Assembly: GCF_014695385.1 (NCBI RefSeq) | Contig: NZ_JACJOD010000010.1 | Coordinates: 1-64,000 of the forward strand | DNA length: 64,000 bases | Direction of reading: 5' to 3' | Source of the DNA: Trichocoleus sp. FACHB-46 | GTDB taxonomy: Bacteria; Cyanobacteriota; Cyanobacteriia; FACHB-46 | Shown here: positions 1 to 64,000 of the stretch, piece after piece | Position numbering within the stretch: position 1 is the first letter of the stretch | How the letters are laid out: each line of letters starts with the position of its first letter | Notes under the pieces: model-generated | The model's input: only the letters and a program-made list of their open reading frames with translations | Databases searched by the model: none | Told to the model about the DNA's origin: nothing | Position numbers and translations under genes: made by a program

Positions 1-132
1 CGCTTGCGGCACTATCTGGCTCGTCTGCATCGTCAGAGCTTCTGTTATTCCAAGTCACAAGAGATGCTGGAAGCCTCTATCTGCTTATTGACCTACTATC
101 TGAGACATTGGAAAGTACTGATTCCTGTCTAA
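1..132 (+). CDS. IS1-family transposase, C-terminal fragment (cut by window edge)
   Basis: Frame 1 is open from the first base to TAA at 130-132 and encodes 43 residues. It contains RLRHYLARLHRQSFCYSKS followed by a hydrophobic end. This HYLARLHR...CYSKS...M pattern is typical of the C-terminus of IS1-type DDE transposases, which catalyse insertion sequence movement. The catalytic residues lie upstream of the window, so it cannot be said whether the full gene is intact. The family call rests on recognising this short tail. Confidence 0.65.
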   Translation, partial: RLRHYLARLHRQSFCYSKSQEMLEASICLLTYYLRHWKVLIPV

Positions 133-157
133 ATCATTCGCTCTTTGTGCAACGCCC
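1..157 (+). mobile_element. Right end of an IS1-family insertion sequence (partial)
   Basis: The window opens inside a transposase reading frame that stops at 132. A short stretch follows, ending in TTTGTGCAACGCCC at 144-157, which resembles the terminal inverted repeats of cyanobacterial IS1-type elements. The left end lies outside the window, so the inverted repeat and any target duplication cannot be checked. The element ends a few bases before the ftsH terminator, which looks intact. Confidence 0.6.
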
Positions 158-160
158 AAT

Positions 161-210
161 AAAAAGAGTCGAGGTTCAAACCTGAGAATTTCAGGACTGA
201 CCTCGACTCT
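161..210 (-). terminator. Rho-independent terminator of ftsH
   Basis: An 11-bp perfect stem (AGAGTCGAGGT at 165-175 against ACCTCGACTCT at 200-210) encloses a smaller hairpin at 181-195. Read on the minus strand, the stem is followed by a run of T (complement of the A-run at 161-165). It lies 45 bp beyond the ftsH stop codon. Confidence 0.85.
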
Positions 211-254
211 ACAATTTTAAGGAGGGTTAACCGTTTTCGAAGCGATGCTTAGAT

Positions 255-2093
255 TTACGCGATCGCTGCAATCTTCACATCATTGTTGCCGAGCAATTCT
301 TGCAGCTCTTCCGCGTCTACCGTCTCTTTCTCAACCAACATATCTGCTAGCAGATCCAAGACGTGACGGTTTTCGATCAAAACTGCCTTAGAGCGACGAT
401 ACGCTTGTTCGACTAAGTTACGAACTTCGTCGTCAATCGTGGCAGCCGTTTCTTCCGAGAAGTCACGCTCAGCAGCGATATCTCGTCCCAGGAACATGTT
501 GCCTTGCTGACGACCCAATGCCACAGGACCGAGGCGATCGCTCATCCCGAAGCGAGTTACCATTTGTCGAGCTACACGCGCTACTTGTTGCAAGTCGCTG
601 GCTGCACCAGTAGTGACTTCTTCTTCACCAAAGATGATTTCTTCGGCAATGCGGCCACCGAGGGCTACTGCCATCTGGTTTTGCAGATAGGAGCGGCTGT
701 AGAGACCAGAGTCCATGCGATCTTCGCTGGGGGTGAACCAAGTTAAACCACCTGCACGACCACGAGGGATAATGCTAATTTTTTGTACGGGGTCATAGTC
801 AGGCATCAGCGCACCAACGAGGGCGTGACCTGCTTCGTGGTAAGCCACCAATTGCTTGCGCTTCTCGCTCATAACGCGGTCCTTCTTCTCTGGACCTGCC
901 AAGACGCGATCGATCGCATCGTTGACTTCATCCATCGAAATTTCGGTCAAGTTGCGACGAGCCGCTAGAATTGCCGCTTCATTTAGCAGGTTAGATAGGT
1001 CAGCACCCGTAAACCCAGGAGTACGACGCGCAATCCGGTCTAAGTCCACATCCTTCGCTAATGTTTTGCCACGAGCATGCACCCGCAAAATTTCTGAACG
1101 ACCCGCAAAATCAGGGCGATCGACGACCACCTGACGGTCAAAACGACCCGGACGCAATAGAGCCGCATCTAACACGTCAGGACGGTTAGTAGCCGCAATC
1201 ACGATAATGCCAGTGTTGCCTTCAAAGCCGTCCATTTCGGTCAGCAACTGGTTGAGGGTCTGTTCCCGCTCGTCGTTGCCGCCGCCTAGACCAGCACCCC
1301 GCTGCCGACCTACCGCATCAATTTCATCAATAAAGACGATACAGGGAGCATTGGCTTTTGCTTGCTCAAATAGGTCACGGACGCGAGACGCACCCACACC
1401 TACAAACATCTCTACAAACTCTGAACCGGAGATTGAGAAGAAAGGTACGCCTGCTTCACCCGCTACCGCGCGAGCCAACAGAGTTTTACCTGTTCCGGGT
1501 GGTCCTACTAGCAACACACCTTTAGGAATCTTGGCTCCAACCGCAGTAAAGCGATCGGCGTTTTTAAGGAAATCTACAACTTCATTTAGTTCTAGTTTTG
1601 CCTGGTCAATCCCCGCCACGTCACCAAAGGTTACCTGAGTTTGAGGCTCCATTTGGACTCTAGCTTTGGATTTACCAAAGTTCATCGCTTGGCTACCGGG
1701 ACCGTTCTGGGCCCGACGCAGCAAGAAGAACAAACCAACTAGTAGTAAGACTGGGAAGAAGAGGCTGCTCAGTGCCTTGAGCCAGAAGCCATCATCGGTT
1801 TGAGGCAGAACTGAAATATCTACATTATTTTTGGTTAGCGTATCGATCAGCTCAGGGTCACTGGGCAGATTGACCAGCACCTTGCTGCCGTCTTGAGCCG
1901 TGACTAAGGCTCTGGAGCGATCGGAGCTGAGACTAACTTTTTCTACTCGATTACCTTCAACTTCTTGAATAAACTGACTGTATCGCCACGTCTCCCGACT
2001 CTGGGGCTGCTTGTCAAAAAGTGCAGTTGCTAAAGCAACGACCACAATTGCTAGAAGCGCGTACAGTCCCGCATTTCTCCACCGTTTGTTCAC
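255..2093 (-). CDS. ftsH: ATP-dependent zinc metalloprotease FtsH (FtsH3 type)
   Basis: Membrane-anchored AAA+ protease that unfolds and degrades damaged or regulatory membrane and soluble proteins; in cyanobacteria FtsH complexes act in photosystem II repair and other stress responses. Two N-terminal membrane segments (about residues 10-28 and 110-127) flank a periplasmic or lumenal domain. The AAA domain follows, with Walker A GPPGTGKT near 197 and Walker B IVFIDEID near 252. The zinc-protease site HEAGH is near 419. The whole sequence closely resembles Synechocystis FtsH3 (slr1604) as I remember it. The frame can be extended to a TTG at 2102, but an AGGAGG ribosome site is only one base from that codon and about ten bases from the GTG at 2093. 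GTG is therefore preferred and gives 612 residues. A strong terminator follows at 161-210. Confidence 0.95.
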
Positions 2094-2193
2094 TGAGGTC
2101 AATCCTCCTAGTTGTAAGTTGCGGGGACTTTTGTCAAAATTGTTTGTGTTAACTAATATTAACCTAATTTCAGAAACAGGTTAACAATCAGCT

Positions 2194-3003
2194 CTAGAAA
2201 AGCCCCCGCAATTGCTGAAAACCTTGATGAAAGGGGTCGTAGGCAAGTTGAGAGTTGCGTCTCAGAATCCCGTGGATCGGCACGATTTCCACCACACTGT
2301 TACAGTAGGCGATCGCCTCAAACTCCATGACCAGATCTAGACACCAAGGTTCTTCCCGTATTGTCCTATTCTGGCTCATCAACCAGGAAATGAGCTGCGA
2401 TCGCATTAGTCCAGGCAAAATTCCCACCTTTAGGGGGGGAGTCCACCACTCGCCATCCAGCCATCCCCAGAGATTGCCTGTACTGGTTTCTAGCCAATCC
2501 CCCTGCTGATTCACTAAAATCGCTTCTTGCGCTCCTTTTTGCATGGCGCTTTGCCGAGCTAGCCAAGTTGGGAGATAGTTACCTGTCTTGTGTATAGGGA
2601 GCGATCGCTGAAACCGAGAAGACTCCGCCAACCAAGCCACAATTCCTTGCCGTTGCCAGTCCCCTAAATTTGGTGGCAGCGATCGCCCTGTAATCCACTC
2701 CCGCCCATCAGGAAACAGCGTAATACGGAGAACGGGAAAATAAGGTACTAAAGCTTCGGCTCCTTGGCGCACTCGTTGCCAATCTGGAGCTTGCCAGTCG
2801 AGCGATCGTAAACTTCGCTTTAGCCGCTGACAGTGCCCTGCCCAATTGGTTAACGGTGCTTCTAAAGACTGAGAGTAAACCCGCAACGTCGTAAACACAG
2901 TTGCACCATAGAGCAACCCTGGTTCATCTACAGGCAACGTCAGTGAGGCTGCACAAACTAGCTCCCCAGCGTACCAGAAAAATTGCGAATTCGAGTTAAG
3001 CAC
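2194..3003 (-). CDS. pabC: Class IV aminotransferase, probable aminodeoxychorismate lyase
   Basis: PLP-dependent fold-type IV enzyme. The likely role is converting 4-amino-4-deoxychorismate to p-aminobenzoate for folate synthesis; branched-chain or D-amino acid transaminases share the fold. The PLP lysine is visible in HKTGNYLPT (K139), and the phosphate-binding part is ETSTGNLW near 172-179. An N-terminal DEPGLLYG motif fits the family. Length (269 residues) is typical. The start is a GTG with no closer ATG. The gene follows ftsH upstream on the same strand with about 100 bp between them. Substrate cannot be decided from sequence, so the pabC name is the most likely choice rather than a proven one. 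Confidence 0.75.
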   Translation of the reverse strand: MLNSNSQFFWYAGELVCAASLTLPVDEPGLLYGATVFTTLRVYSQSLEAPLTNWAGHCQRLKRSLRSLDWQAPDWQRVRQGAEALVPYFPVLRITLFPDGREWITGRSLPPNLGDWQRQGIVAWLAESSRFQRSLPIHKTGNYLPTWLARQSAMQKGAQEAILVNQQGDWLETSTGNLWGWLDGEWWTPPLKVGILPGLMRSQLISWLMSQNRTIREEPWCLDLVMEFEAIAYCNSVVEIVPIHGILRRNSQLAYDPFHQGFQQLRGLF

Positions 3004-3099
3004 CGGAAAGCCTGACCCTAGTTGGAGAAAAGCCAGACAAATCTTACAGTTCCGAGTGAACTGGGAGCAACGGTTTTAGAGGTGCTTGACTAATCTTGA

Positions 3100-3900
3100 C
3101 TAATCTCGTGCGGGAGGCCTGATCCTTGAACTTCCATCTGGCCCTGTGATGACGTCTCCGCCTAAAGCACGAATCCGTTTCACTGCAATTTGACGGGTGC
3201 GATCATCTGTAGCGTTACCCAAAACCTGCGACCACGCTGCCACCTGAGCAAATTTGCTTCTAGGGTTCCGAGCTAAAAATTGGGAAGTTCGCCGTGAGAA
3301 GGTAGCAATACTTTGGCTCTCTGGATCTGTATAAGTACTAGCCCACTCTGCTGCCATTGCAAATGAGTACTGAGCTGCTTTAGCATCTCCTAGAAATAAA
3401 AGTTCATCGATGCCTTTGTAGCGCCAAACATAGTATGACTTTGGTGGCGCTTTAGGAGAAAGTTGCTTGAGGCCTTGGTTCATCAAGGCAACAGAGCGTT
3501 CTGGCATCGCTGCATAGAGAGCTGTACTGCCAGAGAGGAAAAAGTAACCATCCAAGAAGTAAGGGTCACGGCTTAAAACGACTTCGAAATATTCTGGACT
3601 TAATTCGTAACCAGTTTTCTCGCGGGCTTCATCATCGCCAAAATATTGCAGAAAATTTAGAAACACCCAATCTGCCAGCAAATTACTGAATCCAAACGTT
3701 GGCAGCTTTTCAAGTAGATTGAGGCGTACCTTCTCCGCAGCAAGCTCCCGTTCTAGAACTGCTACAGGAGCAGTACTGGTTTTAGTACTAATCCTTCTCA
3801 GTTGCGGCAGTTGGGTCGCCCCAATCAAAGCGGCACAGGCTAATGCGACTAGAGAAGGACCGATTAGCTGGCCCCAGGCTTGCCGAGAAAACACCATCAT
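3100..3900 (-). CDS. Conserved cyanobacterial membrane-anchored protein, TPR-like
   Basis: Not assigned to a named family. The 266-residue product starts with two Met and has one N-terminal hydrophobic segment (about residues 10-28, rich in Ala/Leu), so it is probably anchored with the rest outside the cytoplasm. The body is alpha-helical, with repeated aromatic/Ala patterns such as NQGLKQLSPKAP and YKGIDELLFLGDAKAAQYSF that look like degenerate TPR helices. The C-terminus is basic and probably disordered. It is divergent from the polysaccharide exporter genes, with 174 bp between them, and co-oriented with the pabC-like gene. Any role in the envelope is inference. Confidence 0.7.
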   Translation of the reverse strand: MMVFSRQAWGQLIGPSLVALACAALIGATQLPQLRRISTKTSTAPVAVLERELAAEKVRLNLLEKLPTFGFSNLLADWVFLNFLQYFGDDEAREKTGYELSPEYFEVVLSRDPYFLDGYFFLSGSTALYAAMPERSVALMNQGLKQLSPKAPPKSYYVWRYKGIDELLFLGDAKAAQYSFAMAAEWASTYTDPESQSIATFSRRTSQFLARNPRSKFAQVAAWSQVLGNATDDRTRQIAVKRIRALGGDVITGPDGSSRIRPPARD

Positions 3901-4074
3901 TTGTCCTAAATTACAACCTCAGCTACCGGATTCAGTTCCTAGGCGACTGAAAAACTCGCCAGGGCGATCGCTTGAGCCAAATTCTAGGGCATTCTTAGAA
4001 TCAAATTATTCTAATATTCATATCGAGCGATCGCCCCCGCTTATCTACTCAGTTTGCCCCTTTTGCGAGTACCT

Positions 4075-4905
4075 ATGAGTACCCATCCACCAGAGCTCAT
4101 TATTGAAGCAGGTCGTACAGAAAGTCAGTATTGGAAAGATCTCTGGCGATACCGAGAGTTATTTTACTTCCTGGCTTGGCGAGACATCCTGGTCCGTTAT
4201 AAGCAAACCGTAATTGGGATCGCTTGGGCTTTGATTCGTCCCTTCCTCACCATGATTGTGTTTACCATCGTTTTTGGTAATTTGGCTAAGCTGCCGTCTG
4301 GCGGTGCCCCCTACCCAATTTTAGTCTTTGCCGCGATGTTGCCTTGGCAGTTCTTTGCAAGCGCTCTAGCCGAATGTAGCAATAGCCTCATTGTTAACTC
4401 CAATCTGATTTCTAAAGTCTACTTTCCTCGGCTGATTGTGCCTTCCAGTGCCGTGATCGTCAGCTTTGTAGACTTTCTGATTTCTGGAATGATTCTGCTG
4501 GCCTTGATGATTTGGTTCAACTTTGTCCCAGACTGGCGAATCTTAACTTTGCCGCTATTCATTCTGTTGGCCTTTGCCGCTGCAATGGGAGCAGGGTTAT
4601 GGCTGGCAGCTTTAAACGTGAAGTACCGCGACTTCCGGTACATTGTGCCGTTCATCGTGCAGTTCGGCCTATATATCTCCCCCGTAGGCTTTAGTAGCAG
4701 CATTGTGCCACCGCAATGGCGTTTGCTTTACTCCATCAACCCAATGGTAGGTGTTATTGATGGCTTTCGTTGGGCAATCTTAGGAGGTGAGGCTCAGTTG
4801 TATTGGCCAGGATTTATTCTCTCAACAGGTTTAGTCGCGCTACTGCTACTAACTGGCATTTGGTACTTCCGCCAAACCGAGCGCACATTTGCAGATGTAA
4901 TTTAG
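4075..4905 (+). CDS. wzm: ABC-2 type polysaccharide exporter permease (Wzm)
   Basis: Membrane subunit of a polysaccharide/O-antigen ABC exporter that moves an undecaprenyl-linked glycan across the inner membrane with its ATPase Wzt. Six hydrophobic segments are visible after a cytoplasmic N-terminus. The region RDILVRYKQTVIGIAWALIR near residues 35-55 is the typical ABC-2 membrane entry. The frame can be extended to TTG at 4054, but the ATG at 4075 gives the usual N-terminus and is chosen. The next gene starts 6 bp after its stop and encodes the ATPase, so the two are almost certainly co-transcribed. Length (276 residues) is normal. Confidence 0.9.
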   Translation: MSTHPPELIIEAGRTESQYWKDLWRYRELFYFLAWRDILVRYKQTVIGIAWALIRPFLTMIVFTIVFGNLAKLPSGGAPYPILVFAAMLPWQFFASALAECSNSLIVNSNLISKVYFPRLIVPSSAVIVSFVDFLISGMILLALMIWFNFVPDWRILTLPLFILLAFAAAMGAGLWLAALNVKYRDFRYIVPFIVQFGLYISPVGFSSSIVPPQWRLLYSINPMVGVIDGFRWAILGGEAQLYWPGFILSTGLVALLLLTGIWYFRQTERTFADVI

Positions 4906-4911
4906 GCAGGA

Positions 4912-6213
4912 ATGACGGGTGTGTCTGATACGGTCATTCGAGTTGAAAATCTAGGCAAGAAATATATCATCGGCCATCAGCAGCAGGGGCGATCGCGCTA
5001 CACAGCCCTACGAGATGTGCTTGCTGATGGTACCAAGTCTATAGGTCGTCGCATCCTCAATCCTTTTGCTCAACAACCTCTCTCACCTACAAAAGAAGAA
5101 TTTTGGGCACTTAAAGATGTGTCGTTTGAAATTAAACAAGGCGATCGCGTTGGCATCATCGGTCGCAACGGTGCTGGCAAATCCACGCTCTTAAAACTCC
5201 TCAGCCGTATTACAGAACCTACAAAAGGTCGCATCTCTATCAAAGGCCGCGTTGCCAGTTTGCTAGAAGTAGGCACAGGCTTCCATCCAGAATTGACAGG
5301 TCGCGAAAACATATATCTCAACGGTGCAATCCTAGGCATGAGCAAAGCTGAGATTAAAAAAAAATTTGATGAAATCGTAGACTTTGCCGAAGTAGAAAAA
5401 TTTTTAGATACTCCTGTTAAATACTACTCCTCTGGAATGTATGTTCGTCTAGCATTTGCCGTGGCTGCTTATCTAGAACCAGAAGTATTAGTAATTGATG
5501 AAGTGCTAGCAGTGGGCGATGCTGATTTTCAAAAAAAGTGTCTAGGCAAGATGGAAGATGCGGGAAAGACAGGACGCACGATTCTATTTGTAAGTCACAA
5601 CATGGGAGCAATAACGCAACTATGTACTAAGGCTCTACATCTTAGCTCTGGGAAAATGCTTCAGCTTGGTAGTGTGAACTCAGTTGTTGCAAATTATTTG
5701 AACTCGACAATTTGTATTGAGGGTGAGAAACAGCTCCATCAGAATGGCAATGAAGTAAGAAGATTTAAAAAATTTTTCTTTAAGAGAGTGTCGATAACAA
5801 ATCATGACAGTCATCCAACTATAGATATAGATGTACGCCACCCATTCTTCATAAAGCTGCAATATGAATCTACAGTGCCTCTCAACGAAATAGAGCTTTC
5901 CGTAAGGATTGATACTAGTGATGGGAGACCCGTCTTAACATCTCTCCAATCTGATTATGCTCCTGAGAAGTTAAGTATGCCTGTAACTCTTGATGGAGAA
6001 GTCGATATAAAATTCCCAGGGATGTTTTTAATGCCTGGCTCATATCTAGTAACAATTGCGGCTCACAAACCTCTGATAGAAATGTTTGATATTCATGAGC
6101 ATGTGCTTAGCTTTAATATTCTGGAAACAGGGACTACATTCGCAAAGTATGAACAACATCATAATATTGGAGTTGTAATTGTTGATTTACCTTGGTTGCA
6201 TATTTCTCATTAA
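4912..6213 (+). CDS. wzt: Polysaccharide ABC exporter ATPase with C-terminal glycan-binding domain (Wzt)
   Basis: ATPase partner of the preceding permease. Walker A GRNGAGKS is at about residue 84, the signature YSSGMYVRLAFA near 171, and Walker B VLVIDEVLAVGD near 192. Residues from about 260 to 433 form an extra beta-rich domain. In characterised Wzt proteins this domain recognises the modified non-reducing end of the glycan and so fixes export specificity. The ATPase half carries HIP1 sites (for example at 5141-5148). The DNA of the C-terminal half is visibly richer in A/T and has none, suggesting the specificity domain was exchanged. The following methyltransferase may make the group it recognises; that link is inference. 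Confidence 0.9.
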   Translation: MTGVSDTVIRVENLGKKYIIGHQQQGRSRYTALRDVLADGTKSIGRRILNPFAQQPLSPTKEEFWALKDVSFEIKQGDRVGIIGRNGAGKSTLLKLLSRITEPTKGRISIKGRVASLLEVGTGFHPELTGRENIYLNGAILGMSKAEIKKKFDEIVDFAEVEKFLDTPVKYYSSGMYVRLAFAVAAYLEPEVLVIDEVLAVGDADFQKKCLGKMEDAGKTGRTILFVSHNMGAITQLCTKALHLSSGKMLQLGSVNSVVANYLNSTICIEGEKQLHQNGNEVRRFKKFFFKRVSITNHDSHPTIDIDVRHPFFIKLQYESTVPLNEIELSVRIDTSDGRPVLTSLQSDYAPEKLSMPVTLDGEVDIKFPGMFLMPGSYLVTIAAHKPLIEMFDIHEHVLSFNILETGTTFAKYEQHHNIGVVIVDLPWLHISH

Positions 6214-6290
6214 ATCGAGCAAAAACTCAACTAAGTAAGAAAAGGTAGTGTTTTTGTGGCTTGATTTGGTGTTAATAGTACGACATTTTT

Positions 6291-7139
6291 ATGGACATAG
6301 AACAAATTGAACTTTCTTTAAAAGAGAGAAAAGCAGTTTGCAAGCTTTTAGAAAGGCTAGAAAATCAGCCTCCCGAACTTGAGAATCTATGGGAACTCAT
6401 GGATTCTGTGTGGGATGAATTAGGCTGTGACAACCGCAGATTAGATTCCAGAAAAGTTTCTGATTTTTATAGGCACCCCATCTGGTTGTTGAATGGCCTA
6501 TTTATTGAAACTCATGATTTATCAATTCAACACCGTTTAGCAATTGCTGATTGGGTGACACAAAACTCAGAAATATATACTGTCTTAGACTATGGTGGAG
6601 GCTTTGGAACTCTTGCCCGCTTTATTGCCCAAAAAAACAAAGATATAGTTATAGATGTTTATGAGCCTTACCCTAGCGAATCGGCCCTCATAAAAGCTGC
6701 GAACTACACTCAAATTTCCTTTGTCAATACCCTAAACAAAAGATATGGTTGTCTTGTAAGTACTGACGTTCTTGAACATGTACCTGATCCCCTAGAACTG
6801 CTAGCCCAAATGGCTAAATCTATTGAATTAAATGGTTTTCTAATTATTGCAAATTGCTTTTATCCAGTAATTAAATGTCACTTACCCTGCACATTTCATC
6901 TTAGATATAGCTTTAATCTTTTAGCTAAGATGATGGGATTAGAATTCATCACTGTCTGCCAAAATAGTCATGCATCTATATATAGGAAAGTTGACGAAGC
7001 ACCTTTTAATTGGTTTGCAATTAGATCTACAGAGTTACTTTCAAAGACTCTATTCCCTATTCTAGAAAATTCTTGGGGATATCGTTTCATTAAGTCAACA
7101 AAGGACTTGGTTGATAGCCTGAGAAAATTATTCTTTTAA
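6291..7139 (+). CDS. SAM-dependent class I methyltransferase
   Basis: Probable glycan or sugar methyltransferase of 282 residues. The SAM-binding motif I is VLDYGGGFGTLARF near residue 97. It is followed by an acidic strand end (VYEPY) and STDVLEHVPDPLELL, typical of the Methyltransf_11/23 families. There is no membrane segment. The gene lies 77 bp after wzt and is AT-rich, with no HIP1 octamer between 5149 and 7312. That contrasts with the housekeeping genes and suggests horizontal acquisition with the wzt tail. A role in capping the exported glycan is plausible from position only; O-methylation of a sugar or of another metabolite cannot be told apart. Confidence 0.8.
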   Translation: MDIEQIELSLKERKAVCKLLERLENQPPELENLWELMDSVWDELGCDNRRLDSRKVSDFYRHPIWLLNGLFIETHDLSIQHRLAIADWVTQNSEIYTVLDYGGGFGTLARFIAQKNKDIVIDVYEPYPSESALIKAANYTQISFVNTLNKRYGCLVSTDVLEHVPDPLELLAQMAKSIELNGFLIIANCFYPVIKCHLPCTFHLRYSFNLLAKMMGLEFITVCQNSHASIYRKVDEAPFNWFAIRSTELLSKTLFPILENSWGYRFIKSTKDLVDSLRKLFF

Positions 7140-7267
7140 AGAATAATTGATATATTAACTATTAGTTTGCATGCAGATAAGTTAAACATAACTTTATAAT
7201 TTTTCTTGATGATTAATGATTCCGAAAACTAAGTACAAAATTAAAGTTAAATTTATTTATATATGAT
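7140..7267. other. AT-rich spacer before the GT4 gene
   Basis: The 128-bp gap is strongly A/T-rich and has no recognisable gene. It may hold an internal promoter for the glycosyltransferase run that starts at 7268, but no convincing -35/-10 pair stands out. Confidence 0.4.
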
Positions 7268-8488
7268 ATGAATATTTTACACATTAATCAATCGGACATT
7301 GTTGGCGGAGCTGCGATCGCAGGTTACCGTTTACATCAAGGTTTATTAGCTCAAGGTGTGCATTCTCGCTTACTGGTTGATGTTGCCAAAACGAGTGGTG
7401 CTGAGGTTGCTACAATCTCACGCCGACGCTACGCTGAAAGCGTTACCTCTCGGTTTGCTTGGCGATTGGGCCTTAACTATATAAACATTACTAATTCTTT
7501 TGGCATCCCAGAACATAGTTTTTATCAGGAAGCTGATATCATCAACTTTCATAACTTACATGGTGATTATTTTAATTACTTAGCGCTTCCCAAGCTTACT
7601 AAACATAAATTCGCAGTACTGACTTTGCACGATATGTGGAGTTTTACTGGACGTTGTGTCTATAGCTATAACTGCGATCGCTGGAAGATTGGTTGTGGTC
7701 AATGTCCAGATCTGAGTATCATGCCAGAGGTTAAAACGGACAGCAGTCGTTTAGAGTGGTGGCTAAAGAATTGGATTTACGGAGTTTCTAATCTAGTTAT
7801 AGTTTCTCCTAGCAAGTGGTTGGCCGAGCAAATTTCTAGCAGTATGCTTGCTCGCTTTCCCATCCACTATATTCCTCATGGCATTGATATAGAAACATAC
7901 CAACCTCTCGATCCAATTCAATGTCGTACTGTATTAGGAATTCCCTTAGATAAAAAAGTCTTAATGCTTGGAGCTCAAAACCTCCAAGACCCACGTAAAG
8001 GTGCCAAACTTTTATTAGAGTCGCTTCAAAATCTACCTGCACAAGTGAAGGCTACAACTGTTCTGCTTACTCTAGGAGATGGAGGAGAGATAATATCATC
8101 ACTTGTAGATATACCAACCTTTAATCTAGGTTATATTAGCGGCGATCGTATCAAAGCTGTCGCATATTCCGCTGCTGATATTTTTGTATTTCCCTCACAA
8201 GCAGACATATTTGGATTAGTGCTGCAAGAGAGTATGGCCTGTGGTACCCCATTAGTATCCTTTAAAGTGGGCGGTATTCCAGATTTAGTTCGTCCAGGCC
8301 AAACAGGTTATCTGGCAGAACCCAATAATGTTGAGGACTTTTGTAATGGCATTATCCAGTTGTTAGAAGATAAAGCTCTACGCGACTATATGAGTCAGAA
8401 ATGCCGTGCGATCGCCTTACAAGAGTACTCGTTAGAATTACAAGCAAAAAGATATATTGAGCTATATGAGAAGATTTTAGACAATTAA
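7268..8488 (+). CDS. Glycosyltransferase family 4
   Basis: Retaining GT-B glycosyltransferase of 406 residues, expected to add a nucleotide-activated hexose to the growing glycan at the cytoplasmic membrane face. The N-terminus has the glycine-rich acceptor-domain loop (DIVGGAAIAGYRLHQGL). The donor-binding domain has the family signature PSQADIFGLVLQESMACGTP followed by a GG(I)PDLV loop. Several Cys occur in the middle (CVYSYNCDRW...CGQCPD), a pattern common in this GT4 subgroup and possibly structural. The next gene begins 22 bp after its stop. Donor sugar and linkage cannot be inferred. Confidence 0.88.
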   Translation: MNILHINQSDIVGGAAIAGYRLHQGLLAQGVHSRLLVDVAKTSGAEVATISRRRYAESVTSRFAWRLGLNYINITNSFGIPEHSFYQEADIINFHNLHGDYFNYLALPKLTKHKFAVLTLHDMWSFTGRCVYSYNCDRWKIGCGQCPDLSIMPEVKTDSSRLEWWLKNWIYGVSNLVIVSPSKWLAEQISSSMLARFPIHYIPHGIDIETYQPLDPIQCRTVLGIPLDKKVLMLGAQNLQDPRKGAKLLLESLQNLPAQVKATTVLLTLGDGGEIISSLVDIPTFNLGYISGDRIKAVAYSAADIFVFPSQADIFGLVLQESMACGTPLVSFKVGGIPDLVRPGQTGYLAEPNNVEDFCNGIIQLLEDKALRDYMSQKCRAIALQEYSLELQAKRYIELYEKILDN

Positions 8489-8510
8489 CTCTATTAATTT
8501 TTCGGTTTTT

Positions 8511-9413
8511 ATGAATCAAACTAAGGAGAGCAGTGTTTACATCATCATTCCAGTGCATAATCGGAAGAATATTACGTTATCCTGCCTAGAAAATCTCCAG
8601 GCTATCGGTGACCTCCAAAGATATAAAGTTATTGTCGTAGATGATGGTTCTACCGATGGTACTGCGGATGCAATCTGTAGCCTTTACCCTACTATCACAG
8701 TCCTTCAGGGTGATGGTAACTTGTGGTGGACGGGAGCTATTCACAAAGGTATGAAATATGCCTACGAATGCGGAGCAGACTATTTCATTTGGCTAAATGA
8801 CGACACATTTCCTTCTTTGAATACAATTCCATTAATACTTGCAGCATGTTCACAAAGACTCAATAAACTAGTTACTGCTCAATGCTATGACACATCAAAT
8901 TTTGAGCATCCGACCTATGGGGGTCAAGTTAAAAAATTTTTTTCTACTAAACTCATTCATACCCCTCAAGAACAAGAGCTTGAATGTGATTGTATGAGTG
9001 GAAACTTAGTTTGTCTACCTCGATCAATCGTAGATAAAATCGGCTATCCTCCAAGTGCACAATTGCCCCATACGCTAGCAGATATCGTCTACACGTGGCA
9101 GGCAAAAAAGGTAGGATTTCAACTTACAGTATTAGGCAATGCAACAGCAGTATGTCAATTTAATCCCTTAGAGGAGGGTTGGTCATTAAGCTCAATCCCA
9201 ATGAGCGATCGCTGGAAACTATTGTCTTCTCTAAAATCAAACTTATATCCACCTTCCTATTGGAACTATTGTAAAAGCTTTTATGGATTACTAGGAATCA
9301 TTCCTTTTATTCGAGTTTATTTCAATCTTGTTTTATTTACAATTATTCGTTGGATACTTCCATTAACTTTAATTAAAAGACTAAAGCATATAAAAGATAC
9401 GATTTGGCTCTAG
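8511..9413 (+). CDS. Glycosyltransferase family 2 (first of a tandem pair)
   Basis: GT-A fold inverting glycosyltransferase, 300 residues. It begins with the nucleotide-binding strand VYIIIPVHNRKNITLSCLEN, has VVDDGSTDGT near residue 45, the motif GDGNLWWTGAIHKG near 73, and a metal-binding NDD near 97. This layout is that of rhamnosyltransferase-like WcaA-type enzymes. A hydrophobic C-terminal region (about 250-285) could attach it to the membrane. The next gene is clearly a paralogue (same DDGSTDGT, GDGNLWWTGAI and WLNDD blocks). Donor and acceptor are unknown. Confidence 0.88.
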   Translation: MNQTKESSVYIIIPVHNRKNITLSCLENLQAIGDLQRYKVIVVDDGSTDGTADAICSLYPTITVLQGDGNLWWTGAIHKGMKYAYECGADYFIWLNDDTFPSLNTIPLILAACSQRLNKLVTAQCYDTSNFEHPTYGGQVKKFFSTKLIHTPQEQELECDCMSGNLVCLPRSIVDKIGYPPSAQLPHTLADIVYTWQAKKVGFQLTVLGNATAVCQFNPLEEGWSLSSIPMSDRWKLLSSLKSNLYPPSYWNYCKSFYGLLGIIPFIRVYFNLVLFTIIRWILPLTLIKRLKHIKDTIWL

Positions 9414-9431
9414 TTCAAAAGTGGAGATTTC

Positions 9432-10289
9432 TTGAAAAAGCCTGTTTTTATTATAATTCCAGCCCACAACCGCAAATCAGTTACTTTAAAGTGCTTAGAG
9501 AATCTAGAGCAAAATGGTGACCTAGACAGGTACTATGCCATTGTGATTGACGATGGTTCTACTGATGGAACTGGAGCAGCGATTTCAGCAATATATCCCG
9601 ACGTAATTCTGTTGCGGGGAGATGGTAATCTCTGGTGGACGGGGGCAATTAGCAAAGGAATGGACTATGCTCAGCAAAAGGGAGCAGAGTTTATCATTTG
9701 GCTGAATGATGACTGTATAGCGGAAGAAACAACCCTTCGTCTACTAGTAGAGCATAGCTGTAAGAACCCAGGAGTCATCACGGGTTCAGCTTGCTATGTT
9801 CTAGAAACTAACACACTATATGAGTCTGGAGCTAAAGGCCGAAGACTAGTAATGGCAAGACCTAGTGAGGTTGTTGATGTTGATGAAATGAGTGGACATT
9901 GTGTTTGTTTTTCAACTCATATCATAGAAAATATTGGCTTGCCTGACGCACATCGTTTCCCTCACTATCATGGGGACAGTATGTATATTTTGAAGGCAAC
10001 GCGTGCTGGGTTTTCAGCTTGCATTTTGGGAGATGCGCGTATCTATCATTCAGGTGAAGTCAAGTCTAAAATCCAAGATTTTTTAAACCTAGTTAAACCA
10101 AATGCGTCTCTGCCCCAAGCCTTTAAACAGTTCTTTTTCAATAAGAAGTCCCTCTATTACTGTCCAACTCAATTTTTCTATAACACCGAGAAATATGGCT
10201 TTTGGCGAGGGGCTGGGCTGTTTTCATTGAAATCAATTCAATGGCTAGTCAAATGGAGCTGGCTTATTATCTCACAGCCCAAAAAATAG
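9432..10289 (+). CDS. Glycosyltransferase family 2 (second of a tandem pair)
   Basis: Paralogue of the preceding gene, 285 residues. It has the same ordered motifs: PVFIIIPAHNRKSVTLKCLE, IDDGSTDGTGAA, RGDGNLWWTGAISKG and WLNDD. The start is a TTG with a GGAG ribosome site about five bases upstream; no ATG lies nearby in frame. The C-terminal parts diverge from the first copy, as expected if the copies act on different acceptors. It lies 18 bp after the first copy, so it is surely in the same operon. The sugar donor is not predictable. Confidence 0.88.
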   Translation: MKKPVFIIIPAHNRKSVTLKCLENLEQNGDLDRYYAIVIDDGSTDGTGAAISAIYPDVILLRGDGNLWWTGAISKGMDYAQQKGAEFIIWLNDDCIAEETTLRLLVEHSCKNPGVITGSACYVLETNTLYESGAKGRRLVMARPSEVVDVDEMSGHCVCFSTHIIENIGLPDAHRFPHYHGDSMYILKATRAGFSACILGDARIYHSGEVKSKIQDFLNLVKPNASLPQAFKQFFFNKKSLYYCPTQFFYNTEKYGFWRGAGLFSLKSIQWLVKWSWLIISQPKK

Positions 10290-10299
10290 CAAAAGCTAG

Positions 10300-11547
10300 A
10301 TGCACTTGAATAATGTCTTTTTTGTCCTATACGGCACGAAGCAAATGGAGACAAGAATTATAAGTTTTTATAGGAGGATTGCACTTAATTATTCATCAAT
10401 TACTTCTTTGCTCAAAAAAACACTAAAAAAAATATATTTATCCTATCAACCCTACGATGGTCCCACTTTATTTTCCACTCGCGGTCCAATCCATTGTGGT
10501 CTTGCATCTGAAATCGCTATTGCATCAGGAGGCTACCAGATAATAATCCGTAGAGAAGATGAGCGGAGGTTTGAAATTCCCTTAACTGACAATCCAAATA
10601 TCGCTAATTTTTTCTCAAATTTTACCCATTCGCGATATCCACCTGTTTCTATCACAGCAATTCCCGGTGGGCATATTTATTCTGACGGAGCAGTGTTTTC
10701 ACCTGACGGAACTGTTCTGGCTCGGGATCTTTCTTTGGATTTCAGTTCTCCTATTGACTCTCATTACCTATGTAGAAAACCTATTCATAGGAGTAAGCCT
10801 CTCAAGGGAAGCACGCTTGCAGTTGCCTCTTGGCAAACCCGTAGCTATTATCACTGGCTGCTAGACGAACTGCCCCGTTATTTGCTGTCAGACATTCCTG
10901 CTTTCGATCAGATCGTCTGTTCAAGAGACACAGCAATTAATCGAGAAGCCCTCCGCGCACTAGGGTTAGAAAATAAAAAGATACTTCCTCTCGATCAAGC
11001 AAAACACTACGAGTGTGATTTGTTAATTACGCCCTCTTATATAGCCCCTACAGGCGAGCCCAGCCTGTATCTAGTTGAACTATTAACCGAAGCTGTTCAA
11101 CCTCTCATCTCTACAACGAAAAACTATCCAGAGAAAATATTTATTTCCCGCAAGTCAGCACGCGGCAGGAGAATTATCAATGAGGATGCTATATTTCAAC
11201 TTTTCGAGGCTCAAGGTTACACTCGCATCAATCTGGAAAATTTACCTTGGCGAGACCAAATAAATATCTTCTATTATGCACAGGAAATATTTGCCCCTCA
11301 TGGGGCTGGATTGGCAAACTTGGTTTTCTGCTCAAGAAAGCCTCTGGTCATAGAGCTTTTTAACACGAAATATCTACATTGGTGTTTCTGGCGGTTGGCC
11401 ACACTGGTTGGTGCAAGATATATGCCAATGGCCTTTCCTCTAATGGAGCTAGTTGAGCATAATCTCGCTGCTGGCAACCTAGATATTAATGTGAGTAACC
11501 CAGCTGAGCTAATCTCGTTATATCAGAGCCTAAGAGCTAATCTCTAA
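10300..11547 (+). CDS. Glycosyltransferase family 61 (capsular polysaccharide type)
   Basis: 415-residue protein with the DUF563/GT61 pattern: YYHWLLDELPRYLLSD near residue 185, FISRKSARGRRIINE near 283, and APHGAGLANLVFC near 332. These match bacterial GT61 enzymes annotated in capsule and exopolysaccharide loci. The first 40 residues are basic and poorly conserved; a start at the Met near residue 16 is also possible. The gene starts 10 bp after the GT2 pair. The DNA is A/T-rich and HIP1 is absent from about 9.2 to 11.9 kb. The family assignment is good; the sugar transferred is unknown. Confidence 0.82.
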   Translation: MHLNNVFFVLYGTKQMETRIISFYRRIALNYSSITSLLKKTLKKIYLSYQPYDGPTLFSTRGPIHCGLASEIAIASGGYQIIIRREDERRFEIPLTDNPNIANFFSNFTHSRYPPVSITAIPGGHIYSDGAVFSPDGTVLARDLSLDFSSPIDSHYLCRKPIHRSKPLKGSTLAVASWQTRSYYHWLLDELPRYLLSDIPAFDQIVCSRDTAINREALRALGLENKKILPLDQAKHYECDLLITPSYIAPTGEPSLYLVELLTEAVQPLISTTKNYPEKIFISRKSARGRRIINEDAIFQLFEAQGYTRINLENLPWRDQINIFYYAQEIFAPHGAGLANLVFCSRKPLVIELFNTKYLHWCFWRLATLVGARYMPMAFPLMELVEHNLAAGNLDINVSNPAELISLYQSLRANL

Positions 11548-11572
11548 GCTAATTCCATTAAGTTAGTCACAG

Positions 11573-12778
11573 GTGATGAATCTCCTCTACACCCTTACTG
11601 CCTATCCGCCCTACATTGGCGGTGCACAACTGCATCAACATTTACTGGCCCAACAATTAAAAAGTCACCATCAAATTCAGGTTTGCAGCCACTGGGATCA
11701 CCATCGCACCGACTGGCTCTTAGGCACAACACTACGGGCACCTAGCCAAAGTCGCGACTATGCCATTGACGAGATTCCAGTGCATCGGATGGGTCTGTCA
11801 TGGCGAGAAAAGCTGCGAATGGCTCCTTGGTTACCGTTGTACTATCCCTGGATGAGTGTCGCTCTCCCAGCGATCGCTCAACCGCTCATCCAAAACTTGC
11901 AACCCTTTGCACAGGCAGTCACTCTTATTCATAATGTGCGTATTGGTCGAGAGGGCTTGAGTTATGCGTCTTGGCGCGTTGCCCAACAACGTCAGATTCC
12001 CTTTGTCCTGACCCCAGTTCACCATCCTCGTTGGGTAGGCTGGCGCTATCAGCAGTACATTCGGCTTTACCAACTTGCAGATGCTGTGATTACTCTGACA
12101 GAAGTAGAAAAACAGACTCTTATCACTTTAGGAGTTCGACAGAAGCGGATTGCAGTTACAGGTATAGGACCGATTCTTGCGCCTCAAGCTGATGCTGCTG
12201 CATTCCTGCAAACACATCAAATTACGGGCCCGATGGTTTTATTTCTAGGGCAACATTACCGCTACAAGGGATACCAGCAAGTTTTACAAGCCGCTCACTT
12301 AGTTTGGCAAAAATTTCCTGATGCTCATTTTGTCTTTATTGGACCAGCAGTTAAGCAGTCTGAGCATGATTTTCAGAATACAGACCCTCGAATTCATCGC
12401 TTGGGCAAGGTAGACCTACAAGAGAAAACCAATGCTTTAGCGGCTTGTACTTTGTTATGTGTACCTTCAAGCCAAGAAAGTTTTGGCGGTGTGTATACCG
12501 AAGCCTGGAGCTTTGCTAAACCTGTAATTGGTTGTTCTATTCCTGCGGTGGCTGAGGTGATTGAAGACGGAGTGAATGGTTATTTAGTGGAGCAAGATCC
12601 TAGCCAAATTGCTAGCCGTATCTGTGATCTACTTAGCAATCCTGCTACGGCTGAGGGGATGGGTTTAGCAGGACAACGTAAAGTAGAAGCTCGCTATACT
12701 TGGTCACAAATCGCGGCTCGAACTGAACGAGTTTATGAACAACTCCTGAATGGTTCAGAAGTTGGGCATGATGAATGA
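11573..12778 (+). CDS. Glycosyltransferase family 4
   Basis: 401-residue GT-B enzyme. The N-terminal loop TAYPPYIGGAQLHQHLLAQQ is the acceptor-side glycine loop of GT4. The C-terminal domain shows PSSQESFGGVYTEAWSFAKP and a following DGVNGYLV donor-site stretch. Two adjacent start codons exist, GTG at 11573 and ATG at 11576, and they cannot be distinguished. It is 26 bp after the GT61 gene and 13 bp before the TagA-type gene, so it belongs to the polysaccharide operon. HIP1 sites and base composition return to the chromosomal norm here. Confidence 0.88.
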   Translation: MMNLLYTLTAYPPYIGGAQLHQHLLAQQLKSHHQIQVCSHWDHHRTDWLLGTTLRAPSQSRDYAIDEIPVHRMGLSWREKLRMAPWLPLYYPWMSVALPAIAQPLIQNLQPFAQAVTLIHNVRIGREGLSYASWRVAQQRQIPFVLTPVHHPRWVGWRYQQYIRLYQLADAVITLTEVEKQTLITLGVRQKRIAVTGIGPILAPQADAAAFLQTHQITGPMVLFLGQHYRYKGYQQVLQAAHLVWQKFPDAHFVFIGPAVKQSEHDFQNTDPRIHRLGKVDLQEKTNALAACTLLCVPSSQESFGGVYTEAWSFAKPVIGCSIPAVAEVIEDGVNGYLVEQDPSQIASRICDLLSNPATAEGMGLAGQRKVEARYTWSQIAARTERVYEQLLNGSEVGHDE

Positions 12779-12790
12779 GATGGAATTCTC

Positions 12791-13570
12791 GTGAAGCCAG
12801 TGCTCCCTGAACTTTCTAACCGAGTTATTTTAGGCAGTCCTGTTGATGCCACTAATTATCAGGATGCCTGCGATCGCATCCAAGGGTGGGCTGAAACTCG
12901 AAACTCTTGCTATGTCGTTGCCGCAAACGTCCATGTAGTAATGACGGCTTATTGGCAACAACAGTACCAAAAAATCATTAATCAGGCGGCTCTGGTGACC
13001 CCAGATGGGATGCCCTTGGTTTGGGCTTTACGATTGCTGGGGATCAAAGGTCAAACCAGGGTTTACGGGCCAGACTTGATGTTTGCTTGGTGCGATCGCG
13101 CGGCTCAGTTGGGAATGCCCATCTATTTATATGGTGGTACTGAGTCGATGTTGGAGAAGTTGCGGCACAATTTGACTCAGCAATTTCCGGGTTTGGCGAT
13201 CGCCGATAGTTATGCACCGCCCTTCCGAGTTCTGACTCCAGAAGAGGAGAAGTCAGATGTTCAACGGATTAATGACTCTGGAGCTGCTGTCGTTTTTGTG
13301 GGCTTGGGCTGTCCTAAGCAGGAAGAATGGATGGCCCGTCAACAGGGCAAAGTTGCTGCTGTCATGATTGGTGTAGGAGCGGCTTTTAGCTTCCATAGTG
13401 AGGAGGTAGCTCAAGCTCCTCGTTGGATGATGAAAGTTGGATTGGAGTGGTTATACCGATTTGCCCAAGAACCAAGACGCTTGTGGCAGCGTTATTGCAT
13501 CAATAATCCCGCTTTTATCATCTTGTTTGGTTGGCAGCTGTTAAGACACTGGCTACCTCTAAAGAATTGA
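12791..13570 (+). CDS. WecG/TagA/CpsF-family (GT26) glycosyltransferase
   Basis: 259-residue GT26 enzyme, related to N-acetylmannosaminyl- and glucosyl-transferases that add the second sugar to an undecaprenyl-pyrophosphate-linked sugar. Visible motifs in order are VVAANVHVVMTA, the catalytic TPDGMPLVW, VYGPDLM, LYGGTESMLEKL, VGLGCPKQEEWM, GVGAAFSF, and the C-terminal membrane-associating APRWMMKVGLEWLYR...EPRRLWQRY. The start is GTG. It fits with the WbaP-like initiating enzyme encoded at 16.5-18.0 kb. Substrate is inferred only at family level. Confidence 0.9.
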   Translation: MKPVLPELSNRVILGSPVDATNYQDACDRIQGWAETRNSCYVVAANVHVVMTAYWQQQYQKIINQAALVTPDGMPLVWALRLLGIKGQTRVYGPDLMFAWCDRAAQLGMPIYLYGGTESMLEKLRHNLTQQFPGLAIADSYAPPFRVLTPEEEKSDVQRINDSGAAVVFVGLGCPKQEEWMARQQGKVAAVMIGVGAAFSFHSEEVAQAPRWMMKVGLEWLYRFAQEPRRLWQRYCINNPAFIILFGWQLLRHWLPLKN

Positions 13571-14000
13571 ATACTCTGTACTAACAGCTGCTGTCCTTCG
13601 CTCCATTCTTTAAACAGGTTCTTAAACTTTTGCAAAAAATTTTAGGAATTTCAATCGCTTGGGTACACTCTCAAGACAAAGGCTTGTATTTTAATTGGTT
13701 AAAAAATCATATGCCTGAGTTACCAAAGCTTGATCGATCGCTAAAGTTGACCTCTTCTGAGATCTGTATTTCTAGAGAGGAGTTCTTTAAAGTCATGGAT
13801 TATTTACTGCTCAGTCAGTTGAACACACAGATTAGAGAACAGACACGACGCGTTTAAATCGTCACACAACCTATGCTGTTATTCAGAGAAGTACCTAGCA
13901 AGCGAATGAGCGAGAGGAAGATAAGGCTACTTTAGTGATTTATGTTGATCGCTCTACTGCCCTGCCTGTGACTTAAACCATACTACTTAATGAATGCCCC
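13571..14000. other. Gene-poor interval with one doubtful small ORF
   Basis: The 430 bp between the TagA-type gene and the multidomain gene hold only the doubtful 75-codon frame described separately. No promoter, terminator or RNA gene could be recognised. Confidence 0.5.
13630..13857 (+). CDS. Small ORF of unknown function (doubtful)
   Basis: 75 codons from a TTG; an ATG lies 27 codons in, at 13711. The product is not recognised and has a mixed amphipathic composition with the C-terminal stretch REEFFKVMDYLLLSQLNTQI. No clear ribosome site precedes either start. It could be a real small protein, a fragment of a lost gene, or chance. The region is HIP1-free and gene-poor. Confidence 0.25.
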   Translation: MQKILGISIAWVHSQDKGLYFNWLKNHMPELPKLDRSLKLTSSEICISREEFFKVMDYLLLSQLNTQIREQTRRV

Positions 14001-16157
14001 GTGAATAAGAAAACATCAAGCTTTTATAGTTTTTTAATAGAGCAATCACCCACTCCAATTTATCAGCGTATCATTGACAACCTACAAAATGTTTTAACAG
14101 AGCTTGGAAATAGAGTCATTATTTTTTATCCAGGTCAGTTTAAAGATGAGACAGACTATCTACAATACATTTCTTCTCAAGAAGTAGATTATTGCATCAT
14201 TACAAATAGCTCTTCTTTGATCTCCTCTTACTCTGAAACTCTTAAAGCTTTTATATTTGAGTTGATTGATATACCAGTCATATTTATTCATCATGACAAT
14301 ATATTTAGTGATTTATATGAACATGAAAAAATAAAACCAAAGCTAGAAGCTTTCTGTAGAATGAAATATAAAAGTTTTCACTTTTGTATTGAGTATTATA
14401 ATTTCTTGGATCTTAAAAGTTTAGGAATTGAGAACGTATACTCAATTCACCACGCTTCCGAGTTCGAATATATTAATCCTTTAGGAAAGTATCTGTATGA
14501 TGTTTCATTCGTAGGACATATACTACCAGAATTGGGAACGGCACTTGGAGAAGCTTCATACTCTCATCTACTTAAGGCTGATTTTTGGAACCGTTTAGTT
14601 CATTTAGACAAAAAGCTTGAACAATCAGCTATATCTTTTGCCACCCGCGCAAGTTCTAGTCAAGAAAATATCATTGATTTTTTGGGAGCAAAGTATTTAT
14701 ACATTTCCATGCTTCATTCAAATTCCTCTCCTTTCTTTCGTGGGGAGATAATTAAGCGAATAGAAAACATAAACGTCCATATTTTTGGAGGAGACCCTGC
14801 TTATCTTAGCGGCCTGTCCTTAAATAGGAAAATTCAAAAATCAAACATCTTCTATCATCCTGTCACAAAAAATTATTCCGATACTAAATATATATATGCA
14901 AACTCTAAGATTAATCTTAATATTACATCTTTGCAGTTTGATGATGCAGTAATCAATCGAGTTGTGGACGTTGCTTCTGTAGGCGGATTTATCCTGACTG
15001 ACTGGAAATCTGAATTAAAATCTCTAACATCTGTCTATGAAGAGATTTCCTTTAGAACAATCGATGAGCTTAATTTCAAAGCAGACTATTATCTAAAACA
15101 CGAAACAGAACGCCTTGAAATTGCAGAAAGGCTTCATCAGGATATAGTTGACAGTTGCAGCTACCATAATATAGCCATCTTTATACTTTCCAAAATTGGC
15201 TCTATGACAAGAAATCAAGAAGAACCACTTCGTTTAGATTTAGGCTGCGGTGTTTGGAAAGCAGAGGGCTTTGTTGGAGTAGATGTGTCTGGTGGTCCAG
15301 AAGTAGATGTTATTGCTGATTTGAATCGGCGCTTTCCATTTCCAGACAATAGCGTGGATGAAATTAAAGCGCACGATGTTATCGAACATTTAAAGAATAA
15401 CATTCATAGTATGAATGAAATATGGAGGGTTTGTAAACCATATGCAAGAGTAGATGTTCGCGTACCATCAACTGATGGTCGAGGAGCTTTTCAAGATCCA
15501 ACACATATAAGTTTTTGGAATCTCAATTCATTTAAATATTACTGTGTGGAGTTTCCTGCCTATATTGAACTTTGCAGAAGTTATGGATTTCAAGGCGAAT
15601 TTAAAATTTTAACTCTTACGGAGGAAGAGTCACCTGATCAAGTGATTCATGTAAGAGCTGTATTGGAAGTTGTCAAAGATAATGATAAATTAACTTTAAG
15701 AAAAAATCTTTTGGATTGGAATCTCAAGGAAATAAATCTAATGATTTTTCCGGATTGGAATAAATCTGAAGAATTGTTGTTTCAAGAATTAAGCGCTGTG
15801 ATTAGGTCTATTGCGACCCACACAGACAAAAGTTTGATTTCCCTCTTAATATATACTGGAAGTCTAGGTAAGGAAGGTGCAGAGCTAATGTTGGCAGCTG
15901 TAGTAATGGAACTCTTCCTAAAGGAAGATATAGACATTAATGAAGGGCCAGAGATCTCTTTTTTTGAAACACTAAATCAGTTACAAAAAAATTTTTTGGA
16001 AGAACAAACCTGTTTTCGAATTGCTTTAGAGAATGAAGATCGGCGCTCAATTTCATCCAGTGGATTATCTACAAGCAACATTCCCACCTTTGACGTGAGT
16101 GTACTTCATCACAAACGAGTGGTTTTTCTGGAAACAGGCACATGGAGTTTTGGATAG
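14001..16157 (+). CDS. Multidomain protein: CgeB-like glycosyltransferase + methyltransferase + shared C-terminal module
   Basis: 718 residues in three parts. Residues 1 to about 395 look like a CgeB/Glyco_trans_1_2-type glycosyltransferase, with DVSFVGHILPELG, a NVHIFGGD strand and a donor-site region VVDVASVGGFILTDW. Residues about 405-570 are a class I methyltransferase with LRLDLGCGVWKAEGFVGVD and DVIEHLKNNIHSMNEIWRVC. Residues 579-718 form a module that also ends the GT4 protein at 21618-23108, starting NLMIFPDWNKSEELLFQEL. The start is GTG without an obvious ribosome site. The DNA is A/T-rich and contains no HIP1 octamer, which suggests horizontal origin. A combined sugar-transfer and methylation role on the surface glycan is inference. 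Confidence 0.8.
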   Translation: MNKKTSSFYSFLIEQSPTPIYQRIIDNLQNVLTELGNRVIIFYPGQFKDETDYLQYISSQEVDYCIITNSSSLISSYSETLKAFIFELIDIPVIFIHHDNIFSDLYEHEKIKPKLEAFCRMKYKSFHFCIEYYNFLDLKSLGIENVYSIHHASEFEYINPLGKYLYDVSFVGHILPELGTALGEASYSHLLKADFWNRLVHLDKKLEQSAISFATRASSSQENIIDFLGAKYLYISMLHSNSSPFFRGEIIKRIENINVHIFGGDPAYLSGLSLNRKIQKSNIFYHPVTKNYSDTKYIYANSKINLNITSLQFDDAVINRVVDVASVGGFILTDWKSELKSLTSVYEEISFRTIDELNFKADYYLKHETERLEIAERLHQDIVDSCSYHNIAIFILSKIGSMTRNQEEPLRLDLGCGVWKAEGFVGVDVSGGPEVDVIADLNRRFPFPDNSVDEIKAHDVIEHLKNNIHSMNEIWRVCKPYARVDVRVPSTDGRGAFQDPTHISFWNLNSFKYYCVEFPAYIELCRSYGFQGEFKILTLTEEESPDQVIHVRAVLEVVKDNDKLTLRKNLLDWNLKEINLMIFPDWNKSEELLFQELSAVIRSIATHTDKSLISLLIYTGSLGKEGAELMLAAVVMELFLKEDIDINEGPEISFFETLNQLQKNFLEEQTCFRIALENEDRRSISSSGLSTSNIPTFDVSVLHHKRVVFLETGTWSFG

Positions 16158-16503
16158 AAAATGCTTCCCACTATGTCAACTGCCTTGAATTCAGTGGAAC
16201 AAGGAGTTAAACGTAGTGAGGCCAAAGTTTAGCCAGTGGGAGTAGAGATTTGGGTAAATCACTGAATATTTCAGTTAGTAAGTGGCGATGATGTGGGGAA
16301 CTGTTTACTCAGGGTGGAAGCAGAGCTGGGACGGCTCGTGTGACGCATTTTATAGTGATTGCCACCATGAAACTGGGGTTGGCAGCTATTACGACACTGG
16401 CTGCAACTCACATAATTAAATCTTGCACCTGTCAGGTTTGTGTGAATTTTGCGGAATACTGAATGAAGTTGCTGCTTCATCATTTCTTCAAAATAAGCAT
16501 GAG
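16158..16503. other. Gap before the initiating transferase gene
   Basis: About 346 bp without a supported gene. Short frames exist on both strands but none has recognisable content. It may include the promoter for the 16504 gene. No terminator hairpin was found. Confidence 0.4.
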
Positions 16504-18027
16504 ATGGCGATTGCTGAAGCACTTCTGGCTGCATCTCCGCAATCTGCTTGTACTGCAATGATTGACTTTTCTGGCAGAGTTTCTAAGAATCCCAAGCTAG
16601 ATATTCGGGCTCCTGGCAAGTTAAGCTTGTCGCATCTTCTGGGTTGGCAAGGGTACCGAATGTTAGCCCTCCTGCTCAGCGATGTCTTGGCCTTGAAGAT
16701 GGCTTGGCAGATCGCGGCGCATTTCAACCAATTTTATTCACCCCTACCACCTGAGTTGAACTGGGGTAGCTGGTTAAGGCTACCGAGCCTGTTTTGGCTT
16801 TTTGCTGCTGCGACGTTGCTGTTTTTTGCTTATGGGGGGCTGTACTCTTCGGCAACCCAATGGAAAAACTATCTCCGGGCTGGCAAGTTGGTGAGCATGG
16901 TTTATTTGCTCTCCCTGGTGATGGGCTATTTTTATGATCCCAAGTTAGACCCACCGCGATCGCTTTTCTTTACGGCTTGGTTTGGTAGCGTCGTTTTAGT
17001 GATTGGGTTTCGGCTCTTAACAACTTTGATTTTGCGCCAGTTTGAGCAAAGTCAATCTCCAATCCCAGTCTTTTTAATTGCCCCCGGCGATCGCCTAGCA
17101 ACCTTATCTCACTTATTAGAACAGCAGTTAAATTTTAAGGGTCAGAGCGCCTCACATTACCAAGTGGTGGGAGCGGCACTGGCGACTACGGCTCATACCC
17201 CGACAACCGTACAAACTATTTTGGCATCCAAGGCCAAAGAGGTCTTAGTCGAGAATTTACCTGATACCGCCCTCGCCTCAGCACTTTATTGGCAGCTCCG
17301 CCGTCACGGTATTACTTTGCGCTTGTTACCCTCCAGCGTGGACATGCTGCACCGTCGGGGTCTGCCCGAAATTTTTGCTGGCTTACCAACGCTGCGAGTA
17401 GAACCACGTTTCTTGAGCAGCTTGGAGTATGGCTTAAAGCGTTCGATTGATGTCTTCGGAGCTTTAGTAGGTGTTATCCTGCTATCGCCTCTCTTTGTAG
17501 CTGTGGCGATAGCGAGCAGACTGTCTTCTCCAGGCCCGATCTTCTTCCGGCAAGAACGCATGGGATTGCATGGCAAAGTCTTTCACATGTGGAAGTTCCG
17601 TACGATGGTAACTGAAGCCGAAGCGCTACAGGCTCAGTTGGAAGCTTGCAATGAAATCAAAGGCGGAGTCATGTTCAAAATTAGGCATGATCCTCGAATT
17701 ACTCGCTTCGGTCGTTTTTTAAGATCTACGAGTATTGATGAATTGCCCCAATTATTTAACGTTTTACTGGGACAGATGAGTCTGGTCGGTCCTCGGCCCT
17801 TACCCCTAAGAGATGTGGAGCGCTTCGACACCTGGCATCACATTCGCCATCAAGTTCTGCCTGGGATTACGGGGCTATGGCAAGTATCGGGCCGCTCAGA
17901 TATTGCCGATTTTGGCGATGCTGTGCGTCTAGACCTTTATTACATTGATAATTGGTCGCTCAACTTAGATCTCGACATTTTGGTAGAAACTTGCCGCATT
18001 GTTTTATTTGGTAAAGGTGCCTACTAA
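16504..18027 (+). CDS. Undecaprenyl-phosphate sugar phosphotransferase (WbaP/WcaJ type)
   Basis: Polyisoprenyl-phosphate hexose-1-phosphate transferase that starts lipid-linked glycan synthesis. The N-terminal half has four membrane helices and a CoA-binding-like fold region (VFLIAPGDRLATL). The conserved bacterial sugar transferase domain starts near residue 312: KRSIDVFGALVGVILLSPLF, GPIFFRQERMG, MWKFRTM, STSIDELPQLFNVLLGQMSLVGPRP, GITGLWQVSGRS and DLYYIDNWS. The frame opens at 16423. ATG 16504 is used here and ATG 16558 is equally possible; neither has a clear ribosome site. The ligase/polymerase gene follows 17 bp later. Which sugar (glucose or galactose) is unknown. Confidence 0.9.
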   Translation: MAIAEALLAASPQSACTAMIDFSGRVSKNPKLDIRAPGKLSLSHLLGWQGYRMLALLLSDVLALKMAWQIAAHFNQFYSPLPPELNWGSWLRLPSLFWLFAAATLLFFAYGGLYSSATQWKNYLRAGKLVSMVYLLSLVMGYFYDPKLDPPRSLFFTAWFGSVVLVIGFRLLTTLILRQFEQSQSPIPVFLIAPGDRLATLSHLLEQQLNFKGQSASHYQVVGAALATTAHTPTTVQTILASKAKEVLVENLPDTALASALYWQLRRHGITLRLLPSSVDMLHRRGLPEIFAGLPTLRVEPRFLSSLEYGLKRSIDVFGALVGVILLSPLFVAVAIASRLSSPGPIFFRQERMGLHGKVFHMWKFRTMVTEAEALQAQLEACNEIKGGVMFKIRHDPRITRFGRFLRSTSIDELPQLFNVLLGQMSLVGPRPLPLRDVERFDTWHHIRHQVLPGITGLWQVSGRSDIADFGDAVRLDLYYIDNWSLNLDLDILVETCRIVLFGKGAY

Positions 18028-18044
18028 GTTTCAAATACAAGCTC

Positions 18045-20615
18045 ATGACTGGCGATCGCTCTCTTACTAAGCAAGTTCCACCCGAAGCTAATAATCCCAA
18101 AGGTTCACTTTTAGGATTGTTAGTCGCCTGTTTCTACCTACTCTTCACACTCCTGCCTGATAGCAACACCCTCATGGTTTCGTGGCCCTGGGTCTTTCTC
18201 TGGCAAGCGGGTCTGGCTTGCCTGCCACTGTGGCTTTTATGGATGGTCTGGTGCCAGAGAGGATTCCTTTGGTTAGGCAATGGCTTTGATGCGATCGCAG
18301 GACTAACGGCGGTAGGGTTGATCGCTTCAACTAGCGTTGCTGAATTTCCTATGCAAGCTCGCTGGTATGCTTGGGCTGCTTTGTGTTTCTTGGCTGGGTT
18401 GTATGCGCTCAACTACAAAACGCAGACTCCTCGCGATCGCTATCGCTTATTAGTAGGACAAGGATACCTAAATCTAGCCTTCATCGTCGTTAGCCTTGGC
18501 TTATGGCTGACTCAAACCATCTTGCCAGAGCTAAATCGGTTGCAAACGCTCCGCCAGTCCGGGGTCAATCTTTCTCTCAACCTTTCAACCTTGGAGTTAC
18601 GAAACTGGGCACCAATGGGTCATCCCAATTACGTTGCAGGTTATCTTCTCCTGGCTCTGCCCCTGCTCCTCGCCCTCAGTATCCTACAAACTGGCAAGCA
18701 ACGCTGGCTTTGGCTAGTAGGTGTAGGGCTGGGGTTGATTACCCTTTACAGCACAGGTTCGCGAGGTGGCTGGTTAGGCTTAGCAGCGCTATGTATCGTT
18801 GGGTTTATTGTCCTGTTATGGCGTAGCTCTCTTCCCCGTCTTTGGCTGGGCTTAGGGGGTCTCTTCATGCTAGCTTTTTTGAGCTTATCAGCATTTACCA
18901 ACGATCGCCTCAAAACAGTGGTAACTGCCATTCTCAGCGGCCAACTCAGTGGTGATTTTGCCTATCGAATGATTACTGCTGTGACAGGCTGGCAGATAGG
19001 CATTACTCACCCCATTTTGGGAGCTGGCCCCGGCAGCGTTCCGATTGTCTATCAGCAATATCGCCCCGAATGGGCAGGCAGAGAAGCCGAATTAACCTAT
19101 CAACTTCATAGCACTCCAGTGCAAATCTGGGCTGAATTGGGTTTGTGGGGCATCAGCACCAGCTTAATCGCGATCGCCCTTTTAACTTACTTCAGCCTTC
19201 GTTGGCTCAGTAAAGTTCCATCTCCTAAGGTTGTCACGCAACGCACAGATCAAGTTCTTATTTGGGGCATCTTGGCAGGTCTTTTTGGCTATGGAGTCAT
19301 TAGCTTGACCGATTACCAACTCGACAATATTTGCATCAGTGGCACTTTAATCCTTTTTACCACTGTTCTTGCTGCTATATTGCGTGAGGCTTTTGCAGAA
19401 GCTTCTTTCATTACCCTACCTAGGATTAAAGTTACGGGACGAGCCGCTCAAGGCTTATCTTTTGCTGGATTGGGTTTGCTGATTGTCATCAGCATCTGGC
19501 TCACTCCGATTCACCGAGCTTGGCAGTTATCAAGCCAAAGTTTTATTGCCCTGAGCCGAGAAAACATTTCTAGTTTTGTGCAACGCCTCAGTCAATCTGC
19601 TCAGTTGGTACCCTGGGAACCGTATTATCCCTACCAACTAGGTTGGAACTTAGGAAATCTAAGTTTACAAACCAACGATCCCCAACAGCAAAGCCAACTT
19701 CAAGCTGATAGCATCGCTTGGTTCCGAAAAGGAATTCAAGCATCTCCCTACCAAGAGTTTGGTCACACTAACTTAGCTTGGCTCTTATTGAATCAAAATC
19801 CCCAAGCTGCGACTCAAGAGTTTATCCGCTCTGCTCAGCTTATTCCAGCGAAGCGAGGGGTATTTTATGGATTGGGACTCAGCTTAGTAGCACAAGGTAA
19901 AGTCAATTTGGCAACAGAAGCCGTGGCATTGGAAGCACTGCGCGATCCGCTACTCGTTACTAGCCCTATTTGGCAATCGCCCACTCTCCAACCTCTTTAC
20001 GCACCTATGTTGGATCGGGTATCAGCTAAATGCACAGAGCTATTACAATCCCCCACTCAGTCAGAAACAATTCACGACTACTGCCACCAGCTACGTGGTG
20101 GCCTGAATTGGTGGCGCGGCAACTATACAGCAGCACATGCAGATTGGGATGCCCACGGCGGTCCCCTCAGTCAGATCATTTTACAGCTTGCAGAAGACAA
20201 AACCGTAGCACCGCAATTCCAAGCCTTGCCTGATTCACCAGGTAAATTAGCGATCGCCGCTTGGCTCGCTCCTGCCCAACGTCAACGGCTTTTGCAACAA
20301 GCATGGATACAAGCAGAACAGAGAAACCCTCCTCCTGAACTCCTTCAAGCTTTGGTTACCAGCATGAATCGTTCAGCATCTCTTGATCAATGGCTCAAAC
20401 AAAATGCTCCAACTCGCCAATATCGCCGCACTCGCACTGGCTTTGGCGTTCTCAGCCGCCACATCGATGGCCCCCTACCCAGTGATTTTCTTACTGTGAT
20501 TGAGAATGCTGTGGTCACCTATCTTTTTCCCAGTCTCTTGCCTGCCCCTCCTTATATACCTGTATGGGATCAGACCTTACAGGAACTGCGCCAAGCTCTC
20601 CTTAACACTCTTTGA
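18045..20615 (+). CDS. O-antigen ligase/polymerase (Wzy_C) membrane protein with C-terminal TPR-like region
   Basis: 856 residues. The first ~490 contain about a dozen hydrophobic helices with the Wzy_C-type blocks MGHPNYVAGYLLLALPLLL, STGSRGGWLGLA and HPILGAGPGSVP, plus a loop with LHSTPVQIWAELGLWG. These match the WaaL/Wzy superfamily, which joins or polymerises undecaprenyl-linked glycans at the periplasmic face. The remaining ~360 residues are soluble and helical, with TPR-like units (GHTNLAWLLLNQNPQAATQEFIRSAQL). That makes the protein much longer than a simple ligase. It is 17 bp after the WbaP-like gene. Ligase and polymerase cannot be separated by sequence alone. Confidence 0.85.
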   Translation: MTGDRSLTKQVPPEANNPKGSLLGLLVACFYLLFTLLPDSNTLMVSWPWVFLWQAGLACLPLWLLWMVWCQRGFLWLGNGFDAIAGLTAVGLIASTSVAEFPMQARWYAWAALCFLAGLYALNYKTQTPRDRYRLLVGQGYLNLAFIVVSLGLWLTQTILPELNRLQTLRQSGVNLSLNLSTLELRNWAPMGHPNYVAGYLLLALPLLLALSILQTGKQRWLWLVGVGLGLITLYSTGSRGGWLGLAALCIVGFIVLLWRSSLPRLWLGLGGLFMLAFLSLSAFTNDRLKTVVTAILSGQLSGDFAYRMITAVTGWQIGITHPILGAGPGSVPIVYQQYRPEWAGREAELTYQLHSTPVQIWAELGLWGISTSLIAIALLTYFSLRWLSKVPSPKVVTQRTDQVLIWGILAGLFGYGVISLTDYQLDNICISGTLILFTTVLAAILREAFAEASFITLPRIKVTGRAAQGLSFAGLGLLIVISIWLTPIHRAWQLSSQSFIALSRENISSFVQRLSQSAQLVPWEPYYPYQLGWNLGNLSLQTNDPQQQSQLQADSIAWFRKGIQASPYQEFGHTNLAWLLLNQNPQAATQEFIRSAQLIPAKRGVFYGLGLSLVAQGKVNLATEAVALEALRDPLLVTSPIWQSPTLQPLYAPMLDRVSAKCTELLQSPTQSETIHDYCHQLRGGLNWWRGNYTAAHADWDAHGGPLSQIILQLAEDKTVAPQFQALPDSPGKLAIAAWLAPAQRQRLLQQAWIQAEQRNPPPELLQALVTSMNRSASLDQWLKQNAPTRQYRRTRTGFGVLSRHIDGPLPSDFLTVIENAVVTYLFPSLLPAPPYIPVWDQTLQELRQALLNTL

Positions 20616-20770
20616 TACTGCTTTCACCCTTGAAAGTGTAAATAACCACCTATGTTGTCTACTTGAAATACACTGTTTCAATCTCAATGAAATGATCTCT
20701 AACTTTTGTCAGTGGGTAACCTAAAGTTACAGCTCCACGAGCTATCCAACGTTCTGACTACACGTGCCAT

Positions 20771-21175
20771 ATGACTAGCTTTAGCAATTACATAGAATCG
20801 CGCCAGGCCCAAATTAAGCGCAAACAACGGATTGTTGCGATCATCTCATCAGCATGCTTTATGGGTTCTACTATCTTTGCAGTTGGTCACTTTGTGACTG
20901 ATAATCTCCGACCCCTAAGCCAGCCCGCTTCAACGGCCAAAGAATCTATTAATTCGCAGCTAGAAATTCAAGAGAAGGGATATGAGTTAGTTTTACAACG
21001 GGAACCCCAAAATTTAGTAGCCTTGGAAGGTTTAGTGCAAACCCGCTTACAAATGAAGAATTTTCAAGGTGCACAAAAGCCTTTAGGGCAACTCATAAAA
21101 TTGAATCCTAGCCGCCCAGGCTATCAAGCTCTAGCAGAACAGGTTCAGCAAAAGATAGGCGAGCGCAAGCAATAA
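20771..21175 (+). CDS. Small membrane-anchored TPR protein
   Basis: 134 residues with a short basic N-terminus (SRQAQIKRKQR), one membrane helix at about 22-42, then about 85 soluble residues with one or two TPR units (GYELVLQREPQNLVALEGLVQTR). The topology suggests that the TPR part is periplasmic or lumenal. It lies 155 bp after the ligase gene, whose C-terminus is also TPR-like, so a partner role in the same complex is possible but unproven. Similar TPR proteins are common in cyanobacteria and usually have no assigned function. Confidence 0.7.
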   Translation: MTSFSNYIESRQAQIKRKQRIVAIISSACFMGSTIFAVGHFVTDNLRPLSQPASTAKESINSQLEIQEKGYELVLQREPQNLVALEGLVQTRLQMKNFQGAQKPLGQLIKLNPSRPGYQALAEQVQQKIGERKQ

Positions 21176-21617
21176 TATAAGTGCTCGAAGTATACGAAGC
21201 CTTTTGTTATGAGTAACTACAGATAAAACCTTTGCTTGTTAATAGTGAGGATATGGCTTTTAATGAGGATTGAAGTTTAATTTCATACTCCGTGAACAAA
21301 TCTTTGCTCTCGAATTTCTGAAGATTTATATTTTCTTCCTGTAACATCATTATATATTTTTTGCAAAACTTATAGCAAACGATGAAATGATATTCAACTC
21401 GGAACTAAATCGATTAATCCCTCTATAGGTAAGAAAGGATGAATCTCATGAAGTTAGTCAAACTTTACCTAGAGAAGCATATATTAAGATTGCTCTAGAA
21501 ATTGGCTCATCATCAGGAGCCTGACTTGCTTGTCATTGTTCCAGTTGCTCAAAGGGAAAAGATTACAAACACCTGGAAATTTCTAAGCCTAGAAGAAAAC
21601 TGCAGTAACAGTTAATC
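21176..21617. other. AT-rich gap before the GT4/C-module gene
   Basis: 442 bp, mostly A/T-rich and non-coding. The last 170 bp hold an interrupted reading frame listed separately. No tRNA, terminator or repeat was recognised. Confidence 0.4.
21448..21615 (+). pseudogene. Possible gene relic with one in-frame TAG
   Basis: From ATG 21448, preceded by AAGGAT, a frame of 55 codons runs to TAA at 21613-21615, broken only by TAG at 21496-21498. The second part reads as normal-looking protein (EPDLLVIVPVAQREKITNTW). The family is not recognised. It ends two bases before the next ATG. It could equally be chance. Confidence 0.22.
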
Positions 21618-23108
21618 ATGCTAATTTGCCCCCATCCAACGATTATTATTGATGGTGTTTTCTTTCAGCTCTACAAAAGTGGAATTGCTCGGGTTTGGCG
21701 ATCGCTATTAAGAGAATGGGTTAATACTGGATTTGCTAAACATCTATTATTTTTAGACCGAGCTGAAACTGCTCCAATTATTCCTGGAGTTAAGTATCGC
21801 CTTATTCCTCCCTACGACTACAACGATACAGAGAGCGATCGCCAGCTATTGCAAGAAATTTGTGATCAGGAAGAAGCGGATCTTTTTATCTCAACTTACT
21901 ACACTAACCCTCTCTCAACTACTTCTGTTCTAATGGTTCATGACATGATCCCGGAAGTAGTTGGAACTAATCTGGACCAGCCGATATGGCAAGAAAAGCG
22001 CCATAGCATTCATCACGCCTCTGCTTATATTGCAGTTTCCAAAAATACAGCTGGTGATCTTGTTAAGTTTTTTCCAGAAGTTGATCCTGCTACTATTACA
22101 GTTGCACCTAATGGCATCGATCACTCTTTTGCTCCTGGTACCCCTGAAGCTATTAGTAGCTTCAAACATAAATACGGTATTGACAAGCCTTACTTCTTGC
22201 TTTCAGGAGGTAGAAGGGGTTATAAAAACACGATTGTTTTCTTCCAAGCATTTGCTCAACTAATTAGCAAACATGGGTTTGATATTGTTTGCACTGGAGG
22301 AACAACTCATCTAGAGACTGAGTTTAGAGCTTATACCACAGGTACTACCGTACATATGCTGCACTTGGAGGATAATGAGTTACCGCTCGCTTACTCAGGT
22401 GCTGTTGCCTTAGTTTATCCCTCGCAGTATGAAGGATTTGGATTGCCAATCATTGAGGCAATGGCCTGTGGTTGCCCTGTGATTACTTCTCCTAATGCAT
22501 CGATTCCAGAGGTTGCAGGTCAAGCAGCGCTCTATATACAGTCCAATGATATTAACGGCTTAACCAGCGCACTTTGTGAGGTACAGAAGCCAGAAGTTCG
22601 CGAATCTCTCATTCAAGCTGGACTACAACAAGCCAAGCAGTTCTCATGGACCAAGATGGCGCAGCAGGTCGGTTCTGCTCTAATTGCAGCCACCTTGATT
22701 CCACTCAACTTAAGCGATCGCAACTTAATTGTCTTTCCTGATTGGAACCAGCCAGAAGAAGTTTTCTGTACAGAGTTAGCAGATGTGATTCGAGCGATCG
22801 CAACGCATCCTGACAGAAACAGTATGACCTTACTGATTCATAGCAATGGGATTTCAACCGAAGATACTAACCTAGTACTTTCAAGTATTACGATGAATCT
22901 ATTGCTGGAAGAAGAGCTTGAGGTAGATGCAGGGCTTGAGATTTCTCTAGTTTCTAACTTAAGCAGTATTCAGTGGCAGTTACTTCTCACTCGTGTTCAG
23001 GGCTGTATTGCTCTACCGCACGAAGACCAAGCTGCGATCGATGCAGTCAATGCTAGGCAACTGCCTACTTTAGAAATTCACCAGCTACTGACTCCCTCAA
23101 CCAACTAA
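21618..23108 (+). CDS. Glycosyltransferase family 4 with shared C-terminal module
   Basis: 496 residues. Residues 1 to about 365 are a GT4 enzyme similar to mannosyltransferases: [26 protein letters not shown], and the donor motif [21 protein letters not shown] followed by SIPEVAG. Residues 369-496 are an extra module, beginning [19 protein letters not shown], that matches the C-terminus of the 14001-16157 product over its whole length. The module has no recognisable catalytic motif. The next gene is convergent, with a hairpin repeat between them. The transferase assignment is secure at family level; the function of the added module is unknown. Confidence 0.88.
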
Positions 23109-23129
23109 CTTTGATTCTTGAATGGGGTT

Positions 23130-23163
23130 GCAGGGGTTCCATCCCTGCGTGAGGGCTACGCCC
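23130..23163. repeat. Short hairpin repeat between convergent genes
   Basis: GCAGGG (23130-23135) pairs with CCCTGC (23143-23148), and GGGCTACGCCC (23153-23163) forms a second small hairpin. This is the style of dispersed GC-rich intergenic repeats seen in cyanobacteria. It may also help end transcription from both sides, although there is no T-run. Confidence 0.45.
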
Positions 23164-23206
23164 CATACTCCCTCTTCACAATCCATTTGGGACTGATATA
23201 TTTCAT

Positions 23207-25450
23207 TCATTTTGTTTCCAGGTAGGTCGCCCACATTTGTAGATATGCATTCTCCATATTTTGCGTGAATTGTTTAGCATTCCATAGAGGAGATATCTGT
23301 CGAGAGGCACGCATTTTCCAAGCAACTTGTTGCCGCAAAGCTGGGTCTTGGCCAAAACGAACCCCCCACTCTACATATTCCTCAGCAGTCGAAGCGATAC
23401 CTTCTGTAACACCGATATTCATCAACATCGTATAACTATTACGACTGACGAACTGTTCTCCTACTCGTGTCACTAAAGGAATTCCCATCCATAGCGTTTC
23501 TAATGTAGTTGTTGCACCGTTGTAAGGATAGGTGTCCAAAACAACATCAGCAATGCTGAGGTTAGCTCGGTGAACTGTCTCTGATATAACGGTTGGCAAA
23601 AATCTTAAGCGATCGCTACTGATTCCTTCCGCTTCAGCTAGTTGAATAAATGATTCTTTCAGCACCTCTTCATTTGCCAAACCCTTGAGCAAAAAATAAC
23701 TATTGGGCACTTCCTTCAAAATTTTCATTTGCAGTCGTGCTAAATCTGGGTGCCGTTTGTGGCCTTTCTGAGCGCTCAAATACACGACTGCATCACTGGG
23801 AATGTCTAGGTGATCCCGTCGTAGAGTTGGTACTCCAATCTCAAAACCATCTACAGCAATATAAGTGTTGGGTAAGCGCCAGATTTTCTCGTTATAGTAA
23901 TTCTGTGCCGATTCTGGCAAAACATAAGGGTCGGCAATATAGTAATCGATCGCTGGAATTCCTGAAGCATCCCAGCCTAGCCATGTTGTCTGAATTGGTG
24001 CTGGCTTTAGCGCCATCACTTCGCAAGTGGTATCTAGCGTAATGCTATCGAGGTCCACCAAAATATCAATTTGATCTTGATAAACTGCATCTGCAATTTC
24101 TAAGCCATCTATACCTAAAAATCGAGCCTGAGAGCTATTATTCACAAACCAACGGTTTGCAAATGTTTCCTCCTGGGGTTGATTTACAAAGTAGGTATAA
24201 ATCTGGAAGCGCTCACGATCGTGATGTTGGAACAACCAGCGGGCCAACCAACCAACGGAGTGCTGTCTTAAAAAGCCAGAAACATAACCCACTTTTAACG
24301 ATTTAGTAGATTCAGTAGTAGTTTTCAACACCATTGAGTGGTGTTGTTTGTAGTGCTCTGCTTGCCCCTTTGAATAGTGATGAATGCTAGCTTGGCAAAG
24401 CTCAGCAATATGGTTAAAGAAGTGACGATTATTTTCTGGTTCATCTTCCATATAAGGCAAGAAGAAGGTTGAGGTAAACATTGACAACGCTGTACCGCGA
24501 TCCAGATTAGTAGGATTCTTTTCAATCAGCGATCGCAATAAATTCTTGTGGTGCTGCATTGTCGCGTCTGCTTCTTCCCATGCACCACCAGAGATGGTTA
24601 GTGATTTTAGTAATAAGAAGCTACCGTAGACCTTTCCAGGTAGAGTCTGAGCAATACTGTAATATTGTTTGGCAACCTCAATACCTTTTTCGTAGTCACC
24701 AGCTTTGTAATAAAACGCAGATAAATGCCCTAAGGCGCCTAAGTGATTTGGATCAATGGTGAGCCCCAACTGCGCCAAACAAATTGCAACTCCAACTTTG
24801 CCCAAGGAATAAGCAATTTTAATGGCTGGAATGATTAGCACACCGAGCCATGCTTCCTGATCTTCTACATAGGGTAAGCAAACTTCCGCAAACTCTAAAG
24901 CTGCTGGATGTAATGGGTCAGCTTCTAGAACACTTTGCAAAGTGCTCCTTAATAAAGGTGAACTAATATCTTGAGCATCATTCCTTCGCAGTAATGTAAT
25001 GATGTGTAAGGAGTCAAGATCATCTCCGGAAAGTATGTTGAGCTGAGCGGATATTTGTAGAATCTTTAGGAGGTTGTTTATATCTGCGGGTAAAATTTCT
25101 CGGAGATGGTGCCGAATAGCTAAGGCGATCGCATCTTCTTCTTGAGAGAATAAGCTCTCCCGCTTCTCTGCTTCTGACTGCAACACTGCAACCAATTCCG
25201 CACTGCACGCTGGCAATGCTTGTTCATCTACATCTGCCAGAGCTACAAACCAAGTTGTTTGAGCTTCGGCTTCTTGCCCTTGCAAAAGTAGTGCTAAACC
25301 TAAATACCAATAGTTTCGTTTAACGTTAGGATCACCTTCAATCGCTTCCTCGTATAGAGCAGCAGCTTTGCTATATTGCCCTTGTGCTAGACACTGGTCT
25401 GCCTGTTGCTGTAACTCACGTAAATTGTCGGCACTAAACTCAGAAATCAT
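23207..25450 (-). CDS. TPR / O-GlcNAc transferase-like (SPINDLY-type, GT41) protein
   Basis: 747 residues. The N-terminal ~330 contain TPR units (LAQGQYSKAAALYEEAIEGDP; HLSAFYYKAGDYEKGIEVAK). The C-terminal ~370 resemble the GT41 catalytic region: LKVGYVSGFLRQHSVGWLARW, an IDILVDLDSITLDTTCEVMA segment, LKPAPIQTTWLGWDASGIPAIDYYIAD, and the donor-site end DTYPYNGATTTLETLWMGIPLVTR. GT41 enzymes O-glycosylate Ser/Thr of proteins; bacterial members are mostly uncharacterised, and some act on pilins or flagellins. The gene lies downstream of a pilin on the same strand, although a terminator hairpin separates them. Protein glycosylation of the pilus is inference. Confidence 0.88.
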   Translation of the reverse strand: MISEFSADNLRELQQQADQCLAQGQYSKAAALYEEAIEGDPNVKRNYWYLGLALLLQGQEAEAQTTWFVALADVDEQALPACSAELVAVLQSEAEKRESLFSQEEDAIALAIRHHLREILPADINNLLKILQISAQLNILSGDDLDSLHIITLLRRNDAQDISSPLLRSTLQSVLEADPLHPAALEFAEVCLPYVEDQEAWLGVLIIPAIKIAYSLGKVGVAICLAQLGLTIDPNHLGALGHLSAFYYKAGDYEKGIEVAKQYYSIAQTLPGKVYGSFLLLKSLTISGGAWEEADATMQHHKNLLRSLIEKNPTNLDRGTALSMFTSTFFLPYMEDEPENNRHFFNHIAELCQASIHHYSKGQAEHYKQHHSMVLKTTTESTKSLKVGYVSGFLRQHSVGWLARWLFQHHDRERFQIYTYFVNQPQEETFANRWFVNNSSQARFLGIDGLEIADAVYQDQIDILVDLDSITLDTTCEVMALKPAPIQTTWLGWDASGIPAIDYYIADPYVLPESAQNYYNEKIWRLPNTYIAVDGFEIGVPTLRRDHLDIPSDAVVYLSAQKGHKRHPDLARLQMKILKEVPNSYFLLKGLANEEVLKESFIQLAEAEGISSDRLRFLPTVISETVHRANLSIADVVLDTYPYNGATTTLETLWMGIPLVTRVGEQFVSRNSYTMLMNIGVTEGIASTAEEYVEWGVRFGQDPALRQQVAWKMRASRQISPLWNAKQFTQNMENAYLQMWATYLETK

Positions 25451-25502
25451 AGCCTAGCTCAATATGTTATTAAGTGTTGCATCCTAGATGCCAGCAGATC
25501 TC

Positions 25503-25535
25503 AAAAAGATGGGGTGGGCAAGTATTGCCCACCCC
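25503..25535 (-). terminator. Rho-independent terminator of the pilin gene
   Basis: An 11-bp stem, GGGGTGGGCAA (25511-25521) against TTGCCCACCCC (25525-25535), has a 3-base loop. On the minus strand it is followed by a T-run (complement of AAAAA at 25503-25507). It lies about 70 bp past the pilin stop and before the SPINDLY-type gene. Confidence 0.85.
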
Positions 25536-25603
25536 AATATTAGAAATATTTTGAACTGGACAGCTAGCTTGATATTCTATGCTGCCAATGCTTGCTGATC
25601 AGC

Positions 25604-26155
25604 TTACTTCGCATCTACCACTTTGCCGGTAGCGGTGCAGCCATCAGCAACAACAGTGCTGGTAGGAGTAAGGTTGGCAGCGATTGGGTTGCCAGCAACA
25701 GCCTTTGTTTCACAGAGAATTGCTAGGGTAGTTGCTTCACTGGTAGCAATTACAGTTCCTAATTCTACACGACCTGCATATTGTCTGAGAGGAGCTTTGA
25801 GGGAGTTGCCTCGGTTAGTAGCAACGGTAGAGATACCATTGGTTTCTGGTGCAGTAACTGTGTAGGTATAGTTGGTGGTTTGGGTTTGAATGCCAAGACC
25901 AAGGTTCTCAACAGTGCTGCCGAAGGTGGAGTTCTCTAGGTAGTAGGCTTGCTGAGCGCGGTTCATGGAACCCACGTTTTGCTTTGCTTCGGATTGCTTC
26001 GCTTTGTTAGCTTGGTTCAAGAAGGAAGGCAATGCGATCGCGGACAAAATACCGATGATGATGATAACAACGAGCAGTTCAATGAGGGTGAAACCCTGCT
26101 CTTGCTTTTTCTGGGTCAGGTGCTGAAGGAATTTGGCTTGAAATTCGGTCTTCAT
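25604..26155 (-). CDS. pilA: Type IV pilin-like protein
   Basis: 183 residues. It has a prepilin leader and cleavage site QEQG|FTLIELL after residue 21, with Glu5 of the mature protein present. A hydrophobic helix follows (VVIIIIGILSAIALP), and then a globular domain with a Cys pair near the C-terminus (ILCETKA...DGCTATG) that probably forms a disulfide. The mature length of about 162 residues and the Ala/Thr-rich body match cyanobacterial major pilins used for twitching motility and DNA uptake. A good ribosome site (AAGGAG) lies eight bases before the ATG. A promoter candidate is at 26231-26260 and a strong terminator at 25503-25535, so the gene is probably a single highly expressed unit. 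Confidence 0.93.
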   Translation of the reverse strand: MKTEFQAKFLQHLTQKKQEQGFTLIELLVVIIIIGILSAIALPSFLNQANKAKQSEAKQNVGSMNRAQQAYYLENSTFGSTVENLGLGIQTQTTNYTYTVTAPETNGISTVATNRGNSLKAPLRQYAGRVELGTVIATSEATTLAILCETKAVAGNPIAANLTPTSTVVADGCTATGKVVDAK

Positions 26156-26230
26156 TAAAGTTTCTCCTTGAGGTGCGGGGTGCTTGGTTTCTAACTCCTG
26201 AATGTAATTTACCCACTTAAATACGCTTTC

Positions 26231-26260
26231 ATATCACCTGCCAATGAAAACTTTTGACAA
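26231..26260 (-). promoter_or_regulatory. Candidate sigma70-type promoter of pilA
   Basis: On the minus strand TTGTCA (26255-26260) and TGATAT (26231-26236) are separated by 18 bp and lie about 75 bp upstream of the pilin ATG. Confidence 0.4.
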
Positions 26261-26278
26261 TTATTTTTCTCCGTGATA

Positions 26279-27601
26279 TCACTGCACGACCTCTGCTAGA
26301 ACGTATAGATAGACCTCTAGGTCGCCCAAAAATTGCCTGACTTCCTCTAGAGCTACCTGCTCACTAAGAGGCTCTAAAGTAATAGGATCAACTGGCTTTA
26401 CAGCCTGCCATCGTTTCACTAAGGACACAAAAGACTGGCTCCCTTCCCATAGAGGTAATAGGCAAGTAGCAATGTGACTATCTACAATGACCGAAGTTTT
26501 AGCAGGCTCCGGAATAAATTGGCTAATGTTGAAAGGCTGGCGCTCAGTGATATGCTCTATCAGCTTTTTTTTGACTACTGGTATTTTCAACTGAGGATGT
26601 AACTGAACTTGGGCACGCTGCCACTCTGCCAAGCTCCACTCAGAAGCAGACCTAGGGTTGGCAGATTCGATAGGGTGAGCACACCAAAAGTCTAATAATC
26701 GATTAACTGGTTGTAAAAGTTCAAATAAATGAAGGCGCTCTTCTACGGAGATATCAGGCAAGCTCATTGCCAAAAAAGATGGGAGATCATTAGGGTCTTG
26801 AAAAAGATCCATAATTTCCCACTGTCGCCACTTCACCATACTGACAAATTCCAGGTCGGCAGCTTTGAGAGCGGCAAAAAGCTCTTTAACTGTATAGCCC
26901 TTGTCGCCTTGTAGCAGCAAATTTGCCCTTACCTGCTCTACATCAGTCTCGAGAGCAGGCTTCCAAGCCATTAACTTTAAATAAACATCTGGCTTTAGCG
27001 ATCGCATAATCTCTCGGACTATCTCTATCTCTAATTCCTCAGGTGGGCCATCCATTAAACCCATCATCTTAAAGATCTTTTGCGCTCGGAAATAAAATTC
27101 TCGTTGGAGTGAGCTATGAAGGTTGGCTCGAATAATACCATTGGTTTTAAGGACTGCCTTCATTGCTTGGAGACCAGCAACGGGGTCAGGAAGCAAGTAC
27201 AAAACTTCATCACAGTTGATGTAGTCAAACTGAAGATTTAGACTAGGGAGTTCTTCGGCAGTTAAAGTATAAAATTCAGAATTGTCAAACCCGTGGTATC
27301 GCAAGCGCTGACGGGCTAATTCCACAGACTTCTCGGAAATATCCATACCTACGATTTTGGCTCCTGGGTTAGCTTCTGCCAAAATCAAGGAGGTATAGCC
27401 GCTACCACAACCTACATCTAAAATTATCTTGTCCTTGGTATCAGTGATTTTGTGATTCTTTAGATAAAATGCAGTTACTAAGTTATGCAAATAGAGAATA
27501 TTGGTAGCTTCTTTAGGAGATTCCTCTAAAGGAATCGTTGGGTATGGAGCCATTTCAAATTGCTGGCGAATTCTCTCAAGTTCAGATACTTGATTATTCA
27601 T
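26279..27601 (-). CDS. SAM-dependent class I methyltransferase, long form
   Basis: 440 residues. The SAM site is IILDVGCGSGYTSLILAEANP near residue 60, followed by VGMDISEKSVELARQRL and the post-motif INCDEVLYLLPDP. The last ~230 residues are a helical extension without recognised motifs; similar extended methyltransferases occur next to TPR and glycosyltransferase genes in cyanobacteria. The N-terminal motif RQQFEMAPYPTIPLEE is typical of this subgroup. The gene lies upstream of pilA on the same strand, separated by a 123-bp gap with its own promoter candidate. Substrate is unknown; protein or glycan methylation are both possible. Confidence 0.82.
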   Translation of the reverse strand: MNNQVSELERIRQQFEMAPYPTIPLEESPKEATNILYLHNLVTAFYLKNHKITDTKDKIILDVGCGSGYTSLILAEANPGAKIVGMDISEKSVELARQRLRYHGFDNSEFYTLTAEELPSLNLQFDYINCDEVLYLLPDPVAGLQAMKAVLKTNGIIRANLHSSLQREFYFRAQKIFKMMGLMDGPPEELEIEIVREIMRSLKPDVYLKLMAWKPALETDVEQVRANLLLQGDKGYTVKELFAALKAADLEFVSMVKWRQWEIMDLFQDPNDLPSFLAMSLPDISVEERLHLFELLQPVNRLLDFWCAHPIESANPRSASEWSLAEWQRAQVQLHPQLKIPVVKKKLIEHITERQPFNISQFIPEPAKTSVIVDSHIATCLLPLWEGSQSFVSLVKRWQAVKPVDPITLEPLSEQVALEEVRQFLGDLEVYLYVLAEVVQ

Positions 27602-27740
27602 GTAAAACCTTCCTTGAAGTTTTGAATGATGTACCTCAGGTGAGGCATATTAGTGATTCACTTCCATTGTTCCCGCTTTGCTTGCGCTACTCTTGCAATC
27701 ACTAGGGAATTCTAATGTTTGGTTTGTATGGATCACTAGT

Positions 27741-28910
27741 ATGAGCCGCCCAGTTTCCGTTTCTATGCCTCAGCCTTGGATATCCTTCTGCATAATTGTT
27801 AAGAACGAACAGCAGAACCTGCCCCGTTGTTTAAGCAGTGTGCGATCGTATGTAGACGAGATGATTGTGGTCGATACGGGTTCGGACGACAATACAATCG
27901 AGATTGCTCAGCAGTATGGAGCTCAGGTTAAGTCGTTTGAATGGTGTGATGATTTTGCTGCTGCCCGAAATTTTGCGATCGCTCAAGCTTCTGGAAACTG
28001 GATTTTAACGCTGGATGCTGATGAAGAGCTACTTGTTAAATCAGAGGCTTGGCGCGAGCAATTAATGAGTAGTAGTGCTGAATCTCTTGCTTATTGGATT
28101 CCCCTACTCGATGCCCATCAACCAATGACTGCTTTGCCAACGATAAGGCTCTTCCGAAATTTGGCTGAACTACAGTATTCTGGGCGCTATCACGAACAAA
28201 TCACTTATCAAAACCAATATATCCCCACCAACTTTATCCAGAGCCTAAGTTGTCTAGAAATTCGGCACTACGGCTATAGGGATGACTTACTTCTACACAA
28301 AAATTTGACTCGAAATATTCCCCTGCTGGAAAGACTTCGCCAGCAGGAGCCTCTCAGTTTACTACTACTCTTAACTTTAGGTAATGCTTATTTAAGAACT
28401 GAGCAAATAGATAAAGCTAGAAACTGTTGGTCAGAAGCTTTTGAGCGCCTTTCTCCCCATTTACTGCTCGGTGAGTTACCGAGTGAGACGGTACGCCTGC
28501 CAGCCTTGCTGTTCATTTTGGGTCTCGACCTTCTCCACGAGCAACAAGATTATGAAACAGCCATGCTGGTTTGTCGTCGTGGGTTGGAATGGTTTCCTGA
28601 TTACCCTCCGCTCAATCATCTGACTGGCTCACTCATGCAAGAGTTGAGCTTTCCGCTGGCCGCCGCTACTTACTTTGAGCAATGTCTTGCAATGGGTCGC
28701 CAAGGCCGCTATTTTCAGCGAGAACCTTTCGATCTCAACTTTTTAACTGTTTGGCCTGCTTGCGACCTGGGTTATAGCTATATGGCACTCAAGCGTTTCC
28801 CCGAGTCAGTACAAGCTTTTGAATTAGCTCTCTCCTTTCAATCAGATTACGAACCAGCGCAAGCAGGATTAGAAAGCGCTAAGCAGCAGTTGTGCCAGAT
28901 TCGGCGTTAA
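27741..28910 (+). CDS. Glycosyltransferase family 2 with TPR-like C-terminus
   Basis: 389 residues from ATG 27741; the frame is open further up to TTG 27678 but the ATG is preferred. The N-terminal ~220 residues are a GT2 domain of the SunS/WaaE type: FCIIVKNEQQNLPRCLSSV, VVDTGSDDNTIEIAQQYGA, DFAAARNFAIAQASG and the metal site LDADEEL. The remainder has helical TPR-like repeats (LGNAYLRTEQIDKARNCWSEAF). Such GT2-TPR proteins are frequent in filamentous cyanobacteria and some relatives glycosylate peptides. It precedes another TPR-glycosyltransferase gene by 58 bp, so they are likely co-transcribed. Acceptor unknown. Confidence 0.85.
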   Translation: MSRPVSVSMPQPWISFCIIVKNEQQNLPRCLSSVRSYVDEMIVVDTGSDDNTIEIAQQYGAQVKSFEWCDDFAAARNFAIAQASGNWILTLDADEELLVKSEAWREQLMSSSAESLAYWIPLLDAHQPMTALPTIRLFRNLAELQYSGRYHEQITYQNQYIPTNFIQSLSCLEIRHYGYRDDLLLHKNLTRNIPLLERLRQQEPLSLLLLLTLGNAYLRTEQIDKARNCWSEAFERLSPHLLLGELPSETVRLPALLFILGLDLLHEQQDYETAMLVCRRGLEWFPDYPPLNHLTGSLMQELSFPLAAATYFEQCLAMGRQGRYFQREPFDLNFLTVWPACDLGYSYMALKRFPESVQAFELALSFQSDYEPAQAGLESAKQQLCQIRR

Positions 28911-28968
28911 ACTCATTTTCACATTGTTTTTGTTCAACTTAAACATCATCTAGCCCTTAGTCCAACCG

Positions 28969-30936
28969 ATGAATGTTTCCAGACTAGCTAATGAAGCCCA
29001 AGATCTTTTATCTCAAGCGCAATATAACCAGGCGATCGCACTACTCAATCAGGCACTCCAGCAACTTCATGACCAACCTGAGCTATATAACTTACTGGCT
29101 AGCGCTTATGTGCAGCAGGACCAGTTGCCTGAGGCGATCGCATGCTATCACAAAGCCTTAGAACTAAATCCACTATCACCTGAAACTCATAAAAATCTTG
29201 GTAACGCATGGCTCAAGCAACGTGATTTTGTAAATGCGATCGCTTGTTACCAAAAAGCTATAGAACTAGACCCAGACTACGCAACTGCTTATTACAACTT
29301 AGGTTTAATTTTTCAACGACAAAACCAGCTTGAAGGTGCGATCGCTCATTATCGACGTGCCATTGAGCTTAATTCAACCGATGCAGCAGCGCACAACAAT
29401 CTAGGCTTAGCTCTTCAAAGCAACAATCAGCCGGAAGCTGCGATCGCCTGCTACACAAAGCTTTTAACTATAGAATCTGATAACAGCATTACTTACTACA
29501 ACTTAGGATATATTTCTCAGGCGCAAGGCAAGCTAGAAGCAGCACGTCATTACTATCAAAAAGCGCTTAATCTAAATTCCTGTGATATCACAACACTTAA
29601 TAACTTAGGCTTCATCTTAAATGAGCTAGGCCAGTATGAAGAAGCCATTTCAGTTCTTCAGCAGGCTTTACAACTAAACCCTGACTATACAAATGCTCTA
29701 ACGAACTTAGGAATTGCCTATATCCAACTTGGTAAACTGGAAGAAGGGGTGCTTGTACTTCAGAAAAGTTTAACCCTTGATTCTAGCCAGGTTGAAGCTT
29801 ATGTCAACTTGGGGATCGCATACGAAAGGCAAGATCATTTTGAAGAAGCAATTACCTTTCAGCAGCAAGCGTTGGCATTAAATCCTAACCATGCCTCTGC
29901 TCACAACAATTTAGGAGTTGCCCTTGAGCAACAGGGGGAATTTTCTGAGGCACTCGTCTGTTATGAGCAGGCGATTCAATTAGAGCCTAAACGTGCTAGT
30001 CAACATTGGAACCGAAGTCTACTGTTGTTGAGAACAGGTCATTTAGAAGTCGGTTTTGCAGAGTTTGAGGCTCGTTGGCAAATGAAGGCGATCGCGCCTC
30101 GTTCCTTTCCTCAACCTTTGTGGGATGGTACCAACCTTGAAGGTCGCAGTATTCTCCTCCACTCCGAAGGAGGTTTCGGTGATACGTTGCAATTTGTCCG
30201 CTATGCGCCCTTAGTTGCTGAGCGCGGCGGTTCTGTTAAGATCATCTGCCCTCAACCCTTAGTTCGTCTGCTCAGCAGCTTACCAAATATTGAGCAAGTA
30301 GTTTCTTGGGAATCAGGTTTGCCTGATTTTGATGTTCATGCACCTCTGCTTAGCCTTCCGCACTTGTTTGGTACCACGCTAGGTAATATTCCTGCCAATA
30401 TTCCTTATATGTCCCCTCCTGAGATTTTTCCTTTTACTTTGCAATCAACTGCCAATACGTCTCTTAAGGTAGGACTGACTTGGGGAGGAAATCCTGAATA
30501 TGGACGCGATCGCAGTCGCTCTTGTTCGCTAGACCAATTTCTACCACTGCTTGAGATTGTTAAGGTTGCTTTTTACAGCCTACAGAAGGGACCGAGAGCG
30601 ACTGAACTAATTGAGTTTCCTAATGAAATACCTATACAGAACTTGGGCGATCGCATTCACGACTTTAGTGATACAGCGGCTGCAATAGCACAGTTGGATC
30701 TCATTATTACAACCGATACATCAGTGGCTCATCTGGCCGGTGCCTTAGGATGTCCAGTTTGGGTTTTACTCAACTTTGTACCTGACTGGCGCTGGTTCAC
30801 TGATAGTGATCGCAGTCCTTGGTATCCAACTATGCGATTGTTCCGCCAAACAAAACTGGGTGATTGGTCAGACGTATTCGAGCGAGTTAATCAAGCCTTA
30901 CAAAATTTGGCTAGTCAAAGATCATTAATTGTTTAA
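28969..30936 (+). CDS. TPR protein with C-terminal GT9/heptosyltransferase-like domain
   Basis: 655 residues. About ten consecutive 34-residue TPR units fill residues 1-360, with the consensus A.ACYQKAIELDPDYA.AYYNLG. The C-terminal ~290 residues have LHSEGGFGDTLQFVRYAPLVAERG and a late block LIITTDTSVAHLAGALGCPVW, as in ADP-heptose:LPS heptosyltransferase-like (GT9) proteins. Cyanobacteria lack heptose in LPS, so the activity is uncertain. Five HIP1 octamers occur at exact 102-bp spacing inside the first TPRs. It probably forms a unit with the preceding GT2-TPR gene. TPRs usually bind protein partners, so a protein-directed glycosyltransferase is possible. Confidence 0.85.
   Translation: MNVSRLANEAQDLLSQAQYNQAIALLNQALQQLHDQPELYNLLASAYVQQDQLPEAIACYHKALELNPLSPETHKNLGNAWLKQRDFVNAIACYQKAIELDPDYATAYYNLGLIFQRQNQLEGAIAHYRRAIELNSTDAAAHNNLGLALQSNNQPEAAIACYTKLLTIESDNSITYYNLGYISQAQGKLEAARHYYQKALNLNSCDITTLNNLGFILNELGQYEEAISVLQQALQLNPDYTNALTNLGIAYIQLGKLEEGVLVLQKSLTLDSSQVEAYVNLGIAYERQDHFEEAITFQQQALALNPNHASAHNNLGVALEQQGEFSEALVCYEQAIQLEPKRASQHWNRSLLLLRTGHLEVGFAEFEARWQMKAIAPRSFPQPLWDGTNLEGRSILLHSEGGFGDTLQFVRYAPLVAERGGSVKIICPQPLVRLLSSLPNIEQVVSWESGLPDFDVHAPLLSLPHLFGTTLGNIPANIPYMSPPEIFPFTLQSTANTSLKVGLTWGGNPEYGRDRSRSCSLDQFLPLLEIVKVAFYSLQKGPRATELIEFPNEIPIQNLGDRIHDFSDTAAAIAQLDLIITTDTSVAHLAGALGCPVWVLLNFVPDWRWFTDSDRSPWYPTMRLFRQTKLGDWSDVFERVNQALQNLASQRSLIV
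29032..29447. repeat. HIP1 octamers phased with TPR units
   Basis: GCGATCGC occurs at 29032, 29134, 29236, 29338 and 29440. Each step is exactly 102 bp, the length of one 34-codon TPR. Each copy encodes the Ala-Ile-Ala of the TPR helix (AIAC/AIAH/AIAL). Confidence 0.9.
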
Positions 30937-31014
30937 CCAGCCTGATGTGTTTTGTAAAGAAAAAATTACTCTATACTGGTTAAAGTGTAGTCGTTATGAG
31001 TTTGTCTAGACCCT

Positions 31015-32385
31015 ATGACAAATCCAACTGTTGAAAATTTGGTCATTATTGGCTCTGGCCCTGCGGGATATACGGCTGCTATTTATGCTGCAAGAGCGAA
31101 TCTGAAGCCGTTTGTGTTTGAAGGCTTCCAGGCAGGGGGGCTACCAGGTGGCCAGTTGATGACAACCACTGAGGTGGAAAACTTCCCTGGCTTTCCGGAA
31201 GGCATTACAGGACCGCAGTTGATGGACCGGATGAAGGCCCAATCTGTGCGTTGGGGAGCGGAATTGGTGACTGAGGACGTAGTGTCTGTGGATTTCAGCC
31301 AGCGTCCGTTTGTGGTGCGATCAGAGGAGCGGGAAGTCAAGGCGCACAGTATTGTAATTGCGACAGGTGCGACAGCGAAGCGGTTGGGATTACCTTGCGA
31401 ACATCAGTTTTGGAGCCGCGGAATTTCTGCTTGTGCCATCTGCGATGGAGCAACGCCAATTTTCCGGTCGGCAGAGTTGGCTGTTGTGGGTGGCGGCGAT
31501 TCGGCGGCAGAAGAGGCTGTGTATTTGACCAAGTATGGGTCGCATGTGCATCTATTAGTACGCGGTGAAAAGATGCGTGCTAGTAAGGCTATGCAAGATC
31601 GCGTGCTGAAAAATTCCAAGATTACGGTTCATTGGAACACGGATATTCTGGATGTGTTTGGCGAAGAAAACCACATGAAAGGGGTGCACCTACGCAACAA
31701 AAAGACAGGTGAAGCCAGTGAACTGCATGTGCGTGGTTTGTTCTACGCGATCGGTCATACCCCAAATACGTCTTTGTTTAAGGGGCAACTAGAACTTGAT
31801 GATATTGGTTACGTTGTGACGAAGCCTGGTTCTGTAGAAACGAGCATTGAAGGTGTGTTTGCTGCTGGTGATGTCCAGGATCATGAGTATCGACAAGCGA
31901 TCACGGCAGCGGGCACGGGTTGTATGGCGGCTATGCTAGCGGAGCGTTGGCTATCGACTCAGGGCTTGGTGCAAGAATTTCACCAAACAGAAGCATCGGA
32001 AAAACCGAAAGCTGAGCAAGCTACTAAAAAGTCGGAAGCTGAGCAAGAGTCTGAATTTAGCGTGGATGCAACTCGGCACGAAGGGGGATATGCGCTACGG
32101 AAGCTTTACCACGAGAGCGATCGCCTGATTGTCGTGAAATACGCTTCGCCTAATTGTGGACCTTGCCACACCTTGAAACCCATCTTGAACAAACTGGTGG
32201 ATGAGTTTGAGGAAAAAATCCACTTTGTAGAAATTGATGTGGAACAAGATCCAGATATTGCTGAGGCAGCGGGCGTCATGGGTACGCCAACGATTCAGTT
32301 CTTTAAGGACAAGGACAAGGTTGCTGAGCTGAAGGGCGTGAAACAGAAGAGCGAGTATCGCCAATTGATTAGTAGCAATCTGTAG
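31015..32385 (+). CDS. NADPH-thioredoxin reductase with fused thioredoxin domain (NTRC)
   Basis: 456 residues. The N-terminal ~320 are an FAD/NADPH thioredoxin reductase: [20 protein letters not shown] for FAD, the redox pair CAIC at 140-143, [15 protein letters not shown] for NADPH, and [17 protein letters not shown] charged linker (about 325-350, rich in Glu/Lys) leads to a C-terminal thioredoxin domain with active site CGPC at 381-384 and the cis-Pro stretch GTPTIQFF. This fusion is the NTRC form known from cyanobacteria and chloroplasts, where it reduces 2-Cys peroxiredoxin and regulates metabolism in the light and dark. Length is normal for the fusion. Confidence 0.95.
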
Positions 32386-32476
32386 TAGCAACTTCTAACT
32401 AATCCGGATCAGCAAGAGGGAACTGAGCTTGGTAGATTAGATCAGCCTATCGCGATCGCTGGCTTGCACTAATTTT

Positions 32477-33379
32477 ATGGCCTCTACTAAGCTCTGGTTA
32501 CCTCGTTTCCGATTTGCCGAACGACCCAGCCTTTCCATGCGAATGATGGGGGTTGGGCTTGTAATTACGATTCTCTTTATTCTGGTGGCGCTTCTTTCGC
32601 CTATGTTTCAGACTTGGGACTGGCTCCAGAATCCCACGGACTCTTTAATTAACCCGATTCACGAACCGCCTGGGCTGAGTCATTGGTTTGGCACGACTCG
32701 CCAAGGCTATGATGTTTTTTCTCGAACCTTATTTGGCAGTCAAGCGGCGCTGCAAGTGGTGATCTTAGCGACTGCTTTGAGCTTAGTCATAGGAGTGCCG
32801 CTAGGTCTAGTAAGTGGATATTTAGGCGGCAGGCTCGACCGCATCCTGCTGTTTTTAATGGATACGATCTACACGCTGCCAGGGCTTTTGCTTTCGGTAA
32901 CGCTGGCGTTTGCGGTGGGGCGAGGGGTCCTCAATGCGGCGATCGCTCTGAGTATTTCTTATGTACCGCAATATTATCGGGTGGTGCGAAACCATACGGT
33001 TTCTGTGAAAACGGAGTTATTTATTGAAGCGGCTCAAGCTATGGGCGCTTCCACTTGGACCGTACTGTCGCGTTACTTGCTGCTAAATGTGATTCAAAGT
33101 GTGCCAGTGCTATTTACGCTGAATGCGGCAGACGCAATCTTGACCCTAGGCGGTTTGGGTTTTTTGGGGTTAGGGCTACCCGAAGAGGTGCCAGAGTGGG
33201 GACATGACTTGCGCCAAGCTTTAGACGCGCTGCCTACCGGAATTTGGTGGACTGCTTTTTTCCCTGGCATGGCAATGACTTTGATGGTCGTGGGTTTGTC
33301 TTTGCTAGGAGAAGGGTTGAATGAGTTTGTCAACCCGTTACTACGGCGAGAAAACTGGAACCGGAAAGCGGCTGAGTAA
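32477..33379 (+). CDS. ABC transporter permease, dipeptide/oligopeptide (DppC/OppC) type
   Basis: 300-residue inner-membrane permease with a long N-terminal segment before helix 2 (HWFGTTRQGYDVFSRTLFG, the typical DppC loop). The ABC coupling loop is EAAQAMGASTWTVLSRYLLLNV, and GLGFLGLGLPEEVPEWG is typical of the C subunit. About six membrane helices are visible. It imports peptides or nickel/peptide-like compounds with a partner permease, two ATPases and a binding protein. None of these is encoded in the window, so this subunit is an orphan here. In cyanobacteria the genes are often scattered. Confidence 0.88.
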   Translation: MASTKLWLPRFRFAERPSLSMRMMGVGLVITILFILVALLSPMFQTWDWLQNPTDSLINPIHEPPGLSHWFGTTRQGYDVFSRTLFGSQAALQVVILATALSLVIGVPLGLVSGYLGGRLDRILLFLMDTIYTLPGLLLSVTLAFAVGRGVLNAAIALSISYVPQYYRVVRNHTVSVKTELFIEAAQAMGASTWTVLSRYLLLNVIQSVPVLFTLNAADAILTLGGLGFLGLGLPEEVPEWGHDLRQALDALPTGIWWTAFFPGMAMTLMVVGLSLLGEGLNEFVNPLLRRENWNRKAAE

Positions 33380-33419
33380 GTGCGTATTGATTAACTAGTC
33401 AGCTCGCTGAATATGCCAG

Positions 33420-33998
33420 ATGCCACTCAAGACTTCATTATTTATAACCGCTATTTGCTTCACGCTGGTTGCAGCGGTGAGTGGTAGTTTGCGAGCAAAC
33501 TCTGGTCCACTCTGGCGTTCGTCTGGTGTTGCAGCGAGTGTTGCGACTGGCTCTGGTCCTGCTGCTCAGGCTGGGGTATCTAGCGATCGCTCGCTGAATC
33601 GCGCTGCTCATTCTGATGAACCTGTTCAGGAGACCCTTGACCAAAGATTCTCGGTCGAGAACTCACGAGTAAGAATGCAGCAAATCGACGCAGCTTTGAC
33701 GAGTTTTCGGCAACTAACAGAAACTAGTCAGAAAAACTTGGGACAAGCAGAGGTTGCTGGGGTTGGCAATACCGATTGGGAAACTCAGAATTTAGGCTTT
33801 CACAATTGGGTGGGTGCGGTAGAAGGAACTATTTTGAAGCAGAATGCTCGAATTGCTCAATTAGAACTAGAGCTGGCGCAGCAGCAACACGCCGATAAGA
33901 AGATTACCAAAGCCGAACTGACGCAGAAAGCTGTGAATGCTCAAAAAGCGGCGCAAGAGTTTGATCAATTCTGGAAGTCCTTTAGCATTGCTGACTAG
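33420..33998 (+). CDS. Exported protein with coiled-coil C-terminus, function unknown
   Basis: 192 residues, family not recognised. A hydrophobic N-terminus (about residues 5-24) looks like a signal peptide or anchor. A Ser/Ala/Gly-rich low-complexity stretch follows (about 28-60), and then a long helical, Gln/Ala/Glu-rich region (about 70-185) with heptad-like patterns such as IAQLELELAQQQHADKK. It lies 40 bp after the peptide permease on the same strand, but no functional link is evident. It may be a periplasmic or envelope protein. Confidence 0.6.
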   Translation: MPLKTSLFITAICFTLVAAVSGSLRANSGPLWRSSGVAASVATGSGPAAQAGVSSDRSLNRAAHSDEPVQETLDQRFSVENSRVRMQQIDAALTSFRQLTETSQKNLGQAEVAGVGNTDWETQNLGFHNWVGAVEGTILKQNARIAQLELELAQQQHADKKITKAELTQKAVNAQKAAQEFDQFWKSFSIAD

Positions 33999-34056
33999 GA
34001 ACGCTGTACGATCGTAGACCGTCACCTCGTCAGTTACCGCAGCATTAGTTAGAAGT

Positions 34057-34989
34057 ATGGGGACAACACCCGATGTTTCAGCCCAGCCCCTAGCACCTCA
34101 GGTCTTAGGCATTGACTTAGGTGGTTCGGCGATTAAACTAGGTCGCTTTAGCCAGCATGGTACTTGTTTGCAAGCCATGACCGTGCCCACTCCTCAACCT
34201 GCTCATCCAGAGGCTGTTTTAGCGGCAATGGTTGAGGCGATCGCTCAGCTTGATCCAGCCGAAACCAGTTTGGCAATTGGCGTCGGAACGCCGGGACCCG
34301 CCGATCGCCGAGGCCGTATCGCCAGGATCGCAATTAATTTACCTGGTTGGCAAGATATTCCGATAGCAGATTGGCTAGAAGCAAAAACCGGGCGACCAAC
34401 GGTGATTGCCAATGATGCCAATTGCGCTGGGCTGGGAGAAGCTTGGTTAGGGGCAGGTCAGCAGTTTCAGAACTTAATTTTACTAACCCTGGGCACAGGC
34501 GTTGGGGGGGCAATTATTTTCAACGGTCAACTGTTTACAGGCCCAGAGGGGGCTGCGGGTGAGTTGGGCCTGATTACTCTAAGGCCAGACGGTCCAGCTT
34601 GTAACAGTGGCAATCACGGTTCCTTAGAGCAATACGCCTCAGTGCAAGCGATTCGGCGACAGACTGGGCTAGAACCTATTGAGCTGGGATTGAAAGCGCA
34701 AGCAGGCGATCGCGATGCTTTGGCGTTTTGGCAAGAATATGGCCGAGATTTGGGAGCAGGCTTAACCAGCCTGATCTACGTTCTAGCGCCTGAAGCAGTA
34801 GTGATTGGTGGCGGAATTAGCGCCAGCGCTGAGTTTTTCTTGCCAGCAGTCCAAGCGGAAATTCAGCGACGAGTTTTGCCGAGTTCTCGGGGGAACTTGC
34901 AGTTATTAAAAGCTCAACTAGGCAATCGCGCTGGGATGGTAGGAGCGGCGAAACTAGCGTGGCAGTTAATTGGTGCTTTTAGCAGTTAG
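34057..34989 (+). CDS. ROK-family sugar kinase (probable glucokinase)
   Basis: 310 residues. ATP-site motif LGIDLGGSAIKLGRF is at the N-terminus, sugar-site IANDANCAGLGEAWLGAG near residue 120, and LTLGTGVGGAIIFNG near 145. The later GPEGAAGELGLITL matches the ROK sugar-binding loop, with its Glu. The usual zinc motif CxCGxxGCxE is altered to CNSGNHGSLE: only the first Cys remains, so zinc binding of the normal type seems lost. Cyanobacterial ROK proteins often show this form as I remember. The likely role is phosphorylating glucose or a related hexose; substrate is unproven. It stands alone on the plus strand, 58 bp after the coiled-coil gene. Confidence 0.88.
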   Translation: MGTTPDVSAQPLAPQVLGIDLGGSAIKLGRFSQHGTCLQAMTVPTPQPAHPEAVLAAMVEAIAQLDPAETSLAIGVGTPGPADRRGRIARIAINLPGWQDIPIADWLEAKTGRPTVIANDANCAGLGEAWLGAGQQFQNLILLTLGTGVGGAIIFNGQLFTGPEGAAGELGLITLRPDGPACNSGNHGSLEQYASVQAIRRQTGLEPIELGLKAQAGDRDALAFWQEYGRDLGAGLTSLIYVLAPEAVVIGGGISASAEFFLPAVQAEIQRRVLPSSRGNLQLLKAQLGNRAGMVGAAKLAWQLIGAFSS

Positions 34990-35021
34990 CGATTCTGAAT
35001 TAATTAAGCGACACCGTTTTT

Positions 35022-35083
35022 GTGGGGGGTAGGTCTTGTACCTGCTCACCGTACGAAGGGCACCCACAAGAGATGCCCCTACC
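35022..35083. repeat. Dispersed-type intergenic repeat
   Basis: A GC-rich stretch runs from GTGGGGGGTAGG to GATGCCCCTACC and contains CACCCACAAGAG. It resembles the imperfect palindromic repeats scattered between genes in cyanobacterial genomes. It lies between convergent genes (ROK kinase and the 74-aa ORF). Only one copy is seen here, so this is recognition by style. Confidence 0.35.
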
Positions 35084-35122
35084 AGTGATACCCATTCATA
35101 AAAGCTAAGTGTCAACGACTAC

Positions 35123-35347
35123 TTAAGGTAAGGTGTGCCCAGTGGATTTTTCCACGTAATCCATGACTTGCTGAAAAGCTTCGGGATGACCTTGCTGGTT
35201 CAAAATCATGTGGGTTCCCCCTTCTGGCAAATAAAAGGACAACCTACCATTAGGGGTAAAAGCAAAGGCACTGACACGTTCGAGGTCAACTACATAAACG
35301 TTCCTCTCGTAATTAATTTTGACCCAATGCCCCACAGCACTCCTCAC
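35123..35347 (-). CDS. Small conserved-type hypothetical protein
   Basis: 74 residues from GTG, family not recognised. The sequence is protein-like: NVYVVDLERVSAFAFTPNG, then FYLPEGGTHMILNQQGHPEA, then a final helix FQQVMDYVEKSTGHTLP. The pattern suggests a small beta-sheet fold with a helix, cytoplasmic, without signal or membrane segment. It lies just upstream of pyrG on the same strand in map order, that is downstream in transcription, 28 bp after the pyrG stop, so it may be co-transcribed. Confidence 0.6.
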   Translation of the reverse strand: MRSAVGHWVKINYERNVYVVDLERVSAFAFTPNGRLSFYLPEGGTHMILNQQGHPEAFQQVMDYVEKSTGHTLP

Positions 35348-35375
35348 TAAGATTGAAAGGGTTTTAGTCTGGAGC

Positions 35376-37338
<1,963 letters not shown>

Positions 37339-38946
37339 ATGAGAACAGCACTTAAAGGGCATTGGAACCTAACTTCTGAGTGGCTGAAATTATTTCTCAT
37401 AACTTTATTAATACTCGGCATCTTCTTCAGATTGGTTAATCTTGGCCAAAAAGTCTACTGGTATGATGAAACTTTTACTTCTTTACGAATTTCTGGATAT
37501 ACAGAGGCTGAAATCGTCCAGCAATTTGCTGATGGCCGTGAAGTTAGCGCTGAAGATTTACAAAAGTATCAGCGCCCCAACATTGAAAAAGACTTAGTCG
37601 ATACGATCAAATCTTTGGCAATAGAAGACCCTCAGCATGTGCCACTGTACTATGTGATGGCACGATTCTGGATACAGTTATTTGGGGACTCATTGGCAGT
37701 AGCACGAAGTTTGCCAGCCCTGGTTAGTCTACTGGCTTTTCCTACAATCTATTGGTTGTGTCTAGAACTATTTAAGTCACCCTTAACAGGCTGGATGGCG
37801 GTTGCATTAATTGCTGTCTCACCTTTTCACTTATTGTTTGCTCAAGAGTCGAGAGAGTATAGTCTATGGACAGTGGCCACATTACTCTCAAGCGCAGTTT
37901 TGTTATGGGCGAATCGAGTTGGCACTAGGAGAAGTTGGGGAGCTTATGCAGCGACAGTAGCGTTTGGGTTTTATTCACATTTATCTTTTGCGCTAGTGGC
38001 GATCGCGCATGGACTCTACATATTTATAGTTGAAAGATTTCGGTTCAGTAAAAATTTAATTGGTTATGTGCTGGCCTCTTTATTAGGATTTTCGGCTTTT
38101 TTGCCTTGGCTACCTGTCGTTATTAACAGTGCCGATCGCCTACCCCAGTTACTAGCGAAAAACGGAGCAAAACCTTTATCCTTTTTCCTGGAACGCTGGA
38201 CGATTAATATTAGCTCTGTTTTTGTGGACATCAACTTTCCTCATCGAGGAAAACGCTTGCTGATGGCAGCAATTTTGATTTTAATTTTATATTCAATCTA
38301 CTTTCTGGGGCAAAAAGCTACAAGGAAAGCTTTTTTGTTTGTGCTTCTACTAATCGGTGTGACAGCGGTATTTCTAATAGCACCAGATTTTATCAATCAA
38401 TCTTTTAGATCGATTACTAGTCGTTACATGATTCCTTGTTATTTGGGGATTCAAATAGCAGTTGCTCATCTATTTGCGACTCAAATTACTTCTGTCTCTA
38501 GTTCTATAACTGGTTCAATGCAGAGGCAGAAATTATGGCGATTAGGGCTGGCCGCGTTGCTGTCAGGTGGGGTTCTATTTTGTATCCTGATTGCTCAGTC
38601 GGAAACTTGGTGGAATAAGGGATCTAGCTATCATAATCCGCAGATTGCCAGAATTCTAAATCAAGCTAGTCAACCCCTGGTCATTAGCAACGCTAGAACT
38701 GGGGAAATTCTGTCGTTGAGCCATTTACTGGCTCCAGAAGTGCGACTCAGAATCCAACCTGCTTGCCACACTTGTAGCTCCAATTCTCTGGTATCCGACC
38801 CCAACCGTCTACTGAATATTCCTGAAGGCTTTAGAAGTGTGTTCCTGTTCAAACCTTCGAAAAAGTTACGGAATATTTTTGAGGAAAAGTACAAGCTGGA
38901 GTCTATTCATAAAAGTAACGATCTGTGGCGATTGGAAAAAATTTGA
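37339..38946 (+). CDS. GT39/PMT_2-type membrane glycosyltransferase
   Basis: 535 residues with about nine to eleven hydrophobic helices. It has the GT-C early loop with acidic residues (VYWYDETFTSLRISG) and LFAQESREYSLWT in the second half of the N-terminal region, both typical of polyprenyl-phosphate-linked sugar transferases of the ArnT/PMT group. These use a lipid-phosphate sugar donor on the outer face of the membrane. A soluble C-terminal part contains CHTC. The gene is alone between pyrG and the gcvP terminator and is not near the main polysaccharide cluster. Acceptor unknown. Confidence 0.82.
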   Translation: MRTALKGHWNLTSEWLKLFLITLLILGIFFRLVNLGQKVYWYDETFTSLRISGYTEAEIVQQFADGREVSAEDLQKYQRPNIEKDLVDTIKSLAIEDPQHVPLYYVMARFWIQLFGDSLAVARSLPALVSLLAFPTIYWLCLELFKSPLTGWMAVALIAVSPFHLLFAQESREYSLWTVATLLSSAVLLWANRVGTRRSWGAYAATVAFGFYSHLSFALVAIAHGLYIFIVERFRFSKNLIGYVLASLLGFSAFLPWLPVVINSADRLPQLLAKNGAKPLSFFLERWTINISSVFVDINFPHRGKRLLMAAILILILYSIYFLGQKATRKAFLFVLLLIGVTAVFLIAPDFINQSFRSITSRYMIPCYLGIQIAVAHLFATQITSVSSSITGSMQRQKLWRLGLAALLSGGVLFCILIAQSETWWNKGSSYHNPQIARILNQASQPLVISNARTGEILSLSHLLAPEVRLRIQPACHTCSSNSLVSDPNRLLNIPEGFRSVFLFKPSKKLRNIFEEKYKLESIHKSNDLWRLEKI

Positions 38947-39000
38947 ACTCAAGTGGAGCGATACTGCTCTGCCTTCGTACAGTTTGTTTTTATTCCAACA

Positions 39001-39051
39001 AAAAGAGCGGGAGCGGTAACTGTTTTTAGGACAGCCTTTCACTCCCGCTCT
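39001..39051 (-). terminator. Rho-independent terminator of gcvP
   Basis: A 10-bp stem, AGAGCGGGAG (39004-39013) against CTCCCGCTCT (39042-39051), has on the minus strand a following T-run (complement of the As at 39001-39004). It lies about 75 bp after the gcvP stop. The GT39-type gene ends on the other side at 38946. Confidence 0.8.
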
Positions 39052-39126
39052 CCTCACCCTGGTAATAAGGGAGAACCGAATTACATCCCAATCGCTGTAG
39101 GGAATTTGTGATTCAGGCTCAGCTCT

Positions 39127-42100
39127 TTAACTTGAGTAAGCGTCCATTGGTAAGCAAGAGCAAACCAAGTTGCGATCGCCGTAGGCATTATCAATCCGAG
39201 CGACTGCGGGCCAGAACTTGTTTTCGCGAGTCCAAGTGGTGGGGTAAGCGCCTTGTTCGCGAGGGTAAGGTTTGTCCCATTCTGCCGTCATTAGGGCAGC
39301 CGCCGTGTGAGGGGCATTCTTGAGCAGGTTGTTTTGTCGATCGACTTGACCCGCCTCAATTTCGGCAATTTCAGCTCGGATGGCAATCATGGCATCACAG
39401 AAGCGATCGAGTTCTTGCTTCGACTCACTCTCGGTTGGCTCCACCATGATTGTGCCTGGGACTGGCCAAGAGACAGTCGGTGGGTGGAAGCCATAATCAA
39501 TCAAGCGTTTGGCAATGTCATCGACTTCGATGTCAGCCGTTCTCTTGAACTGCCGCAAATCCAAAATACACTCGTGAGCCACCAAGCCGTTTTTGCCTTT
39601 GTACAGCCCTGGGTAGTAAGGCTCTAGGCGCTTGGCAATGTAGTTGGCATTGAGAATGGCAACTTGAGTCGCTTTGGTAAGACCAGTGCCGCCCATCAAA
39701 GCAATGTACATCCAAGAAATTGGCAGAATACTGGGGCTTCCCCAGGGCGCTGAGGCGATCGCCCCAATGCCTTGCTCGCTACCAATGGGCACAACGGCAT
39801 GTCCTGGCAAGAACGGAACTAAATGTGGCATTACACCAATTGGTCCCATACCAGGTCCGCCGCCGCCGTGGGGAATACAGAAGGTTTTGTGCAAGTTTAG
39901 GTGACAAACATCGGCCCCATAGTCACCTGGACGACACAGCCCAACTTGAGCGTTCATGTTGGCTCCATCCAAATAAACCTGTCCGCCATTGGCATGGACG
40001 ATCGCACAGATTTCTCGAATCGATTCTTCAAATACTCCGTGAGTAGATGGGTAAGTGACCATGAGCGCAGCTAAGTTTTCTTGGTGCTGCTCTGCCTTGG
40101 CTTTGAGGTCAGCCACATCGATGTTGCCATCGCGATCGCAAGCCACCGGAACCACTTTCATCCCTGCCATGACTGCACTGGCGGGGTTGGTGCCATGTGC
40201 CGACTGCGGAATCAAGCAAATATGACGGTGGAAGTCACCGCGTTGCTCGTGGTATTGGCGAATCACCAATAACCCCGCATATTCTCCTTGCGAGCCCGCA
40301 TTCGGTTGCAACGAAATGCCTGCAAAGCCTGTAATTTCGGCTAACCATTGCTCCAACTGTTGGAAAAGAGTTTGATAGCCCTGGGTTTGCTCTAGCGGCG
40401 CGAAGGGATGAATCTGACCAAACTCAGGCCAAGTCACGGGGATCATTTCTGCTGTGGCATTCAACTTCATCGTGCAGGAACCGAGAGGGATCATGGCTGT
40501 GGTCAGCGACAAATCCTTGGCTTGCAAGCGATAAATGTAGCGCAGTAGCTCAGTTTCAGAATGGTATTGGCTGAAAACTGGGTGGGTGAGATAGGTGCTA
40601 GTACGAGCAAAGCGATCGCTGAATTCAACCTTGGCTTCTGTGGCTAACTCTTCAGGGGTGAAGTGAGGAGTTTGGTCGCCTGCAAAAACTTTGAATAGCG
40701 CCAGCAAATCATCGGCTGATGTCGTCTCATCTAGAGAGACGCCGATGGTATGAACATCAATCAAACGTAAGTTGATTTGGTGGGCGCTGGCCCGTTCCAC
40801 AATGTCTAAGGCTCGTTTTTCGGCTACATCTACACGTAAGGTATCGAAATAGGGTGCTGAGCCCAGTTGATACCCTAACCGCCTCAATCCTTCTGCAAGA
40901 GTCACGGTTAAGTGATGAATGCGTTGAGCAATGCGCTGTAAGCCATTAGGACCATGATAAACAGCGTACATACTAGCCATGACTGCCAGTAGCACCTGGG
41001 CCGTACAGATGTTGCTGGTGGCTTTATCCCGGCGGATATGTTGCTCTCGTGTTTGTAGCGCTAAGCGTAAAGCAGGCTGACCTTGAGCATCCTTAGACAC
41101 ACCTACCAATCGCCCAGGAATTTGCCGCTTATAGGTGTCTTTGGTAGCGAAGTAAGCAGCGTGAGGTCCCCCATAACCTAGCGGCACGCCAAAGCGTTGG
41201 GTGCTCCCCACCACAATGTCTGCCCCAAATTCTCCTGGTGGCTTGAGGAGCGTCAAGCTCAGAAGATCCGCCGCGACTGTCACGAGTGCTTTAGCTTGGT
41301 GGGCGCGCTGAACAAAGTCCTGGTAGTCGTAAATTGCGCCATCGGTGGCGGGGTATTGCAAAAGTGCCCCAAAAATCGGCTGGTCGAAGGCGAAGGTTTG
41401 ATGGCTGCCTACCAGAATTTCAATGCCTAGCGCCCGCGCCCTTGTCTTCACGACTTCGATAGTTTGGGGATGGCAAGCCTCTGACACCCAAAATGCCTGC
41501 TCATCTCCCTTCGCTAGCCCGTAGCTCATTGTCATCGCTTCTGCAGCTGCCGTGCCTTCATCCAGCAGTGAAGCGTTGGCAATCTCCATACCTGTCAAAT
41601 CAATCACCATCGTTTGGAAGTTGAGCAGAGCTTCCAAGCGACCTTGAGCAATTTCGGGTTGGTAAGGGGTGTATTGGGTATACCAGCCGGGATTTTCGAG
41701 AATGTTGCGCTGAATTACAGGCGGGGTAATGCAGCCGTAGTAGCCCATGCCAATAAACGAGCGAAATACTTGATTTTCTGAGGCGATCGCTTTTAGCTCT
41801 TGAAGCAATTCATATTCACTGCGTCCCTCCTCGAGTTGCAGCGGTTGCTGGAGTCGAATTCCTGGGGGTACAGCTTTGTCAATCAGGGCTTCTAAGCTAG
41901 AAAAACCCAATTCGGAAAGCATTTGATCCACTTCCGCCGCGCTGGGGCCAAGATGGCGGTCTACAAATTCGTCTGTTAGGGGCAGTCCCCCCTGAATTTG
42001 GGTGAGCTGAGCCGCGTGAGCACCACCATTGGTTCTTGGCATCTGAGGTCCATTTACGGTTGCTTTAGAAACGGTCACGGGGTCGATCGCGGCTAGGGGG

Positions 42101-42210
42101 TCAGATTTAGAATGGCTCAATCCAGTTGCACCTTGCTCGTAGGTAGAAGGCTCGGACATGAAAGACTCTGGCATGGAACGTAGGGACACAAGAAGGTCAT
42201 TTCTGACCAT
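39127..42210 (-). CDS. gcvP: Glycine dehydrogenase (decarboxylating), P-protein
   Basis: Glycine cleavage system P-protein, which decarboxylates glycine and passes the aminomethyl group to GcvH; in cyanobacteria it serves photorespiration. It is 1027 residues in this frame, somewhat longer than usual (about 950-990). The conserved part starts near residue 77 ([21 protein letters not shown]), and the start may instead be the ATG at 42174 or 42159. The PLP lysine lies in [20 protein letters not shown] near residue 774, and [20 protein letters not shown] and SCTMKLNA are also typical. gcvH lies 141 bp upstream on the same strand; gcvT is not in the window. Confidence 0.96.
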
Positions 42211-42351
42211 TTTGCAATAGTTTGCAATGGATAGTTGACCCTGATTTCACCAGAGTGAGCTTGTGTCTCTTCTATTCTTGCTCAGCAAACTTGACTATGC
42301 AGGGTCCAGAAGCGATCGCTTCTGCCACGCCTTCAGAAGTCTTCCAGTAAA

Positions 42352-42741
42352 TTATGCGCCTTCGACTTGTTGGCGGTATTCTTCAGCCGTCAGGACTTCA
42401 TCTAATTCTTCCGATTCATCAATCCGAATCTTCAGCAGCCAACCTTCACCGTAGGGATCTTCTGCAACTTGTTCCGGCGCATCCACCATTGTTGTGTTGC
42501 GCTCAATTACAGTCCCTGTCACCGGAGCATTGAGATCTTCAACAGCCTTGACTGACTCAACCGTACCAAAGGTCTCTCCCTTGACTAGCTTGTCACCAAT
42601 CTCAGGTAGCTCTAGAAATACAATGTCACCCAGTTGATCGACGGCAAAGGCGCTAATACCAATCGTAGCGATATCGCCATCTAAACGCACGTACTCATGG
42701 CTGTCTAGATACTTTAGATCATCGGGATATTCAAAGGCCAT
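42352..42741 (-). CDS. gcvH: Glycine cleavage system H protein
   Basis: 129-residue lipoyl carrier protein that shuttles the aminomethyl intermediate between P, T and L proteins. The lipoylation motif is [19 protein letters not shown] with Lys65. The fold-typical N-terminus [16 protein letters not shown] and the C-terminal [11 protein letters not shown] are present. A GAGG ribosome site lies seven bases before the ATG. It is upstream of gcvP on the same strand and is probably its operon partner. I looked for a glycine riboswitch in the 146-bp leader and did not recognise one. Confidence 0.96.
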
Positions 42742-42887
42742 ACCAATTCCTCACCGGATATGTCACTACACTTCCAATAAGCTTGCAAGATTTAGCCGGT
42801 TCTGACAATGTCTTGGAGCCTATTTGGGCATAGTAGGAAGTATTCTTGCGGGTCTTATCGGCTTGCATCTCTTCACGTTAGTCCTCA

Positions 42888-43724
42888 ATGAAGTCAAAAA
42901 CACTCAAACGGCTGGTATTGGGTGAGTTTTCAGTTAAGCGCTTCGTCTGCTCCACCCTGTTGATCTATGCGGTTCTATGCTTTTACGCCTTCTTTTTGAG
43001 CGATCGCCAAATTTTTCAACCACAACCCACTAGCTACCAGGATACCCAAACGACTCTGAAGCTGAAAACCGCCGATAATGTCTTAATTTCAGCGATTTAT
43101 CTGCCCAATCCTCAGGCCCAGTACACCATTCTCTACAGTCATGGCAACGCCGAAGATTTAGGGGATATTGAGGCAACGCTGACCATGATTCACGAAGCTG
43201 GTTTTGCCGTGTTTGCTTACGATTACCGAGGCTATGGTACCAGCCAAGGTCAGCCTTCCGAGCAACATGCTTACCAAGATGCCGATACTGCTTATACCTA
43301 TCTGACCCAAAAGCTCAAAGTCCCAGCGAATCGGGTTATTGCTTTAGGTCGCTCAGTTGGAGGTGGTGTTGCCGTTGATTTAGCGACTCGTAAACCTCTG
43401 GCTGGCTTGATTGTGGAAAGCTCTTTTGTCACTGCTTTCCGCGTGGTTACTCGCGTTCCAATTGTCCCGTTCGACAAACTTGCCAATATTGCCAAAATTC
43501 GCCGCATCCAATGCCCAATTTTGATTGTGCATGGCACTGCCGATGAAATCATCCCGTTTCAGCATGGAGAGCAGCTATTTCAGGCGGCGCGCTCTCCTAA
43601 GCAAAGTTTTTGGGTCGAGGATGCTAACCATGACGACCTAGTAGAGGTGGCTGGCCCGAGATATGCCCAGCAGTTACAAGCATTTGCTCAACTGGTAAAA
43701 AATTCGGAGGCAACATCTAAGTAG
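42888..43724 (+). CDS. Alpha/beta hydrolase (BEM46/YqkD-like)
   Basis: 278 residues. An N-terminal hydrophobic helix (about 20-38) probably anchors it to the membrane. The catalytic set is visible: oxyanion region YSHGNAEDLGD, nucleophile Ser in LGRSVGGGVA, acid Asp in VHGTADEIIPF, and His in EDANHDDLVE. This order fits the serine aminopeptidase S33/BEM46-type hydrolases. The natural substrate is unknown. It is divergent from gcvH and convergent with pyk; the gap to pyk contains two HIP1 octamers. Confidence 0.85.
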   Translation: MKSKTLKRLVLGEFSVKRFVCSTLLIYAVLCFYAFFLSDRQIFQPQPTSYQDTQTTLKLKTADNVLISAIYLPNPQAQYTILYSHGNAEDLGDIEATLTMIHEAGFAVFAYDYRGYGTSQGQPSEQHAYQDADTAYTYLTQKLKVPANRVIALGRSVGGGVAVDLATRKPLAGLIVESSFVTAFRVVTRVPIVPFDKLANIAKIRRIQCPILIVHGTADEIIPFQHGEQLFQAARSPKQSFWVEDANHDDLVEVAGPRYAQQLQAFAQLVKNSEATSK

Positions 43725-43795
43725 GAGAAAGCGATCGCTCCCCAGTCCTGAGTTAAGAGAAGCGATCGCCCTGATTCTTGAAGGTTTGAGACCAC

Positions 43796-45577
43796 TTAAA
43801 CCGTAATCGCTGAGTCAGTCTGAGCAGCTCCCACAGCACCGGAGTAAACTAAACCCCGATGGGTATCGAGAGTCAGAATGGCGCCATCTCGAATAATTTC
43901 GGTCGCATTCTTGACCCCAACAATCACGGGTACCCCTAAACGTAAGCCAATCACTGCGGCGTGGCTGGTCAAACTATCGTCTTCAGTGATGATCCCAGCG
44001 GCTTTGCGAATCATCTCCACATAATCAACACTGGTGCAGGAGGTGACTAAAATGTCGCCCGGGTTGAAGTTGCTGACTTCATTACTCGCGTGAGCCACCC
44101 GCGCACGCCCACTGACTGAGCCTTGACCAATACCGATCCCTTTGCCCAAGACAGCCGTTACCACTTCCACCTTAATTAGGTCGGTGGAACCAGATACCCC
44201 TTGCAGGGTACCAGCAGTCATGACCACCAAATTACCTTCAGAGAGCAGCTCTTTCTCTTGAGCGACGTTGAGCGCGGCCTGGAAGGTTTGCCCAGTAGAA
44301 GGTAAGTCCAGAACTAGCAGGGGTTTGACGCCCCAAACTAGTTGCAACTGTCGTGCCACATCGACATGAGGGGTAACGGCCAAAATGGGGGTATGAGGCC
44401 GAAATTTAGAAACGTTGCGAGCTGTGGCTCCCGTTTTGGTCAGCGTCATAATCGCAGAGGCATTTAGCTGTTCGGCAATGCGAGCAACTGCTTGGCTAAT
44501 CGCATTGGGGATCGATCGCCCGTCACTGTCGAGGTTGCGGCGAATCTGCTCTTGCTCGGTACGAATCGCAATCCGGGCCATCGTTGCCACCGCTTCAATG
44601 GCATACTTACCAACTGCGGTTTCGTTCGACAACATAACGGCATCTGTACCATCCAGAATGGCGTTGGCTACGTCCGAAATCTCAGCGCGAGTGGGACGTG
44701 GATTGTTCACCATGCTATCTAGCATCTGGGTAGCGGTGATCACCGGAATACCCAACCGATTGGCTGTGGCAATCAGCCGCTTTTGCAAAATGGGGACATC
44801 TTCGGCAGGTAGCTCTACGCCCAAATCACCCCGCGCTACCATCACGCCATCACAGAGGCAAAGAACATCTTCCATCTGCTCAATGGCTTCGTGCTTCTCA
44901 ATCTTGGCGATTACCGGGACTTGCTTACCTGCGTTGGAAATTAATTCTTTGATCTCCAACACATCCTGGGGATTGCGGACAAAACTGAGGGCGATCCAAT
45001 CAACTCCTTGATCAAGCCCAAACATCAAATCTTTACGGTCTTTATCGGTCAATGCCTTGATCGACAGATAAACTCCTGGAAAATTGACGCCTTTGTTGTT
45101 GGAAAGGACGCCACCGACTACAACTTCGCAATGCAATTCTTTGCGATCGCGGTCTACCTTCTCGACTCGCATTTCCACTTTGCCGTCGTCGAGCAGAATA
45201 GTGGCACCTTCAGGCACTTCCTCGGCTAGTGGCTCGTACGTCACAGAGCTGATTTCATGGGTGCCAGGAACAGCGTGACTAGTCAATGTGAAGCGATCGC
45301 CACGCTTAAGAGTAATAGAACCGTCTTCAAAGCGGCCTAAACGAATTTTGGGTCCTTGGAGATCTTGCAAAATTCCGACAGGTTGATTCAGCTCAAAAGA
45401 AATCTGCCGAATCAGCCGAATGCTGCGTTGATGATCTTCATGCGTCCCATGAGAAAAGTTAAGACGCAGAGTAGTTGCACCCGCTTCAATCAGGGCGCGT
45501 AGAACTTCTGGGCTACTAGTGGCGGGGCCAATCGTTGCGACGATTTTTGTCCGACGCGGAGAGTTACGCAGTTGCAT
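43796..45577 (-). CDS. pyk: Pyruvate kinase with C-terminal PEP-utilising domain
   Basis: 593 residues. It converts PEP and ADP to pyruvate and ATP, the last step of glycolysis. Present are RTKIVATIGPA at the N-terminus, LRLNFSHG, the catalytic IAKIEKHEAIEQM, VMVARGDLGVELP and ATQMLDSM. The extra C-terminal ~110 residues carry a PEP-utiliser mobile domain with TSHAAVIG. This is the long form found in bacilli and cyanobacteria. The frame extends to a TTG at 45586, but ATG 45577 gives the expected start (MQLRNSPRRTK). No terminator is evident downstream. Confidence 0.95.
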   Translation of the reverse strand: MQLRNSPRRTKIVATIGPATSSPEVLRALIEAGATTLRLNFSHGTHEDHQRSIRLIRQISFELNQPVGILQDLQGPKIRLGRFEDGSITLKRGDRFTLTSHAVPGTHEISSVTYEPLAEEVPEGATILLDDGKVEMRVEKVDRDRKELHCEVVVGGVLSNNKGVNFPGVYLSIKALTDKDRKDLMFGLDQGVDWIALSFVRNPQDVLEIKELISNAGKQVPVIAKIEKHEAIEQMEDVLCLCDGVMVARGDLGVELPAEDVPILQKRLIATANRLGIPVITATQMLDSMVNNPRPTRAEISDVANAILDGTDAVMLSNETAVGKYAIEAVATMARIAIRTEQEQIRRNLDSDGRSIPNAISQAVARIAEQLNASAIMTLTKTGATARNVSKFRPHTPILAVTPHVDVARQLQLVWGVKPLLVLDLPSTGQTFQAALNVAQEKELLSEGNLVVMTAGTLQGVSGSTDLIKVEVVTAVLGKGIGIGQGSVSGRARVAHASNEVSNFNPGDILVTSCTSVDYVEMIRKAAGIITEDDSLTSHAAVIGLRLGVPVIVGVKNATEIIRDGAILTLDTHRGLVYSGAVGAAQTDSAITV

Positions 45578-45970
45578 GGATTCCAAGAAGGTAAAAATAG
45601 ACTGAAGGAGACCCTACCGCTGATGTCCTCAGGATACTGGCTTAGCGGTGACTTGCTGCACTTTCCAGCCTAGGCATGGAATGAAATCCCGAAGTGAGGT
45701 GCAACAAGAAAATAACTCTAAACTATCAATAGTCGCATGCGTTGATAGCAAAGAATTAACGGTTGAGAAAAATGCTGTTGCCTCTTGGCAAGGCGGCAAC
45801 AGGGATACTACCACGTTTGGCTAGTCCCTTTTGCAAAAACCTGCAAGGGCAAGCGACAGAATCTTTAGGTGCCTTCAGTCTCTAGGGTGCGTTCCATCAG
45901 GTTTAGTAGGTTAGTTGTTCGGTGCGCTAAAACTATTAATTTGCAAAACCTACCCTGTTTTAATTTTTAC
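45578..45970. other. Intergenic region between pyk and the COP23 gene
   Basis: 393 bp, with both neighbours on the minus strand. It holds the hairpin listed as the COP23 terminator and a second stem, CTATCAA (45722-45728) against TTGATAG (45741-45747). The remaining ~150 bp next to pyk should contain its promoter. No gene recognised. Confidence 0.45.
45768..45802 (-). terminator. Probable terminator of the COP23 gene
   Basis: An 8-bp stem, CTGTTGCC (45775-45782) against GGCAACAG (45795-45802), is followed on the minus strand by a T-run (complement of AAAAA at 45768-45772). It lies about 170 bp beyond the COP23 stop, so it could alternatively act in the pyk leader. Confidence 0.55.
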
Positions 45971-46837
45971 CTAACGAAAATTGGCTGGATTGAGGCGAGG
46001 ATTGTTGCGAGTAGACATACCTTGACCTAGCTTGCTGCCTGTTCCACCATCAGCGGGATCAAGGAAGGGCCGCAAGTTGATGTTGCTAGAGCGCTCCTGC
46101 CGCCCGCCTAGAAGCGAGGCACCTAAGTTAACCAATTCGTCCAGCTTGTCACCTCCCCGGCTGCTGCCGTCTACACGGCTATTGCCTACACGACTGCTAC
46201 CTACAAACGTGTTAGCTGCTTGAGTTTGTTGGCCGCTGTCAGCAATTGTCAAGTTTTGGAAGACGCGATCGCGAGTGGTCAGTGGGTCTTGATTTGGCGG
46301 GACTGTCAGAACAATCCGACAACTAGAATTTTTCTCGGTGGTAACACAAACTGTGTTGTAGTTATTTTCCACCGCCGTTCGCATTTCCTGTAGGCCATCA
46401 GGACGGTAGAGTTCTAAACGGCGACTGATTTCTTGACAACGAGCTTGAGGAGTCCAACCACCGCCTAGTTGGCTGGGTGTCGCCCAGGGATAGGATTCGC
46501 TAGGACGGCTCTCTGGGTGATAAACCACCGTGTACTGGCCGTTGAGCATTTCACAAGTAAAGCGGGGTCTATTTGCCACGCTAGTTTGAGTAGAGCCGCT
46601 ACTTGGGTTTGTCGTAGGTGTAGACTCCGAATTTTCAGCCTCTGTTTGTACTTGAATATCCTTTGATGCTGATCCGGAACTGGTAGGTGTGGCAGCGATC
46701 GCACTACCAGTCATCCCTGCGAACAACCCACCACCTAAGAACACCACAGCTCCTGTAGCCAAACTTGTAGCCTTAAAAGTAAGAAACGTTAGCTTGAAAC
46801 GACCTTGAGAATTACCTTGAGATTGCAATAACACCAT
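45971..46837 (-). CDS. COP23-domain secreted protein
   Basis: 288 residues from ATG 46837. An AAGAGG ribosome site lies eight bases upstream of this codon and too close to the earlier TTG at 46843. A signal peptide with a long hydrophobic stretch ends near GSAIAA. A low-complexity Ser/Thr region follows, and then the COP23 region RFTCEMLNGQYTVVYHP, ARCQEISRRLELYR, TVCVTTEKNSSCRIVLTVPP. This matches the domain named after a circadian-oscillating protein of Cyanothece. The C-terminus is Gly/Arg/Ser-rich and likely disordered. Function is unknown; it is probably periplasmic or secreted. Confidence 0.82.
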   Translation of the reverse strand: MVLLQSQGNSQGRFKLTFLTFKATSLATGAVVFLGGGLFAGMTGSAIAATPTSSGSASKDIQVQTEAENSESTPTTNPSSGSTQTSVANRPRFTCEMLNGQYTVVYHPESRPSESYPWATPSQLGGGWTPQARCQEISRRLELYRPDGLQEMRTAVENNYNTVCVTTEKNSSCRIVLTVPPNQDPLTTRDRVFQNLTIADSGQQTQAANTFVGSSRVGNSRVDGSSRGGDKLDELVNLGASLLGGRQERSSNINLRPFLDPADGGTGSKLGQGMSTRNNPRLNPANFR

Positions 46838-47239
46838 AATCAAAGCCTCTTCAGAGTGAATGACAACTAATCACCGCAACACCACCCCTGATGTAACAAA
46901 GCCCTGATGCACCTAATGCGACAGAGCACTCCTACAACCCTGATAACAATTCAGACCTAGCATTTACATCGGAAGATCCGCCGACCTAGGAGGGTGATTT
47001 CACCGAGTCTTCATTGAAGTTGGGTTTCTGCTGAAGTGTTTAAAGCTGAGGTTGTCAGGCAAGGTCCGTGAACTTCTGAGGTTAAATTGCCCTTGTTACT
47101 CTAAAATTGGCTCAAATTATTTAATTTGACGCTACTGTTAGCGCAGCTCTGATTAGATGAGCTAGTTTCACAAAACTTTATTATTCAGCATTCGTATCGT
47201 ATACTACGCGAGGATGACCAACAAGGAGTATTGATAACG
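46838..47239. other. Divergent intergenic region COP23 / crtR
   Basis: 402 bp with no gene. It contains the crtR promoter candidate on the right; nothing clear was found for the COP23 side. Confidence 0.45.
47177..47205 (+). promoter_or_regulatory. Candidate crtR promoter
   Basis: TATACT at 47200-47205 is a good -10. A weak TTTATT lies 17 bp upstream at 47177-47182. The -10 is 35 bp before the ATG, leaving a short leader with AAGGAG at 47223-47228. Confidence 0.35.
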
Positions 47240-48211
47240 ATGTCGGAGGCAGTAAAGCCCCTGACAGTGCCGAAGGAGTTAATGGGTCCTCCGGGTCAAT
47301 TTAACCCGACGCTGCTAATGTTCCTGGCAGCGGTAGCCATAGAAATCCTATCGATACTGGGTTACTGGTGTTGGGAATGGCTTGACTGGTGCTGCTTTAG
47401 CATGACTGTCATTGCTCTACATATGGTGGGGACGGTGATTCATGATGCATCCCACAATGTGGCACATCGCAATCGCATCATCAATGCCGTCATGGGGCAT
47501 GGTAGTGCCTTAATGCTGGGTTTTTCTTTCCCAGTCTTTACGCGCGTGCACATGCAGCACCATGCCAATGTGAATGATCCAGACAATGACCCCGATCACT
47601 TTGTTTCGACCGGGGGGCCGCTCTGGTTTATTGCGGCTCGTTTCATGTACCACGAAATTTTCTTTTTCCGCCGTCGGTTATGGCGGAAGTCCGAGTTATT
47701 GGAGTGGTTTCTCGCTCGCCTAGCCGTCGGTGCTCTAATTTACACAGCCTGCCAGCACGACTTTCTGGGCTACATTTTCAATTTTTGGTTTGTGCCTCTG
47801 GCAGTTGTAGGCTTAGCTCTGGGCTTATTCTTTGACTATTTGCCCCACCGACCTTTTCAGGAGCGCGATCGCTGGAAGAACGCTAGAGTCTACCCCAACC
47901 GGATTCTGAACCTGCTGATTATGGGTCAGAACTACCATCTGATCCATCATCTGTGGCCTTCTATTCCCTGGTACAACTATCAGCCTGCTTACTATGCCAC
48001 TCAGCCTTTGTTAGACGCTAAGGGTTGCCACCAATCGCTGGGTTTATCAAAGACTAAAGACTTTTGGCACTTTGTGTACGATGTCTTCCTAGGCATTCGT
48101 TTTCACCGCCCGCGATCGCTGGAGTCTTCAGAGGTAAACACTCCTATAAGCCAAGCTAGCCCAGCCAACAGTAGCTTAGAGGTAGCTCAGGGCTTGGAAG
48201 TTCACAGTTGA
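47240..48211 (+). CDS. crtR: Beta-carotene hydroxylase CrtR
   Basis: Di-iron membrane hydroxylase that adds hydroxyl groups to beta-carotene (zeaxanthin pathway) and related carotenoids. 323 residues from ATG 47240, with a ribosome site AAGGAG eleven bases upstream; the TTG at 47231 is too close to that site. Histidine boxes are HDASHN, HMQHHAN and HLIHHLW, with the conserved block PDHFVSTGGPLWFIAARF between them. Several membrane helices are visible. Similarity to Synechocystis CrtR (sll1468) is clear from memory. The last ~25 residues are Ser-rich and variable. A bidirectional terminator follows. Confidence 0.95.
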   Translation: MSEAVKPLTVPKELMGPPGQFNPTLLMFLAAVAIEILSILGYWCWEWLDWCCFSMTVIALHMVGTVIHDASHNVAHRNRIINAVMGHGSALMLGFSFPVFTRVHMQHHANVNDPDNDPDHFVSTGGPLWFIAARFMYHEIFFFRRRLWRKSELLEWFLARLAVGALIYTACQHDFLGYIFNFWFVPLAVVGLALGLFFDYLPHRPFQERDRWKNARVYPNRILNLLIMGQNYHLIHHLWPSIPWYNYQPAYYATQPLLDAKGCHQSLGLSKTKDFWHFVYDVFLGIRFHRPRSLESSEVNTPISQASPANSSLEVAQGLEVHS

Positions 48212-48237
48212 CCAGTCCAGTTAAACCCGGCTTAAAC

Positions 48238-48282
48238 CACTAAAAAAGGGAGCAAGACTTAACTCTGCTCCCTTTTTTAGTG
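48238..48282. terminator. Bidirectional terminator between crtR and aroH
   Basis: A 17-bp perfect stem, CACTAAAAAAGGGAGCA (48238-48254) against TGCTCCCTTTTTTAGTG (48266-48282), has T-runs on both strands. It separates the convergent crtR and aroH. Confidence 0.9.
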
Positions 48283-48293
48283 ATTGAACTTAG

Positions 48294-48725
48294 TTAACGA
48301 TGAGACTTAACGACGGGCGATGCCAAGCCTGTTTGAGCCAAGATCCAATCGGGTCTTAAGCTCTTGGCTTGACGCAGATAGGGATGATAGATTTCGACGT
48401 GCGGATTTGGAGTATTGAAATGAATCAGGAAGCGAATGCAACGCTCCAAACTGCCTTCAACGTGCATTTGTTGCACATCTATCAAAGGGACATTCTGCCA
48501 ACGGGGACGATCACGCGCTACTGAAGCCGGAAAGATGGCGTCCAAGTCGCGGGTAACTGAGAACGTCGCACTGATAATTTCTTCTGGATCGAGTTGATTA
48601 TGAGCTTCTAGCTCATCTAACAGCTCAGCGACTGCTTCTCGAATTGCCTCAGCCGTATTTTCTGAGGCAGTTGTTGCACCACGAATTGCCCGAACTCTCC
48701 ATTCCACGCCATCATCCTCCGTCAT
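48294..48725 (-). CDS. aroH: Chorismate mutase, AroH type
   Basis: 143-residue monofunctional chorismate mutase (chorismate to prephenate, for Phe/Tyr synthesis) of the Bacillus trimeric fold. Matching blocks are WRVRAIRGATTASENTAEAI with the active-site Arg, ISATFSVTRDLDAIFPASVAR, and a C-terminal CIRFLIHFNT followed by HPYLRQAKSLRPD. Length fits the family (about 125-145). The ATG is used. It ends at the bidirectional terminator and has a 157-bp gap from sppA. Confidence 0.93.
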   Translation of the reverse strand: MTEDDGVEWRVRAIRGATTASENTAEAIREAVAELLDELEAHNQLDPEEIISATFSVTRDLDAIFPASVARDRPRWQNVPLIDVQQMHVEGSLERCIRFLIHFNTPNPHVEIYHPYLRQAKSLRPDWILAQTGLASPVVKSHR

Positions 48726-48882
48726 GTGATTAAACCAAGGTTCATCAAGTTGAATTTTTATGGCTCAGATTATCTAACCTGAGCGATCGCAACGATAACT
48801 GAAAATCTTGACAATGCGAGCCAATGTTAACAAAATCTAGGATTTTCAAGGCTTTAATTGTCAAGTTTGGGCAAGTGGTTCA

Positions 48883-49704
48883 CTAAGGTCGGTAAAGCCA
48901 CAAAGGTAGACCACTGGTAGATAACTCAAACTCCATCCAATCGAGGCTGGCTCTCACTCCCAAGCGAGTTTGACTCGTACTAGGAACGACACGGCTCCAG
49001 AAGGGCTTACGTTCTTCCAAGTTGTAGCAACGAGTTTTTTCTGGATCAAGACCTGCAAGTTCTGCCGCCCAGCGACGAGCATCTTCTTCGGTTCCTAGGC
49101 GATCTACAAGCCCTAGTTCTTGAGCTTGCTCACCTGTGAAAACTCTCCCATCTGCAAAGCTTTTAACTGTATCCACCGCCAGCTTACGGGCGTCAGCAAC
49201 AGTCTGCACAAACTGTAGATAGCTTGTGTCAATCAACGATTGCAAAATATGGGCTTCTGGCTCTGTCAGCTCTCGGTCAAAAGCCAAAATATCTTTGTAG
49301 GGACCAGATTTGATCACTTTGAAGGAAACGCCTACTTTTTCTAGAAGACGCTCTAAGTTATTGCCCCGGAGAATTACCCCAATGCTGCCAGTGATGGTAC
49401 CCGGATTGGCGACAATGTAATTTGCGCCCATGCCAATATAAACGCCACCCGATGCAGAAATATTGCCGAAGCTGGCAACAATTTTGATTTTTTCACTCAG
49501 ACGTTTGAGGGCGCTGTAGATTTCTTGGGAGTCTCCGACAGTGCCACCAGGGCTATCAATTCGTAGGAGCAGAGCGGGAAATTCTCTTTCTTCTACGGTT
49601 TTGAGAGCTTCTAAAACTCGCTTGCGTGTCGCTCCTGCGATCGCCCCTGAGACTTCAATGCGAGCAATTTGTTTTCGAGACCGAGGCTTGAAAGGCCAAA
49701 TCAT
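48883..49704 (-). CDS. sppA: Signal peptide peptidase SppA (short form)
   Basis: 273 residues. Ser/Lys protease of the S49 family that degrades remnant signal peptides in the membrane. The nucleophile is S85 in NISASGGVYIGMGA and the general base K137 in KSGPYKD; the spacing of 52 equals that of B. subtilis SppA (S147/K199). LRIDSPGGTVGDSQEI and GTITGSIGVI are also typical. The N-terminus lacks a clear transmembrane helix, so it may be soluble or peripherally attached. Its 5' region is shared divergently with the DMT transporter gene. Confidence 0.93.
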   Translation of the reverse strand: MIWPFKPRSRKQIARIEVSGAIAGATRKRVLEALKTVEEREFPALLLRIDSPGGTVGDSQEIYSALKRLSEKIKIVASFGNISASGGVYIGMGANYIVANPGTITGSIGVILRGNNLERLLEKVGVSFKVIKSGPYKDILAFDRELTEPEAHILQSLIDTSYLQFVQTVADARKLAVDTVKSFADGRVFTGEQAQELGLVDRLGTEEDARRWAAELAGLDPEKTRCYNLEERKPFWSRVVPSTSQTRLGVRASLDWMEFELSTSGLPLWLYRP

Positions 49705-50177
49705 GAGTAATTGAGAACCAGTACGAAATGATGTCAGTCAATTTTGAGGCAGAGACCGACTCAGACTGGAATGACAGCCCAAGTTTTCAGCTTTCCTCAA
49801 GCAGCTGAAGCTGACCAGCAGGTTAAAAGTGTTGCACTGTTAGCTGGAGTGGTCTGACTCCTAGTGTGCCTTAATTCTTAGACGATTGGATTGAAAGTAT
49901 TGGGGTTGCTACTGCTAGGGCACTAGGATTCTGCTGGATCCAGAAGCCTGATCTGTTGCTCAGAATCAGCCGTTTGCTCAAACTTCGGTACCGCAGTAGT
50001 AAAACGAGTATCTTTAAATAAGTTACTTAACATAAGTATATAACTCAGTACAATTAATTAAAGCTGTACTTCAAGCTGTAGCTCAGTTTTCTCAATCACT
50101 CAGCATCCTAGATGAGATTAGGATGCGGGCCTAAGGTTTAGTATTTGGCACCGCCCAGTCCTTCCCGGAGTTATTGC
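49705..50177. other. Divergent intergenic region sppA / DMT transporter
   Basis: 473 bp with no recognised gene. It includes an A/T-rich stretch (about 50009-50065) that probably carries promoters, and the hairpin at 50103-50126. Confidence 0.45.
50103..50126 (+). other. Perfect 8-bp hairpin in the transporter leader
   Basis: GCATCCTA (50103-50110) pairs with TAGGATGC (50119-50126) around an 8-base loop, about 50 bp before the ATG. There is no T-run, so it is not a terminator. It could be an operator or RNA structure. Confidence 0.3.
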
Positions 50178-51290
50178 ATGCACCTAAGACCCTCTGAATC
50201 AAAGTTACCCGTAGCACCACTCCTCTTGATTGCGCCCTTTTTTCTCTGGGGCACGGCGATGGTAGCGATGAAAGGAGTCATTCCGCAGACTACCCCTATG
50301 TTTTTAGCAGGGGTGCGCTTGGTGCCTGCGGGGATGATGATTTTAGTGGTCGCAGCGATGATGCGACGACCGCAACCACGGGGTTGGGCGGCTTGGCTCG
50401 GAATTCTGAGTTTTGCCTTGGTGGATGGCGCTTTATTTCAAGGCTTTTTAGCAGAAGGATTGACTCGTACCACTGCGGGTTTAGGGTCAGTCATGATTGA
50501 CTCTCAACCTTTAGCTGTGGCTCTGCTGGCCTGTTGGCTGTTTGGCGAACACATTGGCTTGTGGGGTTGGCTCGGTTTAGGCTTAGGCGTGCTGGGTATT
50601 AGCTTGCTAGGGCTACCCGATGAATGGATTTGGGGATTACTGCAAGGACGTTTGGCGATCGCTTCCTTACCTTCAGCCTCAGAACTATTACACCAGCTGT
50701 TTCAGAATGGCGAATGGTTGATGCTTTTAGCGGCTCTGTCTATGGCCGTAGGCACCGTCATGGCTCGTTTGGTCTTTCGCTATGCTGATCCAGTCACAGC
50801 TACTGGGTGGCATATGATATTGGGAGGTCTGCCACTTTTTGCGTTTTCATCGCTGTGGGAGTCCGAGCAGTGGGTGCATCTCGATTTTTCTGGGTGGATG
50901 GCATTGAGCTACTCCACTGTCTTTGGTAGTGCGATCGCTTATGGCTTGTTCTTTTACTTTGCCTCTAGCGGTAGCCTAACCAGCTTGAGCGCTTTGACAT
51001 TTCTGACACCTGTGTTTGCCTTACTGTTTGGTAATTTATTCCTAGCAGAAGTCCTTAGCCCTTTGCAGTGGTTTGGGGTGGGTCTGACCTTGGTTAGCAT
51101 TTATCTGATCAATCAGCGTGAGGCGATCGCCCGAAAGCTTCAGGGTGCTACTGCATCAAAACCGGTGTCCCTACTTGAGGAAACTGCCGCTGCAACTGTA
51201 GAACTATTACCTCAATCTGGCGGTAATATCAGCGATGTTACGAGGGTGCCTCTGCAAATTACCGACGCGGAATCTAAAATTTTGCAGTAA
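50178..51290 (+). CDS. EamA/DMT-superfamily transporter
   Basis: 370 residues from ATG 50178, chosen because GGAG lies seven bases upstream; the frame extends to a TTG at 50145. Ten hydrophobic helices form two EamA repeats, with the first repeat starting LLLIAPFFLWGTAMVAMKGVI and the second starting LMLLAALSMAVGTVMARLVF. A C-terminal ~50 residues are soluble and Ser/Thr-rich. The family exports or imports metabolites such as amino acids or nucleotide sugars; the substrate cannot be inferred. Monocistronic in this context. Confidence 0.85.
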   Translation: MHLRPSESKLPVAPLLLIAPFFLWGTAMVAMKGVIPQTTPMFLAGVRLVPAGMMILVVAAMMRRPQPRGWAAWLGILSFALVDGALFQGFLAEGLTRTTAGLGSVMIDSQPLAVALLACWLFGEHIGLWGWLGLGLGVLGISLLGLPDEWIWGLLQGRLAIASLPSASELLHQLFQNGEWLMLLAALSMAVGTVMARLVFRYADPVTATGWHMILGGLPLFAFSSLWESEQWVHLDFSGWMALSYSTVFGSAIAYGLFFYFASSGSLTSLSALTFLTPVFALLFGNLFLAEVLSPLQWFGVGLTLVSIYLINQREAIARKLQGATASKPVSLLEETAAATVELLPQSGGNISDVTRVPLQITDAESKILQ

Positions 51291-51467
51291 TAGTGCGACT
51301 AACCCAGGTTATTTATAGATCATGTCCTGTTTTTAGAAGGCTTTGTGATTTCGTAAAACTAAGGAATCTTTTGGAGGCCTATGAGAGTCAAAGCCGCTAT
51401 GTTAATTTGCCACAATCACACTCTCGCCGCTTGCCCTGGTTGTAGTCTTTAAGCCTTGGGTTTATTT

Positions 51468-52778
51468 ATGACGCTCTACCGCTCCACTTTACTCCTGCTT
51501 ACCTGTGTCACTTTCCTCGGTGTCATCTCTGAGCCAGCAAGGAGTTACGCGGGAGTCCGCTCTAGGGCATCTGCACCTGAGGCTCCTAGCCCTCTCTTAC
51601 TCGCTAGCTCACTTAACTTAGCCCAATCCCCACCTATCGAGGGTGCTTCAGCCAGTGCATCCACAACTGCTAGCTCGTCCCCTAGCAGCATTACGCCTGG
51701 CACAACTCTGCAACCTGGTGCCCAAGGGGCAGCAGTGAAAGAGTTGCAAACCACCCTGAAGCTTTTAGGCTACTTTGATGGCGCTGCCGATGGAACTTAC
51801 AGTCAAAGTACTGAGACTGCTGTTTTAAATTTTCAAAAAGCGATCGGTCTCAGTCCAGATGGGGTTGCAGGTCCAAGCACGCTCTCTCGCCTACAAGAGT
51901 TACAGAGCGCTAAAACTGAGGCTCCGAAACCAACTCCAACCCCCGCTCAAGAGGCTAAATCTGCTGGACCGCAACGGAGTTGGTTAGGTTGGTTGGTGGG
52001 TGTAATCGCGATCGCAGCCATTGGAACTGGAATTTTATATTTGTTGCTAAGGGCGAGCGGCCAGTCGAAACAACCGAAGACTTTAGCAGGTCGCGAATCT
52101 TCCCCGCCCAGCTTATCTGGAGCAGACGCTAATCCCGTAGAGCCGTCAGTTTCTAGTCCTCATACTCCTGTCGTGGAGGTGAGCAGCAATGGCCACAGTG
52201 TTCCAGCGATCGCGGTTGATGGCAAGCAGTCAGAGGCATCTAGTGAAACCTCTAATTCCGAGTCGTTGCCTGTCCGAGAAACCACACGACTAGCCAAAAT
52301 CAATATTGTTGAGGAATTGGTTAAGGATCTACGCAGCCCAGATCCTGCTAAGCGGCGGAAGGCCATTTGGGAACTCGGGCAACGGGGCGATACTCAGGCA
52401 GTACAGCCGTTAGTCGACTTAATGATTGACTCTGACTCTAAGCAACGCAGCTTAATTTTGGCTTCCTTGTCGGAGATTGGCGTACGGACCCTGAAGCCGA
52501 TGAATCGAGCTTTAGCGATTTCCTTGCAAGATGAAAATCCAGAAGTACGGAAAAATGCGATCCGCGACATCACCCGGATTTATGATCTGGTCGGCCAAAT
52601 TAGCCAACTGCTGCGTCATGCGACAGAAGATCCGGATGCAGAAGTACAAGAGACAGCACGTTGGGCACTCAATCAAGTGAACCGGATTAAGACGATTGCC
52701 AATGTGGAGAACGTCCCAGCGCTGAAAAATTCTGTGAGTCCCCCAGAAAGCTTACCTGAGAGTCCCTCCGATCCATAA
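51468..52778 (+). CDS. Envelope protein: peptidoglycan-binding domain + membrane helix + HEAT repeats
   Basis: 436 residues from ATG 51468. A signal-like N-terminus (about 4-24) is followed by a Ser/Thr-rich stretch, then a PG_binding_1 domain at about 85-145: LQPGAQGAAVKELQTTLKLL, DGTYSQSTETAVLNFQ, GVAGPSTLSRLQEL. A membrane helix is at about 170-193 (WLGWLVGVIAIAAIGTGILY). After an acidic/Ser linker come two to three HEAT units from about 280 (DPAKRRKAIWELGQRGDTQA; NPEVRKNAIRDITRIYD). The layout suggests peptidoglycan contact outside and a helical protein-binding face inside. No partner is known. Confidence 0.82.
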   Translation: MTLYRSTLLLLTCVTFLGVISEPARSYAGVRSRASAPEAPSPLLLASSLNLAQSPPIEGASASASTTASSSPSSITPGTTLQPGAQGAAVKELQTTLKLLGYFDGAADGTYSQSTETAVLNFQKAIGLSPDGVAGPSTLSRLQELQSAKTEAPKPTPTPAQEAKSAGPQRSWLGWLVGVIAIAAIGTGILYLLLRASGQSKQPKTLAGRESSPPSLSGADANPVEPSVSSPHTPVVEVSSNGHSVPAIAVDGKQSEASSETSNSESLPVRETTRLAKINIVEELVKDLRSPDPAKRRKAIWELGQRGDTQAVQPLVDLMIDSDSKQRSLILASLSEIGVRTLKPMNRALAISLQDENPEVRKNAIRDITRIYDLVGQISQLLRHATEDPDAEVQETARWALNQVNRIKTIANVENVPALKNSVSPPESLPESPSDP

Positions 52779-52835
52779 AAGCTCTCTTGATGCTCTGGTT
52801 GGTCAGGATTAATTTGTTCTTCTCATCAGTACTCA

Positions 52836-53939
52836 ATGGGTGCAATTATTTCCCTAGATAGTCCACTCAAACTTTTGTTTGTTTCTACTTCCGTGGGGCC
52901 TTTAGGGTCTGGCTTAGGCGGTGGGGTTGAGCTAACGTTGCACAACATTGCTCAAGAACTGATGAGCCGGGGCCACTCGTTGCAGATTCTTGCCCCTACA
53001 GGTTCTAGCTTGCGGACGCTGCCGATCATCGAAATTGCCGGAGAGTTGCAGACCACTGCTCAAACTCAGTTGAGAACTGACCCCATCGTGATGCCAGGTG
53101 CAGCGGTGCTGGCCAATATGTGGGATTATGCTCGTCGAGTTGTGCCAGATTACGACTTGTTGGTGAATTTTGCCTACGATTGGCTGCCCTTTTACTTAAC
53201 TCCGTTTTTTCCACGTCCGATCGCGCATTTGGTGAGTATGGGTTCGCTTACCGATGCGATGGACCAAATTATTGAACAAGTAGCAAGGCAATTTCCTCGC
53301 ACGATCGGAGTACACAGCCAAGCTCAAGCGGCCACGTTTTCCTTTGCAAGCCACTGTCGTTGTTTGGGTAATGGATTTGATTTGTCTCTGTATCAGTTCT
53401 GTGGAGAACCCCAGCCTTGGCTAGGGTGGGTTGGGCGAATTGCCCCCGAAAAAGGTTTGGAAGATGCGATCGCGGCGGCTCAAGAGACAGGCATGCCACT
53501 GAAGATTTTGGGTGCGATGCAAGATGCTGCCTATTGGCAACAACTTTGTCAAAGCTATCCCCATGCTCCCGTGGAGTACTTGGGTTTCCTCCCAACTACT
53601 GAGTTGCAGCAGGTTCTACGGCAATGTCGGGCTTTGCTAGTTACACCCCGCTGGGTGGAAGCCTTTGGCAATGTGGCGATCGAGGCTTTAGCCTGTGGCG
53701 TTCCGGTGATTGCCTATCGACGGGGTGGGCCAGCGGAAATCGTGAAAGATGGCAAGACGGGTTGGCTAGTAGAACCCGATAGTGTGCCTGGTTTAGTGGC
53801 GGCGATCGCCAAAATTGACCAAATCGATCGGGCGACCTGTCGTCAACAATCTGAGGCGGAGTTTTCACAAGCGGCAATGGGCGATCGCATGGAAGAATGG
53901 TTTGCAGACATTCTGGGAATAACACTGAGGCCAGCATGA
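52836..53939 (+). CDS. Glycosyltransferase family 4
   Basis: 367 residues. The N-terminal loop GPLGSGLGGGVELTLHNIAQ is the GT4 glycine loop. The donor-binding signature TPRWVEAFGNVAIEALACGVP is followed by AYRRGGPAEIVKDGKTGWLV. Its stop overlaps the start of the next gene (ATGA at 53936-53939), so the two are translationally coupled. The partner is an LD-carboxypeptidase, which makes an envelope or peptidoglycan-related role possible. Sugar donor unknown. Confidence 0.88.
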   Translation: MGAIISLDSPLKLLFVSTSVGPLGSGLGGGVELTLHNIAQELMSRGHSLQILAPTGSSLRTLPIIEIAGELQTTAQTQLRTDPIVMPGAAVLANMWDYARRVVPDYDLLVNFAYDWLPFYLTPFFPRPIAHLVSMGSLTDAMDQIIEQVARQFPRTIGVHSQAQAATFSFASHCRCLGNGFDLSLYQFCGEPQPWLGWVGRIAPEKGLEDAIAAAQETGMPLKILGAMQDAAYWQQLCQSYPHAPVEYLGFLPTTELQQVLRQCRALLVTPRWVEAFGNVAIEALACGVPVIAYRRGGPAEIVKDGKTGWLVEPDSVPGLVAAIAKIDQIDRATCRQQSEAEFSQAAMGDRMEEWFADILGITLRPA

Positions 53940-54826
53940 ACTGCCAACTTCCACCTTTCCTCAAACCGGGCGATCGCTTGCGGGTGATTGCCCCTAGCGG
54001 CACATTGCGAGAATTGAATGCCTTTCAGCAAGGGCTAGAAATTTGGCGATCGCGCGGCTATGAGCTAGAACTCACCCCTGGTTTTGATGCTCGGTGGGGA
54101 TATTTGGCAGGGGATGATCTGACCCGTCGCCAGCAGCTAGAAACCGCACTGAAAGATCCAGATTGCCAAGGAATTCTTTGTGCCAGAGGCGGTTATGGCG
54201 GGGCGCGCCTGCTAGAGGATTGGCATTGGCCGCCGTCACCATCTAAATGGTTGATCGGTTTTTCTGATATCACTAGCTTGCTGTGGAGCCTAAGCCAGCA
54301 AGAAGTTTCTGGTGTTCATGGCCCTTTGTTGACCACTTTAGCCGCTGAGCCAGATTGGTCGGTTGAGCGTTTATTTAGCTGGGTGGAAGGACGTAATTCC
54401 CTCGCTCCTTTATCAGGGCAGGGTTGGGGAGGTGGACAAGCCAGAGGGATTCTGCTGCCTGCCAATTTGACGGTTGCAACTCACTTGCTGCATACACCGC
54501 ATCAACCTCAGTTAGAAGGTGTCATCTTAGCCTTCGAGGATGTTTCGGAAGCGCCCTACCGAATTGATCGGATGCTAACGCAATGGCGCTTAAGTGGAGC
54601 GTTTCAAGCAGTGCGGGCGATCGCATTGGGGCGCTTTAGCCAATGCCAACCCCCTGCTAATGTGCCCAGCTTTAGCATCGAAGAGGTGTTGCGCGATCGC
54701 CTCAGCGACCTTAACATTCCCATTGTTTCTGACTTGCCTTTTGGTCACGATGGCCCCAATGCCGCATTGCCAGTTGGTAGACTCGTCACTTTAGATGGTG
54801 ATCAAGGACGATTAGAGTTTGAGTAA
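53936..54826 (+). CDS. LD-carboxypeptidase (S66 family, MccF/LdcA-like)
   Basis: 296 residues from ATG 53936, which overlaps the previous stop codon; the open frame reaches 53897 but that start lies deep inside the upstream gene. S66 serine peptidase with a Ser-Glu-His triad. Visible blocks are LKPGDRLRVIAPSG at the N-terminus, ILCARGGYGGARLLEDW, KWLIGFSDIT with the Ser (family pattern GxSD), VHGPLLTTL, FEDVSEAPYRIDRML with the Glu, and LPFGHDGPN with the His. Members trim tetrapeptides in peptidoglycan recycling or cleave microcin C. Here, with a coupled glycosyltransferase, a wall role is likely. Confidence 0.9.
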   Translation: MNCQLPPFLKPGDRLRVIAPSGTLRELNAFQQGLEIWRSRGYELELTPGFDARWGYLAGDDLTRRQQLETALKDPDCQGILCARGGYGGARLLEDWHWPPSPSKWLIGFSDITSLLWSLSQQEVSGVHGPLLTTLAAEPDWSVERLFSWVEGRNSLAPLSGQGWGGGQARGILLPANLTVATHLLHTPHQPQLEGVILAFEDVSEAPYRIDRMLTQWRLSGAFQAVRAIALGRFSQCQPPANVPSFSIEEVLRDRLSDLNIPIVSDLPFGHDGPNAALPVGRLVTLDGDQGRLEFE

Positions 54827-54865
54827 AGTTGGGGTTTGAGTAAAGACTGAGGCTAGCTGGACCGT

Positions 54866-55342
54866 CTAGAAGCTGGACATTAAGTGATTAACCACTCCAG
54901 TTTGCTGAGTGTCGCTTTGTTGTTTAAGGGTGCTGCGGGCTTGACTTAGCACTACCTTGGCTTCCATAAACTTGCCCTGCTGAATCAACACTTGGCTCCA
55001 GCCTAGATAAGGAGCGGCTAACTGCGGATCGGCTTCAATCGCTTGACCAAAGGCAGCGATCGCTTCGGAATTTTTGCCCTGTTTTGCTAGTAAAGCTCCT
55101 TTGGCTGTGTAGGCTTCAGCGTAGTTCGGCTTGGTCTCAATGGCTTGCTCAAAAGCTGCTAGAGCTTCTGGCAATTGACCTGCGGCTCGTAACGAAAAGC
55201 CCTGCTCTAGCAGATCAGCTGCTTGAAGTTTGCTGGCAGGCGCTTTGTTGGCAATCCCAAAGCCGTAAGCAGAGGCGGCGATCGCTGCAGTTAAACCAAT
55301 GGCGATCGGAAACTTAAACCACCATGAATTAGAAACTGGCAT
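54866..55342 (-). CDS. Membrane-anchored TPR protein
   Basis: 158 residues. One N-terminal membrane segment (about 9-27) is followed by three TPR units (LLEQGFSLRAAGQLPEALAA, KPNYAEAYTAKGALLAKQGK, DPQLAAPYLGWSQVLIQQGK) and a Ser/Gln-rich end. Probably periplasmic or lumenal and involved in protein interaction. It is convergent with the LD-carboxypeptidase gene (39 bp gap). Confidence 0.78.
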   Translation of the reverse strand: MPVSNSWWFKFPIAIGLTAAIAASAYGFGIANKAPASKLQAADLLEQGFSLRAAGQLPEALAAFEQAIETKPNYAEAYTAKGALLAKQGKNSEAIAAFGQAIEADPQLAAPYLGWSQVLIQQGKFMEAKVVLSQARSTLKQQSDTQQTGVVNHLMSSF

Positions 55343-55720
55343 TGCTTTTACTCAGTGTTTTTGCGCTTAGTTATGTTAAAAAAATTACTTAAGATGTCCC
55401 TTGGCCGTAATTTGACTCTATCAAAGCCAGAAACACTGAAGAGACCCAAGAACCAATCTTTTTGGAGTCTTTATAGACGGAGGAGTAAAAGCATTAAAAG
55501 CATCAAGGAAGTGTAATCTAACCAAAATTCGGCCTCTGTACACTGAGCTGATAGGTTATCTATAACCCGGTTTTGGCACTGGGCAAACCCAAGACCCGCT
55601 TTCGCGAAATAGTTGGGTTAACGAATCGAAAATTGTTGTAAACCTACAGGTAACAAAAAACCTGCCTGATACTAGAACCAGACAGGTTATTGAGTTGGCT
55701 AACGAATCGATTAACGAGTT
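55343..55720. other. Intergenic region upstream of the TPR gene
   Basis: 378 bp between two minus-strand genes. It holds the terminator at 55654-55688 and a probable promoter for the TPR gene. Nothing else was recognised. Confidence 0.45.
55654..55688 (-). terminator. Terminator of the HEAT-repeat gene
   Basis: AACCTGCCTG (55659-55668) pairs with CAGACAGGTT (55679-55688) with one G-T mismatch. It is followed on the minus strand by a T-run (complement of the A-run at 55655-55660). It lies 33 bp after the stop. Confidence 0.75.
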
Positions 55721-56404
55721 CTATTCGGCGGTTTCGGTTTGCTCAGATAAACGTTGCAGCGAGATCCTAGCCGACTCGGAAACGTGAGGATGGCCGTCTT
55801 TCTCTAGAAACTTCAAAGCTGAGACACTTTTAGGACTTGGGAGATGACCCAACGCTTCAGCGAGGCGTTGGCGAACTAGCCAGTCTTCGGATTGAGCAAA
55901 CCGCAGAATCTTTTCTACTGCCTCTACAGCCTTGATTTCACCTAAGGCTGCGATCGCCGCTTGTTGCACCACAATCTCATGGCTATCTAGCGCCTGAACC
56001 AACACATCATAAGCTCGGTGATCCTTCAAGTTGCCTAAAGAGACCGCTGCACTAAAGCGCACGAGCCAATCTGTATCTTCATAAAAAGCTCGAGACAACG
56101 GCTCCAACGCCCGAGGATCGGCTAAATAGCCTAAGGCTCCGGCTGCATCAGCCCGAATGCCATAATCTGGGTCGTTCTCTAGCAGGCGGATCAAAATGGG
56201 GTAGCACTCTTCAGTAGGCTTGATGCCTAAGGCAAACACGGCCATTGAGCGAATCTGTAAATTTTCATCGTCCAGCACTTTTTTAATCAGGGGTACTGCG
56301 TCAGCCGCCGAAACACCCCGCAAGGAAGCCAAAGCCAACATGCGATCGCGTGAGTTTTCGCTTTCTAGCTGGCTGGCAATTTGTTCTAGATGAGAATGAG
56401 TCAT
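55721..56404 (-). CDS. HEAT-repeat protein (NblB/bilin-lyase-like family)
   Basis: 227 residues made of about six HEAT units: DRMLALASLRGVSAADAVPL, LQIRSMAVFALGIKPTEECY, YGIRADAAGALGYLADPRAL, WLVRFSAAVSLGNLKDHRAY, VVQQAAIAALGEIKAVEAV, WLVRQRLAEALGHLPSPKSV. There is no signal or membrane segment. Cyanobacterial proteins of this size and repeat type include phycobilisome degradation protein NblB and CpcE-like lyase subunits. Without comparison I cannot say whether it belongs to either; the call is to fold only. Its terminator is at 55654-55688. Confidence 0.8.
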   Translation of the reverse strand: MTHSHLEQIASQLESENSRDRMLALASLRGVSAADAVPLIKKVLDDENLQIRSMAVFALGIKPTEECYPILIRLLENDPDYGIRADAAGALGYLADPRALEPLSRAFYEDTDWLVRFSAAVSLGNLKDHRAYDVLVQALDSHEIVVQQAAIAALGEIKAVEAVEKILRFAQSEDWLVRQRLAEALGHLPSPKSVSALKFLEKDGHPHVSESARISLQRLSEQTETAE

Positions 56405-56726
56405 ATACTTTAATCTTGCTATATTACAAATTTTTACACTTTCTCTCTTGCTTGGGGGAGTGTTGATTTCACTCCATCCAGTTAAACAAAAGTAGAAAAT
56501 GCTGAAAAGCTTCTGAGGTAAGAGTTCGCAGAAACTTTAGAGGGTGACAATAGCAATATTATATATATTAAGATTTGTAAAGAATATAAAAATCGCCTAT
56601 AAAAGCTTAAAGATTTTTAGTTATCGAAAAACTTAAGGCCACTAATAAAGATTGCCTCACTTTTCCCAACTGCTGGAATTGGAAAAGGCGAGGCAACGAC
56701 ATGAGCTGAGAGAGAACCAATTATAG
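56405..56726. other. AT-rich gap between exbD and the HEAT-repeat gene
   Basis: 322 bp, very A/T-rich at 56545-56640. It contains the hairpin listed as the exbD terminator and presumably the HEAT gene promoter. Confidence 0.45.
56652..56696 (-). terminator. Probable terminator of exbD
   Basis: TTGCCTC (56652-56658) pairs with GAGGCAA (56690-56696). An inner stem CTTTTCC/GGAAAAG follows after a small bulge. The minus strand then reads ATCTTTATT. It lies 30 bp past the exbD stop. Confidence 0.55.
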
Positions 56727-57128
56727 TTAGGGTCTTTGAGTCGCGATCGCTAAACGTGCTCCCGGAACGCGACGCAAGCGATCCATGACTTGCACAACTT
56801 GGCCATGCCTGACGTTTTCGTCTGCGTTCAAAACTACGATCGACTCTTGACCAGAGGGAATCAGGTTGCGTACCCCTACCTCTAAAGCATCTAGCGGAAT
56901 CGCTTGGCGGTTGAGGGCGATTTGACCTTGCGGATCAATCGTGATTGTGATGCGAGTTGAGCTTTGGGCCTGAGCGGTTGCTGCTTTGGGAAGATTGACA
57001 GGTAACCCTTGAGAACTGGTCAGATAAAGCGATGAGAGGATGAAAAAGGTCAAAATGGCAAAGATTACATCGATCATCGGCACGATGTTAATCTGTGGGG
57101 GCACATCCGGTTCAGAAGGTAGACGCAT
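56727..57128 (-). CDS. exbD: ExbD/TolR-family biopolymer transport protein
   Basis: 133 residues. One N-terminal membrane helix is at about 18-38 (IDVIFAILTFFILSSLYL), with the conserved Asp in NIVPMIDVIF that carries proton-motive force. A small periplasmic domain follows (ITIDPQGQIALNRQAIPLD; IVVLNADENVRHGQVVQVMD). It works with an ExbB/TolQ channel to energise outer-membrane processes; no exbB is seen in the window. The gene lies 54 bp after the radA stop on the same strand. Confidence 0.9.
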   Translation of the reverse strand: MRLPSEPDVPPQINIVPMIDVIFAILTFFILSSLYLTSSQGLPVNLPKAATAQAQSSTRITITIDPQGQIALNRQAIPLDALEVGVRNLIPSGQESIVVLNADENVRHGQVVQVMDRLRRVPGARLAIATQRP

Positions 57129-57182
57129 CAGTTCCTCTCGCTGGTAACGACGTTAGAGCCATTGTAGCGGTGCTACTGCGGT

Positions 57183-58703
57183 CTACGAGGCTTCGACTGC
57201 ATCCGGGACTGCCTCTACAGTATGTCGGGGTTGGCCTGGTAAGGCGGCGATCATCGCATCTAACACTTTTGCCACTGGAATAATTTCTAAATCAATATCA
57301 GGAACGGTTTGCCCTTTAGGAATGATGGCGCGTTTGAATCCCAGTTTGGCGGCTTCCTTCAGGCGCAGCTCAATCTGCGAGACTGGGCGAATTTGCCCGC
57401 CTAAGCCTACTTCCCCAATTAAGACAGTTTTGGCATCGACGACGCGATCGCGGAAACTAGCAGCGACGGCAACAGCTACACCCAAGTCAGCTGCAGGCTC
57501 GCCGACATTGAGGCCACCCGATGAAGCGACGTATGCATCTAGTTTAGAGAGGGGAATGCCAACCCGCTTTTCTAAAACTGCCAAAATTTGCAACAAGCGG
57601 TTGTACTCAATCCCTGTGGTGGAGCGGCGAGGAGAGCTATAGCTGGTGGGACTAACTAACGCTTGGAGTTCTACGACGATGGGACGGGTGCCTTCGCAAG
57701 CCACAATCGTAGCGGTGCCAGGCGCAACCTCCTCTCGATTGCCTAAAAACAGCTCGGATGGATTAGAAACTTCTGCTAATCCCCGATCGGCCATTTCAAA
57801 CACACCTAGCTCATGAGTGGCTCCAAAACGGTTTTTTACCGAGCGCAATAGGCGGTGGCTAGCAAAGCGATCGCCCTCAAAATACAGCACCGTATCAACT
57901 AAGTGCTCCAATACCTTAGGCCCCGCGATCGCCCCTTCTTTCGTGACGTGCCCCACAATAAACAGCGTAATGTGCTCGCGCTTAGCCACATGCATCAAAG
58001 CTGAGGTACATTCGCGGACCTGGGATACAGACCCAGGTGCAGAGCCTAAAGCTGAATAGTAGAGCGCTTGAATGCTATCAATCACTGCCACTGTCGGTTT
58101 TAAGGATTCCAACTCTGCCAGAACGGTTTCTAAATCTGTTTCTGGCAAAACATATAAGTTTGGCCCCGGATCTCCCGTCGCTGCGGCAGCTTCTTCCGCT
58201 GAACGTTGCTGCAACTGCACAGGAGGCTGCTTGCCAATGCCTAATCGGTGCGATCGCAGCTTCACTTGCTGCCCAGACTCCTCTGCACAAACATAGAGCA
58301 CCCGATGCTGAGAACCGAGCTGATTAGCGACCTGTAGTAACAAGGTGGATTTACCAATTCCTGGATCTCCACCAATTAAGACCAGAGAGCCAGGTACAAT
58401 CCCGCCCCCTAACACGCGATCTAGCTCTGTATAGCCAGAAGAAACACGCGCTTGCGGATGATCAGAAATTTGCTCGAAGGTGAGGGATGAGCGAGCCTGC
58501 ACAGATGTAGTTGAGGAGGCACGTTTTTTACCATTGAGGCGAGCGGTAGCAGTCAAACCAATCGGAGTGGCAGCAGCAGGGTTAGATTTAACGATCTGCT
58601 CTTCTAAAGAGTTCCAAGCATGACACGATGGGCACTTCCCAAAATACTGCGGGGATTCGGCAGCACATTGGTTGCAAACATAGTGGGATCGAGTTTTGGG
58701 CAT
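57183..58703 (-). CDS. radA: DNA repair protein RadA
   Basis: 506 residues. RecA-like ATPase that promotes branch migration in recombinational repair. Present are the N-terminal zinc finger CNQCAAESPQYFGKCPSC, Walker A GGDPGIGKSTLLLQ near residue 110, the RadA motif KNRFGATHELGVF, and the C-terminal Lon-protease-like domain with YVASSGGLNVGEPAADLGVA and LIGEVGLGGQIRPVSQ. Slightly longer than typical (about 450-460) because of a Thr/Ser-rich insert at about 45-75. It is divergent from rpaB with a 172-bp gap. Confidence 0.96.
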   Translation of the reverse strand: MPKTRSHYVCNQCAAESPQYFGKCPSCHAWNSLEEQIVKSNPAAATPIGLTATARLNGKKRASSTTSVQARSSLTFEQISDHPQARVSSGYTELDRVLGGGIVPGSLVLIGGDPGIGKSTLLLQVANQLGSQHRVLYVCAEESGQQVKLRSHRLGIGKQPPVQLQQRSAEEAAAATGDPGPNLYVLPETDLETVLAELESLKPTVAVIDSIQALYYSALGSAPGSVSQVRECTSALMHVAKREHITLFIVGHVTKEGAIAGPKVLEHLVDTVLYFEGDRFASHRLLRSVKNRFGATHELGVFEMADRGLAEVSNPSELFLGNREEVAPGTATIVACEGTRPIVVELQALVSPTSYSSPRRSTTGIEYNRLLQILAVLEKRVGIPLSKLDAYVASSGGLNVGEPAADLGVAVAVAASFRDRVVDAKTVLIGEVGLGGQIRPVSQIELRLKEAAKLGFKRAIIPKGQTVPDIDLEIIPVAKVLDAMIAALPGQPRHTVEAVPDAVEAS

Positions 58704-58875
58704 TACTTAACTATTCTTAAATACTCTCAAAGACGGATTAATTGTTAAGAAAAACCGAAAGGCAATAATGATGAGAGTTTCAGCGGCATTCAACCGTCTA
58801 AATAGGGTACTATCTTAATGATAAAGTACTAAAAATTAACTATCAGAAATCCTACTTACAGGAGCGTTGGATAAG

Positions 58876-59607
58876 TTGGAAAATCACAAAGAAAAGATAC
58901 TAGTAGTTGATGACGAAGCCAGTATCCGCCGCATCTTAGAAACTCGGCTTTCGATGATTGGCTATGATGTCGTCACGGCTGCTGATGGTGAAGAAGCCTT
59001 AGACACATTTCGCAATGCTTCACCTGATCTAGTTGTTTTAGATGTAATGATGCCGAAGCTAGATGGCTACGGTGTATGTCAGGAGCTTCGTAAGGAGTCC
59101 GATGTGCCGATCATCATGCTAACAGCCTTAGGTGATGTCGCCGATCGCATTACTGGGCTAGAGCTGGGTGCGGATGATTATGTGGTGAAGCCCTTCTCAC
59201 CCAAAGAGTTAGAAGCTCGAATCCGCTCGGTGCTGCGTCGGGTAGAGAAGACAGGCACTTCAGGGATTCCTAGCTCTGGCGTGATCCACGTCAATGCTCT
59301 GCGCATTGATACCAACAAGCGCCAAGTTTACAAAGGTGACGAACGGATTCGGCTGACTGGGATGGAATTCAGTCTCTTGGAACTACTGGTGAGTCGTTCT
59401 GGAGAACCCTTCTCTCGCTCAGAAATTTTGCAGGAAGTTTGGGGCTACACACCTGAGCGCCACGTAGATACCAGGGTTGTAGATGTTCACATTTCTCGCC
59501 TGCGGGCTAAGTTGGAAGATGATCCCAGCAATCCTGAATTGATCCTGACTGCACGCGGCACTGGCTATCTATTCCAGCGGATTGTTGAGCCTGGTGCAGA
59601 TGAGTAA
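58876..59607 (+). CDS. rpaB: OmpR-family response regulator RpaB
   Basis: 243 residues. Master regulator of cyanobacterial high-light and photosynthesis genes, partner of the NblS kinase (known family role). The receiver domain has phospho-Asp D56 in VVLDVMMPKLDGYG and the acidic pocket VVDDEA. The winged-helix DNA-binding part includes GMEFSLLELLVSRSGEPFSR, PERHVDTRVVDVHISRLRAK and ARGTGYLFQRI. The frame extends to TTG 58867, only two bases from an AGGAG site. TTG 58876 (eleven bases away) gives MENHKEKILVV, the N-terminus usual for RpaB. I found no clear HLR1 binding site upstream. Confidence 0.93.
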   Translation: MENHKEKILVVDDEASIRRILETRLSMIGYDVVTAADGEEALDTFRNASPDLVVLDVMMPKLDGYGVCQELRKESDVPIIMLTALGDVADRITGLELGADDYVVKPFSPKELEARIRSVLRRVEKTGTSGIPSSGVIHVNALRIDTNKRQVYKGDERIRLTGMEFSLLELLVSRSGEPFSRSEILQEVWGYTPERHVDTRVVDVHISRLRAKLEDDPSNPELILTARGTGYLFQRIVEPGADE

Positions 59608-59926
59608 GGCTCAGTTCATCGCTGTTGATCAGATCTAACTACGCCCGCTTACTTTTCTACTCTTTCCTGCTGCATCGGTTTCACTCACTGTGGCTGATTG
59701 GATGCGTACCAACTACTTTTCGGCTAGGCTCCAAGCAAGGGCTTAGCCGCCTGGTAAAGCAGTAAAGCGATCGCTCAGCCTTGACAGCTACATCTTGAGT
59801 GGCATAATTTTGGCGAATCTTTGCACTTCCGCAAAATTTGTTGAAGTGACTGAGTAGACTGTTAGTAATTGAAGATGGCGTAGAAGCCATCTGATAAAAT
59901 TTGTAAGGTTTCTATAACTTTGATCA
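59608..59926. other. Intergenic region rpaB / plsX
   Basis: 319 bp, one HIP1 site near 59767, and a small hairpin at 59873-59892. It probably carries the promoter of the plsX-fabH-fabD-plsC run. No gene or terminator was recognised. Confidence 0.45.
59873..59892 (+). other. Perfect hairpin just upstream of plsX
   Basis: AGATGGC (59873-59879) pairs with GCCATCT (59886-59892), with a 6-base loop, 34 bp before the ATG. It is not followed by a T-run. It could be an operator or part of the leader RNA. Confidence 0.3.
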
Positions 59927-60961
59927 ATGGGACCAACTCGGGCACGGATCGCAATCGATGCTATGGGCGGGGACCACGCCCCTGCTGAAATAGTCGCTGG
60001 AGCGCTGCGAGCGCAAGAAGAACTCGGTATTGAAGCTTTGCTAGTAGGAGACCCTGACCAAATCCAGGCTTACCTCAAGCAACATAATAGCTCTGCTCAT
60101 CTGGAAATCATTCCATCCGAAGGCACAATCGAGATGAATGAGGAGCCACTGGGTGCCCTAAAGCGGAAGCCTAAGGCATCTATTAATGTGGCAATGGATT
60201 TGGTTAAGCAGAAGCGAGCTGACGCAGTGGTTTCTGCGGGGCACTCAGGGGCAGCAATGGCGGCAGCATTACTGCGCTTGGGGCGGTTGCGTGGCATTGA
60301 TCGACCTGCGATCGGAGCTGTGTTGCCAACCCTAGTGGCTGGAAAGCCAGTGCTAATTCTAGATGTTGGTGCCAATGTTGATTGTCGCCCGAAGTTCTTA
60401 GAGCAGTTTGCCCAGATGGGTACTATCTACAGTCAGTATGTTCTGGGTGTTTCAACTCCCAAAGTTGGCTTGCTCAATATTGGTGAAGAACCTTGCAAGG
60501 GCAATGACCAAGCTGTTCGCACCCATCAAATGTTGCAAGATAACCCCAAAATCCCATTTGTCGGCAACGCTGAGGGCCGCGATGTTCTATCAGGTCAGTT
60601 TGATGTGATCGTCTGCGATGGCTTTGTCGGTAACATTCTGCTGAAGTTTGCTGAGGCAGTGGGTGAAGTTGCTTTGCAAATTCTGCGAGAGGAATTGCCG
60701 CAAGGTCTGAATGGCAAGTTGGGTGTCACGCTATTAAAGCCAAATCTGAAGCGCATTAAGCAGCGGATGGACCACGCAGAGCACGGGGGCGGTCTGCTTC
60801 TAGGTGTGGATGGTGTTTGCATTATCAGTCATGGTAGCTCTCAAGCACCTTCTATCTTTAATGCGGTGCGACTAGCGAAGGAAGCTGTTGATCATCAAGT
60901 TTTAGATCGGATTCAGTCGTGTTATGGAAGAAAGACGGCTCCTGCAAGTGAGGGAGAGTAG
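59927..60961 (+). CDS. plsX: Phosphate acyltransferase PlsX
   Basis: 344 residues. It makes acyl-phosphate from acyl-ACP, the entry to phospholipid synthesis. Blocks are IAIDAMGGDHAPAEIVAGAL, VVSAGHSGAAMAAALLRLGR, GANVDCRPKFLEQFAQMG, LLNIGEEPCKGND, and VCDGFVGNILLKFAEAVGE. It opens a run with fabH starting 2 bp after its stop, then fabD and plsC, so initiation, malonyl loading and acyl transfer are encoded together. Length normal. Confidence 0.96.
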   Translation: MGPTRARIAIDAMGGDHAPAEIVAGALRAQEELGIEALLVGDPDQIQAYLKQHNSSAHLEIIPSEGTIEMNEEPLGALKRKPKASINVAMDLVKQKRADAVVSAGHSGAAMAAALLRLGRLRGIDRPAIGAVLPTLVAGKPVLILDVGANVDCRPKFLEQFAQMGTIYSQYVLGVSTPKVGLLNIGEEPCKGNDQAVRTHQMLQDNPKIPFVGNAEGRDVLSGQFDVIVCDGFVGNILLKFAEAVGEVALQILREELPQGLNGKLGVTLLKPNLKRIKQRMDHAEHGGGLLLGVDGVCIISHGSSQAPSIFNAVRLAKEAVDHQVLDRIQSCYGRKTAPASEGE

Positions 60962-60963
60962 TC

Positions 60964-61956
60964 GTGTTGCCATCTGGAATTGCGATTACTGGGAGTGGGT
61001 CAGCTGCTCCCAAAACTGTTTTAGATAATGCAGGGTTGAGCCAGGTCGTAGAAACCTCAGATGAGTGGATTGCCACTCGGACGGGAATTCGGGAACGAAA
61101 ACTGGCCAGTCCACAGGTTTCTCTGGCTGCGATCGCGACTGAGGCGGCTCAAAACGCGATCGCGATGGCAGGAATTACAACGGCTGACCTCGACCTGATC
61201 ATTCTGGCGACTTCGACTCCAGACGACTTATTTGGCACCGCTAGCAAAATTCAAGCGGAACTGGGCGCTACCAAAGCAGTCGCTTTTGATTTGACTGCGG
61301 CTTGCTCTGGTTTCGTGTTTGGCTTGGTGACTGCGGCCCAGTTTATTCGTACTGGCGTTTACAAAAACGTCTTGTTGATTGGGGCAGATATGTTGTCCCG
61401 TTGGGTCGATTGGTCCGATCGCCGCACTTGTGTGCTGTTTGGGGACGGCGCAGGTGCGGTAGTGATCCAAGCCAATGAGAGCGATCGCCTCCTGGGATTT
61501 GAAATTTGCAGTGATGGCACCCAGAATAGTTCACTCAATTTGAGTTACCAACCTCGGCCTCAAGAACTCTTGCCTGGGGTGACAGTAGGTCTAGGCTCCT
61601 ATCAACCTGTGACCATGAACGGGCAAGAAGTGTACCGCTTTGCAGTCAAGCGAGTTCCAGAAGTGATTGAAAAAGCGCTATATCGCTCAGAACTCAGCAT
61701 TGATCGAATTGATTGGTTGCTATTGCATCAGGCGAATCAACGCATTCTTGATGCCGTGTCCCAACGGCTAAAGGTGCCTGCTGAGAAGGTGATTAGCAAC
61801 TTGGCTCGGTACGGGAATACTTCTGCTGCTTCTATTCCCATTGCCCTAGATGAAGTAGTGCGGCAAGGTCAAATCAAACCTGGAGATGTAATTGCAGCTT
61901 CTGGCTTTGGGGCTGGGCTGACTTGGGGAGCGGCAATTTTCCAGTGGGGCCGATAA
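60964..61956 (+). CDS. fabH: 3-oxoacyl-ACP synthase III (FabH)
   Basis: 330 residues from GTG. It condenses acetyl-CoA with malonyl-ACP to start fatty acid synthesis. The catalytic triad is visible: Cys114 in TAACSGFVFG, His in LLLHQANQRI and Asn in NLARYGNTSAAS. ETSDEWIATRTGIRER at the N-terminus is typical. It starts 2 bp after plsX, which implies translational coupling; TTG 60967 is an equally possible start. Confidence 0.97.
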   Translation: MLPSGIAITGSGSAAPKTVLDNAGLSQVVETSDEWIATRTGIRERKLASPQVSLAAIATEAAQNAIAMAGITTADLDLIILATSTPDDLFGTASKIQAELGATKAVAFDLTAACSGFVFGLVTAAQFIRTGVYKNVLLIGADMLSRWVDWSDRRTCVLFGDGAGAVVIQANESDRLLGFEICSDGTQNSSLNLSYQPRPQELLPGVTVGLGSYQPVTMNGQEVYRFAVKRVPEVIEKALYRSELSIDRIDWLLLHQANQRILDAVSQRLKVPAEKVISNLARYGNTSAASIPIALDEVVRQGQIKPGDVIAASGFGAGLTWGAAIFQWGR

Positions 61957-61997
61957 GTGATAAAGTTTGAATCTTGATCCGCTGATATCAACTAGAC

Positions 61998-62879
61998 ATG
62001 ACAAAGACGGCATGGGTGTTTCCTGGACAGGGGTCTCAGGCAATTGGGATGGGGGTAGATCTGCTAGAGCTACCCGAAGCAAAAACCAAGTTTGAGCAAG
62101 CAGAACAGATCTTGGGTTGGTCGGTTTCGGCAGTCTGTCAAAGCGAAGAAGACAAGCTATCGCGTACCCTCTATACCCAGCCTTGTCTTTATGTTGTGGA
62201 AAGCATTTTAGTTGACTTGATGCAAGCCAAAGGACAACAGGCTGATTTGGTGGCAGGTCATAGCTTGGGCGAGTATGTAGCACTTTATGCAGCTAAAGCT
62301 TTTGATTTTGAGTCTGGACTGCGCTTGGTGAAGCGTCGAGCTGAGCTGATGGATAGTGCCTCTGATGGCATGATGGCGGCTGTGATCGGCTTCGATCGCG
62401 AGCAACTAGAACAACAAATTGCTCAAACTGCTGATGTGGTCTTAGCCAATGACAACAATGCAGGCCAAGTCGTGATTTCTGGCACTCCGGCTGGAGTTGA
62501 AGCCGTTCTATCTCAAATCAAAGCGAAACGAATGGTTCGCCTCAACGTGTCAGGTGCATTTCACTCGCCCTTGATGGCTGAGGCGGCGGCAGAATTCCAG
62601 CAAGTCTTAGAAACTGTGAGTTTTGCTGATGCTCGGATTCCCGTCCTGTCGAATGTAGAACCTACCCCAGCGATCGCGGCTGCCGAACTGAAGCAGCGTT
62701 TAGTGCAACAAATGACCGGATCGGTACGTTGGCGAGAAATTTCTCTGCGCTTACCGGAAGAAGGAATTGGCCGAGTTATAGAAATCGGACCCGGTAAAGT
62801 CCTAACTGGTTTAATTAAACGCACCGCTCCTGATTTAGCCCTAGAGAACGTCAGCACTGCTGCTGATCTTCCCAGCTAA
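61998..62879 (+). CDS. fabD: Malonyl-CoA:ACP transacylase (FabD)
   Basis: 293 residues. It transfers malonyl from CoA to ACP for chain elongation. FPGQGSQAIGMG is at the N-terminus, the nucleophile is S89 in VAGHSLGEYVAL, and the catalytic His lies in VSGAFHSPLMAEAA near 198. It is 41 bp after fabH, and the next gene starts on the base after its stop codon. Confidence 0.97.
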   Translation: MTKTAWVFPGQGSQAIGMGVDLLELPEAKTKFEQAEQILGWSVSAVCQSEEDKLSRTLYTQPCLYVVESILVDLMQAKGQQADLVAGHSLGEYVALYAAKAFDFESGLRLVKRRAELMDSASDGMMAAVIGFDREQLEQQIAQTADVVLANDNNAGQVVISGTPAGVEAVLSQIKAKRMVRLNVSGAFHSPLMAEAAAEFQQVLETVSFADARIPVLSNVEPTPAIAAAELKQRLVQQMTGSVRWREISLRLPEEGIGRVIEIGPGKVLTGLIKRTAPDLALENVSTAADLPS

Positions 62880-63539
62880 GTGAGTAGCAAACCAACACTG
62901 ATGGGCAAAAGCCGCGAACCTCGAATTAGCCTCTTCCTCTACCACCTATTCAAGTGGTCGGTGGTCAGCCCTATGCTGCATAGCTATTTCCGAGGACGAA
63001 TTTATGGGGCAGAGCATGTACCCCACCAAGGACCACTCGTGATCGTCAGCAATCATGCTAGCGACTTCGACCCGCCCATTGTTTCCTGCTGTGTCCGCCG
63101 ACCCGTGGCTTACATGGCGAAAGAGGAACTATTTCAGGTGCCCGTGCTCAAGCAAGCGATTCGGCTCTACGGAGCTTACCCAGTCAAACGCGGCTCGGCA
63201 GATCGGAGCGCCATTCGGGAGGCTATGGCTGCTTTAGATCAGGGCTGGGCCGCAGGTATTTTTCTGCAAGGCACGCGCACCGTGGACGGTCGTATTCCTA
63301 GTCCTAAACTGGGAGCTGCATTGATTGCGGCTAAAACTCAAGCTCCATTGCTACCTGTAAGCTTATGGGGCACCCAAGCCATCATCCGTAAAAGCTCAGC
63401 AACACCTCGACCTGTGCCGTTGACAATTCGGATTGGACAGCCAATTCCACCGCCGCGATCGACAGAGCGAGAAGAACTAGAAGCTGTGACTCAGCAGTGT
63501 GTTGAGGTGATTCATGCCATGCACGATTTAGGGCGATAA
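62880..63539 (+). CDS. plsC: 1-acyl-sn-glycerol-3-phosphate acyltransferase (PlsC-like)
   Basis: 219 residues from GTG immediately after the fabD stop. It acylates lysophosphatidate to phosphatidate. The HX4D catalytic box is SNHASDFD (H59, D64), followed by the glycerol-binding LQGTRTVDGRIP in the place of the usual EGTR motif, and LIAAKTQAPLLPVSLWG. One N-terminal hydrophobic region may attach it to the membrane. Operon position after plsX-fabH-fabD supports a lipid role. Confidence 0.93.
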   Translation: MSSKPTLMGKSREPRISLFLYHLFKWSVVSPMLHSYFRGRIYGAEHVPHQGPLVIVSNHASDFDPPIVSCCVRRPVAYMAKEELFQVPVLKQAIRLYGAYPVKRGSADRSAIREAMAALDQGWAAGIFLQGTRTVDGRIPSPKLGAALIAAKTQAPLLPVSLWGTQAIIRKSSATPRPVPLTIRIGQPIPPPRSTEREELEAVTQQCVEVIHAMHDLGR

Positions 63540-63681
63540 ATCCCAATACCCTTTAGAGCAACGAACTACCACCAAAGAGAGTTTGCGAGTAGCTAAGGAC
63601 ACCATGAAAATAGGCATGGTTCTAAGCTTCCTCACCGAATAACACCTATCACAAACTCTTGGCTTGTTGCCTGTTGTAAAT

Positions 63682-64000
63682 ATGAATGAACGACCTGCCA
63701 GAGATTTCTGGGACCGACTGAATAATGTGGCACTCGTTCGCTTTTTATTACTATTTGCATCTGGCTGGGCTTTGGTACAGCTACTAGCGTATTTCGAGAC
63801 TGTAATTGTCACATTTACCCTAGCAGCAGTTTTGGCATTGTTACTTAACTATCCAGTGCGGTGGTTACAACGGTTTTTGCCGCGCGGTTTAGCTATTGGT
63901 TTGGTGTTTATTTCTAGTTTGGTCCTGTTTAGCGGGCTGGCAGTAACGGTAGGTTTTACTTTAGCGTCTCAGGCTCAAGAGTTAGTTGACAGAATTTCGG
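63682..64000 (+). CDS. AI-2E-family transporter (partial, runs off window end)
   Basis: From ATG 63682 the frame stays open to the window edge, about 106 residues. It has a polar N-terminus (NERPARDFWDRLNN) and then three hydrophobic segments around AAVLALLLNYPVRWLQRFLP and GLAIGLVFISSLVLFSG. This is the layout of the N-terminus of AI-2E/PerM/TqsA-type membrane proteins, which act as permeases or antiporters of unclear substrate. It lies 142 bp after plsC on the same strand. The rest of the gene is outside the window. Confidence 0.75.
   Translation, partial: MNERPARDFWDRLNNVALVRFLLLFASGWALVQLLAYFETVIVTFTLAAVLALLLNYPVRWLQRFLPRGLAIGLVFISSLVLFSGLAVTVGFTLASQAQELVDRIS

Follow-up and report, generated by a model that had tools for sequence, protein, structure and literature searches.

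Why does one octamer recur, at intervals of exactly 102 bp, in five successive repeats of a single cyanobacterial gene? The octamer is GCGATCGC, the Highly Iterated Palindrome 1 (HIP1) of cyanobacteria (Robinson et al. 1995, as cited in PMC3219970). Within the window, which is the whole stretch of 64,000 nucleotides that we analyzed, it lies on the forward strand at 29032–29039, 29134–29141, 29236–29243, 29338–29345, and 29440–29447, inside an open reading frame for a protein with tetratricopeptide repeats (TPRs). The first-pass annotation offered two origins for this array, recent tandem duplication of a HIP1-bearing unit or a HIP1-spreading process that favors the position, and suggested that such arrays could promote changes in repeat number. 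We find that the array is very probably an ordinary by-product of a genome in which nearly every Ala-Ile-Ala (AIA) tripeptide is written as HIP1: the codons are saturated and are read at the period of the protein repeat, which makes the five octamers five separate instances of HIP1.

HIP1 octamers in a ten-repeat TPR gene

The open reading frame (28969–30936, forward strand) encodes 655 amino acids, comprising ten head-to-tail TPRs of 34 residues, or 102 bp each (29002–30021), and a C-terminal region (30022–30936). The call is supported by a full-length, 655-amino acid orthologue in the same genus and by Pfam, in which PF00515 (265.9 bits) and other TPR models exceed their cut-offs; Pfam and the repeat register together delimit the array, whose DNA is diverged from unit to unit. 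The C-terminal region has a weak match to Glyco_transf_9 (PF01075; E 0.001, below the curated cut-off). Its layout, with ten canonical TPRs, is that of a TPR protein with a C-terminal glycosyltransferase-like region and is shared by many cyanobacterial relatives, but the family-9 match itself falls short of the curated threshold. The gene stands in a row of genes (23207–30936) whose order is conserved in the sister species: a TPR/glycosyltransferase-41 gene (23207–25450), a type IV pilin-like gene (25604–26155; PF16734 and an N-methylation motif), a methyltransferase gene (26279–27601), a glycosyltransferase-2 gene with TPRs (27741–28910), and the TPR gene under study. As a guess, this could be a candidate pilin-modification cluster.

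Both the positions of the five octamers and their exact 102-bp phase at the AIA of successive TPRs, as first reported, are borne out by the sequence and the frame of the gene. Each octamer starts at codon position 0 (GCG ATC GCN, Ala-Ile-Ala). When 34-residue units are anchored on the octamer to set the TPR register, all five fall on one common position in TPRs 1 to 5, with AIA as unit residues 11–13. The later repeats do lack HIP1, as had been noted: the equivalent residues of TPRs 6 to 10 are ARH, AIS, GVL, AIT, and ALV, and they carry no HIP1 because none of the five encodes AIA. Three more octamers lie in the C-terminal region (30088, 30506, and 30647), out of the 102-bp phase.

Is HIP1 itself unusual here? 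The window holds 97 copies where shuffled sequence would give 0.6, and this window-wide excess means that the abundance of HIP1 is not special to the TPR site. Nor does the element differ from HIP1 as known: the octamer is exact, occurs about once per 570–660 bp (1.75 per kb over the 1.58 Mb sampled), lies mostly within genes, and coexists with DNA methyltransferase genes, of which the genome has three of the D12 family (PF02086) and one of the C5 family (PF00145); these may or may not include the GATC and CGATCG methyltransferases associated with HIP1. Only the regular spacing of 102 bp is unusual, and this we attribute to the protein repeat.

AIA tripeptides are nearly saturated by HIP1

How often should an AIA in this genome be spelled as HIP1? 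We examined 1.58 Mb of the 6.56-Mb genome, containing 1,217 genes called by a simple longest-ORF rule. In this sample, 1,213 of 1,314 AIA tripeptides (92.3%) are written GCGATCGC, while GCG and ATC, if chosen independently, would make HIP1 of only 7.9%. At a rate of about 92%, five of five is the expected outcome for five AIA-encoding repeats (0.92 to the fifth power, ~0.67). A TPR-specific preference for HIP1 was considered and rejected for this genome, where AIA is converted to HIP1 at the same rate within TPRs (84/92) as elsewhere (1007/1091, genes of at least 200 amino acids; Fisher P = 0.69). In other genome sets the TPR context does make some difference. AIA is somewhat less often HIP1 within TPRs (158/191) than outside them (231/249) in HIP1-rich relatives, and more often so in HIP1-poor genomes (11/44 versus 4/66, small counts); the DNA samples of the relatives were picked around TPR genes, and the statistics ignore kinship.

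Does the location of AIA also account for the phase? Using a TPR profile built iteratively from the gene at 28969–30936, we found 276 TPRs (~28 kb) in the sample. They carry 99 HIP1, 65 of them at the AIA site in the register of TPRs 1 to 5. Adjacent TPRs both bear HIP1 in 16 cases, against 8.8 if HIP1 is shuffled over all TPRs, and only 2.9% of such shuffles give a run of at least five HIP1-bearing TPRs. When the AIA sites are held fixed, however, 15.1 adjacent pairs are expected, and 65% of simulations contain at least five HIP1-bearing TPRs in a row. HIP1 clusters in neighboring repeats beyond random because AIA does, and the match of the simulations with fixed AIA sites indicates that the location of AIA accounts for the phase. 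A second TPR site, at unit residue 18 (the next conserved Ala-Ile-x, seven residues on), carries 18 HIP1 in the sample from this genome and 58 in HIP1-rich relatives (L166 is one such locus among other HIP1-rich ones).

The same spacing is found well beyond this gene. Across the genome, 40 pairs of HIP1 lie 102 bp apart, against ~14.6 for each other spacing between 87 and 117 bp. In the sampled DNA this excess comes from TPR genes, which hold 19 of the 102-bp pairs and another 14 pairs spaced 204 bp apart; the rest of the sample holds 4 and 3, where ~5 are expected per in-frame spacing. In 45 HIP1-bearing cyanobacterial genomes we counted 1119 pairs at 102 bp against 555 expected, with an excess in 43 of the 45. 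Reading-frame bias alone was rejected as the source, since the in-frame control spacing of 105 bp gave 678 pairs in the same genomes. HIP1 in 102-bp phase is thus a general cyanobacterial pattern. In a literature search for HIP1 together with TPR or tetratricopeptide, we found nothing relevant.

Might a HIP1-spreading process, or selection, target TPR arrays as such—say, so that methylation or protein-binding sites come to lie 102 bp apart on the DNA? The excess of pairs in 43 of 45 genomes points that way, as does the density of HIP1 in TPRs (99 in ~28 kb) relative to the genome overall. We nevertheless consider such targeting unlikely. The TPRs of this genome show no surplus of HIP1 at AIA, and those of the HIP1-rich relatives show a lower rate; moreover, HIP1 within TPRs occupies the two Ala-Ile-x sites that the fold provides, at the spacing of the protein repeat. 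The proposal that the HIP1 process favors this position therefore survives in one respect, that the position encodes Ala-Ile-x, and fails in the other, since in this genome AIA becomes HIP1 equally often outside TPRs.

HIP1 gain and loss between sister species

The orthologue in the nearest relative, of the same genus (G001), is 78% identical, has the same neighboring genes, and matches the window's gene in length (655 amino acids) and in TPR number (ten), with no difference in repeat number between the window and this one available orthologue. Repeats 2 to 5 of the orthologue have HIP1, as in the window, and repeat 1 has GCAATTGC in its place. In repeat 9 the relative has an AIA spelled GCAATTGC, and the window has AIT. 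These differences, each confined to a single repeat, indicate that HIP1 is gained or lost per repeat through substitutions. A scan of the genome contigs for relatives returned only two distant matches.

We also compared 30 orthologue pairs between the two species. Where both encode AIA, both have HIP1 at 53 of 57 sites; for other identical tripeptides in the same comparison, in-frame 8-mers are exactly identical in 48% of cases. HIP1 is retained between relatives more strongly than codons in general are. Among 12 sites where just one of the two species has HIP1, 9 involve an amino-acid change, and the partner is mostly a single residue removed from AIA (AIV, AIT, AIF, AIQ, TIA, or ATA).

Repeat-number change and recent duplication

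Could the phased octamers act as recombination seeds that alter the number of TPRs? Direct repeats 102 bp apart are present and might act in this way, but we judge it very unlikely that they do, and the suggestion that phased HIP1 promotes repeat-number change finds no support in this gene, of which the sister species' copy also has ten TPRs. Eight shared bases are also short for RecA-dependent exchange. Neighboring TPRs that both bear HIP1 are no more alike than other neighbors, either in this genome (identity 0.505 versus 0.518) or in HIP1-rich relatives (0.552 versus 0.542), which gives no sign of duplication linked to HIP1 in either set; in this genome, the most similar neighboring TPRs are not both HIP1-bearing. 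The strongest TPR amplification in the sampled set comes from a HIP1-poor genome: at L156 and L157 (G041, a small genome), neighboring TPRs are up to 95% identical, that maximum being reached in L156, and the sampled genes have no HIP1. Amplification there without the octamer implies that TPR amplification does not need HIP1.

The remaining proposal, that TPRs 1 to 5 were made by recent tandem duplication of a HIP1-bearing unit, would explain one octamer in one phase in five successive TPRs and has a precedent elsewhere, but it is the least likely of all and can be set aside, because pairwise identity among the five repeats, with the octamer left out, is only 28–51% (mean 42%), lower than that among the five HIP1-less TPRs (48%); residues common to two HIP1-bearing TPRs are spelled alike in just 32 of 90 cases; a search of the window with Tandem Repeats Finder gave no array; and the sister species has an equal set of repeats, the first of them without HIP1. 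The high identity of whole units that marks a recently amplified array is absent from TPRs 1 to 5. The precedent, in another cyanobacterium (G021:C7:100542–100957), consists of four successive HIP1-bearing TPRs that are 92–97% identical outside the octamer, and it is a genuine recent amplification of the kind first proposed here. In both loci HIP1 recurs at 102-bp intervals on Ala-Ile-Ala; they differ in that the whole unit is near-identical there, whereas the octamer alone is common to TPRs 1 to 5 here. Diverged repeats, and HIP1 no commoner than AIA codon choice predicts, were the outcomes that the first-pass annotation had itself named as speaking against its proposals, and both are what we observe.

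A probable route to phased HIP1 and a possible effect on amino acids

How would saturated AIA codons produce an array of this kind? Once per 34 codons, the TPR fold fixes an alanine that is nearly invariant in the second helix; the next residue is Ile, Leu, or Val, and the one after that is free. A HIP1-rich genome would pull any Ala-Ile-x toward GCGATCGC, synonymously if x is already alanine and by replacement with alanine if x is free. Where successive TPRs read Ala-Ile-Ala, HIP1 would then appear at a period of 102 bp set by the protein repeat. On this route HIP1 would arise at individual sites by point substitution and be kept by methylation-linked repair or by selection. For selection on HIP1, Xu, Lawrence and Durand reportedly argued in 2018. 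Elhai (2015) proposed that methylation-dependent mismatch repair both creates and keeps HIP1 (PMC4390886), and the element is thought to form in place by mutation and not to be mobile (PMC3025956). If it does form in place, GCAATTGC or GCGATTGC would be expected as intermediates of gains, along with replacements of x by alanine.

Is a pull on the third residue visible in proteins? Across proteins, the fraction of Ala-Ile followed by alanine is 0.39 in this genome and 0.43 in HIP1-rich relatives; HIP1-poor genomes stand at 0.20. After Ala-Leu or Ala-Val, alanine follows in 0.10–0.12 of cases in the HIP1-rich sets versus 0.15 in the HIP1-poor set. (HIP1-rich here means this genome and 11 relatives, L078–L137 and L158–L197; as above, genes are longest-ORF calls, relatives were sampled around TPR genes, and kinship is ignored.) Relative to dipeptide expectation, AIA is 2.7-fold enriched in the HIP1-rich sets and 1.8-fold in the HIP1-poor set. 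At the TPR site, alanine follows Ala-Ile in 0.65–0.68 of HIP1-rich cases versus 0.30 of HIP1-poor ones. Over 20 sampled genomes, the fraction of Ala-Ile followed by alanine climbs with HIP1 density: it is 0.04–0.28 in genomes with fewer than 0.2 HIP1 per kb and reaches 0.75 where the density is 5.3 per kb. On the simplest reading, HIP1 pressure appears strong enough to decide which residue is used wherever the fold leaves room. The effect is not specific to TPRs and seems most visible at permissive sites such as the TPR position.

Nothing about the array calls for a special explanation; it is the Ile-specific excess of alanine that deserves a broader survey, one that allows for phylogeny, and that offers a clean handle on the old puzzle of how HIP1 is created and maintained. 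We lean toward the view that HIP1 pressure drives alanine after Ala-Ile throughout the proteomes of HIP1-rich cyanobacteria, with TPR arrays, in which each 34-residue unit has two permissive sites, serving as HIP1 hotspots and as a natural ruler of this force. Equivalent Ala-[Ile/Leu/Val]-x sites are plentiful in TPR helices, and the protein constrains them to a similar degree. The Ile-specific excess would thus measure how hard HIP1 pushes against amino-acid choice, in a form that lets genomes that have the methyltransferases be set against genomes that lack them.
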